This document shows, in pieces, positions 1 to 64,000 of a stretch of 64,000 nt of DNA. Origin of the DNA: Streptomyces alfalfae (GTDB lineage: Bacteria; Actinomycetota; Actinomycetes; Streptomycetales; Streptomycetaceae). The notes beneath the pieces are model-generated. The model searched no databases, had not been told where the DNA came from, and saw only the letters and a program-made list of their open reading frames with translations. The position numbers and the translations under genes are program-made. The stretch's first letter is position 1; each line of letters opens with the position of its first letter. The stretch is from NCBI RefSeq assembly GCF_004127445.1, contig NZ_QEXM01000029.1, positions 1 through 64,000 on the forward strand, given 5' to 3'.

Positions 1-1614
<1,614 letters not shown>

Positions 1615-1730
1615 GCTCCGGCCGCGCGAGGCCCGCGCGGGGGCGGTTTCCCCCGCCCCGCCCCGGGCACCCAACGCAGACCGGCACCCCCGCACACTGA
1701 CCTGTCCGCCACGCGGAAGGACGCGACGTC

Positions 1731-3173
1731 ATGTCGGAAGCCGCCACCCGCCCCAACGCCCACGCCACCGCGCTGCTCGCCTCGCTCGACCCGCTCCTGC
1801 GCGAGTGGCTGCCGCGGCAGCGCTGGTTCGCCGGGAAGGGCCGCCCCATCAGCGGCTTCGAGCCGGTGGCGGTGACGGAACTCCTCCCGCGCAGTTCCCC
1901 GACGGGCCTGCTGCACCTGCTCCTGCGGGTCCACCAGCCGCCCGGCTCCGGGCAGGACCCCGGCCCCGAGGGCGCGTCGGCCGGGGGGCCCGGCGACTGC
2001 TACCAGTTGCTCATCGGCGTACGCCGCCCCCTGCCGCCCCAGCTCGCCGGCGCCTTCATCGGCCACGTCACCGAGGGACCGCTCGCCGGACACACGGTGT
2101 ACGAGGCGCTGCACGACCCCCGGCTCGCGGCGCTGCTCCTCGAACGGCTGCGGATGCCGGGGCGGCACGGACCGCTCCGCTTCGAGCGCGACATGGACGT
2201 GGAGATACCCAGCGGCCTCGCGCCCCGCCCGCTCAGGGCCGAGCAGTCCAACTCCTCGGTGATATACGGAGATACGTTTATCCTGAAGCTGTACCGCCGT
2301 GTCGTGCCCGGCACCAACCCCGACCTGGAGCTCCCGCTCCACCTCGCCCGGCAGGGCTGCGCGCGGGTGCCCGCGCCCGCCGCCTGGTTCTTCGCCGACC
2401 TCGGCGCCGGCCCCGGCACGGCGGACGAGGAGTGCGGGCTCGGTGTGCTCCAGCCCTATCTCGCCGCCGCCGAGGACGGCTGGGAGCTGGCCCTGCGCAT
2501 GCTCGCCAAGGGTGAGTCCTTCACCGACGAGGCACGGGCGCTCGGCCGCGCCACCGCCGAGGTGCACGCGGCACTCGCCGCCGCGCTGCCCACCGTCACC
2601 CTGGGCCGGGCCCAGGTGGAACAGCTGGCCGACGCCATGGCGGACCGCCTCGACGCCACCGCCCGGGCGGTGCCCGCGCTGCGGCCGTATGCCCCGGGGC
2701 TGCTCACCGCCTTCGAGGCGCTGGCCGACCTGGGTGGCGAGGGCCAGTCGTGGACCGCCCAGCGTGTCCACGGCGACCTGCACCTGGGGCAGTGCCTGCG
2801 CTCCCCCGAAGGCGGCTGGTCGCTCATAGACTTCGAGGGCGAGCCCGCACGCCCGCTCGCCGAGCGCAGGCTCCCGCAGCCCACGGCCCGTGACATCGCG
2901 GGCATGCTGCGCTCCTTCGACTACGCGGCCTGCTCCACCGAACCCTGGGCCCCCGCGTGGGCCACCGACTGCCGGGCCGCGTTCTGCGTGGGCTACGCCG
3001 ACGTCTCGGGCCGCGACCCGCGCACCGACCCCGTGCTCCTGCGGGCCCACGAGACCGACAAGGCGGTCTACGAAGTTCTCTACGAGGCCCGCCACCGCCC
3101 CGGCTGGCTCCGGGTCCCGCTGGCCGCCGCCCGCCGCCTCGCCGGGACCGGTTCCGCCGACGACGCCCTTTGA
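1731..3173 (+). CDS. mak: Maltokinase (aminoglycoside-phosphotransferase fold)
   Basis: 480 residues, homologous to Pep2/Mak, which phosphorylates maltose with ATP to maltose-1-phosphate, the GlgE donor. The N-terminal cap begins [18 protein letters not shown], typical of the family. The catalytic region reads [10 protein letters not shown], followed by [16 protein letters not shown], the APH-like HGD and metal-binding IDFE motifs. The ATG at 1731 follows a 116-bp gap after treS that contains a GC-rich hairpin (about 1640-1663), possibly an attenuator. glgB follows 26 bp downstream, suggesting one transcript. The residues around 70-85 are a Pro/Gly-rich low-complexity insert. In many actinobacteria the gene is fused to treS; here it is separate. 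Confidence 0.94.
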
Positions 3174-3199
3174 CCGCTCCTTCCCAGGAGGCTCCTCCA

Positions 3200-5833
<2,634 letters not shown>

Positions 5834-5849
5834 GAGCGCGGGCTCCGGG

Positions 5850-8087
5850 CTACGCGAGCCGCTTGAGCGCGACCGGCAGCTCCTCGGCGTACAGCACGCC
5901 GAGGCGCTGCGTGGCCCGGGTCAGGGCCACGTAGAGGTCGCTCGTGCCGTAGCGGGCGGGCTCGACGACCAGGACCGTGTCGAACTCCAGGCCCTTCGCC
6001 TGACGCGGATCGATCAGCACGACCGGCCGCGTCAGGTCCAAGGCCTCCCCGGCCGTCACTCCGGGGAGCTGTGCGGCGAGCTCCGGGTGGAGCTCGCGGG
6101 GCGCGATCACCGCGAGGCGGCCCTCGTCCGCCGCCTCGGCGGCCACCGCTTCGGCCACGGCGGCGGCGAGGTCGTCCGCGCGGCGCGCCCAGGGGCGTAT
6201 CCCCGTGGACCGCACGGAGCTGGGCGGCCGGAAGTCCGGCCGCGCCACACGCGGCACCTCCGCCGCCACGTCCATGATCTCCACGGGCGTGCGGTAGTTG
6301 ACGCCGAGCCGGGTGTACTCCCAGCGGTCCTCGACGTACGGCGCGAGGATCGTCTCCCAGGAGCCGCAGCCGCCGGCCTCCGCGGTCTGCGCCGGGTCGC
6401 CGACCAGCGTCATCGAACGGGTCGGGCTGCGCCGCATGAGCAGTCGCCACGCCATGGCGGAGAGCTCCTGCGCCTCGTCGACGATGATGTGGCCGAACGC
6501 CCAGGTGCGGTCGGCCGCCGCGCGCTCGGCGGCGCTGCGGTGGTCGGCCTCCTCCTGCCGCTCGGCCATCCGCTCGGCGTCGATGATGTTGTGCGCGAGG
6601 AGGACCTCGGCGTCGTCCTCGTCCTTGTCCTCGAACTCGTACGTCCGCGAGGCCCGGGAGACGTCGAGGACGCCCTGCGCGTACGCGATCTGTTCCGCCC
6701 GGTGGGCCTCGGCGAGCGCCCGCTCGGCGCTGTCGTCGTGCCCGAGCAGCTCGGCGGCCTCGTCGAGCAGCGGGACGTCGGCGGGCGTCCAGGCCGCGCC
6801 GCGCGGGCGTCGGATCGCCGCCGCGTCGGCCTCGCCGAGGCCCGTCGGCTCCTCCAGGTAGTCGGTGACGAAGCCCTGCGGGGTCAGCGTCGGCCACAGC
6901 TCCTCGATCGCCGCGCGGACCTCCCCGCTGGCCGCGACGCCCTTGCCGAGCTGGGCGATGTCGTCGGGGCCGAGGAAGTTGGGGCCGCCGTAGGGGTCGG
7001 CGCCGATGCGGTCGGCGAGCTGAGCGGTGAGCGCGTCGATGACGTGGAAGGCGAAGTAGGGGCGGCCGAGGTTGTGCGGGACGTCGGCCGCGCGGGCCGC
7101 CTCGCGCGCCGCGTCGGCGATCGTCCAGTCCAGGATCAGGTCGCCGTCGTCGTGCTCGATGACCCTCGGTTCGCCCGGTTCGGGGGTCCGCTGCCGGTCG
7201 CGGACCGCCGCGGCGAGGACGTCCGCCATCTCCGCGCGGCCCTTCACCTCGGCCGCCGCCGGGCTGTCGGCGCCGGTCGCCGTGACGCCGGGGAACAGCT
7301 CGCCGACCGTGGAGAGCAGCACCCCGGTCTCGCCGAGCGCGGGCAGCACCTCGCTGATGTAGCTGAGGAAGGCGGGGTTCGGGCCGACGATCAGGACCGC
7401 GCGCTTGGCGAGGAGCTCGCGGTGCGCGTAGAGCAGGTAGGCGGCGCGGTGCAGCGCCACGACGGTCTTGCCGGTGCCGGGGCCGCCCTCGACGACCATG
7501 ACGCCGCGGTGCGGGGCGCGGATGACGCGGTCCTGCTCGGCCTGGATGGTCTGCACGATGTCGTGCATACGGCCGGTGCGCGCCGAGTCGAGCGCGGCGA
7601 GCAGCACCTCGTCGGCGTCGGCGCCCTCGTGTCCGGTGCGGCGGGTGTCGCCGAGATCCAGGATCTCGTCGTGCAGGGCGGTGACCTCGCGGCCCTCGGT
7701 GGTGATGTGCCTGCGTCTGCGCAGGCCCATCGGCGTATGGCCGGTCGCGAGATAGAAGGGGCGCGCGACATCGGCGCGCCAGTCGATCACCAGCGGGGTG
7801 CGCTCGGTGTCCGACGCGCGAATTCCGATACGCCCGATGTGGTGGTCGCGGCCGTCGCGGAATTCGAGTCTGCCGAAGCAGAGCCCGTTCTCCCCCGAGT
7901 CGAAGGCGGCGAGCAGCCCGGACTGCTCCGCCACCGAGACGTCCCGCTCAAGGCGCGCCTGGTATCCGGTTCCGACCTGCGCCAACGACGTCCGCACCGC
8001 GGCCTCGGCCTCCTCGCGCAGCGCGTCCAGGCGCGCGTAAAGACCGGAGACGAATTGCTGCTCTTCCCGCAATTCCTCGCTTGACAA
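5850..8087 (-). CDS. helR: UvrD/Rep-superfamily RNA polymerase-associated helicase, HelD/HelR type
   Basis: 745 residues from a TTG start with AAGGGG upstream. The N-terminal 60 residues are a charged helical region, like the secondary-channel arm of HelD. Walker A is VVEGGPGTGKTVV (about residues 196-210), the DEAQ box is HIIVDEAQELSAMAWRLL, then LVGDPAQT, and the C-terminal 2A motifs include DPRQAKGLEFDTVLVVEPA and DLYVALTRATQRLGVLY. HelD proteins release stalled or drug-bound RNA polymerase; the Streptomyces HelR subgroup is known to give rifamycin tolerance. Assignment to HelR rather than another HelD paralogue is inference. I saw no convincing rifamycin-associated inverted repeat upstream. 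A plus-strand promoter-like sequence overlaps the start codon. Confidence 0.82.
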   Translation of the reverse strand: MSSEELREEQQFVSGLYARLDALREEAEAAVRTSLAQVGTGYQARLERDVSVAEQSGLLAAFDSGENGLCFGRLEFRDGRDHHIGRIGIRASDTERTPLVIDWRADVARPFYLATGHTPMGLRRRRHITTEGREVTALHDEILDLGDTRRTGHEGADADEVLLAALDSARTGRMHDIVQTIQAEQDRVIRAPHRGVMVVEGGPGTGKTVVALHRAAYLLYAHRELLAKRAVLIVGPNPAFLSYISEVLPALGETGVLLSTVGELFPGVTATGADSPAAAEVKGRAEMADVLAAAVRDRQRTPEPGEPRVIEHDDGDLILDWTIADAAREAARAADVPHNLGRPYFAFHVIDALTAQLADRIGADPYGGPNFLGPDDIAQLGKGVAASGEVRAAIEELWPTLTPQGFVTDYLEEPTGLGEADAAAIRRPRGAAWTPADVPLLDEAAELLGHDDSAERALAEAHRAEQIAYAQGVLDVSRASRTYEFEDKDEDDAEVLLAHNIIDAERMAERQEEADHRSAAERAAADRTWAFGHIIVDEAQELSAMAWRLLMRRSPTRSMTLVGDPAQTAEAGGCGSWETILAPYVEDRWEYTRLGVNYRTPVEIMDVAAEVPRVARPDFRPPSSVRSTGIRPWARRADDLAAAVAEAVAAEAADEGRLAVIAPRELHPELAAQLPGVTAGEALDLTRPVVLIDPRQAKGLEFDTVLVVEPARYGTSDLYVALTRATQRLGVLYAEELPVALKRLA

Positions 8088-8110
8088 TTCAGCCCCTTGC
8101 CCGTTACAGT
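8081..8110 (+). promoter_or_regulatory. Strong HrdB-type promoter reading away from the helicase gene
   Basis: TTGACA (8081-8086), an 18-nt spacer and TACAGT (8105-8110). The following 130 nt have no coding frame but end in a strong hairpin, so the promoter may make a short noncoding RNA. The surrounding sequence (8088-8210) is much less GC-rich than the rest of the window. On the opposite strand a TATAAG-like element near 8115 could serve the helicase gene. Confidence 0.5.
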
Positions 8111-8116
8111 GCTCTT

Positions 8117-8246
8117 ATAGATATTCCGCTGAGGTCGCCACGCCTGAATCGACAGTTCATCGATCGGGCAAATAGGCAGAGCTTCGCGAAAGAATCCACT
8201 ATACGCAGGGAAACACCCCGGACGTCAATTCGTCCGGGGTGTTCTC
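8117..8246 (+). ncRNA. Candidate small RNA between promoter and hairpin
   Basis: Inferred from a good promoter (8081-8110) and a perfect 13-bp hairpin (8212-8243) bracketing about 130 nt of relatively AT-rich sequence without an open frame or ribosome site. The hairpin may simply end the thioredoxin transcript from the other strand, so the RNA is a hypothesis. Confidence 0.25.
8212..8243. terminator. Bidirectional hairpin terminator after the thioredoxin operon
   Basis: AACACCCCGGACG and its exact complement flank a 6-nt loop. On the minus strand it lies 67 bp beyond the thioredoxin stop and continues GTGTTTCCC; on the plus strand it could end the candidate small RNA. Confidence 0.7.
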
Positions 8247-8309
8247 GCGTTTCCCGTGTGCTGCCGCGCGTCGTGCGCTGTCCCGCCTCCCCGTGCACGG
8301 CGGTGGTTC

Positions 8310-8660
8310 TCAGAGCACGTCGGCCAGGTCGGCGAGCAGCTTCCGCTTGGCCCGCGCGCCCACCATCTGCTTCACGGGCTCACCCTTCCGGAACACGATC
8401 ATGGTCGGCGCCGAGAGCACCCGGTAGGCGATCGCGGCCTCCGGGCTCCGGTCCACGTCCAGCTGGAGGATCTTGATCCGGTCCGCCTCCTCGCGCGCCA
8501 GCTCACTGAGCACCGGCGCCAGCTGCCGGCACGGCCCGCACCAGTCCGCCGTGAACTCCACCAGCACCGGGCGGTCTGCCTCCCGCAGCACCTCCGCCTC
8601 GAAATCCGCGTCCGTCACCTCGGCCACGCCTGCTGCCCTCACTGCCGCCACTCTCCTCAT
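8310..8660 (-). CDS. trxA: Thioredoxin
   Basis: 116 residues with one thioredoxin fold. The active site is FTADWCGPCRQLAP and the cis-proline loop is LSAPTMIVF. It is expected to be a cytoplasmic dithiol-disulfide oxidoreductase reduced by thioredoxin reductase. The start overlaps the stop of the upstream merR-type gene by 4 bp (ATGA, 8657-8660), so the two are translationally coupled. The regulator probably controls the operon in response to redox or electrophile stress; this is inferred from context. About 15 residues precede the first strand, slightly longer than E. coli Trx. The symbol is generic because streptomycetes carry several trx genes. Confidence 0.9.
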   Translation of the reverse strand: MRRVAAVRAAGVAEVTDADFEAEVLREADRPVLVEFTADWCGPCRQLAPVLSELAREEADRIKILQLDVDRSPEAAIAYRVLSAPTMIVFRKGEPVKQMVGARAKRKLLADLADVL

Positions 8661-9049
8661 CCCGTCAGTTCACACCGCGGCTCGGGGCCGCCTTCGAGCG
8701 CCGCCTCGGCGCGCACGAGCTGCGCCCCCACCTGCTCCCGCACCGCGTTCAACTCACCGATCAGCGCGTCCAGTTCGGTGAGCTTGCGGCGGTACACGGC
8801 GAGCGAAGCGGGGCAGGAGTCGCCCTCCGGGTGACCGGAGCGCAGACACTCCACGAAGGGCCGCGTCTCCTCCAGATCGAACCCGAAGTCCTGCAGGGTC
8901 CTGATCTGTTCGAGGAGCCGCACGTCGTCCTCGTCGTACGTGCGGTAGCCGTTGCCGGTGCGCCGGGCGGGCAGCAGCCCGCGGGACTCGTAGTAGCGCA
9001 GCGTCCGCGTGGTCGTCCCCGCGCGCGCCGCGAGCTCGCCGATTCGCAT
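8657..9049 (-). CDS. MerR-family regulator coupled to thioredoxin
   Basis: 130 residues. The winged HTH is at the N-terminus (MRIGELAARAGTTTRTLRYYESRGLLP), followed by the NGYRTYDEDDVRLLEQI wing and a long dimerisation helix. Cys at about residue 68 (VECLRSGHPEGDSCPASL) and a second one ten residues later lie where metal- or thiol-sensing MerR proteins carry ligands; a third Cys is near the C-terminus. The closest general type is the SoxR/CueR-like subgroup, but the effector cannot be named. It is first in an operon with trxA (4-bp overlap). The upstream gap to the next gene is only 45 bp and contains TTGACG at about 9066-9071 on the plus strand. Confidence 0.85.
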   Translation of the reverse strand: MRIGELAARAGTTTRTLRYYESRGLLPARRTGNGYRTYDEDDVRLLEQIRTLQDFGFDLEETRPFVECLRSGHPEGDSCPASLAVYRRKLTELDALIGELNAVREQVGAQLVRAEAALEGGPEPRCELTG

Positions 9050-9094
9050 GGCCCGACGGTAGTCCTTGACGTCGGCGTCAAGGCCAGCCCTCCG

Positions 9095-10051
9095 CTACAC
9101 CGCGGCTTTGAGGGCCGCCCGCAGCCAGTCGTCGGCCGCGCCCGGCGTCGGCTCCGGCGGCCCGGTCCGGGGGCGGGTGACCTCGGCGGTGAGCTGCCAG
9201 TAGCGGTCGAGACGCGGCTCGGCGGCGAGCATGCGGTGCAGGCCGCGGCGGAAGTCGGCGCTGTCGCGGGCGTTCAGGGCGGCGGCGTGGACGGCGACGA
9301 AGCAGTCGAGCGCCTCGCCGCCGTGGGGCGAGCGCCCCGCCCTGAGCTGCGCCGCCGCGAGTTCGAAGGCCTCGGGCAGGCCTTCGTAGAGCACGGCGGG
9401 CCGGTACCCCTTGCCCGGCAGGTGCACCTCGGGCTGATCACGGCCGCGCTCCGGGTGTCCGAGGCCGGGGCAGGGCCCCGAGACGAACGCGTGCAGCCGC
9501 GCGAAGGCGAGCACCTGGGCCGGGCTCGGGTCGTCGGGGAGCCGCGGGACCGCCTGTTCGACGACGGTGGAGACCACGCGGGCCGGCATCCGCGCGGGCA
9601 GCCAGCGCCGCCAGAACCGGGCGAGCGCGGCCGTGCTCGGCGGCGTGCCGAGGGCGCCGACCAGGCGCAGCCGTTCGGCGCGCTCCTCGGGGGCGCAGTC
9701 GTGCAGCAGCCGGAGCGCGGCCTCGCGCCAGCGCAGCGCGGTCAGCCGGGTGCCGACCTCGCGCAACTGCCCCTCGACGACGTCCTCCAGCGCGTCCCGC
9801 CCGTCGAGGACCCGCCCCACCTCCGCCACCGGCAGGTCCAGGGCGCGCAGGGACCGGATGAGGCGCAGCCGGTCGAGCGCGTCGGGCCCGTAGCGGCGGT
9901 GGCCGCCGCCGCTGCGTGCGGCCTCGGGCAGCAGTCCCTGGTCGGAGTAGAAGCGGACGGTCTTCACGGTGACGCCCGCCTCCTCGGCGAGCCGGCCGAT
10001 GCTCCACAGGCCGTCGGGACCGAAGCCCGCGCCGCTGTCCTCCGCCCTCAT
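9095..10051 (-). CDS. MerR-family regulator with C-terminal ligand domain
   Basis: 318 residues. Residues 15-85 form the MerR HTH (LWSIGRLAEEAGVTVKTVRFYSDQGLLPEA, GGHRRYGPDALDRLRLIRSL). The remaining 230 residues are helical with Trp/Arg-rich stretches (LARFWRRWLPARMPARVV) and resemble the effector domains of large TipA-like regulators without matching one I recognise. It is divergent from an alpha/beta hydrolase gene. The 137-bp gap holds a promoter with a 19-bp spacer and an internal perfect dyad, the architecture MerR proteins act on, so it probably controls the hydrolase and itself. The ligand is unknown. Confidence 0.85.
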   Translation of the reverse strand: MRAEDSGAGFGPDGLWSIGRLAEEAGVTVKTVRFYSDQGLLPEAARSGGGHRRYGPDALDRLRLIRSLRALDLPVAEVGRVLDGRDALEDVVEGQLREVGTRLTALRWREAALRLLHDCAPEERAERLRLVGALGTPPSTAALARFWRRWLPARMPARVVSTVVEQAVPRLPDDPSPAQVLAFARLHAFVSGPCPGLGHPERGRDQPEVHLPGKGYRPAVLYEGLPEAFELAAAQLRAGRSPHGGEALDCFVAVHAAALNARDSADFRRGLHRMLAAEPRLDRYWQLTAEVTRPRTGPPEPTPGAADDWLRAALKAAV

Positions 10052-10054
10052 GCC

Positions 10055-10085
10055 TTGAACCTCCCTCAGAGGGAGTTCTTAGCGT
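10055..10085 (+). promoter_or_regulatory. MerR-type promoter with 19-bp spacer and operator dyad
   Basis: TTGAAC (10055-10060), a 19-nt spacer, then TAGCGT (10080-10085). The perfect palindrome CTCCCTC-A-GAGGGAG (10061-10075) fills the spacer. An overlong spacer with an internal dyad is the hallmark of MerR-activated promoters. It reads toward the hydrolase and overlaps the 5' region of the divergent merR gene. Confidence 0.65.
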
Positions 10086-10188
10086 ACGGGCGCAAGCGGC
10101 GGTCCGGAGGGCCGGGCCGCGCGGAGGAGGGGTTCGGGTCTGGGCTCGCGTACGGGCTCACGTCCGGGCTCACACAGGAGGAGGAATC

Positions 10189-10986
10189 ATGACGGCGTTC
10201 GTGCTGGTGTCGGGTGGTTACACGGGGGGCTGGCTCTGGCGTGACGTGGCCGAACGGCTGCGCGGGTCGGGGGCGGAGGCGCAAGCGGTGACGTTGACGG
10301 GCCTCGGCGACCGGCGCCACTTGGCGGGGCCCGGGGTGGACCTGGAGACGCACATCGAGGACGTCGTCCAGACGATCGACCACGTCGAGGCGGACGAGGT
10401 CGTCCTCGTCGGCTACTGCTACGGCATCTATCCGTCCGCGGGCGCCGCCGACCGGCGGCCCGACCGCATCGCCCGGCTCGTCCACCTGGACTCGCCGCTG
10501 CCACAGGACGGCTACTCCATGCTCGACCAGGTGCGCGAGCTGATGCCGCCCTCGCCGGCCCGCGAGCGGACGCTCGGCATGCCGGAGCGGGCCGAGGACG
10601 GCTGGCGCATCCCCGCGCCGACCCGCGCGGAGTGGCTGGAGAACGGGAACCTCGCGGGCGTCTCCCCCGAAGCCCTCGACCGGCTGGCGCGCCTGTCCTC
10701 GCCGATGCCGCTGGGCCCGTGCACGCAGAAGCTGCGGATCTCGGAGAAGGTCGCCGCGCTGGCGACGACGGGGATCTTCTGCACCACCGGCGGCACGGCG
10801 GACATCGCCGCGCTCGAAGCACTGGTGGCGTCGGGCCTGCCGATGGTGCAGCACCTCACGGACCCACGGGCGACCTTCTTCGAACTGGCCACCGGGCACT
10901 GGCCGATGCTGTCCGTGCCCGATGAGCTGTCCGGCGTCCTGCTGAGCGCGGCGGCGGGCGAGGGCCGCCGGCTCGGCACGGCTTGA
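10189..10986 (+). CDS. Alpha/beta hydrolase with Cys at the nucleophile position
   Basis: 265 residues. The oxyanion region is MTAFVLVSGGYTGGWLW and the late catalytic His is in ATGHWPMLSVPDEL, as in the hydroxynitrile lyase/methylesterase-like group often called SalR-type esterases. The nucleophile elbow reads VLVGYCYGIYP, so the usual Ser of GxSxG is Cys. The enzyme may be a Cys-dependent hydrolase (dienelactone hydrolase uses Cys), have altered specificity, or be inactive. The start has the strong site GGAGGAGGAATCATG. It sits opposite a MerR regulator behind a MerR-type promoter, suggesting substrate-inducible detoxification. The substrate is unknown. Confidence 0.82.
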   Translation: MTAFVLVSGGYTGGWLWRDVAERLRGSGAEAQAVTLTGLGDRRHLAGPGVDLETHIEDVVQTIDHVEADEVVLVGYCYGIYPSAGAADRRPDRIARLVHLDSPLPQDGYSMLDQVRELMPPSPARERTLGMPERAEDGWRIPAPTRAEWLENGNLAGVSPEALDRLARLSSPMPLGPCTQKLRISEKVAALATTGIFCTTGGTADIAALEALVASGLPMVQHLTDPRATFFELATGHWPMLSVPDELSGVLLSAAAGEGRRLGTA

Positions 10987-11076
10987 TGGGGAGTGCCGGG
11001 GCGCGGGGGCTCGGGGGTGTGCTGGGGTGCGGGTGATGGGCCGGTGTGCTGGACGGGCTGATTGTGCCGGCGTGCG

Positions 11077-11670
11077 TCAGCTCTGCTTGTCGTAGGTGAG
11101 GAAGATCGTGCCGCTGTCGAGGAGTACGACGTCCGTGCGCTCGTAGCGCACCGGCTCGAAGGGCGTCTTCTGTGAGAACAGGGGTGTGCCCGAACCCAGC
11201 GTCAGCGGCCCGACCTTGACGACGAGACGGTCGATCTCGTCCCGCAGCACCCCGGCCAGCTCGCCGCCGCCGCAGAGCCAGATGTCCTTGCCGTCCTCGC
11301 GCTTGAGCTCCCGCACCTTCTCGACCGGGTCGGAGGCGACGAGTTCGACGCCGGGGTCGGGGCTCTCGGTCAGGGTGCGGCTGAAGACGAGGTGCCGCAG
11401 GTGGGGGTAGGCGTTGGGCAGCCCGGCGTCCACGCCGATCATGTACGTCCTGCGTCCCTCCAGGACCGTGTCGAAGTGCGTCCCCTCGGCGGTGACGCCG
11501 AGGGCCTCCCTGGCCGGGGCCGGCAGGGTCTCCGGGTACGTCTCCGCGAGGTGCTTGACGTAGTCCTGGCCGACCGGCCAGAAGCCGTCGGGGCCGGTCG
11601 GGTCGGAACCGTCCGGCCCGGCGATGAACCCGTCGACACTGACGGCGATGAAGTAGACGAGCTTTCGCAT
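11077..11670 (-). CDS. Dihydrofolate reductase-family (RibD C-terminal-like) oxidoreductase
   Basis: 197 residues. The N-terminus MRKLVYFIAVSVDGFIAGPDG, the centre VLEGRRTYMIG and the C-terminal DIWLCGGGELAGVLRDEIDRL are diagnostic of DHFR-like proteins related to the RibD reductase domain, which bind NADPH. True folate reduction is unlikely because key DHFR residues differ; most relatives are uncharacterised. It is monocistronic. Its upstream region has a good promoter on the minus strand with two copies of a 12-bp direct repeat 28 bp apart, implying a dedicated regulator. Beyond that lies an 0.8-kb gene-free repeat region. Confidence 0.85.
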   Translation of the reverse strand: MRKLVYFIAVSVDGFIAGPDGSDPTGPDGFWPVGQDYVKHLAETYPETLPAPAREALGVTAEGTHFDTVLEGRRTYMIGVDAGLPNAYPHLRHLVFSRTLTESPDPGVELVASDPVEKVRELKREDGKDIWLCGGGELAGVLRDEIDRLVVKVGPLTLGSGTPLFSQKTPFEPVRYERTDVVLLDSGTIFLTYDKQS

Positions 11671-11694
11671 GGGGGCTCCCTCGTAACACTCCGA

Positions 11695-11737
11695 TTGAAG
11701 TGGTGTGACCGTAGTACTTCACTTGGAGTGGTGTCAA
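11695..11737 (-). promoter_or_regulatory. Promoter with paired 12-bp direct repeats upstream of the DHFR-like gene
   Basis: On the minus strand TTGACA (11732-11737) and TACGGT (11708-11713) are separated by 18 nt. The plus-strand word TTGRAGTGGTGT occurs at 11695-11706 and 11723-11734, 28 bp apart and differing at one position. The copies bracket the -10 box and overlap the -35 box, a repressor-like layout. Confidence 0.55.
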
Positions 11738-11777
11738 CAGGCTTCTGGCACGGCGGCCTGCGTCGCCCCCCCCCGGG

Positions 11778-12087
11778 GGGCAGGCCGTCGGTACGGCGGC
11801 GCTGCGCCGACCGGGCAGGCTGTCGGCTCGCGGCGCGCTGGGCCGCCGGAAGGGGTGTCGGCCGGAGGGCACCGCGTCGTCCGGCAGGCTGTCGGCACGC
11901 CGGCCACCGCTCCGGCCGGGCGGGCTGTCGGGACGTCAGGCACCGCGCCGCCGGACAGGTATTCGGCCCGCCGACCGCTGCGCCACTGCGCCACTGCGCC
12001 ACTGCGCCGCTGGGCCACTGGGCCACTGGGCCACTGGGCCACTGGGCCACTGGGCCAGGCTTTCGGCATGACGGCCACCGCACCACC
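11778..12087. repeat. 35-bp tandem repeat array, seven units, interrupted
   Basis: Units begin at 11778, 11813, 11848, 11883, 11918 and 11953 with exactly 35-bp periodicity, each starting like GGGCAGGCTGTCGG followed by 21 less conserved bases ending near CCGCC. A seventh unit resumes at 12053-12087 after an 8-bp repeat array. The period is not a multiple of three, so it is not a coding repeat. It lies between the DHFR-like gene promoter and the zinc-ribbon gene. Confidence 0.75.
11981..12052. repeat. Octanucleotide tandem repeat, nine units
   Basis: Three copies of CGCCACTG, one CGCCGCTG and five GGCCACTG in perfect 8-bp register, followed by GGCCAGGC. Such an array is prone to copy-number change by slippage. 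It interrupts the 35-bp array. Confidence 0.85.
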
Positions 12088-12540
12088 GGCCATCCGTGCC
12101 GCCCCGCTTGCCGCTCGGGCTACGCCCGCGAGCCGAGCGTCCACCGCTTTCGCTGCGACCCGCGAGATCCAGTCGCCAGCCGCAAGCGACGCCGCCGCCC
12201 TGAGTGGAGCCGTGCGCGACCAAGAGCCCCACGGCTCCTCACTTCTCCTGCGGCCGTCGACCGGGGTCGGCGCCCGTGACGCATGTCGTCCGGGGCGAGA
12301 ACACGTGACGGCGCGCAGCGCGGGGCGATGCGGGGCTGCTACCGCCGCCCCCCGGGACATCAGCAGCGGACCATGCCCGGCCCTGCCGTGACAGCGGCAC
12401 CGGAACCGTCCTCGCGCCGAGGGCCACGCACCGACAAGACTCGTGAGCGCCACCGCACTCGCCCGCCGCGCAATGCCTCGCGGTGCTTCGGTGGGCCGGG
12501 GGCGGGGACGGCCTCGCTGGGCCGGTGGCCCCACGGCCCG
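12088..12540. other. Gene-free stretch downstream of the repeats
   Basis: About 450 bp with no frame showing normal codon bias, no ribosome site and no recognisable RNA. Long open frames on both strands are Arg/Ala/Pro-rich translations of GC-rich sequence. With the repeats, this makes 0.87 kb without a gene between 11671 and 12540. Confidence 0.6.
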
Positions 12541-12768
12541 CTACGTGTCCGCGCGGTACAGCTTGATCTCGCGGTTCACGAAGAGGTGCACATAGCCGCA
12601 CCGCCAGCAGATCAGCCCGGTCGCCGTCTCGTCGGCCCAGGCCAGCTTCATGAACTCCATGCCGAAGCTGTTCAGCTTCACGTCCCGTTCGCGGAACCTC
12701 TCCGAGCCGCAGACCTGGCAGTTGATCCACATCTCCCCGATGGCGGCCTTCACCGGCTTGGCGGCCAT
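12541..12768 (-). CDS. Small zinc-ribbon protein
   Basis: 75 residues from the ATG at 12768, chosen because GGGGAG lies just upstream; an in-frame ATG 16 codons earlier lacks a good site. Two CxxC knuckles, INCQVCGSERF and LICWRCGYVHLF, would bind one zinc. Between them are ERDVKLNSFGMEF and WADETATG. Similar short proteins are common in actinobacteria as possible nucleic-acid or protein-binding factors; no function is known to me. It is monocistronic, between the repeat region and the MFS pump gene. Confidence 0.8.
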   Translation of the reverse strand: MAAKPVKAAIGEMWINCQVCGSERFRERDVKLNSFGMEFMKLAWADETATGLICWRCGYVHLFVNREIKLYRADT

Positions 12769-12819
12769 GGCTCTCCCCGTCCCTCGGCTGTCCCCGTCAC
12801 CGACGGCGCTGGTCATACG

Positions 12820-12849
12820 CCGACGCCCCGAGGCTACCCGGGGCGTCGG
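12820..12849. terminator. Hairpin terminator after the MFS gene
   Basis: CCGACGCCCCG and its exact complement around an 8-nt loop, 19 bp beyond the MFS stop on the minus strand and upstream of the zinc-ribbon gene. Confidence 0.7.
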
Positions 12850-12868
12850 TCATGATCCTGCGGTGGTG

Positions 12869-14563
12869 TCAGCTCTGCGGCTGCGGCTCGGCCGCCTTCC
12901 GGGGCGCGGGCTCGTCCGAGGTCTCCGGAGCCGTCTCGTCCCGCCCCTTCCGGGGCAGCAGCACCGCGACGAGCACCGTGCCGACGCCGAGGATCGCCGC
13001 GCCGACCAGGCTGGTGTGGGAGACGGCGTCGGAGAACGCCGAGCCGACCGCGTCGGCCATCTTGTGGGCGCCCTGCGCCAGTTGCTCGGCCTGGCCCTTC
13101 AGTTGGGCCGCCTGCTGCTGCGAGCCGGCGTGGGCCGCCTTCTCGGCCGTCGCGCGGGCCTGGTCGCCGATGCCCTGGGCCACCGCGTAACCGGCGCCCA
13201 CCGAGTCCTGCGCGGTGTCCAGCGTGCCGTCGGGCAGCTTGGCGCCGGAGGCCTTCGCCGCGTCCGCGAGGTTCGAGGAGTACGAACTGGCCAGCACCGA
13301 GCCGAGGATGGCGATGCCGAGCGAGCCGCCGAGTTCGAGGGACGTGTCGTTGACCGCGCCGCCGACGCCGAGTTCCGACTCGGGGAACGCGCCCATGATC
13401 GCGTCGGTGCAGGGCGAGAGCGCCAGGCCGATGGCGAGGCCGAGAACGATCAGCGGGGCCACGAAGTCCCCGTACGTGGACCCGGCGTCCACCTGCGTGA
13501 GCAGCGCGAGCGCCACCGTGCCCGCGACCATGCCCGCCGACACGGTGATCTTCATGCCGATGCGCGGGGTGAGGAAGCCGGTCAGCGCCGAGCCGACGAA
13601 GACCGCGCCCGCGAGCGGCAGCATGCGCGTGCCGGTCTCCAGCGGGTTGTAGCCGAGGACGAACTGCAGGTGCTGCGTGAGGTAGTAGAACGCGCCGAAG
13701 ACCGCGAGGAAGAACAGCGCCACCGCCAGGTTCGAACCCGCGAAGCGGCGGTCGAGGAAGCGGCGGACGTTCAGGATCGGGTGCGGGTGGCGCAGCTCCC
13801 AGCCGACGAAGGCCAGCAGGCCGACGCCCGCGACGACCGCCGCCGAGATCGCCTTGGCGTCCCAGCCGAAGTGCGGGCCCTGGATGATCATGTAGATCAG
13901 CGCGCCGGTCCAGACGACGGAGAGCAGGCCGCCGACGTAGTCGATCCGGTTGGAGTGCCCGGCCTTGGACGGCGGGATGAGCACGAAGGCGCCGAGGATG
14001 GCGAGGACGGCCACCGGCACGTTGATCAGGAAGGTCGACGCCCAGCCGTGGTCCTCCAGGAGCGCGCCCGCGACCAGCGGGCCCGCCGCGATCGCGAGGC
14101 CGGCGGTGGCGGTCCACAGAACGATGGCCTTGGCCCGCTCCGCGCGCGGGAACGTCGCCGCGAGCAGGGACAGCGTGGCGGGCATGATCATCGCCGCGCC
14201 GAAGCCCATCACGGCGCGGGCCGCGATGACCCCCGTGGAGCTGTCGACGAGGGAGCCCGCGACCGATCCGGCGCCGAAGACGACGAGGCCGAGGACGAGC
14301 GCGCCGCGACGGCTGTACTTGTCGCCGATCGCGCCGAGCAGCAGCATCAGCGCCGCGTACGGGACGGTGTAGCCGTCGATGACCCACTGGAGGTCGGAGC
14401 TGGAGAGGCCGAGGTCCTTGGTCATGTCGGGCGCCGCCACGGTCAGCGCCGTGTTCGCCATGACGATGATCAGCAGACTCAGGCAGAGCACCCCCAGCGC
14501 CCACCAGCGGCGCCCGTACGGCTGCTCCATCTTCTCGACCGGTTGCTTCATGACGAGCGCCAC
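12869..14563 (-). CDS. MFS drug efflux transporter, DHA2 (14-TM) family
   Basis: 564 residues from the GTG at 14563, which has AAAGGGTGAGG just upstream; an ATG four codons later is possible. It resembles the EmrB/QacA group: WWALGVLCLSLLIIVMANTA in TM1, the LQWVIDGYTVPYAALMLLLG segment, DKYSRRGALVLGL (motif A) and the motif-C-like region IAAGPLVAGALLEDHGW. The last 60 residues before TM14 contain a Gln/Ala-rich helical segment (AGSQQQAAQLKGQAEQLAQG). The product is a proton-driven exporter of hydrophobic or cationic compounds. It is divergent from a TetR gene with palindromic operators between them, so it is very likely repressed by that protein. Confidence 0.9.
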   Translation of the reverse strand: MALVMKQPVEKMEQPYGRRWWALGVLCLSLLIIVMANTALTVAAPDMTKDLGLSSSDLQWVIDGYTVPYAALMLLLGAIGDKYSRRGALVLGLVVFGAGSVAGSLVDSSTGVIAARAVMGFGAAMIMPATLSLLAATFPRAERAKAIVLWTATAGLAIAAGPLVAGALLEDHGWASTFLINVPVAVLAILGAFVLIPPSKAGHSNRIDYVGGLLSVVWTGALIYMIIQGPHFGWDAKAISAAVVAGVGLLAFVGWELRHPHPILNVRRFLDRRFAGSNLAVALFFLAVFGAFYYLTQHLQFVLGYNPLETGTRMLPLAGAVFVGSALTGFLTPRIGMKITVSAGMVAGTVALALLTQVDAGSTYGDFVAPLIVLGLAIGLALSPCTDAIMGAFPESELGVGGAVNDTSLELGGSLGIAILGSVLASSYSSNLADAAKASGAKLPDGTLDTAQDSVGAGYAVAQGIGDQARATAEKAAHAGSQQQAAQLKGQAEQLAQGAHKMADAVGSAFSDAVSHTSLVGAAILGVGTVLVAVLLPRKGRDETAPETSDEPAPRKAAEPQPQS

Positions 14564-14674
14564 CGAAGCCTCACCCTTTCGACCCTGTTCCCTGCGGATG
14601 TTTCGTCTGTCGCGCGCCTGCGCAGCCGTCGCGCGGCCGTTCCGCCATCGCGTTCTCGCACAGCCGGCGCGCGC

Positions 14675-14737
14675 TTGCACAGCGCTGTGCAAATACACAC
14701 CATTGTGCAAGTTACGCCATTGCACACCAGTGTGCAA
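14675..14737. promoter_or_regulatory. TetR operators between MFS and tetR genes
   Basis: Two 18-bp palindromes, TTGCACAGC/GCTGTGCAA at 14675-14692 (perfect) and TTGCACAC-CA-GTGTGCAA at 14720-14737, start 45 bp apart. Between them is a partial copy (ACAC..TTGTGCAA, 14696-14710). This is the expected arrangement for a TetR repressor controlling both divergent genes. Confidence 0.75.
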
Positions 14738-14784
14738 AATCGGTACGGGACGGGCCGCCCCGAGCCGCGTGCAGAATGGAGGCC

Positions 14785-15375
14785 ATGAGCCGAGCCGACG
14801 CCAACCGCCGCCGCATCCTGGAGGTCGCCCTCGCCGAGCTCCTCCGCGATCCGGAGGCGTCGATGGACCAGATCGCGCGGGCCGCGGGCGTCGTGCGCAG
14901 GACCGTGTACGGCCACTTCCCCAGCAGGGAGGCGCTGATCGGCGCGCTCATCGACGGCGCCGTGGAGGACGTCGCCGCGGCCCACGCCTCGGGGCGGTCG
15001 CGGTCGGACGACCCGGCCGAGTCGCTCGCGCACTCCATGGTCGCCGTCTGGGAGATCGCCGACGGCTACCGCCTGCTCGTCGCCCTCGCGCAGCGCAGCG
15101 TCGCGATGGAGGGCATCCGGCAGCGCCTCGCCCCGGTGCGCGAGCAGTGCGTGAACGTGCTGCGGCAGGGCCTCGACGACGGGTCGTTCACCTCGTCGCT
15201 GCCGCCCGCCGCCCTCGCGTACGTCCATGAGCAGCAGCTCTTCGGCCTGATGGAGGCCGTCAACGACGGTCTCCTTCCCCCCGCGGACGCGGGCCGGGCC
15301 GCCGCGTCGACCGCCCTGTTCTCGGCGGGCGTCCCCGCGGCGCGGGTGCGGGAGATCATCACGGCGCTGACCTAG
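14785..15375 (+). CDS. TetR-family repressor of the divergent MFS pump
   Basis: 196 residues if started at 14785 (GGAGG immediately upstream), 199 if at the ATG at 14776, which has no site. The HTH is DQIARAAGVVRRTVYGHFPSREALIGAL at residues 32-60. The C-terminal helical domain (QRLAPVREQCVNVLRQGLDDGSF, AALAYVHEQQLFGLMEAVNDG) would bind the inducer, probably a pump substrate. The adjacent operators and the divergent transporter support local autoregulation. The gene ends before a 19-bp-stem terminator shared with the convergent dctA gene. Confidence 0.88.
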   Translation: MSRADANRRRILEVALAELLRDPEASMDQIARAAGVVRRTVYGHFPSREALIGALIDGAVEDVAAAHASGRSRSDDPAESLAHSMVAVWEIADGYRLLVALAQRSVAMEGIRQRLAPVREQCVNVLRQGLDDGSFTSSLPPAALAYVHEQQLFGLMEAVNDGLLPPADAGRAAASTALFSAGVPAARVREIITALT

Positions 15376-15456
15376 CCCGCCCCCGGCCACCCGAAGCCCG
15401 ACACTCGGACCCCGGACACACGAAGCCCCCACACGCGAAGCCCGGACACACCGAAA

Positions 15457-15516
15457 GCGGGGCGCCGCCCGCGACACGGCAGCACATCGGCTGCTGCGTC
15501 GCGGGCGGCGCCCCGC
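15457..15516. terminator. Very stable bidirectional terminator between tetR and dctA
   Basis: A perfect 19-bp stem (GCGGGGCGCCGCCCGCGAC and complement, 15457-15475 and 15498-15516) with a second 5-bp stem inside the loop. It separates two convergent genes. The 70 bp before it carry short degenerate direct repeats of the CGAAGCCC type. Confidence 0.85.
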
Positions 15517-15533
15517 GGGGGATGCGGGGCCGG

Positions 15534-16937
15534 CTACACCTTCGCCGGCTCCTTGCCGCCCTCGCCCCGCGGCTCCGGCGCGGCGGCGGGCCGCTGCGCG
15601 GCCACCGGCTCGGGGCCGTGTCCGTCGTCGATCAGCGTCCGCTCGTCGAAGGGCAGCTCGCCCGCGAGGACCGCCGCGACCCGCTCCTTGTCGACCTCCT
15701 TGGTCCAGGTGCCGATCAGCAGCGTGGCCACCGCGTTGCCCGCGAAGTTGGTGAGGGCGCGGGCCTCGCTCATGAAGCGGTCGACGCCGATGATCAGGCC
15801 GACACCGTCGACGAGGGCGGGCTTGTGGGACTGCAGGCCGCTCGCGAGGACCGCGATGCCCGAGCCGGAGACGCCCGCCGCGCCCTTGGACGCGATCATC
15901 ATGAAGAGCAGCAGCGAGATCTGCTCGCCGATGCCGAGCGGCTGACCCATGGCGTCGGCGATGAAGAGCGAGGCCATGGTCAGGTAGATCATGGTGCCGT
16001 CGAGGTTGAACGAGTAGCCGGTCGGGACGGTGATGCCGACGACCGGACGGCTGACCCCGAGGTGCTCCATCTTCGCGATGAGCCGCGGCAGCGCGGACTC
16101 CGACGAGGAGGTGGACAGGATCAGCAGGAACTCACGGCCCAGGTACTTGAGCAGCTTCAAGAGGTTGACCCCGGTGATGACCCTGACCAGCGTGCCGAGC
16201 ACGACCAGGATGAACAGCGCGCAGGTGACGTAGAACCCGATCATGATCGTGGCGAGCGCCTTCAGGGCGTCCACGCCGGTCTCGCCGATGACGGCGGCCA
16301 TCGCGCCGAACGCGCCGATCGGGGCGGCCCACATGATCATGCCGAGTACGCGGAAGACCAGCTTCTGGATGTGCTCGATGCCGCGCAGGACGGGCTCGCC
16401 GGAGCGGCCCATGGCCTGGAGGGCGAAGCCCACGAGCAGGGCCACGAGGAGCGTCTGGAGCACCTCGCCCTCGGTGAAGGCGGAGACGAGCGTCTTCGGG
16501 ATGATGCCGAGCGCGAAGTCGACGAGGCCCTCGTTCGCCTCGTCGGCGGCCGTGTGGCCCGCGCCCTTCACCGACTCGGTGAGGTCCATGCCCGAACCCG
16601 GGTGCAGGATGTTGCCGACGAGCAGGCCGATGGCGAGCGCGACGACGGACATCGCCATGAAGTAGGCGAGCGCGAGCCCGCCGACCTTGCCGACCTTGGC
16701 GGCCTTGCGGACCGAACCGACGCCGAGCACGATCGTGCAGAAGATGATCGGCGAGATCATCATCTTGATCAGGTTCACGAAGCCGGTGCCGACCGGCTTG
16801 AGCTCCTTGGCGAAGTCCGGCCAGATGAAGCCGACGGCGATGCCGAGCAGCACGGCGCCGATGACGGCGATGTAGAGGTAATGCGTGCGGTCCCGCTTGA
16901 CGGCGGGTGCCTTCTGCGGGTCGGCCGTGCTGGTCAC
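15534..16937 (-). CDS. dctA: C4-dicarboxylate transporter, DAACS family
   Basis: 467 residues. Family signatures are STSSSESALPRLIAKME (hairpin HP1 serine motif), SFNLDGTMIYLTMASLFIA (TM7 NMDGT-like motif), IASKGAAGVSGSG (HP2) and VDRFMSEARALTNFAGNAVAT (TM8). It should import succinate, fumarate and malate with cations; glutamate-type substrates are less likely given the DctA-like sequence. The C-terminal 45 residues are a polar Pro/Glu-rich tail. The divergent two-component system is of the class that senses C4-dicarboxylates or citrate, so it probably activates this gene. Confidence 0.92.
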   Translation of the reverse strand: MTSTADPQKAPAVKRDRTHYLYIAVIGAVLLGIAVGFIWPDFAKELKPVGTGFVNLIKMMISPIIFCTIVLGVGSVRKAAKVGKVGGLALAYFMAMSVVALAIGLLVGNILHPGSGMDLTESVKGAGHTAADEANEGLVDFALGIIPKTLVSAFTEGEVLQTLLVALLVGFALQAMGRSGEPVLRGIEHIQKLVFRVLGMIMWAAPIGAFGAMAAVIGETGVDALKALATIMIGFYVTCALFILVVLGTLVRVITGVNLLKLLKYLGREFLLILSTSSSESALPRLIAKMEHLGVSRPVVGITVPTGYSFNLDGTMIYLTMASLFIADAMGQPLGIGEQISLLLFMMIASKGAAGVSGSGIAVLASGLQSHKPALVDGVGLIIGVDRFMSEARALTNFAGNAVATLLIGTWTKEVDKERVAAVLAGELPFDERTLIDDGHGPEPVAAQRPAAAPEPRGEGGKEPAKV

Positions 16938-17258
16938 GGGGGCCCTCCTTGAACGACGACGTCGGCGTTGGTGGTGCCTGGTGGCGCCTGCGGTGCGTGC
17001 GGCTCACGTCCTGGGGCGGTGTACCTCGGCGATGCCCTCACCGATGTCTCATCGGTGTCCCGGGGATCCCGGCGACTATCTCCCGGCCTGTGTGTCCGGT
17101 CACGCTTGCGTTCATTTAGTTCGCACTTATACGACCCTCGGTTCACTGATGCACCGCCGGCCCCTCGGGCCCGGGCGTACGCCGGCCGCACCGGAGAGCC
17201 GGCCGCGCGGGGCCGCCGCGCCGATACGATCACTTGTACGAAGAGGCAGACTTGCACC
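16938..17258. promoter_or_regulatory. Divergent dctA / sensor-kinase control region
   Basis: 321 bp without a gene. It contains the perfect inverted repeat CACCGATG-TCT-CATCGGTG (17039-17057), then a CCGGGATCCCGG-like palindrome (about 17060-17073), both suited to a response-regulator dimer. TACGAT (17225-17230) is a possible -10 for the kinase gene. AT-rich sequence around 17113-17140 may hold the core promoter for one of the two genes. Confidence 0.5.
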
Positions 17259-19118
17259 ATGTCCCGCACCCGTCCGACCGGCCGCAGCCGCCTTCCGCGC
17301 AGCCTGGCGGGCCAGCTCTTCGCCATGCAGATCGTGCTGGTGACCGCCGTGGTCGCGGGGTGCGCGCTCTTCACGTATCTGAGCGACAAGCACCAGGCCG
17401 AGGAGGGCGCGCGCAACCAGGCCACCGCGGCGGCCCGCGCGGTCGCGGACTCCCCCTCGGTACGGGAGGCCATCGCCGGCGACGACCCGTCGGCGCGGCT
17501 CCAGCCGTACGCGGCCCGGGTGCAGCGGCACACCGGCGTCGACTTCGTCACGATCATGGACCCGCGGGGCATCCGCTGGACCCACCCCGACGAGCGGCGC
17601 ATCGGCGAGCGCTTCCTCGGCCACACGGCGGACGCGCTGCGCGGGAAGACGTTCTCGGAGACGTACACCGGCACGCTCGGCCCGTCCGTGCGGGTGGTCA
17701 CGCCGATCAGGGCGGGCGACACCGATGAGGGGCGGATCGTCGGGCTCGTCAGCGCCGGCATCACCATCGAGGAGATCACCGCCAAGGCGCGCGGCCAGCT
17801 CCTGGCGCTGCTCGGCGTCGCGGCGGCGGCGCTCGTCATCGGCGGCATCGGCACGTACGTCATCAACGCCCGGCTGCGGCGCAGCACCCACGGCATGAAC
17901 GCCACCGAGCTGAGCCGCATGCACGACTACCACGAGGCGGTGCTGCACGCGGTGCGCGAGGGACTGCTGATGCTGGACGGGCAGCGGCGGGTCGCCCTCA
18001 TCAACGACGGCGGCCGGGAGCTGCTCGGCGTCCGAGGCGACCCCGTCGGGCGCAACGTCGCCGAGCTGGGGCTGCCCGTGCCGCTCACGGGGGCGCTCCT
18101 GGCCTCCGAGCCGCGGGTGGACGAGCTGCATCTGACCGCCGACCGCCTGGTCGTCGTCAACACCTCCCCCGTGACGGGCGGCGAACGCCGGGGCACGGTG
18201 GTCACCCTCCGTGACCACACGGAGCTCCAGGCCCTGGCGGGCGAGCTGGACTCGGAGCGGGGCTTCACCCGGGCGCTGCGCTCGCAGGCCCACGAGGCCG
18301 CCAACCGGCTGCACACGGTGGTGTCCCTGATCGAGCTGGGCCGCGCCGACGAGGCCGTCGACTTCGCCACCGCCGAACTGGAACTGGCGCAGGCGCTGAC
18401 CGACCAGGTGGTGGCCGCGGTGAGCGAACCGGTCCTCGCGGCGCTGCTCCTCGGCAAGGCCGCGCAGGCCAACGAGCGCGGGGTCGAACTCGTCGTCTCC
18501 GACGACAGCAGCATCGACGACGGCATGCTCCCGGCGGGCCTCTCCGCCCGCGACCTGGTCACCGTCCTCGGCAACCTCATCGACAACGCGGTGGACGCGG
18601 CCCAGGGCTCACCGTCGGCCCGCGTCACGGTGACGGCCCGCGCCGACGGCCGCGGCCTCCTCCTGCGCGTCGGCGACACGGGCCCCGGGGTGCGCCCCGC
18701 CGAACGGGAGTCGGTCTTCGAACGCGGCTGGTCCACCAAGGCGGCGACGGGCCGGGGCCTTGGCCTGGCCCTGGTCCGCCAGACGGTGGCGAGGAACGGC
18801 GGCGACCTGGCGGTGCGGGAGTCGCCCGAGGGAGGAGCCGAGTTCGAGGTGACCCTGCGGACACCCGCCGGGCCCACCCCCGCCCGGCACCGCCCGGCCG
18901 CCGGGCCCCGGGACGACGCGGCGGAAGCCGCGGAGACCGACGGAGAGCCGTACGGAGAACGGTGCGGAGACCGGGAGGGAGACGGAGCGATGGGAGCACG
19001 CGACGGCGACGGGGAGAGATCCGGGCCGGAGCCCGGAGCCCACCGGCCCGGAGGCCGGGCCGGCACGGAGGCCGCCGCGAAGCCCGGCGGCAGCGGCGCC
19101 CGCGGAGGTGCGCGGTGA
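17259..19118 (+). CDS. Sensor histidine kinase, CitA/DcuS/DctS type
   Basis: 619 residues from the ATG at 17259 (the frame is open further upstream without support). TM1 is at about residues 18-42, an extracytoplasmic PAS-like sensor at 43-178, TM2 at 180-202, a cytoplasmic PAS at about 215-320, then the phosphoacceptor His345 in RSQAHEAANRLHTV, typical of the CitA/DpiB subfamily. The ATPase domain has LGNLIDNAVDAAQG, VGDTGPGVRP and GRGLGLALVRQTV. The sensor region (RIGERFLGHTADALRGKTF) is like citrate/C4-dicarboxylate sensors. The last 70 residues are a low-complexity polar tail. It overlaps its response regulator by 4 bp and is divergent from dctA, the likely target. Confidence 0.9.
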   Translation: MSRTRPTGRSRLPRSLAGQLFAMQIVLVTAVVAGCALFTYLSDKHQAEEGARNQATAAARAVADSPSVREAIAGDDPSARLQPYAARVQRHTGVDFVTIMDPRGIRWTHPDERRIGERFLGHTADALRGKTFSETYTGTLGPSVRVVTPIRAGDTDEGRIVGLVSAGITIEEITAKARGQLLALLGVAAAALVIGGIGTYVINARLRRSTHGMNATELSRMHDYHEAVLHAVREGLLMLDGQRRVALINDGGRELLGVRGDPVGRNVAELGLPVPLTGALLASEPRVDELHLTADRLVVVNTSPVTGGERRGTVVTLRDHTELQALAGELDSERGFTRALRSQAHEAANRLHTVVSLIELGRADEAVDFATAELELAQALTDQVVAAVSEPVLAALLLGKAAQANERGVELVVSDDSSIDDGMLPAGLSARDLVTVLGNLIDNAVDAAQGSPSARVTVTARADGRGLLLRVGDTGPGVRPAERESVFERGWSTKAATGRGLGLALVRQTVARNGGDLAVRESPEGGAEFEVTLRTPAGPTPARHRPAAGPRDDAAEAAETDGEPYGERCGDREGDGAMGARDGDGERSGPEPGAHRPGGRAGTEAAAKPGGSGARGGAR

Positions 19119-19798
19119 TCCGCGTGCTCGTCGTCGAGGACGACCCCGTGGCCGCCGACGCGCACGTCCTCTACGTCAACCGTGTGCCCGGCTTCGAGGC
19201 CATCGAGCGGCCCGCCCACTCCGCGGCCGAGGCCCGCCGCACCCTCGAACGCACCCAGGTGGACCTGATCCTCCTCGACCTGCACCTCCCCGACGGGCAC
19301 GGGCTCCAGCTCGCCCGTTCGCTGCGCGCCACCGGGCACCCCACGGATGTCATCGCGGTGACGTCGGCCCGCGACCTCGCCGTGGTCCGCGAGGGCGTGT
19401 CGCTCGGCGTCGTCCAGTACGTCCTGAAGCCCTTCACCTTCGCCACTCTCCGCGACCGCCTCACCCGGTACGCGGAGTTCCGCACGGCCGCCGCCGAGGG
19501 CGAGGCCACCGGCCAGGACGAGGTGGACCGCGCCCTCGCCACGCTGCGCGCGCCCGGCCCCGCCGCCCTGCCGAAAGGGCTCAGCGGGCCCACCCTGGAG
19601 CGCGTCGTCCGCACCCTGCGCGACGCTCCCGAGGGCCTGACGGCCACCGCTGCGGCCGAGACGGCGGGGCTCTCCCGCATCACCGCCCGCCGCTACCTGG
19701 AGCACCTGGTCGACACCGCGCGCGCCGCCCGGAGCCCCCAGTACGGCCATGTCGGACGCCCCGAACTGGTGTACCGCTGGCTGCCCTCGGGGGAGTGA
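19115..19798 (+). CDS. Response regulator, CitB/DcuR type
   Basis: 227 residues from the GTG at 19115 (GGAGG at 19103-19107; GTGA overlap with the kinase stop). The receiver domain has the acidic pocket EDD (residues 8-10), phosphoacceptor Asp55 in LILLDLHLPDG and Lys105 in YVLKPF. The output domain is an HTH of the CitB/DcuR kind (EGLTATAAAETAGLSRITARRYLEHLVDT). It is cognate to the kinase just upstream and probably binds palindromes in the dctA intergenic region. Confidence 0.9.
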   Translation: MIRVLVVEDDPVAADAHVLYVNRVPGFEAIERPAHSAAEARRTLERTQVDLILLDLHLPDGHGLQLARSLRATGHPTDVIAVTSARDLAVVREGVSLGVVQYVLKPFTFATLRDRLTRYAEFRTAAAEGEATGQDEVDRALATLRAPGPAALPKGLSGPTLERVVRTLRDAPEGLTATAAAETAGLSRITARRYLEHLVDTARAARSPQYGHVGRPELVYRWLPSGE

Positions 19799-19829
19799 AC
19801 CGGCGCGCCTCCAAGCGGCGGCACAGGCA

Positions 19830-19859
19830 TTGACCTTGCTCGGAGCACGCCCTTACGTT
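19830..19859 (+). promoter_or_regulatory. HrdB-type promoter of the sugar ABC operon
   Basis: TTGACC (19830-19835), 18-nt spacer, TACGTT (19854-19859). Transcription would start near 19866 and give a leader of about 50 nt with AGGAGGT at 19904-19910. No clear operator dyad was seen around it. Confidence 0.55.
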
Positions 19860-19917
19860 CACCGGGCAGAGTCCCGCGCGGCGACCCGGCCGCGTCGGCC
19901 CGTAGGAGGTCGTGCCC

Positions 19918-21279
19918 GTGCGCCCCACCCACCGCCCACTGCTCCTCGCCGCCGCCACCCTGCTCACCGCCGGCGCCCTCTCCGCGTGCGGCGGTGGCTC
20001 CGGCGACGACCCCGACACCGTGAAGATCTCGTACAAACAGTCCACGGACAACGAGATCAGGGTCATGGACACCTATCTCGCGGACATCAAGAAGCAGTTC
20101 GAGAAGGCCAACCCCGGCAAGAAGGTCAAACTGGTGCCGATCAAGGCGCCGGACGCGGAGTACTACACCAAGCTCCAGCAGATGCTGCGCTCCCCCAAGA
20201 CCGCCCCGGACCTGGTCTACGAGGACACGTTCCTCATCAACTCGGACATCACCAGCGGCTACCTGAAACCGCTCGACCCCTACCTCGCCAAGTGGAAGGA
20301 CTGGGATCAGTTCATCGACACGGCCAAGACGGCGGCGAAGGCCGCGGACGGGAAGACGTACGGGGTGCCCGACGGCACCGACACGCGCGGCCTGTGGTTC
20401 AGCAGGTCCATCTTCGAGAAGGCGGGGCTCCCCGCGGACTGGCAGCCGAAGAACTGGGACGAGATCCTCGACGCGGCCCGCACCATCAAGAAGAAGGTCC
20501 CCGGAGTCACCCCCCTCAACGTCTACACCGGCAAGCCCGTCGGCGAGGCCGCGTCCATGCAGGGCTTCGAGATGCTGGCGTACGGCACCGGCGAGGACCC
20601 GCTGTACGACCCGGAGGCGAAGAAGTGGGTCACGGGCAGCAAGGGCTTCAAGGACTCCCTCGCCTTCGTGGAGACCGTCTTCAAGGAGAAGCTCGGCCCC
20701 GACGTCTCCGACGCCCTCGACCCCAACTTCCCCACCCGCGTCCGCGGTGAACTGCTGCCCGAGGACAAGCTCGGCATCAATCTCGACGGCTCCTGGCTGC
20801 CGCAGGACTGGGGCGAGGGCGCGGGCCACGAGTGGCCCGAGTGGTCGAAGAAGCTGGGCCTCGCGCACATGCCGACGCAAGCCGGCCAGGCCCCCGGCAA
20901 GGTGAGCATGTCCGGCGGCTGGACCTGGGCGATCCCCTCCAAGGCGGACAACCCCGACCTGGCCTTCACGTTCATCGAGACGATGCAGACGAAGGCCAAC
21001 GCCAAGAAGTGGTACGTGGCCAACTCCGGCATCGCGGTCCGCGAGGACGTCGCGGCCGACCCCTCGTACGTGAAGGCGCAGCCCGGCATCGAGTTCTTCA
21101 CCGACCTGGTCGCCTCGACCCACTACCGGCCGGCGTATCCCGCGTACCCGAAGGTCTCCACCGCCATCCAGGAGGCGATGGAGTCGGTGACGACCGGCGA
21201 CGCCTCGGTGGCGGACGCGGCGCGCGGCTACGACGAGGAGGTCGAGTCGGCGACGGACGGCGAGGTCATCGAGAAGTAG
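19918..21279 (+). CDS. Sugar ABC transporter substrate-binding lipoprotein
   Basis: 453 residues from the GTG at 19918; a GTG at 19912 is only 1 nt from AGGAGGT, whereas 19918 has ideal spacing. The signal peptide RPLLLAAATLLTAGALSAC ends in a lipobox (LSAC), so the mature protein is lipid-anchored outside the membrane. The body is a family-1 sugar-binding protein: PDLVYEDTFLINSDITSGYLKPLDPYL, YGVPDGTDTRGLWFSRSIFEKAGLP, then MSGGWTWAIPSKADNPDLAFTFIE. The sugar cannot be identified. Two permease genes follow but no ATPase, typical of streptomycete importers served by the shared MsiK ATPase. Confidence 0.9.
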   Translation: MRPTHRPLLLAAATLLTAGALSACGGGSGDDPDTVKISYKQSTDNEIRVMDTYLADIKKQFEKANPGKKVKLVPIKAPDAEYYTKLQQMLRSPKTAPDLVYEDTFLINSDITSGYLKPLDPYLAKWKDWDQFIDTAKTAAKAADGKTYGVPDGTDTRGLWFSRSIFEKAGLPADWQPKNWDEILDAARTIKKKVPGVTPLNVYTGKPVGEAASMQGFEMLAYGTGEDPLYDPEAKKWVTGSKGFKDSLAFVETVFKEKLGPDVSDALDPNFPTRVRGELLPEDKLGINLDGSWLPQDWGEGAGHEWPEWSKKLGLAHMPTQAGQAPGKVSMSGGWTWAIPSKADNPDLAFTFIETMQTKANAKKWYVANSGIAVREDVAADPSYVKAQPGIEFFTDLVASTHYRPAYPAYPKVSTAIQEAMESVTTGDASVADAARGYDEEVESATDGEVIEK

Positions 21280-21363
21280 CACCCCGCCCGGCCCGCAGCG
21301 CGCCGCCCGGTGGGCGCGCCCCCATGCCGATGAGTGCCGGTACCAGAGAGCGAGTGCCCGTAC

Positions 21364-22314
21364 GTGACCACCGCACCCCCCGCGGGCCCGGGTGGCGTCG
21401 TCAAGACGCCACGGGGCCCCGACCTCCCGCCGCCCGCCCGCCGCTCGGCTCCCCGCGCCCGGCGGGGCCTGCTCAGGGCCCTGCCGGTCTCTCCCGCCGT
21501 CGTCCTCCTGGCGCTGTTCATGGCCGGGCCGATCGGCTACTGCGCGTACATCGCCTTCACCGACCTCCAGTTGACCGGCCAGGCCGAGTCCAGCTTCATC
21601 GGATTCGACAACTTCCGTGAGGCGTTCGGCGACGAGCGGTTCCTCAACGCCGTCTGGCTCACCCTCGTCTTCACCGTCCTGTCCTCGCTGATCGGCCAGA
21701 ACACCCTCGGTCTCGCCCTCGCCTCGCTCATGCGGCGCGCGTCGAAGCCGGTGCGCACGGTGACGGGGGCCGTCGTCATCACGGCGTGGGTCCTGCCGGA
21801 GGTGGTCGCGGGCTTCCTCCTGTACGCGTTCTTCCGCCGCGAGGGCACGTTGAACGCGGTCCTGGACTTCCTCCACCTGCCGTCCCAGAACTGGATGTTC
21901 ACGCTGCCGATCCTGGCGGTCTCGTTCGCCAACGTCTGGCGGGGCACGGCCTTCTCGATGCTGGTCTACTCCGCGGCCCTCAACGAGATCCCCAAGGAGA
22001 TCACCGAGGCCGCGGAGGTCGACGGCGCGGGCGGCTGGCGCCGCATGTGGCACATCACGCTGCCGATGATCCGCCGCTCGATCGGCACGAACCTCATGCT
22101 CAACACCCTCCAGACGCTCTCCGTCTTCGGCCTGATCTGGGTGATGACGCGCGGCGGCCCCGGCAACCGCAGCCAGACGCTGCCGCTGTTCATGTACGAG
22201 CAGGCCTTCCAGAAGAGCATGATCGGCTACGGCACCGCCGTGGCCCTGCTCCTCCTCGTGGTCGGCTCGCTGTTCTCCCTCGTCTACATGCGCCTGCTGC
22301 GTACGGAGGTCTGA
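21364..22314 (+). CDS. Sugar ABC transporter permease (MalF/UgpA-like)
   Basis: 316 residues from the GTG at 21364; a GTG at 21334 in the same frame is an alternative, and neither has a clear ribosome site. Six TM helices are evident, from VSPAVVLLALFMAGPIGYCAY to VALLLLVVGSLFSLVYM. The coupling-helix EAA loop is EITEAAEVDGAGGWRRMWHITLP, which contacts the ATPase. The N-terminal 45 residues are a cytoplasmic Pro/Arg-rich tail. It ends exactly where the second permease begins, so the two are coupled. Confidence 0.9.
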   Translation: MTTAPPAGPGGVVKTPRGPDLPPPARRSAPRARRGLLRALPVSPAVVLLALFMAGPIGYCAYIAFTDLQLTGQAESSFIGFDNFREAFGDERFLNAVWLTLVFTVLSSLIGQNTLGLALASLMRRASKPVRTVTGAVVITAWVLPEVVAGFLLYAFFRREGTLNAVLDFLHLPSQNWMFTLPILAVSFANVWRGTAFSMLVYSAALNEIPKEITEAAEVDGAGGWRRMWHITLPMIRRSIGTNLMLNTLQTLSVFGLIWVMTRGGPGNRSQTLPLFMYEQAFQKSMIGYGTAVALLLLVVGSLFSLVYMRLLRTEV

Positions 22315-23187
22315 GTGCCCGTCACCAAGAGCGCCGGCGGCGCCAGGGCTCCGCGCACCCCGCGCTCGCGCCGCAGGAAGCACCGCCTCGCGGCCGACGC
22401 GGGCCTCCTCGTCGTGGCGGCCGCGTTCGTGCTGCCCCTCGCCTGGGTCGTCCTGTCCTCCGTCGACCCGAAGGCGGACCTGCGGGTACGGCTCCCGGAC
22501 AGCCTGACCCTGGACAACTACGACAAGGTCCTCACCCCGGAGATCACCTTCACCCCGCTCCTGAACAGCTTCCTGCTGTGCGGCGGCGGCACCCTGCTCA
22601 CGGTGGTCTGCTCGGCCCTCGCCGCCTACCCCCTCTCCCGCTACCGGTCCCGCCTCAACCGCCCCTTCATGCTGACGATCCTCTTCGCGACGAGCCTGCC
22701 GATCACGGCGATCATGGTGCCGGTGTACGCCCTGTTCGTGCAGGTCGACCTGATCGACACCATGCAGGGCACGATCTTCTTCTTCGCCGCGTCCCAGCTC
22801 CCCTTCGCCATCTGGCTGATGAAGAACTTCATGGACGGCGTGCCGAAGGAGCTGGAGGAGGCGGCGTGGACGGACGGCGCGTCGTCCTTCCAGTCCCTGC
22901 TGCGGATCGTCCTGCCGCTGATGGGCCCCGGAGTGGCGGTGGTGACCGTCTTCTCCTTCGTCATGATGTGGGGCAACTTCTTCGTCCCCTTCATGCTCCT
23001 GCTCACCCCGGAGCAGATGCCGGCGTCGGTCAGCATCAACGACTTCTTCGGCAACAAGGGCACCGTGGTCTACGGCCAGCTCGCCGCGTTCTCCCTCCTC
23101 TACTCGACGCCGGTGATCCTCCTGTACGTCCTGATCTCGCGCCGTCTGGGCGGCGGCTTCGCACTCGGCGGCGCGGTGAAGGGCTGA
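22315..23187 (+). CDS. Sugar ABC transporter permease (MalG/UgpE-like)
   Basis: 290 residues starting with a GTG directly after the TGA of the first permease. TM helices include LLVVAAAFVLPLAWVVLSSV and MLTILFATSLPITAIMVPVYALF. The EAA loop is KELEEAAWTDGASSFQSLLRIVLPLM. It forms the membrane heterodimer with the preceding permease. No nucleotide-binding subunit is encoded nearby: the next gene is a protein kinase. Confidence 0.9.
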   Translation: MPVTKSAGGARAPRTPRSRRRKHRLAADAGLLVVAAAFVLPLAWVVLSSVDPKADLRVRLPDSLTLDNYDKVLTPEITFTPLLNSFLLCGGGTLLTVVCSALAAYPLSRYRSRLNRPFMLTILFATSLPITAIMVPVYALFVQVDLIDTMQGTIFFFAASQLPFAIWLMKNFMDGVPKELEEAAWTDGASSFQSLLRIVLPLMGPGVAVVTVFSFVMMWGNFFVPFMLLLTPEQMPASVSINDFFGNKGTVVYGQLAAFSLLYSTPVILLYVLISRRLGGGFALGGAVKG

Positions 23188-23227
23188 GGCCCGCCGTTAG
23201 GATCACTGGCGTCGAAGGGGGAACGCC

Positions 23228-25459
23228 GTGCGGGGGCGATTGCTGAGCGGGCGCTATGAGTTGCTCGCGCCGATCGGCGCGGGCGGCATGGGCCAGGTGT
23301 GGCGGGCCAGGGACCGGAGCCTCGGCCGCGAGGTGGCCGTGAAGGTCTTCGTCCCGTCGGACGCGGCGGACGAGGACGAGCAGCGGCAGCTCCTGGCCCG
23401 CTTCCGGCAGGAGGCGCGCGCCGCGGCCTCGCTCGACAGCCCCTACATCGTCGCCGTCCACGACCACGGTGAGGACGGCGGCACCCCGTACCTGGTGATG
23501 GCCCTGGTGCCGGGCCGCTCGCTCGACCGCGTCCTGCGCGAGGACGTGCGCGTGCCGGTGGCGGACGCGCTGCGCTGGGCGGCGGACGTCTGCCGCGCCC
23601 TGCGGGCAGCGCACTCGGCGGGCATCGTGCACCGCGACATCAAGCCGGGCAACGTGATGATCGCGCCGGACGGCACGGCGAAGGTCGTGGACTTCGGCAT
23701 CGCGGTGTTCCTGGAGGGCGTGGCGGACGGCTCGCGGCTCACGCGGACGGGGCAGCTGCCGTTCGGCAGCGTGCCGTACCTCGCGCCGGAGCGGTTCCGC
23801 CAGGAGCCGGGCGACGGCCGCACCGACCTGTACGCGCTCGGCTGCGTGCTGTACGAACTCCTCGTCGGCCGACCGCCGTTCACGGGCTCCGCGGCAGGCG
23901 TGATGTACCACCACGTCCACGACGCGCCCCTGCGCCCGAGCGCGGCCCGCCCCGAGGTGACGCGGCCGGTGGAGCGCCTGGTCCTCGACCTGCTGGCCAA
24001 GGACCCCGCGGACCGTCCGGCGGACGCGGCGGCGGTCCTGGAGCGGATCGAGGCGGCGACCGCGGGACATGACCCGGCGCCGGACGCGGGGCACGGCCCG
24101 GCGCCGCTCGACGAGACCCCGGAGCCTTCCGACGCCGTCCCGCCGGCCTCCCCCGCCACGCCCGCGGACGCCGTTCCGTCCGGCGCCCGCCCGGCGGCGG
24201 TGCGCGTGGAAGACGTGCCCGGCCTCCCGGCGGCGGCCCCTGTCGCGAAGGCGGACACCCGCCCGGCAGCCGGGCCCCGGCGCGGCCCCAGGCGTCTGCT
24301 GCTGCCCGCGGCCCTGATCCTCGCCGTCGGCGTCCCCGCGGGCCTCGGCATACGCGCCCTGGCCGCGCCGGACGGCGCGTCGGACTCCCCGGCCGGGGCC
24401 ACGCGGGCGAAGGCCGTCCACGAGATCGGCGTCGCCCACAGCTACCGCCACGTGGGCGGCGGTGAGGGCGACGGCACGTACGAGCGGTCGGAGCGCGCGC
24501 AGTTCACGACGCAGCAGCGCCGCACCGTCGAGTCCGCGTTCAAGGAGACGCTGGGCGCCGGCGCCGGGGACCGCTTCCGCCTCGTCCCGGTGTCGGCCGA
24601 CCCGGACGTCAGCTCCCGCGAACTGCTGGCCGAGCACCCGGACATGCTGGCGGTCATCGGCGACACGGCCGACTTCTCCTGGGTGCACGACACGGACGAG
24701 GCGTTCCTGCCGGAGATCAGCACGTGCGCGGAGTACGCCCACGCCGACGGCGCGTTCGCGATCCCGGCGGACGAGGCGCGCCAGGGCGAGGCGATGGCCC
24801 GCTACCTCCGCTCGGAGACCGGGGCGCGCCGGGTGCTCGTCGTCGAGGACAGACTCTGGGCGGACCGGCCGGACGGCATCGCGACGGGTCTGCGCGAGGG
24901 CGGCGTCACCGCGCGGGCGCTGGACGGCGAGCCGCACGAGGTCACGGCGGCGCGGATGCCCGCGCTGGTCGAGGCGGCGCGGGCCGACGCGCTGGTGGTG
25001 CCGTTCGGCGAGCCGGCGCGGAAGTGGACGGAGAAGCTGCGGGCGGACGGCTTCGACGGCCCTGTGCTCACCCGGAGCGACCCGGAGGGCCCCTGCGCCG
25101 ACTCCGCGGAGCGCGCGAGGGACGCGGCACGGGACAAGGGCCTCCCGGCCGGCGTCCTGCGTACGCGCAACTACTCCGGCGGGCCCGACGACAACCTCCC
25201 CGCCCGCGGCAACCAGGAGCTCTACGACGGCGCGGCGGCCCTGGCGACCGCCCTCGGGAAGCTCCCCGACGGCGCGTCGGCCGCGTCGCTGCGGCACATC
25301 CTGGACCGCGAGATCCAGAAGGTCTCCGTGAACGGCGCCCTCCACCAGGTCTCCTTCGAGAAGAGGCGTTCGGCGCGGGACTGGCCCGTGTGGTTCGACC
25401 GCCGCGAGAAGGGGACCTGGACCGAGATCGGGAAGGTGGAGAAGGGGTTCGAGCGGTAG
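23228..25459 (+). CDS. Receptor-type Ser/Thr protein kinase with a periplasmic-binding-like extracellular domain
   Basis: 743 residues; GTG start with AAGGGGG upstream and TAGGAT at about 23195. Residues 10-265 are a Hanks-type kinase: GAGGMGQVWRARD glycine loop, EVAVKVF lysine, VHRDIKPGNVM catalytic loop, VDFGIA (DFG). A Pro/Ala-rich juxtamembrane region precedes one TM helix (about 357-378). The outer 345 residues (IGVAHSYRHVGG, ELLAEHPDMLAVIGD, GARRVLVVEDRLW, LYDGAAALATALGKL) look like a type-I periplasmic-binding (Venus-flytrap) fold as in branched-chain amino-acid receptors, rather than the PASTA repeats of PknB. A direct ligand-sensing role is inferred. The ABC importer upstream may be functionally related. 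Confidence 0.85.
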   Translation: MRGRLLSGRYELLAPIGAGGMGQVWRARDRSLGREVAVKVFVPSDAADEDEQRQLLARFRQEARAAASLDSPYIVAVHDHGEDGGTPYLVMALVPGRSLDRVLREDVRVPVADALRWAADVCRALRAAHSAGIVHRDIKPGNVMIAPDGTAKVVDFGIAVFLEGVADGSRLTRTGQLPFGSVPYLAPERFRQEPGDGRTDLYALGCVLYELLVGRPPFTGSAAGVMYHHVHDAPLRPSAARPEVTRPVERLVLDLLAKDPADRPADAAAVLERIEAATAGHDPAPDAGHGPAPLDETPEPSDAVPPASPATPADAVPSGARPAAVRVEDVPGLPAAAPVAKADTRPAAGPRRGPRRLLLPAALILAVGVPAGLGIRALAAPDGASDSPAGATRAKAVHEIGVAHSYRHVGGGEGDGTYERSERAQFTTQQRRTVESAFKETLGAGAGDRFRLVPVSADPDVSSRELLAEHPDMLAVIGDTADFSWVHDTDEAFLPEISTCAEYAHADGAFAIPADEARQGEAMARYLRSETGARRVLVVEDRLWADRPDGIATGLREGGVTARALDGEPHEVTAARMPALVEAARADALVVPFGEPARKWTEKLRADGFDGPVLTRSDPEGPCADSAERARDAARDKGLPAGVLRTRNYSGGPDDNLPARGNQELYDGAAALATALGKLPDGASAASLRHILDREIQKVSVNGALHQVSFEKRRSARDWPVWFDRREKGTWTEIGKVEKGFER

Positions 25460-25533
25460 CCGAGGGGCCCGTACCTTCGCACCAATCCGCAACCTCGTAG
25501 GAACGCACCGTAGTCGCCGGCCCTCCCGCCGCT

Positions 25534-25548
25534 TACCGTGTGCCCGTG
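25534..25548 (+). promoter_or_regulatory. Leaderless-type -10 for the HTH regulator
   Basis: TACCGT (25534-25539) is followed by 6 nt and GTG at 25546, the TANNNT-N6-start arrangement of leaderless mRNAs in Streptomyces. It decides for the second of two closely spaced GTG codons (25540, 25546). Confidence 0.5.
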
Positions 25549-26286
25549 CAATCGAGCCGACCGCCGCAGCCGCCCACTCCGCCCTTCGACTTCCCGGCCG
25601 CCCGCCGTCTGCGCGAGGCGCTGGGCATGGCCCACGGGCACGTCGCCTACGGACTGCGGGCGGGGTACGGACTCACCTACGTCACCGCCGACACCGTCGC
25701 CTCCTGGGAGCGCGGGCTGCTGGCGCCCAGCGCGGCCGAGCTGACGGCGCTGGCGGCCACGCTCTGGTGCTCCCCCGGCGACCTCATGAGCGCCGCGAGC
25801 ACCCTGCGGGAGCACCGGGTCGCGCGCGGGCTCGCCCCGGACGACGTCGCCCGGCAGGCAGGGGTCGAACTCCAGGCGTATCTGCGGATGGAGGAGACCA
25901 ACACCTGGCGCGGCAACGAACGGCAGTCCCAGGCCCTGGCCCGCGCCCTGCGGCTGGCCGCACCCGACTTCGTCGAGGTCACCGGGCGGGCCGCGCCGCT
26001 GGCCGAACTGCTGCGCAGCGCCGTCACCACCCGCTGGCAGGGGTACGTGCGTCCCGTGACCAAGCTGTTGCCCGTGGAGAAGCGGCAGGTGGAGAAGGCG
26101 CTGCGGCAGATGCACGAGGACTACCAGGCGCGCATGGCACGGACCCTGAACTGGGGCTCGGGGCCGGGTCCCGACGCCTCCGGCGAGGCCGGGCGGGACT
26201 ATCTGGAGCGCGTCCTCGAACACTTCTGGGGTCTCGTCCCGACGGACGGGACAGACTCCCGGAAGGACGGGGCGCAGTCCTGGTAG
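25546..26286 (+). CDS. XRE-like helix-turn-helix regulator
   Basis: 246 residues from the GTG at 25546 (leaderless signal); 248 if the GTG at 25540 is used. There are two HTH-like segments, AARRLREALGMAHGHVAYGLR...VTADTVASWERG (residues about 17-60) and REHRVARGLAPDDVARQAGVELQAYLRMEETNTW (about 86-120). The C-terminal part is helical (LLPVEKRQVEKALRQMHEDYQ). I recognise it as an actinobacterial XRE-type DNA-binding protein, with no known target. The GTPase-free, enzyme-free context (protein kinase upstream, convergent pfkA) gives little clue. Confidence 0.8.
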   Translation: MQSSRPPQPPTPPFDFPAARRLREALGMAHGHVAYGLRAGYGLTYVTADTVASWERGLLAPSAAELTALAATLWCSPGDLMSAASTLREHRVARGLAPDDVARQAGVELQAYLRMEETNTWRGNERQSQALARALRLAAPDFVEVTGRAAPLAELLRSAVTTRWQGYVRPVTKLLPVEKRQVEKALRQMHEDYQARMARTLNWGSGPGPDASGEAGRDYLERVLEHFWGLVPTDGTDSRKDGAQSW

Positions 26287-26343
26287 GCGGACGGGACGCG
26301 GCCCCGGAGGGCGGACGGAACAGGGGGACGGACGGGCCTGGGG

Positions 26344-27369
26344 CTAGAAGACCGACTCCGCCTCGTCCATCCGGTTCTTCGGCACCCGCTTCAGCTCCGT
26401 GACCGCCTCCGCGAGCGGCACCATCGTGATGTCCGTGCCGCGCAGCGCCGTCATCTTGCCGTACTCCCCGCGGTGCACGGCCTCCACCGCGTGCCAGCCG
26501 AAGCGCGTCGCGAGGACCCGGTCGTACGCGGTGGGGGTGCCGCCGCGCTGGACGTGGCCGAGGATGACCGGCTTGGCCTCCTTGCCGAGGCGGCTCTCCA
26601 GCTCGTAGGCGAGGGCGGTGCCGATGCCCTGGAACCGCTCGTGGCCGAACTGGTCGATCGCGCCCACGCCGTAGTTCATGGTGCCCTCCTGGGGGTGCGC
26701 GCCCTCGGCCACGCAGATCACCGCGAACTTCTTGCCGCGCGAGAACCGCTCCTCGACCAGCTTGACCAGGTCGGCGGGGTCGAAGGGCCGCTCGGGCAGG
26801 CAGATGCCGTGGGCGCCGCCCGCCATGCCGGACTCCAGGGCGATCCAGCCGGCGTGCCGGCCCATGACCTCGACGACCATCACGCGCTGGTGGGACTCGG
26901 CGGTGGTCTTGAGGCGGTCCATGGCCTCCGTGGCGACGCCGACGGCCGTGTCGAAGCCGAAGGTGCGGTCCGTGGAGGAGATGTCGTTGTCGATGGTCTT
27001 CGGGACGCCGACCACCGGCACGCCCGCGTCGGAGAGCATGCGCGCCGCGGTGAGCGTGCCCTCTCCGCCGATCGGGATGAGCGCGTCGAAGCCGCTGCGC
27101 TCGATGAGGTCCTTGGCGTTGTCGCAGGCCGCGCGGAACCGGCCGCGCTCCAGGCGCGACGAGCCGAGGATCGTGCCGCCCCGGGCGAGGATGCCGCTGA
27201 CCGCGTTCAGGTCGAGGGCGCGGTAGCGTCCGTCGAGCAGGCCCGCGTAGCCGTCCTCGAAGCCGATGACCTCGTCGCCGTAGTTCGTGACGGCGCGGTG
27301 CACGACCGACCGGATCACTGCGTTGAGGCCGGGGCAGTCGCCGCCCGCGGTGAGAATTCCGATACGCAT
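26344..27369 (-). CDS. pfkA: 6-phosphofructokinase (ATP-type)
   Basis: 341 residues, the usual length. It phosphorylates fructose-6-phosphate in glycolysis. Signatures are MRIGILTAGGDCPGLNAVIR (ATP site), IGGEGTLTAA, PKTIDNDISSTDRTFGFDTA (catalytic), and MGRHAGWIALESGMAGG. The Gly after GGE fits ATP rather than pyrophosphate use, as I understand the group-III enzymes. Streptomycetes have several pfkA copies; this one is divergent from pta and near ackA and pyk. The upstream region has the inverted repeat CTCACA-TGTG-TGTGAG (27444-27459), a possible operator. Confidence 0.93.
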   Translation of the reverse strand: MRIGILTAGGDCPGLNAVIRSVVHRAVTNYGDEVIGFEDGYAGLLDGRYRALDLNAVSGILARGGTILGSSRLERGRFRAACDNAKDLIERSGFDALIPIGGEGTLTAARMLSDAGVPVVGVPKTIDNDISSTDRTFGFDTAVGVATEAMDRLKTTAESHQRVMVVEVMGRHAGWIALESGMAGGAHGICLPERPFDPADLVKLVEERFSRGKKFAVICVAEGAHPQEGTMNYGVGAIDQFGHERFQGIGTALAYELESRLGKEAKPVILGHVQRGGTPTAYDRVLATRFGWHAVEAVHRGEYGKMTALRGTDITMVPLAEAVTELKRVPKNRMDEAESVF

Positions 27370-27657
27370 CGCGCTGTGTCTCCTGCTCGCTGCTGGTACT
27401 TGTGAGCCGGTCCGATTGTTCCACGGCCGGAGGGGGGACGCCGCTCACATGTGTGTGAGGGATGTTCGTGCGACAGGGATGGAGCCCTTCCGCCAGGGCA
27501 CCCGTCCGTCAGGCGGCCTAGTCAGCCGCAGAGGTATTGTCAAGAGGGCACAGCCGCGATATCGGGTAATTTGTCCAGCTCGCTCGGTGGTCCGCACCGG
27601 GCGCCCCGCGGGCGGGCCGGGCACCTCCAGAGGGCAGCGAAGAAGGGGAGAGCACGC
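27370..27657. promoter_or_regulatory. Divergent pfkA / pta intergenic region
   Basis: 288 bp. The inverted repeat CTCACA-N4-TGTGAG lies at 27444-27459, 75 bp upstream of pfkA. On the plus strand TTGTCA (about 27537) with TATCGG 17 nt later is a candidate pta promoter, and AAGGGGAG (27642-27649) is the pta ribosome site. Confidence 0.45.
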
Positions 27658-29784
27658 GTGACGCGCAGCGTGTACGTGACGGGGATCGACCGCGGCGACG
27701 GCCGCCAGGTCGTCGAACTGGGAGTCATGGAGCTCCTGACGCGCCAGGTCGACCGGGTCGGCGTCTTCCGCCCCCTCGTCCACGACGGCCCCGACCGCCT
27801 CTTCGAGCTGCTGCGGGCCCGCTACCGGCTCTCGCAGGACGCCGCGTCGGTGTACGGCATGGACTACCACGAGGCGTCCGCGCTCCAGGCCGAGCAGGGC
27901 ACCGACGAACTCGTCTCCCGGCTCGTCGACCGCTTCCACGCGGTGGCCGGGGAGTACGAGGTGGTGCTCGTCCTCGGCACCGACTTCGCCGACACCCAGC
28001 TGCCCGACGAGCTCGCGCTCAACGCCCGGCTCGCGAACGAGTTCGGCGCCTCGGTGATCCCCGTGGTCGGCGGCAGGAAGCAGACCGTGGAGTCGGTGCG
28101 CGCCGAGACGCGCAACGCCCACCGCGCGTACGAGAGCCTCGGCTGCGACATCATCGCGATGATCACCAACCGGGTCGCCCCCGCCGACCGCGACGAGATC
28201 CGCGACCTGCTCGCCGCCGACCTGCCCGTGCCCAGCCACGTCCTTCCCGACGAGGCCGCGCTCTCGGCGCCGACGGTCGCGCAGATCGCCCACGCGCTCG
28301 GCGGCCGCGTCCTGCTCGGCGACGACTCCGGGCTCGCCCGTGACGCCCTCGACTTCGTCTTCGGCGGCGCCATGCTGCCGACGTTCCTGAAGGCCCTGAC
28401 CCCCGGCTGCCTCGTCGTCACCCCCGGCGACCGCGCCGACCTCGTGGTGGGCTCGCTCGCCGCGCACAGCGCCGGCACGCCGCCCATCGCGGGCGTCCTG
28501 CTGACCCTGGACGAACAGCCGGGCCGGGAGATCCTCACCCTCGCCGACCGCCTCGCGCCCGGCACCCCGGTCATCGCCGTCTCCGGCGGCTCCTTCCCCA
28601 CGGCGGGCGAGCTGTTCGCCCTCGAGGGCAAGCTGAACGCGGCGACGCCCCGCAAGGCGGAGACCGCCCTCGGCCTCTTCGAGCGCCACGTCGACACCGC
28701 GGACCTGCTGAAGCGGGTCTCGGCGCCCAGCAGCGACCGCCTCACGCCGATGATGTTCGAGCACAAGCTCCTGGAGCGGGCCCGCTCCGACCGCCGTCGC
28801 GTCGTGCTGCCCGAGGGCGGCGAGGAGCGGGTGCTGCGCGCCGCCGACGTCCTGCTGCGCCGGGGCGTCTGCGACCTGACGCTGCTCGGCCCGGTCGAGC
28901 AGATCCGCAAGAAGGCCGCCGACCTCGGCGTGGACCTCGCCGACTCCGAGCTGATCGACCCGCAGACCTCCGAGCTGCGGGATCGTTTCGCCGCGAAGTA
29001 CGCCGAGCTGCGCGCCCACAAGGGCGTCACCGTCGAGCTGGCCCACGACGTGGTGGCCGACGTGAACTACTTCGGCACGCTGATGGTCGAGGAGGGCCTC
29101 GCCGACGGCATGGTCTCCGGCTCGGTGCACTCCACGGCCGCGACGATCCGGCCCGCCTTCGAGATCATCAAGACCAAGCCTGGGGGCACCTCCCGGGGCG
29201 GAGCCCCAGGGGGAGCCTCGATCGTCTCGTCCGTCTTCTTCATGTGCCTGTCCGACAAGGTGCTCGTGTACGGGGACTGCGCCGTGAACCCCGACCCGAA
29301 CGCGGAGCAGCTGGCCGACATCGCCGTGCAGGCCGCGGCCACTGCCGAGCAGTTCGGTGTGGACCCGCGGATCGCGATGCTCTCGTACTCGACGGGCACG
29401 TCGGGTTCGGGCGCGGACGTCGACAAGGTGCGCCGGGCCACCGAGCTGGTGCGCGCGGGCCGCGGTGACCTGAAGGTGGAGGGGCCGATCCAGTACGACG
29501 CCGCCGTGGAGCCCTCGGTCGCCGCCACGAAGCTGCCGGGTTCCGACGTCGCGGGCCAGGCCAGCGTGCTGATCTTCCCCGACCTGAACACCGGCAACAA
29601 CACCTACAAGGCCGTGCAGCGCTCGGCCGGCGCCATCGCCGTCGGCCCGGTCCTCCAGGGCCTGCGCAAGCCGGTGAACGACCTGTCCCGGGGCGCGCTC
29701 GTCCAGGACATCGTCAACACCGTCGCCATCACGGCGATCCAGGCCCAGGCCCAGGCCCGGACCCAGCTCCCGGCCACCGGCTGA
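27658..29784 (+). CDS. pta: Phosphate acetyltransferase, long form, with in-frame repeat insertion
   Basis: 708 residues from the GTG at 27658 (AAGGGGAG upstream). It converts acetyl-CoA and phosphate to acetyl phosphate. The layout is an N-terminal P-loop-like (dethiobiotin-synthase fold) domain at 1-200, a DRTGG domain at about 220-330, and the catalytic PTA domain from about 360 (VVLPEGGEERVLRAADVLLRR; VFGGAMLPTF lies in the DRTGG part). Near residue 508 the conserved IKTKPG...ASIVSSVFFM segment is split by ten extra residues (GTSRGGAPGG) encoded by a palindromic repeat. ackA follows 34 bp downstream, forming the standard acetate pathway pair. Confidence 0.94.
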   Translation: MTRSVYVTGIDRGDGRQVVELGVMELLTRQVDRVGVFRPLVHDGPDRLFELLRARYRLSQDAASVYGMDYHEASALQAEQGTDELVSRLVDRFHAVAGEYEVVLVLGTDFADTQLPDELALNARLANEFGASVIPVVGGRKQTVESVRAETRNAHRAYESLGCDIIAMITNRVAPADRDEIRDLLAADLPVPSHVLPDEAALSAPTVAQIAHALGGRVLLGDDSGLARDALDFVFGGAMLPTFLKALTPGCLVVTPGDRADLVVGSLAAHSAGTPPIAGVLLTLDEQPGREILTLADRLAPGTPVIAVSGGSFPTAGELFALEGKLNAATPRKAETALGLFERHVDTADLLKRVSAPSSDRLTPMMFEHKLLERARSDRRRVVLPEGGEERVLRAADVLLRRGVCDLTLLGPVEQIRKKAADLGVDLADSELIDPQTSELRDRFAAKYAELRAHKGVTVELAHDVVADVNYFGTLMVEEGLADGMVSGSVHSTAATIRPAFEIIKTKPGGTSRGGAPGGASIVSSVFFMCLSDKVLVYGDCAVNPDPNAEQLADIAVQAAATAEQFGVDPRIAMLSYSTGTSGSGADVDKVRRATELVRAGRGDLKVEGPIQYDAAVEPSVAATKLPGSDVAGQASVLIFPDLNTGNNTYKAVQRSAGAIAVGPVLQGLRKPVNDLSRGALVQDIVNTVAITAIQAQAQARTQLPATG
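29179..29215. repeat. Short palindromic repeat inserted in frame in pta
   Basis: The sequence begins CCTGGGGGCACCTCCC and contains the stems GGGGC-GGA-GCCCC and CTCCC/GGGAG. Similar GGGGGCACCTCCC palindromes are scattered between Streptomyces genes. Here it adds about 30 bp (10 codons) without breaking the frame. Confidence 0.7.
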
Positions 29785-29818
29785 CCCCGACCCCGACCTC
29801 GACAGAAAGCGCGCATCA

Positions 29819-31033
29819 GTGACCGCGACCCGTGTACTCGTCCTCAACTCCGGCTCCTCGTCGGTGAAGTACCAGCTGCTCGACATGCGCGACCGCTCGC
29901 GGCTCGCCGTCGGTCTGGTCGAGCGGATCGGCGAGGCGGGCTCACGGCTCAAGCACACGCCGCTGACCGGTGGCGGCACGGAGGCCCGTGAGCGCGAGGA
30001 GCCGATGGCCGACCACGACGCCGCGCTGCGGGCCGTCGCCGAGGAGCTGTCCGCCGACGGCCTTGGCCTGGACTCCCCCGAGCTGGCCGCGATCGGCCAC
30101 CGGGTGGTGCACGGGGGCCTGAAGTTCACCGAGCCGACCGTGGTGACGGACGAGGTGCTGAAGGAGATCCAGCGCCTGGTGCCGGTCGCCCCGCTGCACA
30201 ACCCGGCGAACATCACCGGCATCCGCACCGCCCAGGCGCTCCGCCCGGACCTGCCGCAGGTCGCCGTCTTCGACACCGCCTTCCACACGACGATGCCGGA
30301 GTCCGCCGCGCGCTACGCGATGGACGTGGCCACCGCCGACCAGCACCGCGTGCGCCGCTACGGCTTCCACGGCACCTCCCACGCCTACGTCTCGCGCGCC
30401 ACCGCCGAGCTGCTCGGCAAGGCCCCCGAGGACGTCAACGTGATCGTGCTGCACCTGGGCAACGGCGCCTCCGCGTCGGCCGTGCGGGGCGGTCGTTGCG
30501 TGGACACCTCCATGGGGCTCACCCCGCTCGAAGGGCTCGTGATGGGCACCCGTTCCGGCGACATGGACCCGGCGGTCATCTTCCACCTGGTCCGGGTGGG
30601 CGAAATGGGCATCGACGAGATCGACGACCTGCTGAACAAGAAGAGCGGCCTCGTCGGGCTCTGCGGCGACAACGACATGCGGGAAATCCGGCGGCGGATC
30701 GACGAGGGCGACGAGCGGGCCGCGCTCGCCTTCGACATCTACATCCACCGCCTGAAGAAGTACATCGGCGCCTATTACGCCGTGCTCGGCCGGGTGGACG
30801 CCGTCGTGTTCACCGCGGGCGTCGGCGAGAACGCGGCGCCGGTGCGCGAGGCGGCCGTGGCGGGCCTGGAGGAGCTGGGTCTCGCGGTGGACGGTGAACT
30901 CAATTCCGTACGATCCGACGAAGCCCGGCTGATATCGCCGGAATACGCGCGCGTGGCCGTCGCCGTCGTCCCCACGGACGAGGAACTGGAGATCGCGAAC
31001 CAGACTTACGCCCTGGTCAGTGACCCGGCATAA
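29819..31033 (+). CDS. ackA: Acetate kinase
   Basis: 404 residues. It makes acetate and ATP from acetyl phosphate, or the reverse during acetate assimilation. Signatures are VLVLNSGSSSVKYQLLD, AVFDTAFHTTMPESAARYAM (catalytic Asp), RRYGFHGTSHAYVS, VLHLGNGASAS, SMGLTPLEGLVMGTRSGDMDP and FTAGVGENA. GTG start 34 bp after pta with a weak purine-rich site (AGAAAG). It is probably cotranscribed with pta. Pyruvate kinase follows with its own promoter. Confidence 0.95.
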   Translation: MTATRVLVLNSGSSSVKYQLLDMRDRSRLAVGLVERIGEAGSRLKHTPLTGGGTEAREREEPMADHDAALRAVAEELSADGLGLDSPELAAIGHRVVHGGLKFTEPTVVTDEVLKEIQRLVPVAPLHNPANITGIRTAQALRPDLPQVAVFDTAFHTTMPESAARYAMDVATADQHRVRRYGFHGTSHAYVSRATAELLGKAPEDVNVIVLHLGNGASASAVRGGRCVDTSMGLTPLEGLVMGTRSGDMDPAVIFHLVRVGEMGIDEIDDLLNKKSGLVGLCGDNDMREIRRRIDEGDERAALAFDIYIHRLKKYIGAYYAVLGRVDAVVFTAGVGENAAPVREAAVAGLEELGLAVDGELNSVRSDEARLISPEYARVAVAVVPTDEELEIANQTYALVSDPA

Positions 31034-31103
31034 GCGTGAATCGGGAAATCGGCCGGGACCGCAACGACTGAGCGCACTTCCGCCCATTTGTAGATTCCAC
31101 CAG

Positions 31104-31147
31104 ACGGAATATTCCGTAGCGAAACAAACCGATAGGATCGCCCCATG
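31104..31147 (+). promoter_or_regulatory. Leaderless pyk promoter with perfect 14-bp palindrome
   Basis: TAGGAT (31133-31138), 6 nt, then ATG at 31145: a leaderless arrangement. The perfect palindrome ACGGAAT/ATTCCGT (31104-31117) covers the -35 position (about -41 to -28), where a repressor or activator could act. Confidence 0.6.
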
Positions 31148-32575
31148 CGCCGTTCCAAAATCGTCTGCACGCTGGGCCCAGCCGTCGACTCCGAAGATCA
31201 GCTCGTCTCGCTGATCGAGGCCGGCATGAACGTGGCCCGCTTCAACTTCAGCCACGGCACGCACGCCGAGCACCAGGGGCGGTACGACCGCGTCCGCTCG
31301 GCCGCCGCGAAGACCGGCCGTGCCGTCGGCGTCCTCGCCGACCTGCAGGGCCCGAAGATCCGCCTGGAGACCTTCGCCGAGGGCCCCGTCGAGCTGGTGC
31401 GGGGTGACGAGTTCACCATCACCACCGAGGACGTGCCCGGTGACAAGTCGATCTGCGGCACCACCTACAAGGGCCTGCCCGGCGACGTCTCCAAGGGCGA
31501 CCAGGTCCTGATCAACGACGGCAACGTCGAGCTGCGCGTCGTCGAGGTCGACGGACCGCGCGTGAAGACGATCGTCGTCGAGGGCGGCGTCATCTCCGAC
31601 CACAAGGGCATCAACCTGCCCGGCGCGGCCGTGAACGTGCCCGCGCTGTCCGAGAAGGACATCGAGGATCTCCGCTTCGCCCTGAAGATGGGCTGCGACA
31701 TGGTCGCCCTGTCCTTCGTGCGCGACGCGGGCGACATCAAGGACGTCCACAAGGTGATGGACGAGGAGGGCCGCCGGGTCCCCGTCATCGCCAAGGTGGA
31801 GAAGCCGCAGGCCGTCGCCAACATGGAGGGCGTCGTCGCGGCGTTCGACGCCGTGATGGTGGCCCGCGGCGACCTCGCCGTCGAGTACCCGCTCGAAAAG
31901 GTCCCGATGGTGCAGAAGCGCCTCGTGGAGATGTGCCGCCGCAACGCCAAGCCGGTGATCGTCGCGACCCAGATGATGGAGTCGATGATCACCAACTCGC
32001 GCCCCACGCGCGCCGAGGCCTCCGACGTCGCCAACGCGATCCTGGACGGCGCGGACGCGGTCATGCTGTCGGCCGAGTCCAGTGTCGGCGTCTACCCGAT
32101 CGAGACCGTCAAGACGATGTCGAAGATCGTCGCGGCGGCCGAGGAGGAGCTGCTCTCCAAGGGCCTGCAGCCGCTCGTGCCCGGCAAGAAGCCGCGGACG
32201 CAGGGCGGTTCCGTGGCCCGTGCCGCCGCCGAGATCGCCGACTTCCTGGGCGGCAAGGCCCTGGTCGCCTTCACCAAGTCCGGTGACACGGCCCGCCGCC
32301 TGTCCCGCTACCGCGCGGCCCAGCAGATCCTGGCCTTCACCACCGACGAGTCGACCCGCAACCAGCTCACGCTGAGCTGGGGTGTGGACACCTACGTCGT
32401 GCCGCACGTCGACAACACCGACGCCATGGTCGAACTGGTCGACGCCGAGCTGATCAAGCTCAACCGCTTCAACGACGGCGACACGGTCGTCATCACCGCG
32501 GGCTCGCCCCCCGGCGTCCCCGGCACCACGAACATGGTGCGGGTGCACCACCTGGGCGGCAACGGCAACGCCTGA
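31145..32575 (+). CDS. pyk: Pyruvate kinase
   Basis: 476 residues, complete. It catalyses phosphoenolpyruvate plus ADP to pyruvate plus ATP. Signatures are MRRSKIVCTLGPAVDSEDQL, AGMNVARFNFSHGTHAEH, LADLQGPKIRLE, VMVARGDLAVEYPLEKVPMVQK (metal/catalytic loop) and VATQMMESMITNSRPTRAEASDVANA. The C-terminal allosteric domain is present. There is no Shine-Dalgarno before the ATG; a -10 box lies exactly 7 nt from it. A strong terminator follows. Streptomycetes have two pyk genes; this one is linked to ackA. Confidence 0.95.
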   Translation: MRRSKIVCTLGPAVDSEDQLVSLIEAGMNVARFNFSHGTHAEHQGRYDRVRSAAAKTGRAVGVLADLQGPKIRLETFAEGPVELVRGDEFTITTEDVPGDKSICGTTYKGLPGDVSKGDQVLINDGNVELRVVEVDGPRVKTIVVEGGVISDHKGINLPGAAVNVPALSEKDIEDLRFALKMGCDMVALSFVRDAGDIKDVHKVMDEEGRRVPVIAKVEKPQAVANMEGVVAAFDAVMVARGDLAVEYPLEKVPMVQKRLVEMCRRNAKPVIVATQMMESMITNSRPTRAEASDVANAILDGADAVMLSAESSVGVYPIETVKTMSKIVAAAEEELLSKGLQPLVPGKKPRTQGGSVARAAAEIADFLGGKALVAFTKSGDTARRLSRYRAAQQILAFTTDESTRNQLTLSWGVDTYVVPHVDNTDAMVELVDAELIKLNRFNDGDTVVITAGSPPGVPGTTNMVRVHHLGGNGNA

Positions 32576-32598
32576 TCCGCCGACACCGCCGTGCGAAC

Positions 32599-32637
32599 GC
32601 CGAGGGCGCCCCTGTCCCAGGGGCGCCCTCGGCGCTT
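32599..32637 (+). terminator. Rho-independent terminator of pyk
   Basis: A 16-bp perfect stem (GCCGAGGGCGCCCCTG and complement) with a TCC loop, followed by GCTTTT. It also separates the convergent gene ending at 32663. Confidence 0.9.
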
Positions 32638-32662
32638 TTCGCGGCTCCCGGTGGCCGGGGGG

Positions 32663-34093
32663 TCAGTCGGTGACCGACTGGTGCAGGCCGGGGATCGTGA
32701 GGTTCCCCCCGAACTGGCCCGCCTGCTGCACCTTGACGTCCGTGAAGTAGATCAGCGGAATGTTGAGCGGCGGCGGGTGCTCGGGGTCGAAGGTGATCGG
32801 GATGAGCCCGAACAGCTTGCCCGAGATCCGCTCGGTGTACATCGTGGTCTCCCCGCCCCTGATGGTGGACGTGGAGCCCTTGGCCGCCTCGACGTGGTAC
32901 TTCTTGCCGCCCGGCCCCTCGACGATCTGGTGCAGGTCGCCGATGTCGGTGTTCTGCACGACGTACTTCAGGGCCTGCTTGGTCCTGCCGTCGGGCATCG
33001 TCAGGTTCACGACGCCCTGGTAGTCGGCGCCCTTGAGCGTCAGCGAGCTGGCTTCCAGGTGCCACGGCTGGTTCGGGATCGGGACGGGCGTCTGCTCGCC
33101 CTTGCCCTCGACCTTCTTCTCGACCACGCACGGGAAGGGCTTCTTGCCGTTCGCATCCGGCGCCATCGGGTCCTCGGCCCCGTCCTCGGCCCCGGTCCCG
33201 TCCTCGTCCGCGGTCCCGTCCTGCTCCCCGGCCGCGTCCGTGTCCTTCTCCGGCCCGTCCCCGGCCTTGCCGATCGCGTCGTCGAGCGGATCGGTGACCT
33301 TGTCCCCGGTCCCGTCGGACCCGGCCCCGTCGGCCTTGTCCTCGGGCTCGTCCTCGGGTGACGTGGTCTTCCCGGAGCCGGAGTCGGCATCGGAGTCCGA
33401 ATCGGGGTCCGCGTCGGAAGGCGTGGGCGCCTGCTTCTCCGACTCCTTCCGCTCCTCCTCCTGCTTCTCCTTCTCCTTCTCGTCGGGCGTGAAGGCGTCC
33501 TTCAGGGCATCGCCGAGGCCCAGCGGGTCCCAGGGGTTCTTGGTCTCCGCGGGCTCGGGCTCGTCGGCCCCGTCCTTCGCGTCCGCCCCGCCGGCGGACG
33601 GTCCGGCGGCCGACTCGTCATCGTCCTCGCCCTCGTCGGCCTGGCCCCCGGCCGAATCCCCGGCGGAGGGCGAAGCGGTCGCGGAGGGCGTCCCCTCGCC
33701 CGGCGCGTCGTCACCCCGCGCGTCCTCGTCCCCATCGGACGCCTTGTCCCCCGCGTCCTGCCCGGCGGCGTCCCGAGCCTCCTTCTGAGAGGCCTTGTCC
33801 TGGGCCTCGCCGGCGTCCTGGGCCGCCTCGTCCTCCGCGTCCTTGTCGGGCGCGGTGACGCAGGGACCGTCCTGGAAGGGGTTCTCGGGGACCCCGGGCT
33901 TCGCCTGCGCGAGCGTCGGGGTCAGGCCCATGCCCATCAGGACCGCGGTCGGCATGGCCGCGATGGCTATCGCCTTGCCCGCGGGCACCTGAAGGCGGGT
34001 CAGCAGCGGCTTCTTGGGCGCCGCGTGGCGCGGCCCGGTTCTCGCACGAGGCTCCCCCGCGGAGCTCTCGTGGTGCACCTCGTCAGCCGGCAC
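32663..34093 (-). CDS. Exported protein with long acidic disordered linker, unknown function
   Basis: 476 residues. After a basic N-terminus, residues 30-62 form a signal-anchor or signal peptide (AGKAIAIAAMPTAVLMGMGL...AQA). Residues 75-315 are very Asp/Glu/Ala/Gly/Ser-rich and low-complexity, with many GDGTGAEDG-like stretches. Residues 320-476 are a folded, beta-rich domain (LEASSLTLKGADYQGVVNLTMPDGRT, YTERISGKLFGLIPITFDPEH). It overlaps the DUF6114 gene by 11 bp and lies two genes below DUF6230, so the three are one operon. Its C-terminal domain may share a fold with DUF6230, but that is only an impression. Confidence 0.75.
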   Translation of the reverse strand: MPADEVHHESSAGEPRARTGPRHAAPKKPLLTRLQVPAGKAIAIAAMPTAVLMGMGLTPTLAQAKPGVPENPFQDGPCVTAPDKDAEDEAAQDAGEAQDKASQKEARDAAGQDAGDKASDGDEDARGDDAPGEGTPSATASPSAGDSAGGQADEGEDDDESAAGPSAGGADAKDGADEPEPAETKNPWDPLGLGDALKDAFTPDEKEKEKQEEERKESEKQAPTPSDADPDSDSDADSGSGKTTSPEDEPEDKADGAGSDGTGDKVTDPLDDAIGKAGDGPEKDTDAAGEQDGTADEDGTGAEDGAEDPMAPDANGKKPFPCVVEKKVEGKGEQTPVPIPNQPWHLEASSLTLKGADYQGVVNLTMPDGRTKQALKYVVQNTDIGDLHQIVEGPGGKKYHVEAAKGSTSTIRGGETTMYTERISGKLFGLIPITFDPEHPPPLNIPLIYFTDVKVQQAGQFGGNLTIPGLHQSVTD

Positions 34094-34652
34094 GGTGCCT
34101 CCCGTTCGTCCCGTTCGTCGGGCTCGTTCCTGACAGATCGTCCTGCGCGCCGCTCACCCCACCCGCGGCCGCCGCGGCGGGGGCCCCGGGCGCCCCGTCG
34201 TCCACGGGGTCGCCGGACCCCTGGGTCTCGCGTCCCTTCGCGGGTTCACCGGCAGGCCTCGCGGGCGCCCAGGAGACGCCGAGGGCGCCGCCGATCAGGG
34301 CGAGCAGGAAGCCGATGACGAAGCCGCCGAAGTTGGACACCACGAGGGACACCAGGGCGAGCAGGATCGCCGCGACGCCCGCGAAGACCCGGGAGTGCGG
34401 CTGGAACCACATGGTCAGGCCGAGCACGACCAACAGCACACCGATGATCAGCGACCCGGCGCCGGCGGTGGTCGCCATCCGGATCGTCATCGTGCCGAGC
34501 GTGAGGTTCGCGTACGGGAAATACATGATGGGGATGCCGCCGAGCAGCGTCAGCAGACCACCCCAGAACGGGCGCTGACCGCGCCACCCTCGGAACGATC
34601 GGCGCATCCGGCCGAGCTTGTCGCCCAGTCCCACTTGCGCTTCGGCGCTCAT
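34083..34652 (-). CDS. DUF6114-family membrane protein
   Basis: 189 residues. Three to four TM helices run from GGLLTLLGGIPIMYFPY through AGAGSLIIGVLLVVLGLTMWF to FGGFVIGFLLALIGGALGVSW. The C-terminal 60 residues are a Gly/Ala/Pro-rich cytoplasmic tail. The start has GAGGAGC upstream. I recognise it as the DUF6114 family, which accompanies DUF6230 proteins in Streptomyces; biochemical function is unknown. It sits between the DUF6230 gene and the acidic secreted-protein gene, overlapping the latter by 11 bp. Confidence 0.8.
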   Translation of the reverse strand: MSAEAQVGLGDKLGRMRRSFRGWRGQRPFWGGLLTLLGGIPIMYFPYANLTLGTMTIRMATTAGAGSLIIGVLLVVLGLTMWFQPHSRVFAGVAAILLALVSLVVSNFGGFVIGFLLALIGGALGVSWAPARPAGEPAKGRETQGSGDPVDDGAPGAPAAAAAGGVSGAQDDLSGTSPTNGTNGRHRAG

Positions 34653-34808
34653 GTCGTACAGCTCCTCGGGAATGGCGTTGGTTCTGTGTGTCGTGCGGAT
34701 TCGGGCACGGGGACGGCTGTCGTCAAGTGCCGTCGCGCCCCCGCGCCCGGCCGTTCATCGCAGCGAGTGCGTACCGAACTGCGTACGACCTACCGGGCGG
34801 CTATCGCC

Positions 34809-35426
34809 CTAGTAGCACTCGTGCTTGCCCTTCTTGACCGACATCGCGAGGCCGGACAGCTTGAAGGTGCCGGCGGTGGTCGCCCACGCGCGCTGCTTCA
34901 CATCGGTGAAGTTCACCGACTCGGCCTGCTGTGCGAACGAGTCCGGCACGTACTTGTCGTTCGCGGCCGGACCCGGTCCCTTGGTGGTCCTGTCGATCGA
35001 GACGCCGATGTCCACCTTGTTGAAGGTGGCGTTGGCCTTCAGGTCGTCGGCGTCGATGTAGAGCTTCTTGGCCTCTACCTTCGGGCTGCCCTTGCCGCCG
35101 GCCTTGAGGGTCATCGACACATCGCCGAAGACCGGGACCGGCACGACCACGGACTGGCAGAGGTTGGTGATCGTGGCCTCTTCGAGACCGACGACGGCCA
35201 CCGGGTGGTTACCCGACTTGCCGCTGTCCATCGCTCCGTACTGGACGAATCCCGTACCGTCGAGCTCCTTGGCAGTCACCTTGAACTGCTGACCGGACAC
35301 ACTGAACGATGCCGCGAGCGCACCCTGGGACAGGGCGACGCCTATCGCGGCTGTCGCCGCGACGCTCGGCACCATGACCACGGCGAACCGCTTCCATCTG
35401 GTTCCGCCACGAGCCACGGACTCCAT
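34809..35426 (-). CDS. DUF6230-family exported protein
   Basis: 205 residues. A signal peptide (FAVVMVPSVAATAAIGVALSQGALAASF) is followed by a beta-rich domain with two Cys, one at about residue 89 (TNLCQSVVVPVPVFGD) and one next to the C-terminus (KKGKHECY), probably a disulfide. It belongs to DUF6230, sometimes annotated as cholesterol esterase without evidence I know of. AGGAGGAAAGTC precedes the ATG. It heads a three-gene set with DUF6114 and the acidic exported protein, consistent with a surface or spore-envelope complex; this role is inference. Confidence 0.8.
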   Translation of the reverse strand: MESVARGGTRWKRFAVVMVPSVAATAAIGVALSQGALAASFSVSGQQFKVTAKELDGTGFVQYGAMDSGKSGNHPVAVVGLEEATITNLCQSVVVPVPVFGDVSMTLKAGGKGSPKVEAKKLYIDADDLKANATFNKVDIGVSIDRTTKGPGPAANDKYVPDSFAQQAESVNFTDVKQRAWATTAGTFKLSGLAMSVKKGKHECY

Positions 35427-36106
35427 GACTTTCCTCCTTCTCGGACGTACATCTCCGGCCCTGACTGCTCCCGTTCGGGCGGCTCAGCCGGGCAGGGATG
35501 GGAGAAGTGCTACGTCCTCGGGAAGGAGAGCGCCTGTTTCGAGGCGCTTACCGCACCACACATCACCGGCGATCACCCCCGAGCGACAACCACTGGTCGC
35601 GCCTGACGCATCACGCACAACCTCACGGACAGGCCCTGCCGGGGCGGCAGAGACCCCCCTGTCCAGACCGGCGACGGCGTCACCGGTCTGCTCGGTGGGG
35701 ACCCTCGGAGCCCGCTCCCCGAGTGGCTGTCGAGGCTGCGGGTCACAGGACCGAGCGTCGCCGATCGTGGTGCATTCTCGGCTGCCGCACAAGGGGGTTC
35801 GTTACTCGCTGGTAACGGCCGGATAACCGGCCCGCGACCGCGCGGTATCGGTCGGCCACGGACGGTGTCTCACGTGGTGGGAGCGAAACGGGACAGGCGT
35901 GGGTGAAAGCGCCCAGAAGGAAGTTCACGCCTTACTCGGAGTAACAGTGGCCGTGTTTACCAAGTTTTGGTAAAGCACGGCCACTGTGTCGCCCTGCGGG
36001 CGACGTCTTCACTCCGGTGTCACATGCCCCGGCGTTTAGCGACTGGTCAGCCGAGAGCCGGGACCGAGGGGGCCGGCGCACGTCCGTGGCCGGTCACCCG
36101 CGGGGG
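35427..36106. promoter_or_regulatory. Long gene-free region upstream of the DUF6230 operon
   Basis: 680 bp with no convincing gene. It contains several inverted repeats: CGTTAC-TCGCTG-GTAACG (35797-35814), GGCCGG-ATAA-CCGGCC just after it, TTACTC-G-GAGTAA (35932-35944), and a 44-nt hairpin (35944-35987). The TTAC/GTAA palindromes could bind a TetR-type regulator; the hairpin may end the thioredoxin-like transcript. Confidence 0.5.
35944..35987. terminator. Large AT-containing hairpin downstream of the thioredoxin-like gene
   Basis: ACAGTGGCCGTG-TTTACCAA pairs with TTGGTAAAGCACGGCCACTGT around a 3-nt loop, 20 bp with a single bulge. It lies about 120 bp beyond the gene ending at 36107. No T-run follows, so a regulatory role is also possible. 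Confidence 0.55.
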
Positions 36107-37090
36107 TCAGAACAGGACGCGGGCGAGGGCCGTGCGCGAGGCGATCACGCGCGGGTCGTCACCGCCGACCACCTCGAAGAGTTCGAGCAGGCGCACCCGG
36201 GCCTTGTCGCGGTCGTCGCCCGCCGTGCGGCGCACCGTGTCGATGAGCCGCCCGAAGGCGTCCTCGACGTGACCGCCCACCAGGTCCAGGTCGGCGGCGG
36301 CGATCTGCGCCGACACGTCGGCCGGCTTGTCGGCGGCTTCCTTGCGGACCTGCTGCGGGTCGAGGTTCTGGACGCGCTCCAGCAGTTCGGCCTGGGCGAG
36401 GCCGAGCTTGGCCTCGGTGTTGGCCGGGTCGTCGCTGAGCACGTTCTTGTACGCCTGGACGGCGCCGGCGAGGTCGCCCGCGTCGAGCGCCTGGACGGCC
36501 GCTTCGAGCAGCGCGTCGTACGGACCCGGCGGCGCCTCCGGCGCCGCGGCGGACTCCTGGCCCTCGGCCGCGGGGTCGACGGTGAGGCCCGTCAGGCCGA
36601 AGCGCTCCTCGCCCACCTGGATGAGCTGGTCGAGGGTCTGGCGGATCTGCGCCTCGGGCGCCGCACCCTGGAAGAGGGGGAGGGCCTGCCCCGCGACCAC
36701 CGCGAAGACGGCCGGAATCCCCTGGATCCCGAACTGCTGCATCAGCATCTGGTTCGCGTCGACGTCGACCTTGGCGAGGAGGAAACGGCCGTTGTACTCC
36801 TGCGCGAGCCGCTCCAGGAGGGGGCCCAGCTGCTTGCACGGCTCGCACCACTCGGCCCAGAAGTCGATGACGACCGGGACCTCGGTGGACCGCTGCAGGA
36901 CCTCTCGCTCGAAGCCCGCCTCGTCGACGTCGATGACCAGGCTCGACGGGGAGACGGCGGCGCCCGCCGCGCCCCCGCCCTGCCGGGCCGCTTCGGCGCG
37001 CGCCTGCTCCGCCTTCGCCTTGGCCTCCTGGGCCGCCTTCACCGCGGCGAGGTCGACGACTCCGCTCATGGACATGTTCCGTGGCTGCAT
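36107..37090 (-). CDS. Thioredoxin-TPR co-chaperone, YbbN/CnoX type
   Basis: 327 residues from the ATG at 37090 (GGAGG upstream); the frame is open further 5' with no site. Residues 10-50 are Ala/Gln-rich. A thioredoxin domain follows (VVIDFWAEWCEPCKQLGPLLERLA, QGIPAVFAVVAGQ), with CEPC in place of CGPC. From about residue 190 come TPR-like helices (LLEAAVQALDAGDLAGAVQAYKNVLSDDPANTEAKLGLAQAELL). E. coli CnoX/YbbN hands clients to GroEL and DnaK; a similar protein-quality role is likely here. It is monocistronic and divergent from a tetR gene. Confidence 0.88.
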   Translation of the reverse strand: MQPRNMSMSGVVDLAAVKAAQEAKAKAEQARAEAARQGGGAAGAAVSPSSLVIDVDEAGFEREVLQRSTEVPVVIDFWAEWCEPCKQLGPLLERLAQEYNGRFLLAKVDVDANQMLMQQFGIQGIPAVFAVVAGQALPLFQGAAPEAQIRQTLDQLIQVGEERFGLTGLTVDPAAEGQESAAAPEAPPGPYDALLEAAVQALDAGDLAGAVQAYKNVLSDDPANTEAKLGLAQAELLERVQNLDPQQVRKEAADKPADVSAQIAAADLDLVGGHVEDAFGRLIDTVRRTAGDDRDKARVRLLELFEVVGGDDPRVIASRTALARVLF

Positions 37091-37428
37091 GAGTACATCC
37101 TCCCCCAAGCCGTGGGCGAACCGTGCCCGTCCGTGACTCCCCGCCGGATTACGGGGGCCAAGGGGGCACGGCTTCGAGGTCCCGAGGAGGACCGGTGGTC
37201 GGCCCGGGGTCCCCACCCCGTGCCTTGGGTCGTGCGTGATCGTGTGTGGTCGCGCTCTGTTTTCCGTGTGTGGTCGCGCTCCGTGCTCACCGGCGGCTTC
37301 CGCCGCCGGACAGCTTTCGCTACGGGTCGTAGCGTAACTGGCGCGCCGCGGACCTGGGAAGACGCTCTCGGTGATCTCCCTCACTCGGCTCCCCGAAGCC
37401 GTGCGTACTGGCCGGTATGGTCGCGGGC
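37091..37428. promoter_or_regulatory. Divergent region between co-chaperone and tetR
   Basis: 338 bp. A 20-bp direct repeat (CGTGTGTGGTCGCGCTCYGT) occurs at 37241-37260 and 37265-37284 with one mismatch, 24 bp apart. Short hairpins CGGCGG-CTT-CCGCCG (near 37290) and CTACG-GGT-CGTAG (near 37320) follow. TATGGT (37416-37421) serves the tetR gene. No open frame here looks real. Confidence 0.5.
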
Positions 37429-38061
37429 ATGCAGAGTCCCCCCACGCCTGCCCACCGCCCCGGCGGCCGTCCGCGGAGCGCTGCGGCCGATGCCGCGATC
37501 CTGGAGGCGACCCGGCAGGTCCTCGTCGAGATCGGCTGGTCGAAGCTGACGCTCGGCGCCGTCGCCACCCGGGCGGGGGTCGCCAAGACGACGCTGTACC
37601 GGCGCTGGGCGGGCAAGAGCGAGCTGGTCGTGGACGCGGTGGCGGAGCTCTTCGACGAGCTGGAGCTGCCGGACAGGGGCAGCCTGGCCGCGGACATCGA
37701 GGGCGTGGTCCTGCAGTTCGCGCTGCTGCTCGGGCGGCCCGAGACGAAGACGGCCCTCATGGCGGTCGTCGCCGAGTCCACGACGGACGAGCCGCTGCGG
37801 CACCGCATCCGGGCGTCCATCGTGGACCGTCAGAAGCGGCTGGTCCTCGCGGGGCGCGAGCGGGCCCAGGCGCGGGGCGAACTCCCCGCGGAGCCGGACG
37901 GCGTCGCGGCGGCGCGCACGGCCGACCTCATCTTCGACGTGATCGCCGGAGCGGTGGTCCACCGGGCCCTGGTCAGCGCGGAGCCCGTCGACGAGGAGTG
38001 GGCCCGCCGCTTCACGCTGCTGCTGCTCGACGGCCTGGCGGCGGCCGCCGCGACGCAGTGA
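37429..38061 (+). CDS. TetR-family regulator
   Basis: 210 residues from the ATG at 37429, selected because TATGGT (37416-37421) lies 7 nt upstream, a leaderless arrangement; an ATG at 37417 overlaps that box. The HTH is KLTLGAVATRAGVAKTTLYRRWAGKSELVVDAV. The C-terminal domain (LIFDVIAGAVVHRALVSAEPVDEEWARRFTLLLL) is of the TetR_C class common in regulators of exporters and enzymes. The target is not obvious: neighbours are a convergent exported hydrolase and a divergent co-chaperone gene. Confidence 0.85.
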   Translation: MQSPPTPAHRPGGRPRSAAADAAILEATRQVLVEIGWSKLTLGAVATRAGVAKTTLYRRWAGKSELVVDAVAELFDELELPDRGSLAADIEGVVLQFALLLGRPETKTALMAVVAESTTDEPLRHRIRASIVDRQKRLVLAGRERAQARGELPAEPDGVAAARTADLIFDVIAGAVVHRALVSAEPVDEEWARRFTLLLLDGLAAAAATQ

Positions 38062-38092
38062 CCGGCCGGGGGCGCCGCCGCCCCCGGCCGGT
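38061..38092. terminator. Bidirectional terminator between tetR and hydrolase
   Basis: Perfect 14-bp stem ACCGGCCGGGGGCG and complement with a 4-nt loop, beginning at the tetR stop codon and 30 bp from the convergent hydrolase stop. Confidence 0.8.
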
Positions 38093-38121
38093 CACTTCAC
38101 CGCTGGGCTACGCCCGCCCGG

Positions 38122-39231
38122 TCACTTCTCCGCCCAGGCGCAGCTGCCGAGCGTGGCACGGCCCTTGTCGAGGAGGCGGTCCGCCTCCTGGGCGACGAGC
38201 ACGCGCGTGCGCCCGCCCTTGCCCTTGCCGCCGTCCTTGCAGACGACCGTGCGGTCGTCGTGCCCCGCCATGTCGACCAGGATCTGGTCCCAGTGCCGGT
38301 ACTGCACGTCGTGGCCGGAGTCGGCGTACGTCCGCACCTTGCGCGCCTCGGGCAGCTCGCGCTGCCAGGCCTTCAGGGTCTCGGGCGGGACGGTGGTGTC
38401 CTTCTCGCCGCCGTAGAGGTAGACGGGGGCATCCAGCCCGGAGAGGTCGGGGCCCGGGCGCTCGCAGTACAGCCGCTGCTCGTGGACCTGGGGCGCCGGG
38501 TCGGACTGCTGGCCGCGCTGGTTGTAGGTCCGCGCGCCCTCCTCGTACGCGGTGTCGGCGAAGCCCGGTATCGACTTCACGGGGCTGTCGTCGGGGAAGG
38601 CCCACCACTTGCGCGGGTCCTTGATCTGGTCCCGCACGGCGTCGGCGAGCGCCTCGTCGCCCATGGCGCAGAACGCGGGCTCGGCGCCGTAGGGCGGCAG
38701 GGCCGCGGCGAGGTGCAGCGCCGAGACGCGGTCGGGGGCCCTGGCGGCGAGTTCGGCGGCGTACGGGCCGCCCCCGGAGATGGCGACCACGGTGAAGTCC
38801 TCGACCTTCAGGCGGTCCATGACGGCCAGGGCGTCCTCGGCGTAGTCGCTCTTGTCGAGGCCGGCGTCGAACTCGGTGTCGCCGAAGCCGTTGCGCTCCA
38901 CGGAGATCAGGCGGAGGCCCAGGTCCTCGCGGGTGGTGCGGAAGAAGTCCGTCATGTGCGAGGCGCGGGCGCTGGTGCCGGTGCCGCCGATGTAGAGGAC
39001 GGGGCGGCCGTCCTCGTTGCCGGTGTCCGAATAGTGCGCCGTCCGTCCACCGGCGAGTCTCGCCGCCCGCACCTCGGGGCCGAGCGAGTCGAAGCCGTCC
39101 TGCACCTTCGGCTCGGGCGGCGGGCTCGCGCTGACCTCGCCCGAGCCGCCCACCAGGAGCGCGCCGAGGACGGTGAGGGTGGCGGCTCCTATGGCGACGG
39201 CGGCGGTACGGGCGTGGCCGGTCGAGGTCAC
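38122..39231 (-). CDS. Exported alpha/beta hydrolase
   Basis: 369 residues from the GTG at 39231, with GGAG five bases upstream. A signal peptide or anchor (ARTAAVAIGAATLTVLGALLVGG) is followed by an alpha/beta-hydrolase domain: VLYIGGTGTSARASHM (oxyanion), FTVVAISGGGPYAAELAAR (nucleophile Ser), APVYLYGGEKDTTVPPETL (Asp) and YADSGHDVQYRHW (His). Two pairs of Cys in the C-terminal half could form disulfides, as expected outside the cell. The substrate is unknown; relatives include proline iminopeptidase-like and lipase-like enzymes. It ends against a terminator shared with tetR. Confidence 0.85.
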   Translation of the reverse strand: MTSTGHARTAAVAIGAATLTVLGALLVGGSGEVSASPPPEPKVQDGFDSLGPEVRAARLAGGRTAHYSDTGNEDGRPVLYIGGTGTSARASHMTDFFRTTREDLGLRLISVERNGFGDTEFDAGLDKSDYAEDALAVMDRLKVEDFTVVAISGGGPYAAELAARAPDRVSALHLAAALPPYGAEPAFCAMGDEALADAVRDQIKDPRKWWAFPDDSPVKSIPGFADTAYEEGARTYNQRGQQSDPAPQVHEQRLYCERPGPDLSGLDAPVYLYGGEKDTTVPPETLKAWQRELPEARKVRTYADSGHDVQYRHWDQILVDMAGHDDRTVVCKDGGKGKGGRTRVLVAQEADRLLDKGRATLGSCAWAEK

Positions 39232-39357
39232 GGTTACTCCAGGGTCGGGGGCGGTTGACCGGCCGAGCGCCTGCCCTGGACCGGGGGCCTTAAACCTGCC
39301 TTTTCGCGCCGCGGCCCTTGGGGGCCGCGACGCCCGTCCCTGTGTCCCTCTTTCACC

Positions 39358-39477
39358 GCGGGCCGTGGGGGCTGAGCGCGCAGTTCCCCGCGCCCCTTCG
39401 GGCGCGGCCCTCGGTGCCGGTGGTGGCAGCGGCTCCCGGGGGCGCGGGGAATTGGGCGACAAGCCCCCACGGCCCGC
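39358..39477. repeat. Imperfect inverted repeat of the dispersed Streptomyces type
   Basis: Two arms of 39 bp, 39358-39396 and 39439-39477, are about 85 percent complementary. The arm carries GCGGGCCGTGGGGGCT and CAGTTCCCCGCGCCCC. I recall this GTGGGGGCTTGTCGCGCAGTT-like sequence as a common intergenic repeat in streptomycetes. It sits between the exported hydrolase promoter and the icmA stop. Confidence 0.7.
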
Positions 39478-39492
39478 AGGAGACCCGAGCCC

Positions 39493-41193
39493 TTAGAACC
39501 CCGGCGGCTCCACATACACGCCCCACTCCTCGCGGAGCACCCCGCAGATCTCGCCGAGGCTCGCCTCCGCGCGGACCGCCTCCAGCATGGGGGCGATCAT
39601 GTTGGAGCCGTCCCGCGCCGCCGCGAGCATCGCGTCGAGCGAGGCACGCACGCGTGCGTCGTCCCGCCCGGCCTTGCGCGCCGTGAGGTCCTTGACCTGC
39701 TCCCGCTCCACCTCGTGGCTGACCCGCAGGATCTCCAGGTCACCGGTGACGGAGCCCTCGTGGCAGTTGACGCCGACGACGCGCTTGTCGCCCTTCTCCA
39801 GGGACTGCTGGTACCGGAAGGCGGACTCGGCGATCTCGCCGGTGAACCAGCCGTCCTCGATGCCGCGCAGGATGCCGGAGGTGATCGGACCGATCGGGTG
39901 CTGCCCGTCGGGGCGGGCCCGCCGTCCCCGCTCCTTGATCTGCTCGAAGATCTTCTCCGCGTCGGCCTCGATGCGGTCGGTGAGCTGCTCGATGTACCAG
40001 GAGCCGCCCAGCGGGTCCGCGACGTTCGCGACGCCGGTCTCCTCCATCAGCACCTGCTGCGTGCGCAGCGCGATCTCGGCGGCCTGCTCGCTGGGCAGGG
40101 CGAGGGTCTCGTCGAGGGCGTTGGTGTGCAGGGAGTTCGTGCCGCCGAGGACGGCCGCGAGGGCTTCGACGGCCGTCCGCACGACGTTGTTGTACGGCTG
40201 CTGGGCCGTGAGCGAGACGCCGGCGGTCTGCGTGTGGAAGCGCAGCCACTGGGCCTTGTCGGTCCGCGCCCCGTACTCGTCGCGCAGCCAGCGGGCCCAG
40301 ATGCGGCGGGCCGCGCGGAACTTCGCGATCTCCTCGAAGAAGTCGACGTGCGCGTCGAAGAAGAAGGAGAGACCGGGGGCGAAGACGTCCACGTCGAGGC
40401 CGCGGCTGAGCCCCAGCTCCACGTATCCGAAGCCGTCCGCGAGGGTGTAGGCCAGCTCCTGAGCGGCCGTCGCGCCCGCCTCACGGATGTGGTACCCGGA
40501 GACGGAGAGCGGCTTGTACGCGGGGATGTCGCGCGCGCAGTGCTCCATCAGGTCGCCGATGAGGCGCAGGTGCGGCTCGGGCTGGAAGAGCCACTCCTTC
40601 TGCGCGATGTACTCCTTGAAGATGTCCGTCTGGAGCGTGCCGTTGAGGACGCCGGGGTCGACGCCCTGGCGCTCGGCTGCGACCAGGTACATGCAGAAGA
40701 CGGGCACGGCGGGCCCGCTGATCGTCATGGAGGTCGTGACGTCGCCGAGCGGGATGTCCTTGAAGAGGACCTCCATGTCGGCGGCGGAGTCGATGGCGAC
40801 GCCGCAGTGGCCGACCTCGCCGAGCGAGCGCGGGTCGTCGGAGTCGCGGCCCATGAGGGTCGGCATGTCGAAGGCGACCGAGAGGCCGCCGCCGCCGTTG
40901 GCCAGGATCATCTTGTAGCGCTCGTTCGTCTGCTCGGCGTTGCCGAAGCCCGCGAACTGGCGGATGGTCCAGGTCCGGCCGCGGTACCCGGTGGGGTAGA
41001 GCCCGCGCGTGAAGGGGTACTCCCCCGGCCAGCCGATCCGCTCGAACCCTTCGTACGTGTCGCCGGGCCGCGGCCCGTAGACCGGGTCGACCGGGTCGCC
41101 GGAGAGCGTGGTGAAGTCCGCGTCACGCTTGCGGGCCTTGTCGTAACGGGCCTGCCAGCGGCGGCGGCCTTCCTCGATCGCGTCAGCGTCCAT
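39493..41193 (-). CDS. icmA: Isobutyryl-CoA mutase large subunit
   Basis: 566 residues from the ATG at 41193, the length I expect for IcmA. It interconverts isobutyryl-CoA and n-butyryl-CoA together with the cobalamin-binding small subunit IcmB, which is not in the window. [11 protein letters not shown] places Phe at residue 80, and [10 protein letters not shown] places Gln at 198; methylmalonyl-CoA mutase has Tyr and Arg at these positions, so the substrate call is well supported. An open frame extends 17 codons further but runs through a palindromic promoter element. The MeaB chaperone gene is 13 kb away. Confidence 0.93.
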
Positions 41194-41200
41194 ACCCCTG

Positions 41201-41224
41201 AATTTACTAGGACGTCCTAGTAAA
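41201..41224 (-). promoter_or_regulatory. Perfect 22-bp palindrome at the icmA promoter
   Basis: TTTACTAGGAC followed immediately by its exact complement (41203-41224). On the minus strand TAAATT (41201-41206) lies 7 nt before the icmA ATG, a leaderless-type -10, so the palindrome would cover the core promoter. It is a strong operator candidate, probably for a regulator sensing branched-chain acyl-CoA metabolism. Confidence 0.65.
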
Positions 41225-41275
41225 AGTCGATGGCTGACCGCCACGGGTTGCCCGTGGCGGTGTCATCCGGGGCGG

Positions 41276-41608
41276 TTACGCCCTGGCGGCGACCGGCGAG
41301 CCGTCGGTGATCAGGGGCTGCACCTCGCGCGCGACCTTGCGCTCGACGAAGAACGCGGCGGTCGGGATGGTGCCGGAGACGAGCAGCCACAGCAGCTTGC
41401 CGAACGGCCACTTCGCCTTGGAGCCCAGGTCGAAGGCGAAGATCAGATAGATGATGTACAGGACACCGTGGACCTGGGAGACGACCAGGGTCAGGCCCTC
41501 ACCCGTGCCGAAGCCGTACTTGGCCACCATGCAGGCGCACAGGATGAGGAGCATGACGGCGGTGACATAGGCCATCACCCGGTAGCGGGTCAGCACGCTG
41601 GATTTCAT
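41276..41608 (-). CDS. DUF3817-family membrane protein
   Basis: 110 residues with three TM helices (VMAYVTAVMLLILCACMVA, LVVSQVHGVLYIIYLIFAFDLG, LLWLLVSGTIPTAAFFVER). The VHG..Y...FAFDLG and PFGKLLWLL...P..FFVERK pattern is DUF3817, a small integral membrane family of actinobacteria without assigned function. TACGCT (41616-41621) is 7 nt from the ATG, so the mRNA is probably leaderless. A second DUF3817 gene is at 47854. It lies between icmA and a MarR gene, all on the minus strand. Confidence 0.82.
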   Translation of the reverse strand: MKSSVLTRYRVMAYVTAVMLLILCACMVAKYGFGTGEGLTLVVSQVHGVLYIIYLIFAFDLGSKAKWPFGKLLWLLVSGTIPTAAFFVERKVAREVQPLITDGSPVAARA

Positions 41609-41674
41609 GCGTACGAGCGTAACGGCCCGTCTCGCGCGATCTTCGCCGCCCCCGGCGGAACGGAGCGGACGGCT

Positions 41675-42184
41675 CTACTTCTCCTCGAAGTCCCGCGCGG
41701 CGATCCGCAGCGGGCGCAGCATCGCGAAGATCTCCCCGCACTCCTCGGCGTCGTACGCCCCGAGCCCGAAGTCCATCGCCATCAGCTCGCGCGTGGCGGC
41801 CTCGACGACCTCGCGGCCCTTCCCGGTGATGGAGGCGAGGGTGCCGCGGCCGTCGTTCGGGTTCGGCCGCTTGTCGACGAGGCCGGACTTCACGAGGCGG
41901 TCGACGGTGTTGGTGACGGAGGTGGGGTGCACCATGAGCCGCTCGCCGATCTTCGACATCGGCAGCTCGCCGGCCTGCGAGAAGGTGAGGAGCACCAGCG
42001 CCTCGTAGCGCGCGAAGGTCAGTCCGTACGGCTTGACGACGGCGTCGACCTCGGCGAGCAGGATCTGGTGCGCGCGCATGATGGAGGTGATCGCGCCCAT
42101 GGCCGGCACCGATCCCCAGCGCTGCTTCCAGAGCTCGTCGGCGCGGGCGATCGGATCGAAGGGAAGGCTGAGCGGCTTCGGCAC
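41675..42184 (-). CDS. MarR-family regulator
   Basis: 169 residues. The winged HTH is at residues 60-125: LTFARYEALVLLTFSQAGELPMSKIGERLMVHPTSVTNTVDRLVKSGLV followed by the wing KRPNPNDGRGTLASIT. GTG start with TAAGGT 7 nt upstream (42192-42197), so probably leaderless. It lies 66 bp above the DUF3817 gene and two genes above icmA on the same strand; whether it controls them or binds the icmA palindrome is unknown. Confidence 0.87.
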   Translation of the reverse strand: MPKPLSLPFDPIARADELWKQRWGSVPAMGAITSIMRAHQILLAEVDAVVKPYGLTFARYEALVLLTFSQAGELPMSKIGERLMVHPTSVTNTVDRLVKSGLVDKRPNPNDGRGTLASITGKGREVVEAATRELMAMDFGLGAYDAEECGEIFAMLRPLRIAARDFEEK

Positions 42185-42461
42185 GCCAAAGACCTTACCC
42201 GCCGGTCATATGGTGGTCAGCCCCGTCTCGCGATTCGGAAGGCCCGCCCGGAGCCCGGCCCCGGCGCGCACGAGCGGACCCACCCCGGCATCGAGCGCAC
42301 CGCCGGTGTGGCACAAGGTCAGAAATGTCCCGCTGTGCAACGATTGCCGGGCTGACTGCCCGTCACGCCGACTGCCCGTCCCGTCGGCCGCCACCGCCCG
42401 TTCGTCGCCCGCTCTCGCGTCGCCCGCCCACGCCGCCCGTCACGTCGCCCAAGGGGTCTGG

Positions 42462-43499
42462 ATGCACCGGCTGCTCCCCACGTTCACGGCACTCACGGCT
42501 CTCACCGCCCTCGCCCTCACGACGGGCTGCTCGTCGGGGCCCGGGGCCGAGGCCGGTGCCGCGCGGCCCGAGGGCGCCGCCGCCACGAGCCCGGCCGCCG
42601 AGGGGTCGAAGGCGCCGCCGAGCACGTTCTGGGTCGACCCCGACAGCCCCGCGGCCCGCCAGGTCGAGGAGTGGCGGCGCGAGGGGCGCGAGCGGGACGC
42701 GGAGGCGCTGAGGCGGATCTCCGAGCGGCCCATGGCCATCTGGCCCGCGGGGGACGACCCGGCGTCCGACGTCAGGGCGGCCACCGAGGGCGCGGCGAAG
42801 GAGGGCCGCACGGCCGTGCTCGTCGCGTACAACATCCCGCACCGCGACTGCGGCCAGCACTCCGCGGGCGGCGCGGGCAGCGCCGAGGCCTACCGGGGCT
42901 GGGTGGACAGCTTCGCCGAGGCCATCGGCGACGCCCCGGCGCTGGTCATCCTCGAACCCGACGCGATCCCGCACATCGTGGACGGCTGCACCCCGCAGGA
43001 GTACCACGCCGACCGCTACCAGCTGCTCTCCGAGGCGATCCAGCGGTTCAAGCGGCAGCCGGACGTGAAGGTGTACCTCGACGCGGGCAACCCCGGCTGG
43101 ATCACCGACCCGCACAAGCTCTCCGAGCCGCTCCGGCAGGCGGGCGTCGCCCAGGCCGACGGCTTCTCGCTGAACGTCTCCAACTTCCAGAGCGACCGGA
43201 CCACCAAGGCGTACGGACACACGCTGTCGGCGGCGGTCGGCGGCAAGCACTTCGTCATGGACACCAGCCGCAACGGCAGGGGCCCGCTCGCCGGCGACCG
43301 GCAGGACGCCTGGTGCAACCCGCCGGGACGCGGCCTCGGCACCCCGCCGACCGACCGCACGGACGACCCGCTGCTCGACGCCGTCCTGTGGATCAAGCGC
43401 CCCGGCGACTCCGACGGCCCCTGCCGGGGCGGCCCGGAGGCGGGCCAGTGGTGGCCGGACTACGCGCTGGGCCTCGCCCGCAACGCCAAGGAGGCGTGA
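42462..43499 (+). CDS. cslZ: Glycoside hydrolase family 6 lipoprotein (endoglucanase-like)
   Basis: 345 residues; AAGGGG precedes the ATG. The signal peptide ends LALTTGC, a lipobox, so it is an exported lipoprotein. GH6 motifs are LVAYNIPHRDCGQHSAGG (catalytic Asp loop), ALVILEPDAIPHIV (proton donor Asp), FSLNVSNFQS, FVMDTSRNGRGP and DAWCNPPGRGLG. GH6 enzymes cleave beta-1,4-glucan. It is convergent with glxA-cslA, which make and modify a beta-glucan at hyphal tips, so it probably trims that polymer. The symbol follows the S. coelicolor/lividans homologue next to cslA as I recall it. Confidence 0.88.
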   Translation: MHRLLPTFTALTALTALALTTGCSSGPGAEAGAARPEGAAATSPAAEGSKAPPSTFWVDPDSPAARQVEEWRREGRERDAEALRRISERPMAIWPAGDDPASDVRAATEGAAKEGRTAVLVAYNIPHRDCGQHSAGGAGSAEAYRGWVDSFAEAIGDAPALVILEPDAIPHIVDGCTPQEYHADRYQLLSEAIQRFKRQPDVKVYLDAGNPGWITDPHKLSEPLRQAGVAQADGFSLNVSNFQSDRTTKAYGHTLSAAVGGKHFVMDTSRNGRGPLAGDRQDAWCNPPGRGLGTPPTDRTDDPLLDAVLWIKRPGDSDGPCRGGPEAGQWWPDYALGLARNAKEA

Positions 43500-43538
43500 G
43501 GCCGCCCGGCGGCGTCGCCGGCGAGACCCGCCGCCGGG

Positions 43539-45506
43539 TCACTTCTTCGGTCCCACGTGGATCCACTTGGCCTCGGACGACGTCCCGTCCTTGTCCGTGA
43601 CGAACAGCATGTACCAGCCGGGCGGCACCAGCGCCGCGTCCTCGCGCGGCACGTCGACCGTCACCTCGCCCTTGCCGCGGGTGAGCCGCAGGGCGATGGA
43701 CCGCTGCTCGACGTCCGTCGTGTGCGTCACGGCGCTCGGGCGCATCAGACGGGCCGACGCGATGTCCCCGGGGCGCTCGGTGCGGAACGTCGCGCGCCCG
43801 TCCGCCGCGAGCTGCTCGGGTCCGGCGCCGAGCACCGGGCGGTTCTTGCCGCCCTTGTGCAGCGACGGCGGCGTGAAGACCTCCATGCGCTGCTCGAAGT
43901 GGCCGAGCTTGGTGTTCTGCTCGTTGTCGTACAGCGGGTCCGAGCCGAAGGTGACCACGCGGCCGTCGGGCAGCAGCAGCGCCTCGGAGTGGTAGTTGCG
44001 GCCCACCTTGGGTGACGCCGCCGCGCGGAAGGAGTTGGTCCTCGGGTCGTAGAACTGCGCCTTCAGGATGTTGCTGGCGCCGCGCCCGCGGTAGTCCGAC
44101 GACCCGTTGGAGGTGAACACCGAGTCGTCCGGCATGATCACGCTGTTCAGGTAGCGCGTGCCCTGCGGCAGATCGGGCCCCGTCTTGAAGGACGGGTTCT
44201 CCTCCTTGAGGTCGATCACGGCGGTGCGCCCCGTCGACTTCTCCGACTCGCCCACTCCCCCGCCGCCCAGGATCATCACCTTCTGGTCCTGCGCGGGCGG
44301 CAGCAGCACGGAGGCCGACGTCTCGGTCTGGTCCGTGTCGGTCAGCCCGGGGACCTTCGTGAACGTGTTGGTCTCCAGGTCCCACAGGCCCGGCTCGCGA
44401 CCCTTGTCGGCGGGGCCGTAGCCCGCGTTGGAGGCCGGGTAGAACAGCTTGCCGCCCTTGGTGAGGAAGAGGGCGGGGTAGGTCGGGAAGTACCGCTTGG
44501 GGCCGTCCGTCCACTTCTTGGTCTTCGGGTCGTAGATCTCGTTGTCCCCGGGGTCGATCATGCCCACGTCGTCGAGCCCGGAGACCGCGAGCACCTTGCC
44601 GTCCTCCAGGCCGACGAGCGTGGGGTACCAGCGGGCCTTCTTCATCGGCTCCACCGGGACGTACCTCTCGGCCCGCGGGTCGAACTCGTACGCCGCCTTG
44701 ATCCCCTGGAAGTCCTGCTTCTCCATGTCGATCTTCTCGGCGATGCCGTACGTGTTGTCGGCCTCGTCCCCGGTCAGGCCCTCGATCTCGTACTGGGCCG
44801 ACTTGTCGTTGACCGACTCCTCGCCCGGCTCCAGCGCCTCGACGAAGACCCGCGCCTCGCTCGCCTTGATCTTCGTCTTCCAGGGCTTCATGGCGCCGGA
44901 CTCGGAGTACTTGATCTCGAAGTCCCGGGTGGCCTTGGGGACGTGCACGTCGAACTTGCTGACGTAACTGATGCCCGAGGGCGAGCGGAACCGCGTGCCC
45001 TTCTTGAGGACGACGGCCTTGTCGGGGTTCTCGTTCTTGACCCGCATGCCGCCGCCCGCCCGCTCCACCTCGCCGTCGAGCAGTTCGTAGCGCGCGGTGC
45101 CGCCCGCCACGAGGAGGCGGCCGTCGGGGAGCTGGGCGTGCCCGGAGCAGAAGAAGTCCTCGGGCGTCGGGATCTTCTTGAAGGTGTTGTTCTTCGGGTC
45201 CCACAGGACGGTGTCGAAGGAGCCCGCGTCGAACTTCTTCTGCTCGTTGCCGGAGCCCGCGACGATCAGCACCTTGCCGGTGTGCAGCAGCGCGGCGTGG
45301 ATGGCGTTGGTGCGGAACTCCTCGGGGATGTCGACCTGCTTCCAGGAGCCGTACCTCGCCTTGTAACCGGGCTGGGCGATCTTGTACTCGTGGTACTGCT
45401 CCTCGGCGAAGGAGAGCGCGGCGGGGGCGTTCAGCCCGACGAGCAGGGTGCCCGCGCCGACTCCGATGAGCGTCTTCCTGGTGCGCCGCGAGGGCCGGTA
45501 GGCCAT
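43539..45506 (-). CDS. glxA: Copper radical oxidase, galactose-oxidase-like
   Basis: 655 residues, the size of S. lividans GlxA. An N-terminal membrane anchor (TLIGVGAGTLLVGLNAPAALSF) is followed by a kelch-type beta-propeller and a C-terminal Ig-like domain. The Cys for the Tyr-Cys cofactor is Cys120 in EDFFCSGHAQLPDGR. Copper ligands are expected in YPALFLTKGGKLFYP and GRNYHSEALLLPDGR. GlxA is known to be needed with CslA for glycan deposition at hyphal tips, morphogenesis and pellet formation. cslA ends 4 bp upstream of its ATG, so the two are cotranscribed. Confidence 0.93.
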   Translation of the reverse strand: MAYRPSRRTRKTLIGVGAGTLLVGLNAPAALSFAEEQYHEYKIAQPGYKARYGSWKQVDIPEEFRTNAIHAALLHTGKVLIVAGSGNEQKKFDAGSFDTVLWDPKNNTFKKIPTPEDFFCSGHAQLPDGRLLVAGGTARYELLDGEVERAGGGMRVKNENPDKAVVLKKGTRFRSPSGISYVSKFDVHVPKATRDFEIKYSESGAMKPWKTKIKASEARVFVEALEPGEESVNDKSAQYEIEGLTGDEADNTYGIAEKIDMEKQDFQGIKAAYEFDPRAERYVPVEPMKKARWYPTLVGLEDGKVLAVSGLDDVGMIDPGDNEIYDPKTKKWTDGPKRYFPTYPALFLTKGGKLFYPASNAGYGPADKGREPGLWDLETNTFTKVPGLTDTDQTETSASVLLPPAQDQKVMILGGGGVGESEKSTGRTAVIDLKEENPSFKTGPDLPQGTRYLNSVIMPDDSVFTSNGSSDYRGRGASNILKAQFYDPRTNSFRAAASPKVGRNYHSEALLLPDGRVVTFGSDPLYDNEQNTKLGHFEQRMEVFTPPSLHKGGKNRPVLGAGPEQLAADGRATFRTERPGDIASARLMRPSAVTHTTDVEQRSIALRLTRGKGEVTVDVPREDAALVPPGWYMLFVTDKDGTSSEAKWIHVGPKK

Positions 45507-45509
45507 GGC

Positions 45510-47330
45510 TCAGTTCCCTCCTGTGGTGGTGCCGGTGGCGAACGCCGGCTCCGGTTCTCCGTCCGTCTTCGCGGCCGTCCGCGCGGAGGCCTCCCGCAGC
45601 TCCTGCTGGGCCCGCCGGTCCGCCCTGCCCTCCGTGAACCGGGTGCAGAGCCAGACGGAGACCGGCGCCAGGGAGATGGCGAGGGCGAGGGCGGCCCAGG
45701 TGCGCATGGCGGCGTGGGTGTGGCCGAGGGCGAAGGAGGCGGCGAGCGAGACGGTGAGCACCGCAGCCCAGAAGAGGTGGATGCGGAAGGTCAGCAGCCG
45801 GTCGGGGCTCGCGTCGCCGCCCTTGGGGGTGACGACGAAGCGGCTCGGGCGGCGCACGACGGCCGCGCCGAGGGACTTGGCGTAGACGGGCGCGGAGAGC
45901 GCCGACATGGCCATGCCGGCGAGGCCCCCGGAGCCCTCGGGCTCGTGCGGGGAGACGTTGTGCCTGCGGTTCCAGAGGTAGAGGCAGATCTGGAGGGCGG
46001 CGGCGTCGCTGTAGAGCATGAGCCACACGGAGGCCGCCACCTGCGTGCCCGACGCGCCGAACCAGAGGAACAGGACGCAGCTGAGCACGCCGAGCAGCCA
46101 GTTCACCGCCGTCATCGGGTAGTAGACGAGCATCAGGGTGTACGAGAGGAGCCGCCCCGGCGGCATCGAGAAGGGCGCCCGCCAGTACTGCTTGAACAGC
46201 GTCTCGTAGGTGCCGCGCGACCAGCGCATCTGCTGGGTGAAGAAGTCCGTCCAGGAGGCCGGGCCCTCGCCCACGGCGAGGACGTCGGGGGTGTAGACGG
46301 AGCGCCAGTGCCTGCGCGTGAGCGGGTTGCGGCGGCGGTGCAGCTCGAAGCCGGTCGCCATGTCCTCGGTGATGGAGTCGTACAGGCCGCCCACCTGGGT
46401 GAGCGCCGTGATGCGTACGACGTTGTTGGTGCCGACGAACATGGGCGCGCGGTAGCGGTTGCCCGCGCGCTGGATGAGCGCGTGGAAGAGGAACTGCTGG
46501 GACTCGGCGGCCTTGGTGACGGGCGTCTCGTAGTTGCCGTAGACCTGCGGCCCGACGACGAACGCCACGTCGGGGTCGCGGAAGTAGCCCATCATCCGCT
46601 CCAGGAAGTTGGGGAGCGGTACGTGGTCGGTGTCGACGGAGGCGAAGAAGTCGTACTCCGCGTGGTGCATCGCCAGCCAGGCGTTGTAGTTGCCGTGCTT
46701 GGTGCGCTTCTTGTGGGGGCCCTTGTCGCGGTTCCACTCCGGCACGCCGAGGCGCGTGAAGTGCTTGACGCCCAGTTCCGCGCAGAGGGCCCTGGCGCCG
46801 GGGTCGTCGCCCTCGTCCAGGAGCCAGACGTCGAGGGGGCCGGTGTGGTGGACCCGCACCGCGCCTTCCAGGGTCGCCCGGACCATGGAGAGGGGTTCCT
46901 TGCCGGGGACGTACGTGGTGAGGAACGCGACGCGGGTGCCCTTCTCGGGGAACACCGGGACGGGGTCCCGCGCGACCATCGTGGCGTGGGCGATCGACAC
47001 GACGTTGACCAGCATGAACAGCTCGATCAGGCCGATCGCCACGAGCATCGTGACGTCCAGGCCGACGAGCCATCTCTCGCCGCCCTCGCGTTCGGTCCAG
47101 TGGGTGGGCCAGACGAGGTAGACGAGCAGGAGGCCGGTGAGCACCGGGGCCAGCGTCATCAGGAGCACGGCCCGTATCCGGTGCGGTTCGCCCGCGAGCA
47201 GCTTGCGGTACTGGACCTGGTAGGCGCCTGCGCCGTCCCCCTTGCCCTTGCCCGTGCCGCGGCCCGGCTCGGTGAGCGCGCCCGCGAGCATGCTGTGGGT
47301 CTCGTAGTCGTAGCCCTCCGGCTGCCGCAC
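45510..47330 (-). CDS. cslA: Cellulose synthase-like glycosyltransferase (GT2)
   Basis: 606 residues, GTG start with GGAGGGC. Two N-terminal TM helices (AVLLMTLAPVLTGLLLVYLVW, LVAIGLIELFMLVNVV) precede the GT2 domain with DEGDD, FFASVDTDHVPLP (DxD), SITEDMATGFELH (TED) and TQQMRWSRGTYE (QxxRW). Four or more TM helices follow. It makes a beta-glucan at growing tips, where it interacts with polar-growth proteins such as DivIVA in S. coelicolor. First gene of the cslA-glxA operon. Confidence 0.93.
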   Translation of the reverse strand: MRQPEGYDYETHSMLAGALTEPGRGTGKGKGDGAGAYQVQYRKLLAGEPHRIRAVLLMTLAPVLTGLLLVYLVWPTHWTEREGGERWLVGLDVTMLVAIGLIELFMLVNVVSIAHATMVARDPVPVFPEKGTRVAFLTTYVPGKEPLSMVRATLEGAVRVHHTGPLDVWLLDEGDDPGARALCAELGVKHFTRLGVPEWNRDKGPHKKRTKHGNYNAWLAMHHAEYDFFASVDTDHVPLPNFLERMMGYFRDPDVAFVVGPQVYGNYETPVTKAAESQQFLFHALIQRAGNRYRAPMFVGTNNVVRITALTQVGGLYDSITEDMATGFELHRRRNPLTRRHWRSVYTPDVLAVGEGPASWTDFFTQQMRWSRGTYETLFKQYWRAPFSMPPGRLLSYTLMLVYYPMTAVNWLLGVLSCVLFLWFGASGTQVAASVWLMLYSDAAALQICLYLWNRRHNVSPHEPEGSGGLAGMAMSALSAPVYAKSLGAAVVRRPSRFVVTPKGGDASPDRLLTFRIHLFWAAVLTVSLAASFALGHTHAAMRTWAALALAISLAPVSVWLCTRFTEGRADRRAQQELREASARTAAKTDGEPEPAFATGTTTGGN

Positions 47331-47519
47331 AGCGCCCTCCAGGTTGCGTCGTCGAACGTCGATTCAGAACGATCCGATAACCACACAGAAGTGGAGTTTG
47401 ACCGGCGTGTCGAACCGGGCGCGTCCGTGTGAGGGGTTTTAGGTTGGGCCGTTTTGGTGCGGTTGCGAGGGGCTCAGGCTTCTGCTCGTTCCCGCGGGGC
47501 GCGCCCGCCGGGCACGCGA

Positions 47520-47545
47520 AAGCCCCCGCCGTGAGACGGGGGCTT
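47520..47545. terminator. Hairpin terminator after the thiamine-binding-type gene
   Basis: AAGCCCCCG and CGGGGGCTT flank an 8-nt loop, 19 bp beyond the stop at 47564 on the minus strand and upstream of the cslA promoter region. Confidence 0.65.
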
Positions 47546-47563
47546 GGCCGGGGGGCGGGGGTG

Positions 47564-47857
47564 CTACGCGGAGAGGTGGCGCTCCACGGTCGCGACCTTG
47601 GCGGAGAGGCCGTCGGTCACGCCGGGGCGGATGTCCGCCTTCATGACGACGGAGACGCGGGGCGCCCGCGCCTCGACCGCCGCCACGGCGCGCTTGACGA
47701 CGTCCATGACCTCGTCCCACTCGCCCTCGACGGAGGTGAACATCGCGTCGGTCCGGTTCGGCAGCCCCGACTCGCGGACGACGCGCACCGCGTCGGCCAC
47801 GTACTCCCCGACGTCCTCGCCGACGCCGAGGGGCGTCACGGAGAAAGCGACGATCAT
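47564..47857 (-). CDS. MTH1187-family thiamine-binding protein
   Basis: 97 residues. It belongs to the MTH1187/YqgV-like family (PF01910): [69 protein letters not shown]. Family members form small alpha/beta ferredoxin-like tetramers and some bind thiamine. It overlaps the upstream DUF3817 gene by 4 bp (ATGA, 47854-47857), so the pair is coupled. The cellular role is not established. Confidence 0.85.
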
Positions 47858-48198
47858 GCGTTCACGACCCCCTCGCGGCGGGCGCGCGAGGCGATGACCG
47901 CGGCCTCGGCCTCACGCTTCAGCTTGCGCTCGGCGAAGATGCCGCCGAAGGGCGGGATCGCGAGCAGGAAGTACACCGCGGCGGTCTTCCACGGCCACTT
48001 CGTGCGGTTCCAGGCGTCGAGCAGGAAGACGACGTAGGCGAGGAAGAGGATCGCGTGGATCCATCCCATCACCGGGACCCCGTTGAAGTCGGTGGTCCGC
48101 TTGAGCACCGAGCAGACCAGCAGGATCGGGAACGAGATGGCTTCCGGGATCGAGACGAGTCGGAGTCGGTGCAGGGCAGCGGCAGTCTTGATGTCCAC
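47854..48198 (-). CDS. DUF3817-family membrane protein (second copy)
   Basis: 114 residues from a GTG with AAGGTGACCC upstream. Three TM helices ([60 protein letters not shown]). The motif order [20 protein letters not shown]...W...P...FAERK matches the copy at 41276. It is cotranscribed with the MTH1187-family gene and divergent from the AIM24 trio, 164 bp away. Confidence 0.83.
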
Positions 48199-48350
48199 GG
48201 GTCACCTTCGGTGAGGGGCGGCGGAAGAGGGCGGGGGCTCGGCGACCTGATCTTGTGAACGGACGCACAAGCGACCCCCATTGTGACATCGGGGTCTTCT
48301 CGGGGTGCGCTCAGGGCCCTTCACCCTGTTCCGCGTGGGCACGCGGCGGC

Positions 48351-48365
48351 TACCGTCGATTCGTG
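48351..48365 (+). promoter_or_regulatory. Leaderless-type -10 for the AIM24 operon
   Basis: TACCGT (48351-48356), 6 nt, GTG at 48363. Same layout as for the regulator at 25546 and the pyk gene. Confidence 0.5.
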
Positions 48366-49001
48366 GCTACGTTCCGGCTCCAAGGGAGCAGAGTGCTCGC
48401 CGTCGACATGACCGGCGACGCCGTGAAGGCGAAGAACGGCTCGATGATCGCCTATGACGGTCAGATGGCCTTCAAGAAGATGACCGGCGGCGGCGAGGGC
48501 ATCCGCGGCATGGTCACGCGCCGCGTCACCGGCGAGCAGATGACGGTGATGGAGGTGAAGGGGCACGGCACCTGCTGGTTCGCCGACCGGGCCACCGAGA
48601 TCAACCTCGTGCGGCTCCAGGGCGACAAGCTGTACGTGGAGGCGGGCAATCTGCTGTGCGCCGACGCCGGCCTGCGTACGGGCACGAGCTTCACGGGGCT
48701 GCGCGGCGCCTCGCAGGGCAACGGCCTGTTCACCACGACCGTCGAGGGCACCGGCCAGGCGGCGATCGTCTCCGACGGTCCGGCGGTGGTGCTGCGGGTC
48801 TCGCGGCAGTATCCGCTGACGGTGGACCCCGGCGCCTATATCGCCCACCAAGGGGAGGTGCGCCAGAGCTTCCAGTCCGGCGTGACCTTCCGCACCTTCA
48901 TGGGCGAGGGCGGCGGCGAGGCCTTCCAGATCCGCTTCGAGGGCGAGGGCCTCGTCTATGTCCAGCCCAGTGAGCGCACCACGATCGCGGGGGACGTCTG
49001 A
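48363..49001 (+). CDS. AIM24-family protein, copy 1
   Basis: 212 residues from the GTG at 48363, which lies 6 nt after TACCGT; the frame is open 36 codons further with no support. AIM24 (TIGR00266-like) proteins are double-stranded beta-helix trimers of unknown function; the yeast member affects mitochondrial architecture. Visible features are MIAYDGQMAFKKMTGGGEGI, GHGTCWFADRATEINLVRLQGDKLYVEAGNLLCAD, then FTTTVEGTGQAAI. No signal peptide. It is the first of three adjacent paralogues; copy 2 starts 1 bp after this stop. Confidence 0.85.
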   Translation: MATFRLQGSRVLAVDMTGDAVKAKNGSMIAYDGQMAFKKMTGGGEGIRGMVTRRVTGEQMTVMEVKGHGTCWFADRATEINLVRLQGDKLYVEAGNLLCADAGLRTGTSFTGLRGASQGNGLFTTTVEGTGQAAIVSDGPAVVLRVSRQYPLTVDPGAYIAHQGEVRQSFQSGVTFRTFMGEGGGEAFQIRFEGEGLVYVQPSERTTIAGDV

Positions 49002-49002
49002 C

Positions 49003-49653
49003 ATGCCCTTCCGAGAGATCAACTCCAAGATGGTCGAGGCCACCGTCCAGCCGGGCGCCAAGATCTTCAGCCAGCGCGGCGCCATGCTCGCCTACAAGGG
49101 CGACGTCTCCTTCACCCCGAACATCCAGGGCGGACAGGGCGGCCTGATGTCCATGATCGGCCGCAGGGCCGCGGGCGAGGCGACGCCCCTGATGACCGTG
49201 GACGGCGCGGGCACGGTCCTCTTCGGGCACGGCGGCCACCACATCCAGGTGATCACCCTGGCCGGGGACACCCTCTATGTGGAGGCCGACCGGCTGCTGG
49301 CCTTCGACGGCACGCTCCAGCAGGGCACGATGTTCATGGGCTCCCAGGGCGGCGTCATGGGCATGGTGCGCGGCCAGGTCAGCGGCCAGGGCCTGTTCAC
49401 CACGACCCTGAAGGGGCACGGCGCGGTGGCCGTCATGGCGCACGGCGGAGTCGTCGAGGTGCCGATCACCCCCCAGCGCCCGGTCCACGTCGACCCGCAG
49501 GCGTATGTGGCGCACCACGGCGACATCCGCAACCGGCTGTCCACGGCGCTCGGCTGGCGCGACATGGTGGGGCGCGGCTCCGGCGAGGCGTTCCAGCTGG
49601 AGCTGTCGGGCGCCGGCTCGGTGTATGTGCAGGCCTCGGAGGAGAAGCTGTGA
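49003..49653 (+). CDS. AIM24-family protein, copy 2
   Basis: 216 residues, ATG one base after the stop of copy 1, with GGGGGA as ribosome site. It has the family pattern in the same order: SQRGAMLAYKGDVSFTP, AGTVLFGHGGHHIQVITLAGDTLYVEADRLLAFDGTLQ, GLFTTTLKGHGAVAVMAHGG, VYVQASEEKL. A Gly/Met-rich segment (GGVMGMVRGQ) is present as in bacterial homologues. It overlaps copy 3 by 4 bp (GTGA). The three presumably act together, possibly as a hetero-oligomer. Confidence 0.87.
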   Translation: MPFREINSKMVEATVQPGAKIFSQRGAMLAYKGDVSFTPNIQGGQGGLMSMIGRRAAGEATPLMTVDGAGTVLFGHGGHHIQVITLAGDTLYVEADRLLAFDGTLQQGTMFMGSQGGVMGMVRGQVSGQGLFTTTLKGHGAVAVMAHGGVVEVPITPQRPVHVDPQAYVAHHGDIRNRLSTALGWRDMVGRGSGEAFQLELSGAGSVYVQASEEKL

Positions 49654-50456
49654 ACCCGAACGTCTCGACCCCCGCGGGCGCCCCGGCCGTCTTCGACCCG
49701 ATGACGCTGCCGAGCGACGACAACGTGAACGCGTACACCTTCTGCGTGGAGCTCAAGGGGAGCCAGTGGTTCCTGCAGAAGGGGAAGATGATCGCCTACT
49801 ACGGGCGGATGGAGTTCAACGGCATCGGGCACGGCCGTCTGGACCGGCTGGTCCGGACCAGTTTTCATTCGCCGCTGCACGCGAGTGACTGGGTGGTGGC
49901 GGAGGGCCAGGGCAAGATGCTCCTCGCCGACCGGGCCTTCGACGTGAATTCGTACGACCTCGATGAGGGCAACCTGACCATTCGCTCGGGCAACCTCCTC
50001 GCTTTTCAGCCAACTCTCGCGCTGAAGCAATCGATCGTGCCCGGCTTCCTGACGCTCATCGGGACGGGCAAGTTCGTGGCCGCGTCGAACGGTCCCGTGG
50101 TGTTCATGGAACCGCCGATCCGGGTCGACCCCCAGGCCCTGGTGGGCTGGGCCGACTGCCCCTCGCCCTGCCATCACTACGACCACGGTTACCTGACGGG
50201 CGTGATCGGCGGCGTGCGGGCACTGACCGGCATCGGGGGGACGTCCGGGGAGGAGCACCAATTCGAGTTCGTCGGCGCGGGCACCGTGCTGCTGCAGTCC
50301 ACCGAGGCGCTGCTGCCCGAGCAGGCGTCCGGGGAGGTACCGCGGCAGGCGGGCGTGCCGGGCGCGGGGAGCGCGCCGGGCGGAGCGGGACAGCAAAGCG
50401 GCGCACCGCGTCTTCCCGGACAACTGGGGGACCTCCAGCGTCGCTTCGGGCTGTGA
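49650..50456 (+). CDS. AIM24-family protein, copy 3
   Basis: 268 residues, GTG start overlapping the previous stop. It is more diverged: WFLQKGKMIAYYGRMEFNGIG, GKMLLADRAFDVNSYDLDEGNLTIRSGNLLAFQ, LIGTGKFVAASNGPVVFME. It has two Cys in DCPSPCHHYDHGY, absent from copies 1 and 2, and a 45-residue Pro/Gly/Ala-rich tail. It is the last gene of the operon and is followed after 118 bp by the AbsC-like regulator with its own promoter. Confidence 0.85.
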   Translation: MNPNVSTPAGAPAVFDPMTLPSDDNVNAYTFCVELKGSQWFLQKGKMIAYYGRMEFNGIGHGRLDRLVRTSFHSPLHASDWVVAEGQGKMLLADRAFDVNSYDLDEGNLTIRSGNLLAFQPTLALKQSIVPGFLTLIGTGKFVAASNGPVVFMEPPIRVDPQALVGWADCPSPCHHYDHGYLTGVIGGVRALTGIGGTSGEEHQFEFVGAGTVLLQSTEALLPEQASGEVPRQAGVPGAGSAPGGAGQQSGAPRLPGQLGDLQRRFGL

Positions 50457-50561
50457 GCGGTAGTCTGCGGAGTGTGACGGCGAACGCCTGTGCGCCTCAG
50501 TGCCGACTGGGGTGCGAGCCGTGTCACATTTCCCCGTTCGTTCACCTTTCAACTTCTTAGG

Positions 50562-50577
50562 TAGAATCGATTCCATG
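50562..50577 (+). promoter_or_regulatory. Leaderless-type -10 and palindrome at the absC-like start
   Basis: TAGAAT (50562-50567) lies 7 nt before the ATG at 50575. The perfect palindrome GAATCGATTC (50565-50574) overlaps it, suggesting autoregulation by the MarR-type product. Confidence 0.45.
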
Positions 50578-51051
50578 GAGACCGAGACGGCCCCGCAGTG
50601 GCTGACCGACGAGGAACAGTGCGCTTGGCGCACCCACGTAGAGGTCAACAGGATGCTGACGTATCAGCTCGAAAAAGACCTCCAGCCGTTCAACCTGACC
50701 ATGAACGACTACGACATTCTCGTGCACCTCTCCGAATCGGACGAGCTGCGGATGCGGATGAGCGATCTCGCCGCCGCCACCCTCCAGTCCAAGAGCCGGC
50801 TGTCCCACCAGATCACCCGCATGGAGAACGCGGGCCTGGTGCGCCGCGAGAACTGCGAGTCCGACCGGCGCGGCCTCTACACCGTCCTCACCGAGGACGG
50901 CATGGAGACCATGCGGAGGGTGGCCCCGCACCACGTCGCCTCCGTCCGGCGGCACTTCGTCGACCTCGTCTCGCCCGAGGCGCTCAGCGAGCTGCACAAG
51001 GCCCTGACGCCGATCGCGGAGCATCTGCGGTCCCAGCGCGGCAAGCCCTGA
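50575..51051 (+). CDS. absC: MarR-family regulator, AbsC-like
   Basis: 158 residues from the ATG at 50575 (leaderless-type promoter; upstream in-frame codons lack support). It closely fits S. coelicolor AbsC, a zinc-responsive MarR protein affecting antibiotic production: WLTDEEQCAWRTHVEVNRMLTYQLEKDLQPF, LTMNDYDILVHLSESDELRMRMSDLAAATLQSKSRLSHQITRMENAGLV, wing RRENCESDRRGLYTVLTEDG. His and Cys residues in the dimerisation and wing regions could be zinc ligands. The orthology call rests on recalled sequence similarity and gene order. Confidence 0.8.
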   Translation: METETAPQWLTDEEQCAWRTHVEVNRMLTYQLEKDLQPFNLTMNDYDILVHLSESDELRMRMSDLAAATLQSKSRLSHQITRMENAGLVRRENCESDRRGLYTVLTEDGMETMRRVAPHHVASVRRHFVDLVSPEALSELHKALTPIAEHLRSQRGKP

Positions 51052-51093
51052 CCACCCGGCAGGACCGCCGCGCCCGCCTCCACCCGCCCCGGT

Positions 51094-52569
51094 TCACCGA
51101 CGGGTGACGGCCGGTCCCGGCAGCCGGAGTTCGAAGAGCGCACCACCGGACGGCGCCTCCCTGACCATGAGCGTGCCGCCGTGCCGTGCCGCCACGTCCC
51201 GGGCGATCGCGAGACCGAGGCCGGCCCCGCCCTCGTCACGGGTGCGGGCATCGTCCAGGCGCACGAACCGTTCGAAGATCCGCTCCCGTTCGTCCGGCGG
51301 CACGCCCTCGCCGTCGTCGGACACCGCGAGGACCGCCCACGCGCCATCGGCCCTGGTGGCGACCGTGACCTGGGAGCGGGCGTGCCGCTGGGCGTTGTTC
51401 AGCAGGTTGCCGAGCACGCGGGCGAGCTGGCTCCGGGACCCCGAGACCTCCACGCTCCGCAGTTCCGTGCGCACCTCCACGCGGTCCCGTGTCCGCTGCG
51501 ACAGCTCCTCGCCGACGAGGGCCGCCAGGTCCACGCGCGCCTCGCCGGGCTTCTCCCCCGCGTCGAGGCGGGCGAGGAGCAGCAGGTCGGCGGCGAGTTC
51601 CTGGAGCCGCACGGTGTCCTCGACCGCCCCCTCGACGTCGAGCAGCGCGGGGTGCGCCGCGCCCACCTCCAGCTGGGTGCGGAGCGAGGCGATGGGGCTG
51701 CGCAGTTCGTGCGAGGCGTCCGCCACGAAGCGCCGCTGCCGCTCCACCGAGGTCTGCAGGGCGGTGAGCGTCTCGTTCGTCGTACGGGCCAGGCGGGCGA
51801 TCTCGTCGTGCGTGTCCGGTTCGGGCACCCGGCGCGCCAGGTCCTCGGAGGCGGTGATCGCGGACATCTCCGCGGTGATGGCCGCCACCGGCCGCAGCGC
51901 GCGGCGCGTCACCAGCCAGGTGACGCCCGCGACGACCGCGAGCAGCAGCGGGAAGCCGATCAGCATCGACGTCAGGGCCGTGGACACCGCGCTCTGTTCG
52001 TCGGCGAGCGAGCCGCCCGCGTAGACGGTGAGGTCGCCGCGGTCCTCCGTGCTCACCTCGACCGCGGCGAAGCGGTAGTCGGCGCGGTCGCCGTCGACGG
52101 TGGCCGAGCCGGAGCTGTACTCGACGTCGTCATCGATCTCACCGGGCTCGGACGCCTCGTCCGCGTCCCCGTGGCCCGTGCCGTCGGCCTGTCCGTCGCG
52201 CGTGCCGTCGGCCTGTCCGTCGCGCGTGCCGTCGCCGCCGGAGCCCGCCACTGGCTTGACCGCCGCCGTCCCGGCGCCGCTGATCCGCTCCAGGTCCTCG
52301 CTCGCGGCGAGCAGCCTGCGCCGGTCGTCGACCACCTGTACGGGGTTCTCGTCCTCTTCCGGCAGGTCGAGTTCCGCGTACGGCCGGCCCGCCAGGAGCT
52401 GCGTGGCGACCTCGCGGGCCGCGGAGTCGGCACGGCCCTCCGCCTGCGCCGTCAGATTGGCGCGCAGCGCGAGCAGCACGGCGGCGCCCGCGGCGACCAG
52501 GGCGAGGGCGACGACCAGGCTCGCGCCGAGCGTGGCCCTGGCCCGGACGGAGGCGAACGCCCGCCTCAT
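51094..52569 (-). CDS. Sensor histidine kinase, OmpR/EnvZ class
   Basis: 491 residues. TM1 is ATLGASLVVALALVAAGAAVLLALRA and TM2 about residues 195-220 (LIGFPLLLAVVAGVTWLVT). The extracytoplasmic loop carries an Asp-rich insert with an 8-residue repeat (GTRDGQAD twice). Then come HAMP, the phosphoacceptor His287 in FVADASHELRSPIASLRTQLE, and the ATPase domain (LGNLLNNAQRHA, VSDDGEGVPPDERERIFERF, GGAGLGLAIARDVAARHGG). It overlaps its response regulator by 4 bp. The stimulus is unknown; the divergent PepSY protein gene is the likely target. Confidence 0.9.
   Translation of the reverse strand: MRRAFASVRARATLGASLVVALALVAAGAAVLLALRANLTAQAEGRADSAAREVATQLLAGRPYAELDLPEEDENPVQVVDDRRRLLAASEDLERISGAGTAAVKPVAGSGGDGTRDGQADGTRDGQADGTGHGDADEASEPGEIDDDVEYSSGSATVDGDRADYRFAAVEVSTEDRGDLTVYAGGSLADEQSAVSTALTSMLIGFPLLLAVVAGVTWLVTRRALRPVAAITAEMSAITASEDLARRVPEPDTHDEIARLARTTNETLTALQTSVERQRRFVADASHELRSPIASLRTQLEVGAAHPALLDVEGAVEDTVRLQELAADLLLLARLDAGEKPGEARVDLAALVGEELSQRTRDRVEVRTELRSVEVSGSRSQLARVLGNLLNNAQRHARSQVTVATRADGAWAVLAVSDDGEGVPPDERERIFERFVRLDDARTRDEGGAGLGLAIARDVAARHGGTLMVREAPSGGALFELRLPGPAVTRR
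52178..52234. repeat. 24-bp tandem repeat inside the sensor-kinase gene
   Basis: Two identical 24-bp units (52178-52201, 52202-52225) starting GTGCCGTCGGCCTGTCC, plus a partial third. They encode the 8-residue repeat GTRDGQAD in the predicted outside loop; copy changes would keep the frame. Confidence 0.8.
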
Positions 52570-53285
52570 CGCGGGACCTCCAGGCGGTAGCCGGCGCCGC
52601 GCACCGTCTTGATGAGGGCCGCGCCCAGCTTGCGGCGCAGGGTGCTCACGTACACCTCGACGATGTTGGGGTCCCCCTCGTAGGCGAAGTCCCAGACGTG
52701 CTCCAGGATGTCGCCCTTGGAGACGACCTCCCCGGCCCGCAGCACGAGCTGTTCGAGGACCGCGAACTCCTTGGCGGTGAGGGCGATCTCGTCCTCGCCC
52801 CGCATGACCCGGCGCGCCGCCGTGTCGACGCTGAGGTCGCCCAGGGTGTGGACCGGGGACGGGCCCGTGGTGCCGCGGCGGCGCAGCAGCGCCTTCACGC
52901 GGGCCACGAGCACCACGTACGAGAACGGCTTGGTCAGGTAGTCGTCGGCCCCCGTGTCCAGGCCCTCCGCCTCGTCGTACTCGCCGTCCTTCGCCGTGAG
53001 CATCAGGATCGGCACGTCGTTCCCGGCCGCGCGCAGCGCGGCGCAGACCCGGTAGCCGTTCATGCCGGGGAGCATGATGTCGAGGACGACCAGGTCGTAC
53101 GTGCCCTCGCTCGCGCGGTGCAGCCCGTCGAGGCCGTCGTGGACGACGTCCACGGCGAAGCCCTCGGCGGTCAGGCCCTTGGCGAGCGACAGGGCGAGCC
53201 GCTTCTCGTCCTCCACGATCAAGAGTCGATAGGTGTGGCGCGTGGCGCCTCCGGCAGGGTGGTGGTGGGAGGCGGGTGGGCGCAT
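52566..53285 (-). CDS. OmpR-family response regulator
   Basis: 239 residues. The receiver domain has VEDE, phosphoacceptor Asp69 in DLVVLDIMLPGMNGY and the Lys of YLTKPFSYVVLVARV. The C-terminal winged helix is HTLGDLSVDTAARRVMRGEDEIALTAKEFAVLEQLVL...GDPNIVEVYVSTLRRKLG...VRGAGYRL. The start is uncertain: the first 18 residues (His/Pro-rich) precede the conserved YRLLIVEDE and may not be translated. The stop overlaps the kinase start (ATGA). It probably binds TTCAG repeats in the 149-bp region before the PepSY gene. Confidence 0.9.
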   Translation of the reverse strand: MRPPASHHHPAGGATRHTYRLLIVEDEKRLALSLAKGLTAEGFAVDVVHDGLDGLHRASEGTYDLVVLDIMLPGMNGYRVCAALRAAGNDVPILMLTAKDGEYDEAEGLDTGADDYLTKPFSYVVLVARVKALLRRRGTTGPSPVHTLGDLSVDTAARRVMRGEDEIALTAKEFAVLEQLVLRAGEVVSKGDILEHVWDFAYEGDPNIVEVYVSTLRRKLGAALIKTVRGAGYRLEVPR

Positions 53286-53308
53286 GGCCCCAGGGTGTCA
53301 GAGCCAAC

Positions 53309-53345
53309 CTGAAGAGTCCTTCAGGCGGCTTCAGCTCCGGTTCAG
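53309..53345. promoter_or_regulatory. TTCAG repeats, candidate response-regulator box
   Basis: TTCAG occurs at 53320, 53330 and 53341 (10-11 bp phasing), and CCTGAA-N6-TTCAGG forms an inverted repeat at 53309-53326. Direct repeats on one helix face suit an OmpR-class dimer. The box lies between the divergent two-component operon and the PepSY gene. Confidence 0.6.
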
Positions 53346-53434
53346 GGTCGGTCCGCCAGATTGGTCCATGTCGAAAGCGAACGGCAGCGGCCCCGGCCGC
53401 CGCCCGTACCGCCCACTTTCTCGGGAGGACCCTC

Positions 53435-54151
53435 ATGAAGCGCAACCTCGTCATCGCCACCGTCGCCGCCGCGGCCCTGATCGGCGGCGGCACCGCCACC
53501 GCCTTCGCGACCGGCGGTGACGACGACGGCGCTGCGGCCAAGTCGAGCGTCCAGCTGAAGAACGACGACCGCAAGGACGACGACGGCAAGGACGACGACC
53601 GCGACGACCGCAAGGACGACCGCGACGACGCCGCCGAGAACACCGCCGAGGCCAAGGCCGCCAAGGTGACGGCCGCGGACGCGATCAAGGCGGCCCTCGC
53701 CGACACCTCCGGCACCGCGGTCTCCGCCGAGCTCGACGACGAGGACGGCGGCCTGGTCTGGGACGTCGACGTACTGAAGGGCGGCGCCTGGCACAACGTC
53801 GAGGTCGACCCCGGCACCGGCAAGGTCCTCGGGTCCTGGGTGGACAAGGACGACGACGGTGACGACGCCGCGGACGCCGCCCGGGTGAACTCCGCGCTCA
53901 AGGGCGCGTCCACCAGCGCCGCCGACGCCGCGCGGGCCGCCGCCGACAAGGGCACGGTGACCTCCGTGGACCTGGACGACGACGGCAAGGCCGGTGTCTG
54001 GGACGTGGAGACGACCGGCGCCAAGGGCGCCGAGGCCGACTGGCACGTCGGCCTGACGAACGGCAAGGTCACCGCCGACCGCTCCGACAGCCACGACGAC
54101 CGTGACGGCCAGGACCACGACGGCTCGGACGACGACGGCTCGGACGACTGA
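53435..54151 (+). CDS. Exported PepSY-domain protein
   Basis: 238 residues, GGGAGGA upstream of the ATG. Signal peptide LVIATVAAAALIGGGTATAFA. An Asp/Lys/Arg-rich segment (residues 40-65) and an Asp-rich tail surround two PepSY-like repeats, AADAIKAALADTSGTAVSAELDDEDGGLVWDVDVL...NVEVDPGTGKVL and a second starting AADAARAAADKGTVTSVDLDDDGKAGVWDVE. PepSY domains are found in peptidase inhibitors and cell-envelope proteins. It is divergent from, and probably regulated by, the adjacent two-component system. Confidence 0.87.
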   Translation: MKRNLVIATVAAAALIGGGTATAFATGGDDDGAAAKSSVQLKNDDRKDDDGKDDDRDDRKDDRDDAAENTAEAKAAKVTAADAIKAALADTSGTAVSAELDDEDGGLVWDVDVLKGGAWHNVEVDPGTGKVLGSWVDKDDDGDDAADAARVNSALKGASTSAADAARAAADKGTVTSVDLDDDGKAGVWDVETTGAKGAEADWHVGLTNGKVTADRSDSHDDRDGQDHDGSDDDGSDD

Positions 54152-54223
54152 CGTTCCGGGACCCAGGACCCCCCTGGCCGGCCGCGCGGGGCTCACAGGC
54201 CCCCGCAGCCCCCCGCACCACCC

Positions 54224-54256
54224 CCGAGGGGCGGCGTCACTGACGCCGCCCCTCGG
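54224..54256. terminator. Bidirectional terminator between PepSY gene and meaB
   Basis: CCGAGGGGCGGCGTCA and its full complement flank one base, giving a stem of at least 14 bp. It separates convergent genes. Confidence 0.85.
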
Positions 54257-54289
54257 TCCATGTCCAGGCCCATGTCCCGGCCCGTGGCG

Positions 54290-55246
54290 TCAGCCCGCGG
54301 TGACGCCCTCGACCAGTTCGTCCGCCGCCGCGTACGGGTCGAGCTCCCCGGCCACGATCCGCTCCGCGAGCGCGGAGAGCCTGCGGTCGCCGTGCAGCGA
54401 GCCGATCCGCTCCCGCAGCGCGGTGACCGCGATGGTCTCCACCTCGCGCGCGGCCCGCGCGGTCCGCCGCTCGGTGAGGACGCCCCGCTCCTCCATCCAG
54501 GCCCGGTGCTTCTCCAGCGCCTCGACGACCTCGTCGATGCCCTCGCCGCGGGCCGCGACCGTCTTCACGATGGGCGGCCGCCAGTCGCCCGCGCCCCGGG
54601 ACTCGCCGAGGCCGAGCATGTGGTTCAGCTCGCGGGCGGTGGCGTCGGCGCCGTCGCGGTCCGCCTTGTTGACGACGTACACGTCGCCGATCTCCAGGAT
54701 TCCGGCCTTGGCCGCCTGGATGCCGTCGCCCATGCCGGGCGCGAGCAGGACCACGGAGGTGTCCGCCTGCGAGGCGATGTCCACCTCGGACTGGCCGACG
54801 CCGACGGTCTCCACCAGCACCACGTCGCAGCCCGCCGCGTCCAGGACGCGGATCGCCTGCGGGGCCGCCCAGGCGAGCCCGCCGAGGTGGCCGCGCGTGG
54901 CCATGGAGCGGATGTAGACGCCGGGGTCGGAGGCGTGTTCCGACATCCGCACCCGGTCGCCGAGCAGCGCGCCGCCGGAGAACGGCGACGAGGGGTCCAC
55001 GGCGAGCACGCCGACCCGCTTCCCCGCCCGCCGGTAGGCGCTGACCAGCGCGGACGTCGACGTGGACTTGCCGACGCCGGGCGATCCCGTCAGGCCCACC
55101 ACATAGGCGTTGCCCGCCAGCGGGGCCAGCGCCGCCATCACCTCCCTGAGCTGCGGCGACGCCCCTTCGACCAGGGAGATCAGCCGGGCCACGGCCCGTG
55201 GCCCGCCCTCGCGGGCCCGCGCCACCAGGGAGGGGACGTCCTGCAT
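54290..55246 (-). CDS. meaB: G-protein chaperone of acyl-CoA mutases
   Basis: 318 residues. MeaB is a SIMIBI-class GTPase that protects and reloads B12-dependent mutases. Motifs are LTGSPGVGKSTSTSAL (P-loop), VDPSSPFSGGALLGDRVRM (switch I and mutase base), VETVGVGQSEVDIASQAD (switch II) and VVNKADRDGAD (base recognition). GGAGC is the ribosome site. Upstream on the same strand is the thiolase gene, 48 bp away. It can serve methylmalonyl-CoA mutase or the IcmA encoded in this window. Confidence 0.93.
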   Translation of the reverse strand: MQDVPSLVARAREGGPRAVARLISLVEGASPQLREVMAALAPLAGNAYVVGLTGSPGVGKSTSTSALVSAYRRAGKRVGVLAVDPSSPFSGGALLGDRVRMSEHASDPGVYIRSMATRGHLGGLAWAAPQAIRVLDAAGCDVVLVETVGVGQSEVDIASQADTSVVLLAPGMGDGIQAAKAGILEIGDVYVVNKADRDGADATARELNHMLGLGESRGAGDWRPPIVKTVAARGEGIDEVVEALEKHRAWMEERGVLTERRTARAAREVETIAVTALRERIGSLHGDRRLSALAERIVAGELDPYAAADELVEGVTAG

Positions 55247-55294
55247 GTGACAGCTCCGTTCACTTCACTGCGTACGAGACGGCGGGAGGGTGGC

Positions 55295-56497
55295 TCAGCT
55301 CTTGCCCACCTTGATGATCAGGGCGTCGCCCTGGCCGCCGCCGCCGCACAGCGCCGCCGCGCCCACGCCGCCGCCGCGCCGCTTCAGTTCGAGGGCGAGG
55401 TGCAGCACGACGCGGGCGCCGGACATCCCGATCGGGTGGCCCAGGGCGATGGCGCCGCCGTTGACATTCACCTTTTCCGGGGAAACCCCGAGGTCCTTCA
55501 TTGACTGCACCGCGACCGCGGCGAAGGCCTCGTTGATCTCGATGAGGTCCAGGTCCTCGACCGCCAGGCCCTCCTTCTTCAGGGCGTGCTTGATGGCGTT
55601 GGACGGCTGGGACTGCAGGGAGCTGTCCGGGCCCGCCACGTTGCCGTGGGCGCCGATCTCGGCGATCCAGTCCAGGCCCAGCTCCTCGGCCTTGGCCTTG
55701 GACATGACGACCACGGCGGCGGCGCCGTCGGAGATCTGCGAGGAGGTGCCCGCGGTGATCGTGCCGTCCTTGGCGAAGGCGGGGCGCAGCTTGCCGAGCG
55801 ACTCGGCGGTGGTCTCGGGGCGGATGCCCTCGTCCTTGGCGAAGAGCACCGGGTCGCCCTTGCGCTGCGGGATCTCCACCGGGGTGATCTCGGCCTCGAA
55901 CAGGCCGTTCTTCTCGGCGGCGGCGGCGCGCTGGTGCGAGAGCGCGGCCACCTCGTCCTGCTCGGGGCGGCGGATGCCGAGGCGGGTGTTGTGCTTCTCG
56001 GTCGACTCGCCCATCGCGACGCCGTCGAAGGAGTCGGTCAGGCCGTCGTACGCCATGGAGTCGAGCATCTCGATCGCGCCGTACTTGTGGCCCTCGCGGG
56101 ACTTGGGCAGCAGGTGCGGGGCGTTGGTCATCGACTCCTGGCCGCCGGCGACGACGACGTCGAATTCGCCCGCGCGAATGAGCTGGTCGGCGAGGGCGAT
56201 GGCGTCGAGGCCCGAGAGGCACACCTTGTTGACGGTGAGTGCCGGGACGTTCATGGGGATGCCGGCCTTGACCGCCGCCTGGCGCGCCGGGATCTGCCCC
56301 GCCCCGGCCGTCAGCACCTGGCCCATGATCACGTACTGGACCTGGTCGCCGCCGATGCCGGCGCGGTCCAGCGCGGCCTTGATCGCGAAGCCGCCCAGAT
56401 CGGCGCCGGAGAAGGACTTCAGGGAGCCGAGCAGGCGGCCCATGGGCGTGCGCGCGCCCGCGACGATCACTGAGGTGGTACCGGTCGTTCCAGACAT
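55295..56497 (-). CDS. Acetyl-CoA C-acetyltransferase (thiolase)
   Basis: 400 residues. Thiolase signatures are complete: nucleophilic Cys in [32 protein letters not shown] with the catalytic His, and the C-terminal Cys in [14 protein letters not shown]. It condenses or cleaves acetoacetyl-CoA, or longer 3-ketoacyl-CoA. It lies just upstream of meaB on the same strand and is divergent from methylmalonyl-CoA epimerase, linking acetyl-CoA and propionyl-CoA/methylmalonyl-CoA metabolism. A GTAC-N6-GTAC inverted motif is found 48-61 bp upstream. Confidence 0.93.
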
Positions 56498-56544
56498 GTG
56501 CCACGGCCCCTTGGGAGGAGAAGTTAACGAGGGTTTATCTGAAT

Positions 56545-56558
56545 GTACTGAGCGGTAC
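56545..56558. promoter_or_regulatory. TACTG-NN-CGGTA inverted motif between thiolase and epimerase genes
   Basis: GTACTGAGCGGTAC is an imperfect dyad in a 136-bp divergent gap. It resembles acyl-CoA-responsive TetR sites of actinobacteria as I remember them, but no regulator gene is adjacent. Confidence 0.35.
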
Positions 56559-56633
56559 CCCGCCCGTCACCGGCCGACGAGTGTGATCGCGCGCACGTTG
56601 CGTAATCACCGTGCGAGGCGCTGCACTTGAAAC

Positions 56634-57074
56634 ATGCTGACGCGAATCGATCACATCGGGATCGCCTGTTTCGACCTCGACAAGACCGTCGAGTTCTACC
56701 GGGAGACGTACGGGTTCACCGTCTTCCACACCGAAGTCAACGAGGAGCAGGGCGTGCGGGAGGCCATGCTCAAGATTAACGAGACGAGTGACGGAGGCGC
56801 TTCCTACCTGCAACTGCTCGAACCGACCCGCGACGACTCCGCGGTCGGCAAATGGCTGGCCAAGAACGGCGAGGGCGTGCACCACATCGCCTTCGGCACC
56901 GCGGACGTGGACGGCGACGCCGCCGCGATCAAGGACAAGGGCGTACGGGTCCTCTACGACGAGCCGCGGACCGGCTCCATGGGGTCGCGGATCACGTTTC
57001 TCCACCCCAAGGACTGCCACGGTGTCCTCACCGAACTCGTCACTTCGGCGCCCTCCGAGTCCCAGGAGCACTGA
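56634..57074 (+). CDS. mce: Methylmalonyl-CoA epimerase
   Basis: 146 residues, one glyoxalase/VOC-fold protein of the usual length. It interconverts the (S) and (R) forms of methylmalonyl-CoA, connecting propionyl-CoA carboxylase to the mutase. Metal and catalytic residues are expected in RIDHIGIACFDLDKTVEFYRETYGF, the SYLQLLEP glutamate, GVHHIAFGTADVDGD and the C-terminal CHGVLTELV. It is monocistronic, divergent from the thiolase gene. The scy promoter overlaps its stop codon. Confidence 0.93.
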   Translation: MLTRIDHIGIACFDLDKTVEFYRETYGFTVFHTEVNEEQGVREAMLKINETSDGGASYLQLLEPTRDDSAVGKWLAKNGEGVHHIAFGTADVDGDAAAIKDKGVRVLYDEPRTGSMGSRITFLHPKDCHGVLTELVTSAPSESQEH

Positions 57075-57143
57075 CCTCCGTATATCCGGGCCGGTAGGGT
57101 TAGCGCCTGGCCGTCCGAAGTCGGGGCGGCAGGCCGTCCGAAG
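57071..57143 (+). promoter_or_regulatory. scy promoter with 23-bp tandem duplication
   Basis: CTGACC (57071-57076), 18-nt spacer, TAGGGT (57095-57100). Directly downstream GGCCGTCCGAAG is repeated at 57109-57120 and 57132-57143 within 23-bp units about 80 percent identical. The leader to the chosen start is about 200 nt. Confidence 0.5.
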
Positions 57144-57303
57144 GCTGGGCGGCCGCGTGCCGGGGTCCGGGTTTCGGGGGACGAGCGTCGGGGCAGCAAC
57201 CCATGCTCCGCCGTTGATCTGACACCATTCCCCCGGGGGCCTCGTTCGGCGGATGAACGAGGCTCGTTGGAGACTTCGACCAGGGGACGGATGGGACCGC
57301 GCA

Positions 57304-60300
57304 GTGCGGGGCTACGAACGCCAAGAGAGCTCGCGGGCTGAGACCGACAGTCTTTCGCGGTTCGAGGCCGAGATGGACCGGCTGAAGACTGATCGGGAGA
57401 AGGCCGTTCAGCACGCCGAGGACCTCGGCTACCAGGTCGAGGTGTTGCGCGCCAAGCTGCACGAGGCGCGCCGCAACCTCGCGTCCCGCCCTGCCTACGA
57501 CAGCGCGGACATCGGCTATCAGGCCGAGCAGATGCTCCGTAACGCCCAGGTCCAGGCCGACCAGCTGCGCGCGGACGCCGAGCGGGAGCTGCGCGAGGCC
57601 CGTGCGCAGACCCAGCGCATCCTCCAGGAGCACGCCGAGCAGCAGGCCAGGCTCCAGTCCGAGCTGCACGCCGAGGCCGTGTCGCGACGTCAGCAGCTCG
57701 ACCAGGAGCTGGCCGAGCGCCGCCAGACCGTCGAGTCGCACGTCAACGAGAACGTGGCGTGGGCCGAGCAGCTGCGGGCCCGCACCGAGCAGCAGGCCCG
57801 CCGGCTCCTGGACGAGTCGCGCGCCGAGGCCGAGCAGGCCCTGGCCGCCGCCCGCGCCGAGGCCGAGCGCGTCGCCGAGCAGGCCCGCCGCAGGCTCGCG
57901 AGCGACGCCGAGGCCGCGCGCGCCGAGGCCGAGGCACTGCTCCGCAGGGCCCGCACCGACGCCGAGCGCCTCCTGAACGCCGCCTCCACCCAGGCCCAGG
58001 AGGCCACCGACCACGCCGAACAGCTCCGCTCCACCACCGCCGAGGAGTCCGAGCAGGCCCGCCGCAGGGCCGCGGAGGCCGGCCGGGTCGCCGAGCAGCG
58101 CATGGCCGAGGCCGACACGGCGCTGCGCGAGGCGCGGGCGGAGGCCGAGAAGGTCCTCGCCGAGGCCAAGGACGCCGCCGCCAAGCAGATCGCGGCGGCG
58201 GAGACCGCCGGTGAGCAGCGCACGCGTACGGCCAAGGAGCAGGTCGCGCGGCTCGTCAGCGAGGCCACTAAGGACGCGGAGTCCGCGAAGTCGGAGGCCG
58301 AGCAGCTCATCGCCGACGCCCGCGCGGAGGCCGAGAAGCTGATCGCGGAGGCCGCCGAGAAGGCGCGCACGATCACCGCCGAGGAGACCGCGGGCCAGCT
58401 CGCCAAGGCGGCGCGGACCGCCGAGGAGGTCCTGGACAAGGCCTCCAAGAACGCCAAGGAGACGACGAAGGCCGCCACCGAGGAAGCCGAGCGGATCCGT
58501 ACGGAGGCGGAGACCGAGGCGGACCGGCTGCGGGCCGAGGCGCACGACATCGCCGAGGAGCTCAAGGGCGCGGCGAAGGACGACACCAAGGAGTACCGCG
58601 CCAAGACCGTCGAGCTGCAGGAGGAGGCGCGCAGGCTGCGCGGCGAGGCCGAGCAGCTGCGCGCGGACGCGGTCTCCGAGGGCGAGCGCATCCGCGGCGA
58701 GGCGCGGCGCGAGGCGGTCAAGGAGATCGAGGAGGCGGCCAAGTCCGCCGAGGAGCTGCTCGCCAAGGCGAAGGCCGACGCCGAGGAGCTGCGGACGGCG
58801 GCGACCACCGAGAGCGACCGGGTCCGCGCCGAGGCCGTCGAGCGCGCCACGTCCCTGCGCAAGCAGGCCGAGGAGACCCTGGAGCGCACCCGCGCGGAGG
58901 CCGAGCGGCACCGCGAGGAGGCCGCCGAGCAGGCCGAGGCGACGCGGACCGAGGCCGAGGAGGCCGCGCGGGCGCTGCACGAGGAGACCGAGCGGGCCAT
59001 AGCGGCACGGCAGGCCGAGGCCGCCGAGGAGCTGACACGGCTGCACACGGAGGCCGAGGAGCGGCTGAGCGCGGCCGAGCAGGCCCTCACCGACGCCCGT
59101 GAGCAGGCCGAGCGCCTGCGCAAGGAGGCCACGGAGGAGACCGACCGGCTGCGTGCGGAGTCCGCCGAGCGCGTCCGCACGCTCCAGGCGCAGGCCGAGA
59201 CCGAGGCCGAGCGGCTGCGCACGGAGGCCGCCGCGGACGCCTCGCAGTCGCGCGCGGAGGGCGAGGCGCTCGCCGTGCGGCTGCGTTCGGAGGCCGCCGC
59301 CGAGGCCGAGCGGCTGAAGACCGAGGCGCAGGAGTCCGCCGACCGGGTCCGCGCGGAGGCCGCTTCGGCCGCCGAGCGCGTGGGCGCGGAGGCCGCCGAG
59401 GCCCTGTCCGCCGCCCAGGAGGAGGCCGCGCGGCGCCGCCGCGAGGCCGAGGAGACGCTGGGCTCGGCGCGCGCGGAGGCCGACCAGGAGCGTGAGCGGG
59501 CCCGCGAGCAGAGCGAGGAGCTGCTGGCCTCGGCCCGTAAGCGGGTCGAGGAGGCGCAGGCCGAGGCGGTGCGGCTGGTCGAGGAGGCCGACCGCAGGGC
59601 GACCGAGCTGGTCTCGGCCGCCGAGCAGACCGCCCAGTCCGTACGGGACTCCGTGGCGGGTCTGCACGAGGCGGCGCAGGAAGAGGTCGCGGGCCTGCGC
59701 TCGGCCGCCGAGCACGCCGCCGAGCGCACGCGGACGGAGGCGCAGGAGGAGGCCGACCGCGTCCGCTCCGACGCCTACGCCGAGCGGGAGCGCGCCGGTG
59801 AGGACGCCCTCCGCACCCGGCAGGAGGCGACGGAGGCCGCGGAGGCCGCCAAGGAGCTGGCCGAGCGCACGGTGGCCGAGGCGATCGCGGAGTCCGAGCG
59901 GCTGCGTTCGGACGCCTCGGAGTACGTCCAGCGGGTGCGCACGGAGGCCTCCGACACCAAGGCGTCGGCGGAACACGACGCGGCCCGTACGCGTGCCGAC
60001 GCCCGTGAGGACGCCAACCGCATCCGCGGCGACGCCGCCGCCCAGGCCGACACGTTGATCGGCGAGGCGCGCAGCGAGGCCGAGCGGCTGCAGAACGAGA
60101 CGAACGCGGAGGCCGAGCGCGTCCGCACGGAGGCCGTCGAGCAGGCCGAGCGGCTGCGGACGGAGTCCACGGCGGAGGCCGAGCAGCTGCGGGCCGACTC
60201 GACGGCGGAGGCCGAGCGGGTCCGCGCGGAGGCCGTCGCCGAGGCGGAGCGGCTGAAGGCCGAGACGACCGCGGAGGCCGAGCGGGTCCGCGCGGAGTCC

Positions 60301-61341
60301 GTGGCCAAGGCCGAGAAGCTCATCTCGGACGCGACGGGCGACGCCGAGCGGCTGCGCGCCGAGGCCGCGGAGACGGTGAACTCCGCGCAGCAGCACGCCG
60401 AGCGGATCCGCGGCGAGTCCGAGCGCGTCAAGGCGGACGCGGCGAAGGAGGCCGAGCGGCTCACCGCCGAGGCGCGCCAGGAGGCCGAGCGCACCCTGGA
60501 CGAGGCCCGCAAGGAGGCCAACAAGCGTCGCCAGGAGGCCGCCGAGCAGGTCGACACGCTCATCACGGAGGCCGCCGCCGAGGCGGAGAAGCTGACGGCG
60601 GACGCCCAGGAGAAGGCGCTCAAGGCGACCACGGACGCCGAGGCGCAGGCCGACACGATGGTCGGCGCGGCCCGCAAGGAGGCCGACCGCCTGATCGCGG
60701 AGGCGACCATCGAGGGCAACTCCCGGGTGGAGAAGGCGCGTACGGACGCGGACGAGCTGCTGGTCGGCGCCCGCCGCGACGCGACCGCCATAAGGGAGCG
60801 CTCCGAGGAGCAGCGCGACCGGATCACCGCCGAGATCGAGGAGCTGCACGAGCGTGCGCGCCGCGAGTCCGCCGAGGCGATGAAGTCCGCGGGCGAGCGC
60901 TGCGACGCGCTGGTGAAGGCCGCGGAGGAGCAGCTCGCCGAGGCCCAGGCGAAGGCCAAGGAGATGGTCTCCGACGCGACGTCCGAGGCGAGCAAGGTCC
61001 GGATCGCCGCCGTGAAGAAGGCCGAGGGGCTGCTCAAGGAGGCCGAGACGAAGAAGGCCTCGCTGGTCGGCGAGGCCGAGCGGATCAAGGCGGAGGCCGA
61101 GGCCGAGGCCACCCGCGTGGTCGAGGAGGGCAAGCGCGAGCTCGAAATCCTGGTGCGGCGCCGCGACGACATCAACGCGGAGATCTCCCGGGTCCAGGAC
61201 GTCCTTGAGGCGCTGGGGTCCCTTGAGGCTCCGTCAGGCGGCGGGAAGTCCGCGTCCGGTGGCGGTTCGGCGTCGGGCGGCGTCAAGGCGGGAGCCGCGG
61301 CGGGCTCGACCCGTTCGGGTGGCAAGCAGTCAGAAAGCTAG
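57304..61341 (+). CDS. scy: Scy, coiled-coil polarity scaffold
   Basis: 1345 residues from the GTG at 57304 (RGYERQESSRAETDSL). An ATG at 57253 would add 17 residues of Arg/Trp-rich sequence I judge unlikely; neither start has a strong site. After a short DivIVA-like N-terminus (FEAEMDRLKTDREKAVQHAEDLGYQVEVLRAKL) almost the whole protein is coiled coil built of 8- and 11-residue units such as AEAERVRAEA, ending in VRRRDDINAEISRVQDVLEALGSLE and a Gly/Ser tail. Scy gathers DivIVA and FilP at hyphal tips and sets tip number in S. coelicolor. It is followed by filP 180 bp downstream. Confidence 0.93.
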   Translation: MRGYERQESSRAETDSLSRFEAEMDRLKTDREKAVQHAEDLGYQVEVLRAKLHEARRNLASRPAYDSADIGYQAEQMLRNAQVQADQLRADAERELREARAQTQRILQEHAEQQARLQSELHAEAVSRRQQLDQELAERRQTVESHVNENVAWAEQLRARTEQQARRLLDESRAEAEQALAAARAEAERVAEQARRRLASDAEAARAEAEALLRRARTDAERLLNAASTQAQEATDHAEQLRSTTAEESEQARRRAAEAGRVAEQRMAEADTALREARAEAEKVLAEAKDAAAKQIAAAETAGEQRTRTAKEQVARLVSEATKDAESAKSEAEQLIADARAEAEKLIAEAAEKARTITAEETAGQLAKAARTAEEVLDKASKNAKETTKAATEEAERIRTEAETEADRLRAEAHDIAEELKGAAKDDTKEYRAKTVELQEEARRLRGEAEQLRADAVSEGERIRGEARREAVKEIEEAAKSAEELLAKAKADAEELRTAATTESDRVRAEAVERATSLRKQAEETLERTRAEAERHREEAAEQAEATRTEAEEAARALHEETERAIAARQAEAAEELTRLHTEAEERLSAAEQALTDAREQAERLRKEATEETDRLRAESAERVRTLQAQAETEAERLRTEAAADASQSRAEGEALAVRLRSEAAAEAERLKTEAQESADRVRAEAASAAERVGAEAAEALSAAQEEAARRRREAEETLGSARAEADQERERAREQSEELLASARKRVEEAQAEAVRLVEEADRRATELVSAAEQTAQSVRDSVAGLHEAAQEEVAGLRSAAEHAAERTRTEAQEEADRVRSDAYAERERAGEDALRTRQEATEAAEAAKELAERTVAEAIAESERLRSDASEYVQRVRTEASDTKASAEHDAARTRADAREDANRIRGDAAAQADTLIGEARSEAERLQNETNAEAERVRTEAVEQAERLRTESTAEAEQLRADSTAEAERVRAEAVAEAERLKAETTAEAERVRAESVAKAEKLISDATGDAERLRAEAAETVNSAQQHAERIRGESERVKADAAKEAERLTAEARQEAERTLDEARKEANKRRQEAAEQVDTLITEAAAEAEKLTADAQEKALKATTDAEAQADTMVGAARKEADRLIAEATIEGNSRVEKARTDADELLVGARRDATAIRERSEEQRDRITAEIEELHERARRESAEAMKSAGERCDALVKAAEEQLAEAQAKAKEMVSDATSEASKVRIAAVKKAEGLLKEAETKKASLVGEAERIKAEAEAEATRVVEEGKRELEILVRRRDDINAEISRVQDVLEALGSLEAPSGGGKSASGGGSASGGVKAGAAAGSTRSGGKQSES

Positions 61342-61351
61342 CCAAAGCGCG

Positions 61352-61365
61352 ACAAGCATGCTTGT
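61352..61365. promoter_or_regulatory. Perfect 14-bp palindrome between scy and filP
   Basis: ACAAGCA/TGCTTGT, 11 bp after the scy stop. It is too short for a terminator without a T-run and is a candidate regulator site. Farther on, TAGGAT (61477-61482) is a probable filP -10 with AGGAAC as ribosome site. Confidence 0.4.
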
Positions 61366-61521
61366 GAGGACCTTCGGCCCTGTCGCTGGCAAGGGCTCTG
61401 CCGGTTAGCCACTCAAAAGGGGTGTCATTCTCCAGATCAAACGGGCATCTGCTCGATGACACGCCGCCTTGACCCCTAGGATTCCCTTATCACCTCACCG
61501 GTCTCATTCGACAGGAACCCC

Positions 61522-62457
61522 ATGAGCGACACTTCCCCCTACGGCTTCGAGCTTGTGCGGCGTGGGTACGACCGCGCTCAGGTGGACGAACGTATCTCCA
61601 AGCTCGTCTCCGACCGTGACAGCGCCCTCGCCCGCATCACCGCCCTGGAGAAGCGCATCGAGGAGCTGCACCTCGAGACGCAGAACGCCCAGGCCCAGGT
61701 GAGCGACGCGGAGCCGTCGTACGCCGGTCTCGGCGCCCGCGTCGAGAAGATCCTCCGCCTCGCCGAGGAGGAGGCGAAGGACCTGCGCGAGGAGGCCCGC
61801 CGCGCGGCCGAACAGCACCGCGAGCTCGCCGAGTCCGCCGCCCAGCAGGTGCGCAACGACGCCGAGTCCTTCGCCGCCGAGCGCAAGGCCAAGGCCGAGG
61901 ACGAGGGCGTCCGGATCGTCGAGAAGGCCAAGGGCGAGGCGAGCGCGCTGCGTTCCGAGGCCCAGAAGGACGCGCAGTCCAAGCGCGAGGAGGCCGACGC
62001 CCTCTTCGAGGAGACCCGCGCCAAGGCCGCCCAGGCCGCCGCGGACTTCGAGACGAACCTCGCCAAGCGCCGCGACCAGTCCGAGCGCGACCTGGCGTCG
62101 CGTCAGGCCAAGGCGGAGAAGCGCCTCGCGGAGATCGAGCACCGCGCCGAGCAGCTGCGCCTGGAGGCGGAGAAGCTGCGCACCGACGCGGAGCGGCGCG
62201 CCCGCCAGACGGTGGAGACCGCGCAGCGCCAGGCCGAGGACATCGTGGCCGACGCGAACGCCAAGGCGGACCGCATCCGCAGCGAGTCCGAGCGGGAGCT
62301 CGCGGCGCTCACCAACCGCCGCGACAGCATCAACGCCCAGCTCACCAACGTGCGCGAGATGCTGGCCACGCTCACGGGCGCGGCGGTGGCCGCCGCCGGG
62401 ACGCCCGCCGAGGACGAGCCGGCCTCTCGTGGGGTGCCGGCGCAGCAGACGCGCTGA
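61522..62457 (+). CDS. filP: FilP, intermediate-filament-like protein
   Basis: 311 residues. A DivIVA-like head (YGFELVRRGYDRAQVDERISKLVSDRDSAL) precedes a coiled-coil rod with 8/11-residue periodicity (EEARRAAEQHRELAESAAQQV, AKADRIRSESERELAALTNRRDSINAQLTNVREML), then a short disordered tail. FilP forms a cytoskeletal network below the tip, interacting with DivIVA and Scy, and gives hyphae stiffness. The head and the last 40 residues resemble Scy, suggesting common origin. A terminator follows. Confidence 0.93.
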   Translation: MSDTSPYGFELVRRGYDRAQVDERISKLVSDRDSALARITALEKRIEELHLETQNAQAQVSDAEPSYAGLGARVEKILRLAEEEAKDLREEARRAAEQHRELAESAAQQVRNDAESFAAERKAKAEDEGVRIVEKAKGEASALRSEAQKDAQSKREEADALFEETRAKAAQAAADFETNLAKRRDQSERDLASRQAKAEKRLAEIEHRAEQLRLEAEKLRTDAERRARQTVETAQRQAEDIVADANAKADRIRSESERELAALTNRRDSINAQLTNVREMLATLTGAAVAAAGTPAEDEPASRGVPAQQTR

Positions 62458-62481
62458 GCGACGCGCACGGCCCAGAGCCCG

Positions 62482-62512
62482 GCCCCCTGCCGCTCCGGTG
62501 GCGGGGGGCTTT
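62482..62512 (+). terminator. Terminator of filP
   Basis: GCCCCCTGCC and GGCGGGGGGC (one G-T pair) with an 8-nt loop, followed by TTTG. It lies 24 bp after the filP stop. Confidence 0.8.
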
Positions 62513-62521
62513 GTCGCGTTC

Positions 62522-62536
62522 TAGCGTGGCCGCATG
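62522..62536 (+). promoter_or_regulatory. Leaderless-type -10 for the ABC exporter
   Basis: TAGCGT (62522-62527), 6 nt, ATG at 62534. It sits directly after the filP terminator, giving the exporter operon its own transcript. Confidence 0.55.
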
Positions 62537-63514
62537 ATCACGCTCGACGGGCTGACCAAGCGCTACGGCGAGAAGGTGGCCGTCAACGACCTGACCTTCG
62601 CCGTCCGGCCCGGTGTCGTCACCGGCTTCCTCGGGCCCAACGGCGCGGGCAAGTCCACGACGATGCGGATGATCCTCGGGCTCGACAACCCCTCGGGCGG
62701 CGCCGTCCGCATCGAGGGCAAGCACTACTCCCAGCTCAAGGACCCGCTCAGACGCGTCGGCGCGCTGCTCGACGCCAAGGCCATGCACGGCGGGCGCAGC
62801 GCCTTCAACCATCTGCTCTGCCTGGCGCAGAGCAACGGCATCCCGCGCGCCCGCGTCAGCGAGGTGCTCGACACGGTGGGGCTGACCGCGGTCGCCAAGA
62901 AGAAGGCCAAGGGGTTCTCGCTCGGCATGGGCCAGCGCCTCGGCATCGCGGGGGCGCTGCTCGGCGACCCCGAGATCCTGATGTTCGACGAGCCGGTCAA
63001 CGGCCTCGACCCCGAGGGCATCCACTGGATCAGGAACCTGATGAAGTCCCTCGCCGCCGAGGGGCGCACGGTCTTCGTCTCCTCGCACCTGATGAGCGAG
63101 ATGGCGCTGACCGCCGACCACCTCGTCGTCATCGGCCAGGGCCGGCTCCTCGCGGACACCTCCATGTCCGACTTCATCCGGCAGAACTCGCGTTCGTACG
63201 TACGGCTGCGCTCCCCGCAGCGCGAGCGTCTCCTCGACGTCCTGCACGAGGCGGGCGTCGGCGCCGTCGAGGCGCGCGACGGCGCCCTGGAGGTGGACGG
63301 CACACCGCCCGAGCGGCTCGGTGAGCTGGCCGCGAGCCGGCAGGTCGTCCTCCATGAGCTGAGCCCCCAGCAGGCGTCCCTGGAGGAGGCCTTCATGCGG
63401 CTCACCGCCGAGTCGGTCGAGTACCACGCGCACTCCGACCGGCCGGGCGGAGCGGTCCCCGCGGGCGAGCCGCCCGCCTGGGGCGAGGGCTGGCAGCGGC
63501 GGAAGGGGGCCTGA
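62534..63514 (+). CDS. ABC transporter ATP-binding protein
   Basis: 326 residues. Walker A GFLGPNGAGKSTTMRMILGL, signature FSLGMGQRLGIAGALLGDP, Walker B ILMFDEPVNGLDPEGI and the switch His in VFVSSHLMSEM. The subfamily is that of drug or lantibiotic exporters (DrrA/BcrA-like), with a C-terminal extension (RLRSPQRERLLDVLHEAGVGAVEARDG) and a short Pro/Gly tail. The permease gene starts 3 bp after the stop. The substrate is unknown; self-protection or lipid export is possible. Confidence 0.9.
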   Translation: MITLDGLTKRYGEKVAVNDLTFAVRPGVVTGFLGPNGAGKSTTMRMILGLDNPSGGAVRIEGKHYSQLKDPLRRVGALLDAKAMHGGRSAFNHLLCLAQSNGIPRARVSEVLDTVGLTAVAKKKAKGFSLGMGQRLGIAGALLGDPEILMFDEPVNGLDPEGIHWIRNLMKSLAAEGRTVFVSSHLMSEMALTADHLVVIGQGRLLADTSMSDFIRQNSRSYVRLRSPQRERLLDVLHEAGVGAVEARDGALEVDGTPPERLGELAASRQVVLHELSPQQASLEEAFMRLTAESVEYHAHSDRPGGAVPAGEPPAWGEGWQRRKGA

Positions 63515-63517
63515 GCG

Positions 63518-64000
63518 ATGGCCGCGGCACAGGTACTGAGGTCGGAGTGGACCAAGATCCGCTCGGTCTCCTCGACCGTCTGGACGCTCGGGCTCGCCGG
63601 GGTCGTCACGATCGCGCTCGGCATGCTGATCAGCATCCTGTCCAGGAACGACTACGACAGCCTGAACGCCAAGGACCGGCTGACCTTCGACCCGACCTAC
63701 ATCAGCTTCGCCGGGATGTCGCTCGGCCAGCTCGCGATGATCGTGTTCGGCGTGCTCGTCGTCTCCAACGAGTACAGCACCGGCATGATCCGCACCTCGC
63801 TCGCGGCCGTGCCGCAGCGCGGCACGCTCCTCTTCGGCAAGGTGTTCGTGGCCACGCTGCTCGCCCTCGCCGTGGGCCTGGCCACCAGCTTCGTCACGTT
63901 CTTCGCGGGCCAGGCGGTGCTCGGCCCGTACCGGGCGGGGCTCGGCGACCCCGGGGTGCTGCGCGCGGTCATCGGCGGCGGGCTCTACATGACCCTCATC
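63518..64000 (+). CDS. ABC-2-type permease, 3'-truncated by window end
   Basis: 161 residues are seen, from the ATG at 63518, with the frame still open at base 64000. The N-terminus QVLRSEWTKIRSVSSTVWTLGLAGVVTIALGMLIS is typical of ABC-2 permeases, followed by TM segments around MSLGQLAMIVFGVLVVSNEYSTGMIRTSL (conserved EYSTGMIR loop) and LLALAVGLATSFVTFFAGQAVLG. It is the membrane partner of the ATPase encoded immediately upstream. Confidence 0.9.
   Translation, partial: MAAAQVLRSEWTKIRSVSSTVWTLGLAGVVTIALGMLISILSRNDYDSLNAKDRLTFDPTYISFAGMSLGQLAMIVFGVLVVSNEYSTGMIRTSLAAVPQRGTLLFGKVFVATLLALAVGLATSFVTFFAGQAVLGPYRAGLGDPGVLRAVIGGGLYMTLI

Follow-up and report, generated by a model that had tools for sequence, protein, structure and literature searches.

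The window (the whole stretch of DNA that was analysed, 64,000 nucleotides of Streptomyces alfalfae) comes from an 8.27-Mb draft genome in 57 contigs. It contains a tandem array flanked by a RibD_C/DHFR-like gene on one side and by a 91-aa gene on the other; the minus strand carries both genes. The features of the locus are as follows.

11077 to 11670, minus strand: RibD_C/DHFR-like gene, 197 aa (Pfam PF01872, E 1.7e-11)
11682 to 11737, minus strand: conserved RibD_C promoter/operator region (alignment with seven other species)
11738 to 11776, no strand: probable eighth unit, more diverged, at the left edge beside the promoter (local score 17)
11778 to 11987, no strand: six adjacent units of about 35 bp, starting at 11778, 11813, 11848, 11882/11883, 11918 and 11953 (TRF rows and core spacings)
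11978 to 12057, no strand: nested 8-bp array, CTGCGCCA and then CTGGGCCA, 10 copies (TRF and sequence)
12053 to 12091, no strand: seventh unit, past the interruption (pair score 20 with unit 4; local score 23)
12541 to 12816, minus strand: gene of 91 aa whose two CxxC pairs look zinc-ribbon-like (judged by eye; open frame)

The Pfam match and the strand of the RibD_C/DHFR-like gene agree with the original prediction, which had placed the array upstream of a DHFR-like gene. The encoded protein has its best matches within Streptomyces and no NCBIfam match. The TTGACA of its promoter, at 11737-11732, lies directly beside the probable eighth unit, and the clear units start 41 bases further; TACGGT at 11713-11708 would be the corresponding -10 element. 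A simple consensus scan reported no promoter at this region. The promoter/operator of about 55 bp (11682-11737) was matched in 18 of 391 other Streptomyces genomes, as counted from the matches listed, and in an Actinomadura. By eye, the region forms an imperfect palindrome. At one distant locus (L149), a divergent TetR-family gene (Pfam TetR_N and TetR_C_31) stands beside a RibD_C-type promoter, and similar starts were seen by eye in other distant cases; no TetR-family partner adjoins the RibD_C promoter in this window. The 91-aa protein matches neither Pfam nor NCBIfam. DNA homologous to its gene occurs in 55 of the 391 other Streptomyces genomes (among the matches listed, E<=1e-8), and in a mixed set of 60 other genomes the protein itself was present in six. 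Beyond this gene lies a gene for an MFS transporter, identified by the Pfam search.

The codon-position GC spread was only 0.01-0.05 in five 300-base steps covering 11650-12549, compared with 0.39-0.54 in the steps that fall mostly inside the flanking genes. We therefore regard 11650-12549 as non-coding, and the earlier description of the interval as gene-free holds.

TRF detected a tandem array with a period of about 35 bp at 11778-11959 (score 126), and its best row reads the same array with a period of 105 bp (score 227). Among sequences simulated with Markov models of order 1, 2 and 3, trained on the non-coding interval including the array, TRF scores of 126 or more at a period of at least 15 appeared in 0 of 3000, 0 of 3000 and 1 of 3000 cases, respectively. 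The ungapped identity at lag 35, which is 0.50, is weaker evidence than the TRF simulation, with 66 of 2000 shuffles reaching 0.50 at some lag between 20 and 79. The array is real and beyond chance, but noisy. On the grounds of TRF and the Markov simulations, it consists of head-to-tail copies beyond chance; its seven clear units and one probable unit fall within the range of a minisatellite (four or more copies, units of 10-200 nt), and the low codon-position GC spread places them in non-coding DNA.

The original prediction had described an exact array, with units of precisely 35 bp whose register is kept without indels over six units. While the array itself was confirmed by TRF and the simulations, its exactness was not, as indels are present. 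Read off the sequence, the cores start at 11786, 11821, 11856, 11890, 11926, 11961 and 12061, giving core-to-core spacings of 35, 35, 34, 36, 35 and 100, and one of the six adjacent units carries compensating 1-bp indels that shift it by one base. As had been noticed, the register resumes after the interruption: the seventh unit is clearly related to the others and most like unit 4, with a pair score far above the 99th percentile of the background, which is 7. Its local score against the unit consensus was reached by 0 of 20,000 null 39-mers; the null in this measure consists of GC-rich 39-mers, with a 99th percentile of 14. At the opposite edge, the stretch at 11738-11776, absent from the first account, is probably a further unit. 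Its local score was reached by a fraction of 0.0007 of 20,000 GC-rich 39-mers, and its whole-length pair scores are not significant.

It had also been stated that the first half of the unit is kept while the second halves have diverged, a pattern that our comparison did not reproduce. On average, pairs of units share an identity of 0.75 over the core and of 0.64 over the remainder, a difference reached in 2626 of 20,000 column permutations and hence not significant, with the core/rest boundary of this test set by eye. Moreover, 9 of the 21 spacer pairs among units 1-7 lie above the 99th percentile of shuffles. Since the spacers are related and the core is not significantly better conserved, whole units must have been copied, rather than a short motif being set in unrelated spacers. 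A higher-order duplication of 105 bp, the period with the top TRF score, was considered and rejected, because the identity at a lag of three units (0.71) is hardly higher than that at a lag of one unit (0.69).

The interruption, whose nature had been overlooked, is itself an 8-bp tandem array (TRF score 125, 95% matches). It fills the 100-bp gap between the cores, its initial copies lie over the latter half of unit 6, and it has apparently grown from the second half of a 35-bp unit. The octamer block was matched in 15 of the 391 other Streptomyces genomes, a count taken from the matches listed at E<=1e-8. We considered the octamer as a special motif and rejected this idea. A run of four CTGGGCCR octamers in tandem is present in 5 of 199 genomes, including its own, compared with 13 of 199 for the reversed control and 1 of 199 for a permuted octamer. 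Nor is period 8 outstanding among arrays with at least four copies in 1.25 Mb (six arrays of period 8, four of period 7 and 13 of period 9), and ordinary slippage fits. Several 8-bp direct repeats also make up the clt, or TraB-recognition, sequences of Streptomyces plasmids, and to this extent the octamer array is alike. It differs from them in that it had no match in the plasmid collection and in that its tandem runs are rarer than those of the reversed control. An origin of the whole array from a plasmid or phage was likewise rejected, as neither the plasmid nor the phage collections contained a match to it.

The RibD_C gene is kept at 82-88% protein identity in five close relatives, S. atriruber, Streptomyces sp. 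WAC 01529, S. silaceus, Streptomyces sp. G44 and S. huasconensis. In the four that have enough flanking sequence, both the MFS gene and the RibD_C promoter are kept, and no 35-bp array lies between them (S. huasconensis was judged by eye). The fifth has no 35-bp array in its 315 bp of flank, which holds small repeats of 28 and 13 bp, and the flank of WAC 01529 contains 21-bp repeats. The 91-aa protein was not found in the examined loci of these five species. In those relatives whose orthologous interval was inspected for frames, it holds genes instead: a Spo0M family frame in WAC 01529, a SpoIIE family frame in S. atriruber together with a second frame that resembles ATPase families below the Pfam cut-offs, and a 168-aa frame without a Pfam match in G44. 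The presence of these genes, together with a best TRF period that is a multiple of three, would suit the view that the array is what remains of a former coding repeat or of a gene that has decayed. However, the interval carries no codon-position GC signal and has no DNA match to the relatives' intervals, and its 14 stop-to-stop pieces, compared with 34 loci by tblastn, reached E 0.021 at best. We therefore judge a coding origin to be very unlikely.

The wider genus gave the same picture. Of 18 RibD-like promoters found, 17 were examined, each adjoining a RibD-like frame, and the 800 bp upstream contain no 35-bp array in any of these cases. Two of the 17 (L139 and L142) are the same records as S. 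atriruber and WAC 01529, leaving 15 further genomes. Other repeats stand upstream of 5 of the 17, with best-row units of 15 to 25 bp. The array is thus not kept beside the orthologous promoter in the relatives examined, as would be expected of a regulatory array. When 11680-12830 was used as the query against the 391 other Streptomyces genomes at E<=1e-8, the 78 matches were made up of the 91-aa gene, the promoter and the octamer. With a query that included the octamer block, 95 of 198 other genomes gave a match at E<=0.001. Nineteen such loci (L003-L021) were run through TRF: 8-bp arrays were found in the 11 with a match to the octamer block, and no 35-bp array in the remaining eight.

A genus search with the unit, as had been proposed earlier, revealed no enrichment in related species beyond the control, which is one of the refuting outcomes that had been named. 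With only the units as the query (11778-11960), 13 of 391 other Streptomyces genomes gave a match at E<=1e-5 (best 2.2e-6), compared with 14 of 392 for the same units with reversed letters (best 7.7e-7); these genome searches score two or three first-look candidates per genome, so that a diverged array could be missed. Two of the 13 matches overlap a tandem array (L230, with a 37-bp unit, and L235, with 15- and 24-bp units), compared with none of the 14 controls. The weak matches were treated as background, with L230, the only one whose array has a unit close to 35 bp, kept as a lead. This locus, at 1395-1558 of a record from another Streptomyces (genome G399), is unrelated in its surroundings and non-coding-looking, and holds 4.5 copies of a 37-bp unit (score 153). 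One stretch shares 81% identity with units 1 and 2 over 60 bases, and the 37-bp units score 7-12 against the 35-bp consensus, whose null 99th percentile is 14. It is possibly a related minisatellite, or a convergent one.

Given that the repeat abuts a conserved promoter region, we considered that it could offer a row of protein-binding sites immediately ahead of the RibD_C -35 element, bound for example by a regulator able to multimerise along direct repeats. In numerical terms, the first part of the unit is indeed better conserved, a pattern that weak constraint could also give, but the difference from the rest did not reach significance, and the promoter occurs without a 35-bp array in the five close relatives, one of them judged on 315 bp of flank, and in the 15 further genomes. 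In addition, the interval contains no inverted repeat of at least 14 bases, and spacings of 34-36 bp would hold no helical phase. With up to one mismatch, the core motif occurs 120 + 120 times in the genome, compared with 127 + 126 times for the reversed control; since it is no commoner than the control, the genome has no dispersed set of such sites. A binding-site array is therefore unlikely. A variant of this idea is that of a young, species-specific cis-regulatory element, in which 14-bp cores beside the RibD_C -35 would be bound by a protein and the copy number would tune the promoter between strains; we regard it as a long shot.

Another possibility would be that the array is transcribed into a structured RNA or a leader RNA. 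The sequence is very GC-rich, and any transcript would fold strongly (-209.9 kcal/mol). However, this folding is no stronger than that of shuffles on either strand (z +0.16 and -0.78), and Rfam gave no match at E values up to 1, so the array displays neither folding beyond shuffles nor membership of a known family. The simple scan also found no promoter- or terminator-like site, although the same scan misses the inferred RibD_C promoter, and, being upstream of that promoter, the array should lie outside its transcript. An RNA of this kind is exceedingly improbable. Among the three readings first offered, the decaying repeat is supported, whereas the structured RNA is not, judging by folding and Rfam, and the binding-site array receives no positive support from the relatives, the motif counts or the conservation of the core.

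The copy number could in principle be an artefact of assembly. Octamer runs are hard for short reads, and the genome is a draft of many contigs. On the other hand, the 35-bp units differ from one another and can hence be distinguished, and the contig runs through the array. We give hardly any weight to this explanation.

Arrays of this kind are common in the same genome. Twenty stretches of 20 kb from contig interiors (400 kb) contain 12 array loci with a score of at least 125, four whose best period is not divisible by three and seven with a low codon-position spread, which is no more than a proxy for non-coding DNA. A sample of contig ends (30 stretches over 5 kb with the first 1 kb cut; 518,761 bases) contains 21 such loci, ten whose best period is likewise not divisible by three and 12 with a low spread. 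Eleven of the 19 low-spread loci score above 227, which puts the present array in the middle of the ranking; the strongest has 4.5 copies of a 58-bp unit with 95% matches. The 129 kb around RibD homologues, mostly streptomycete, added two array loci that score at least 125 and have periods other than a multiple of three. Because equal or stronger arrays are common in the genome, an intergenic period not divisible by three does not indicate function here.

Taken together, these results point to a species-specific intergenic minisatellite, produced by slippage or unequal crossing-over and now decaying, a reading to which we assign a probability of roughly 0.86; the species sample behind it comprises one genome per species and a single strain of the array's species. 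A GC-rich unit of about 35 bp would have been multiplied head-to-tail by slipped-strand replication or unequal recombination, and later slippage may have given rise to the nested octamer array, in which the GGCC of each octamer could form small hairpins. The copies differ by substitutions and small indels across the full length of the unit, and the whole array would since have drifted without selection. It is probably ordinary, bears no sign of function and probably does nothing. At most, it would provide neutral spacing ahead of the RibD_C promoter and, perhaps, a variable-number marker; should the copy number differ among strains, the locus might be used for strain typing.

The MIRU-VNTR loci of mycobacteria are intergenic tandem repeats of tens of bases, and the MIRUs form a dispersed family with related units at many loci. 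The present array is similar in being an intergenic repeat of tens of bases in a GC-rich actinobacterium. It differs in that a search of its own genome at E<=0.001, in which 40 of 180 candidates were scored, gave one match to the unit, rather than the related units at several loci that mark a dispersed family. A private unit is usual for a minisatellite. A search of the literature by title found nothing on the 35-bp unit or on Streptomyces intergenic minisatellites as such, and nothing we found contradicts the earlier statement that no family with this unit has been described. A survey of prokaryote satellites, defined by units of 10-200 nt and at least four copies, includes S. coelicolor in its list of species that have more than 20 of them (Subirana and Messeguer 2019, PMC6749651) and gives for it 38 satellites, or 4.20 per Mb, of which 21.1% have units over 30 nt. 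The array shares the head-to-tail arrangement, unit length and copy number of those minisatellites, but it is diverged and contains indels, and it may or may not pass the regularity filter of that survey (PMC6749651). It can thus be seen as one more private minisatellite in a repeat-rich Streptomyces genome.

Two other repeat-bearing regions were observed in passing. Elsewhere in the same genome (L221, 13690-14551), three tandem arrays with units of 64, 31 and 58 bp (scores 379, 113 and 485) lie within 900 bp and have a low codon-position spread. Within the window itself, 60076-60367 holds strong tandem repeats of 33, 66 and 99 bp, multiples of three that are presumably coding.
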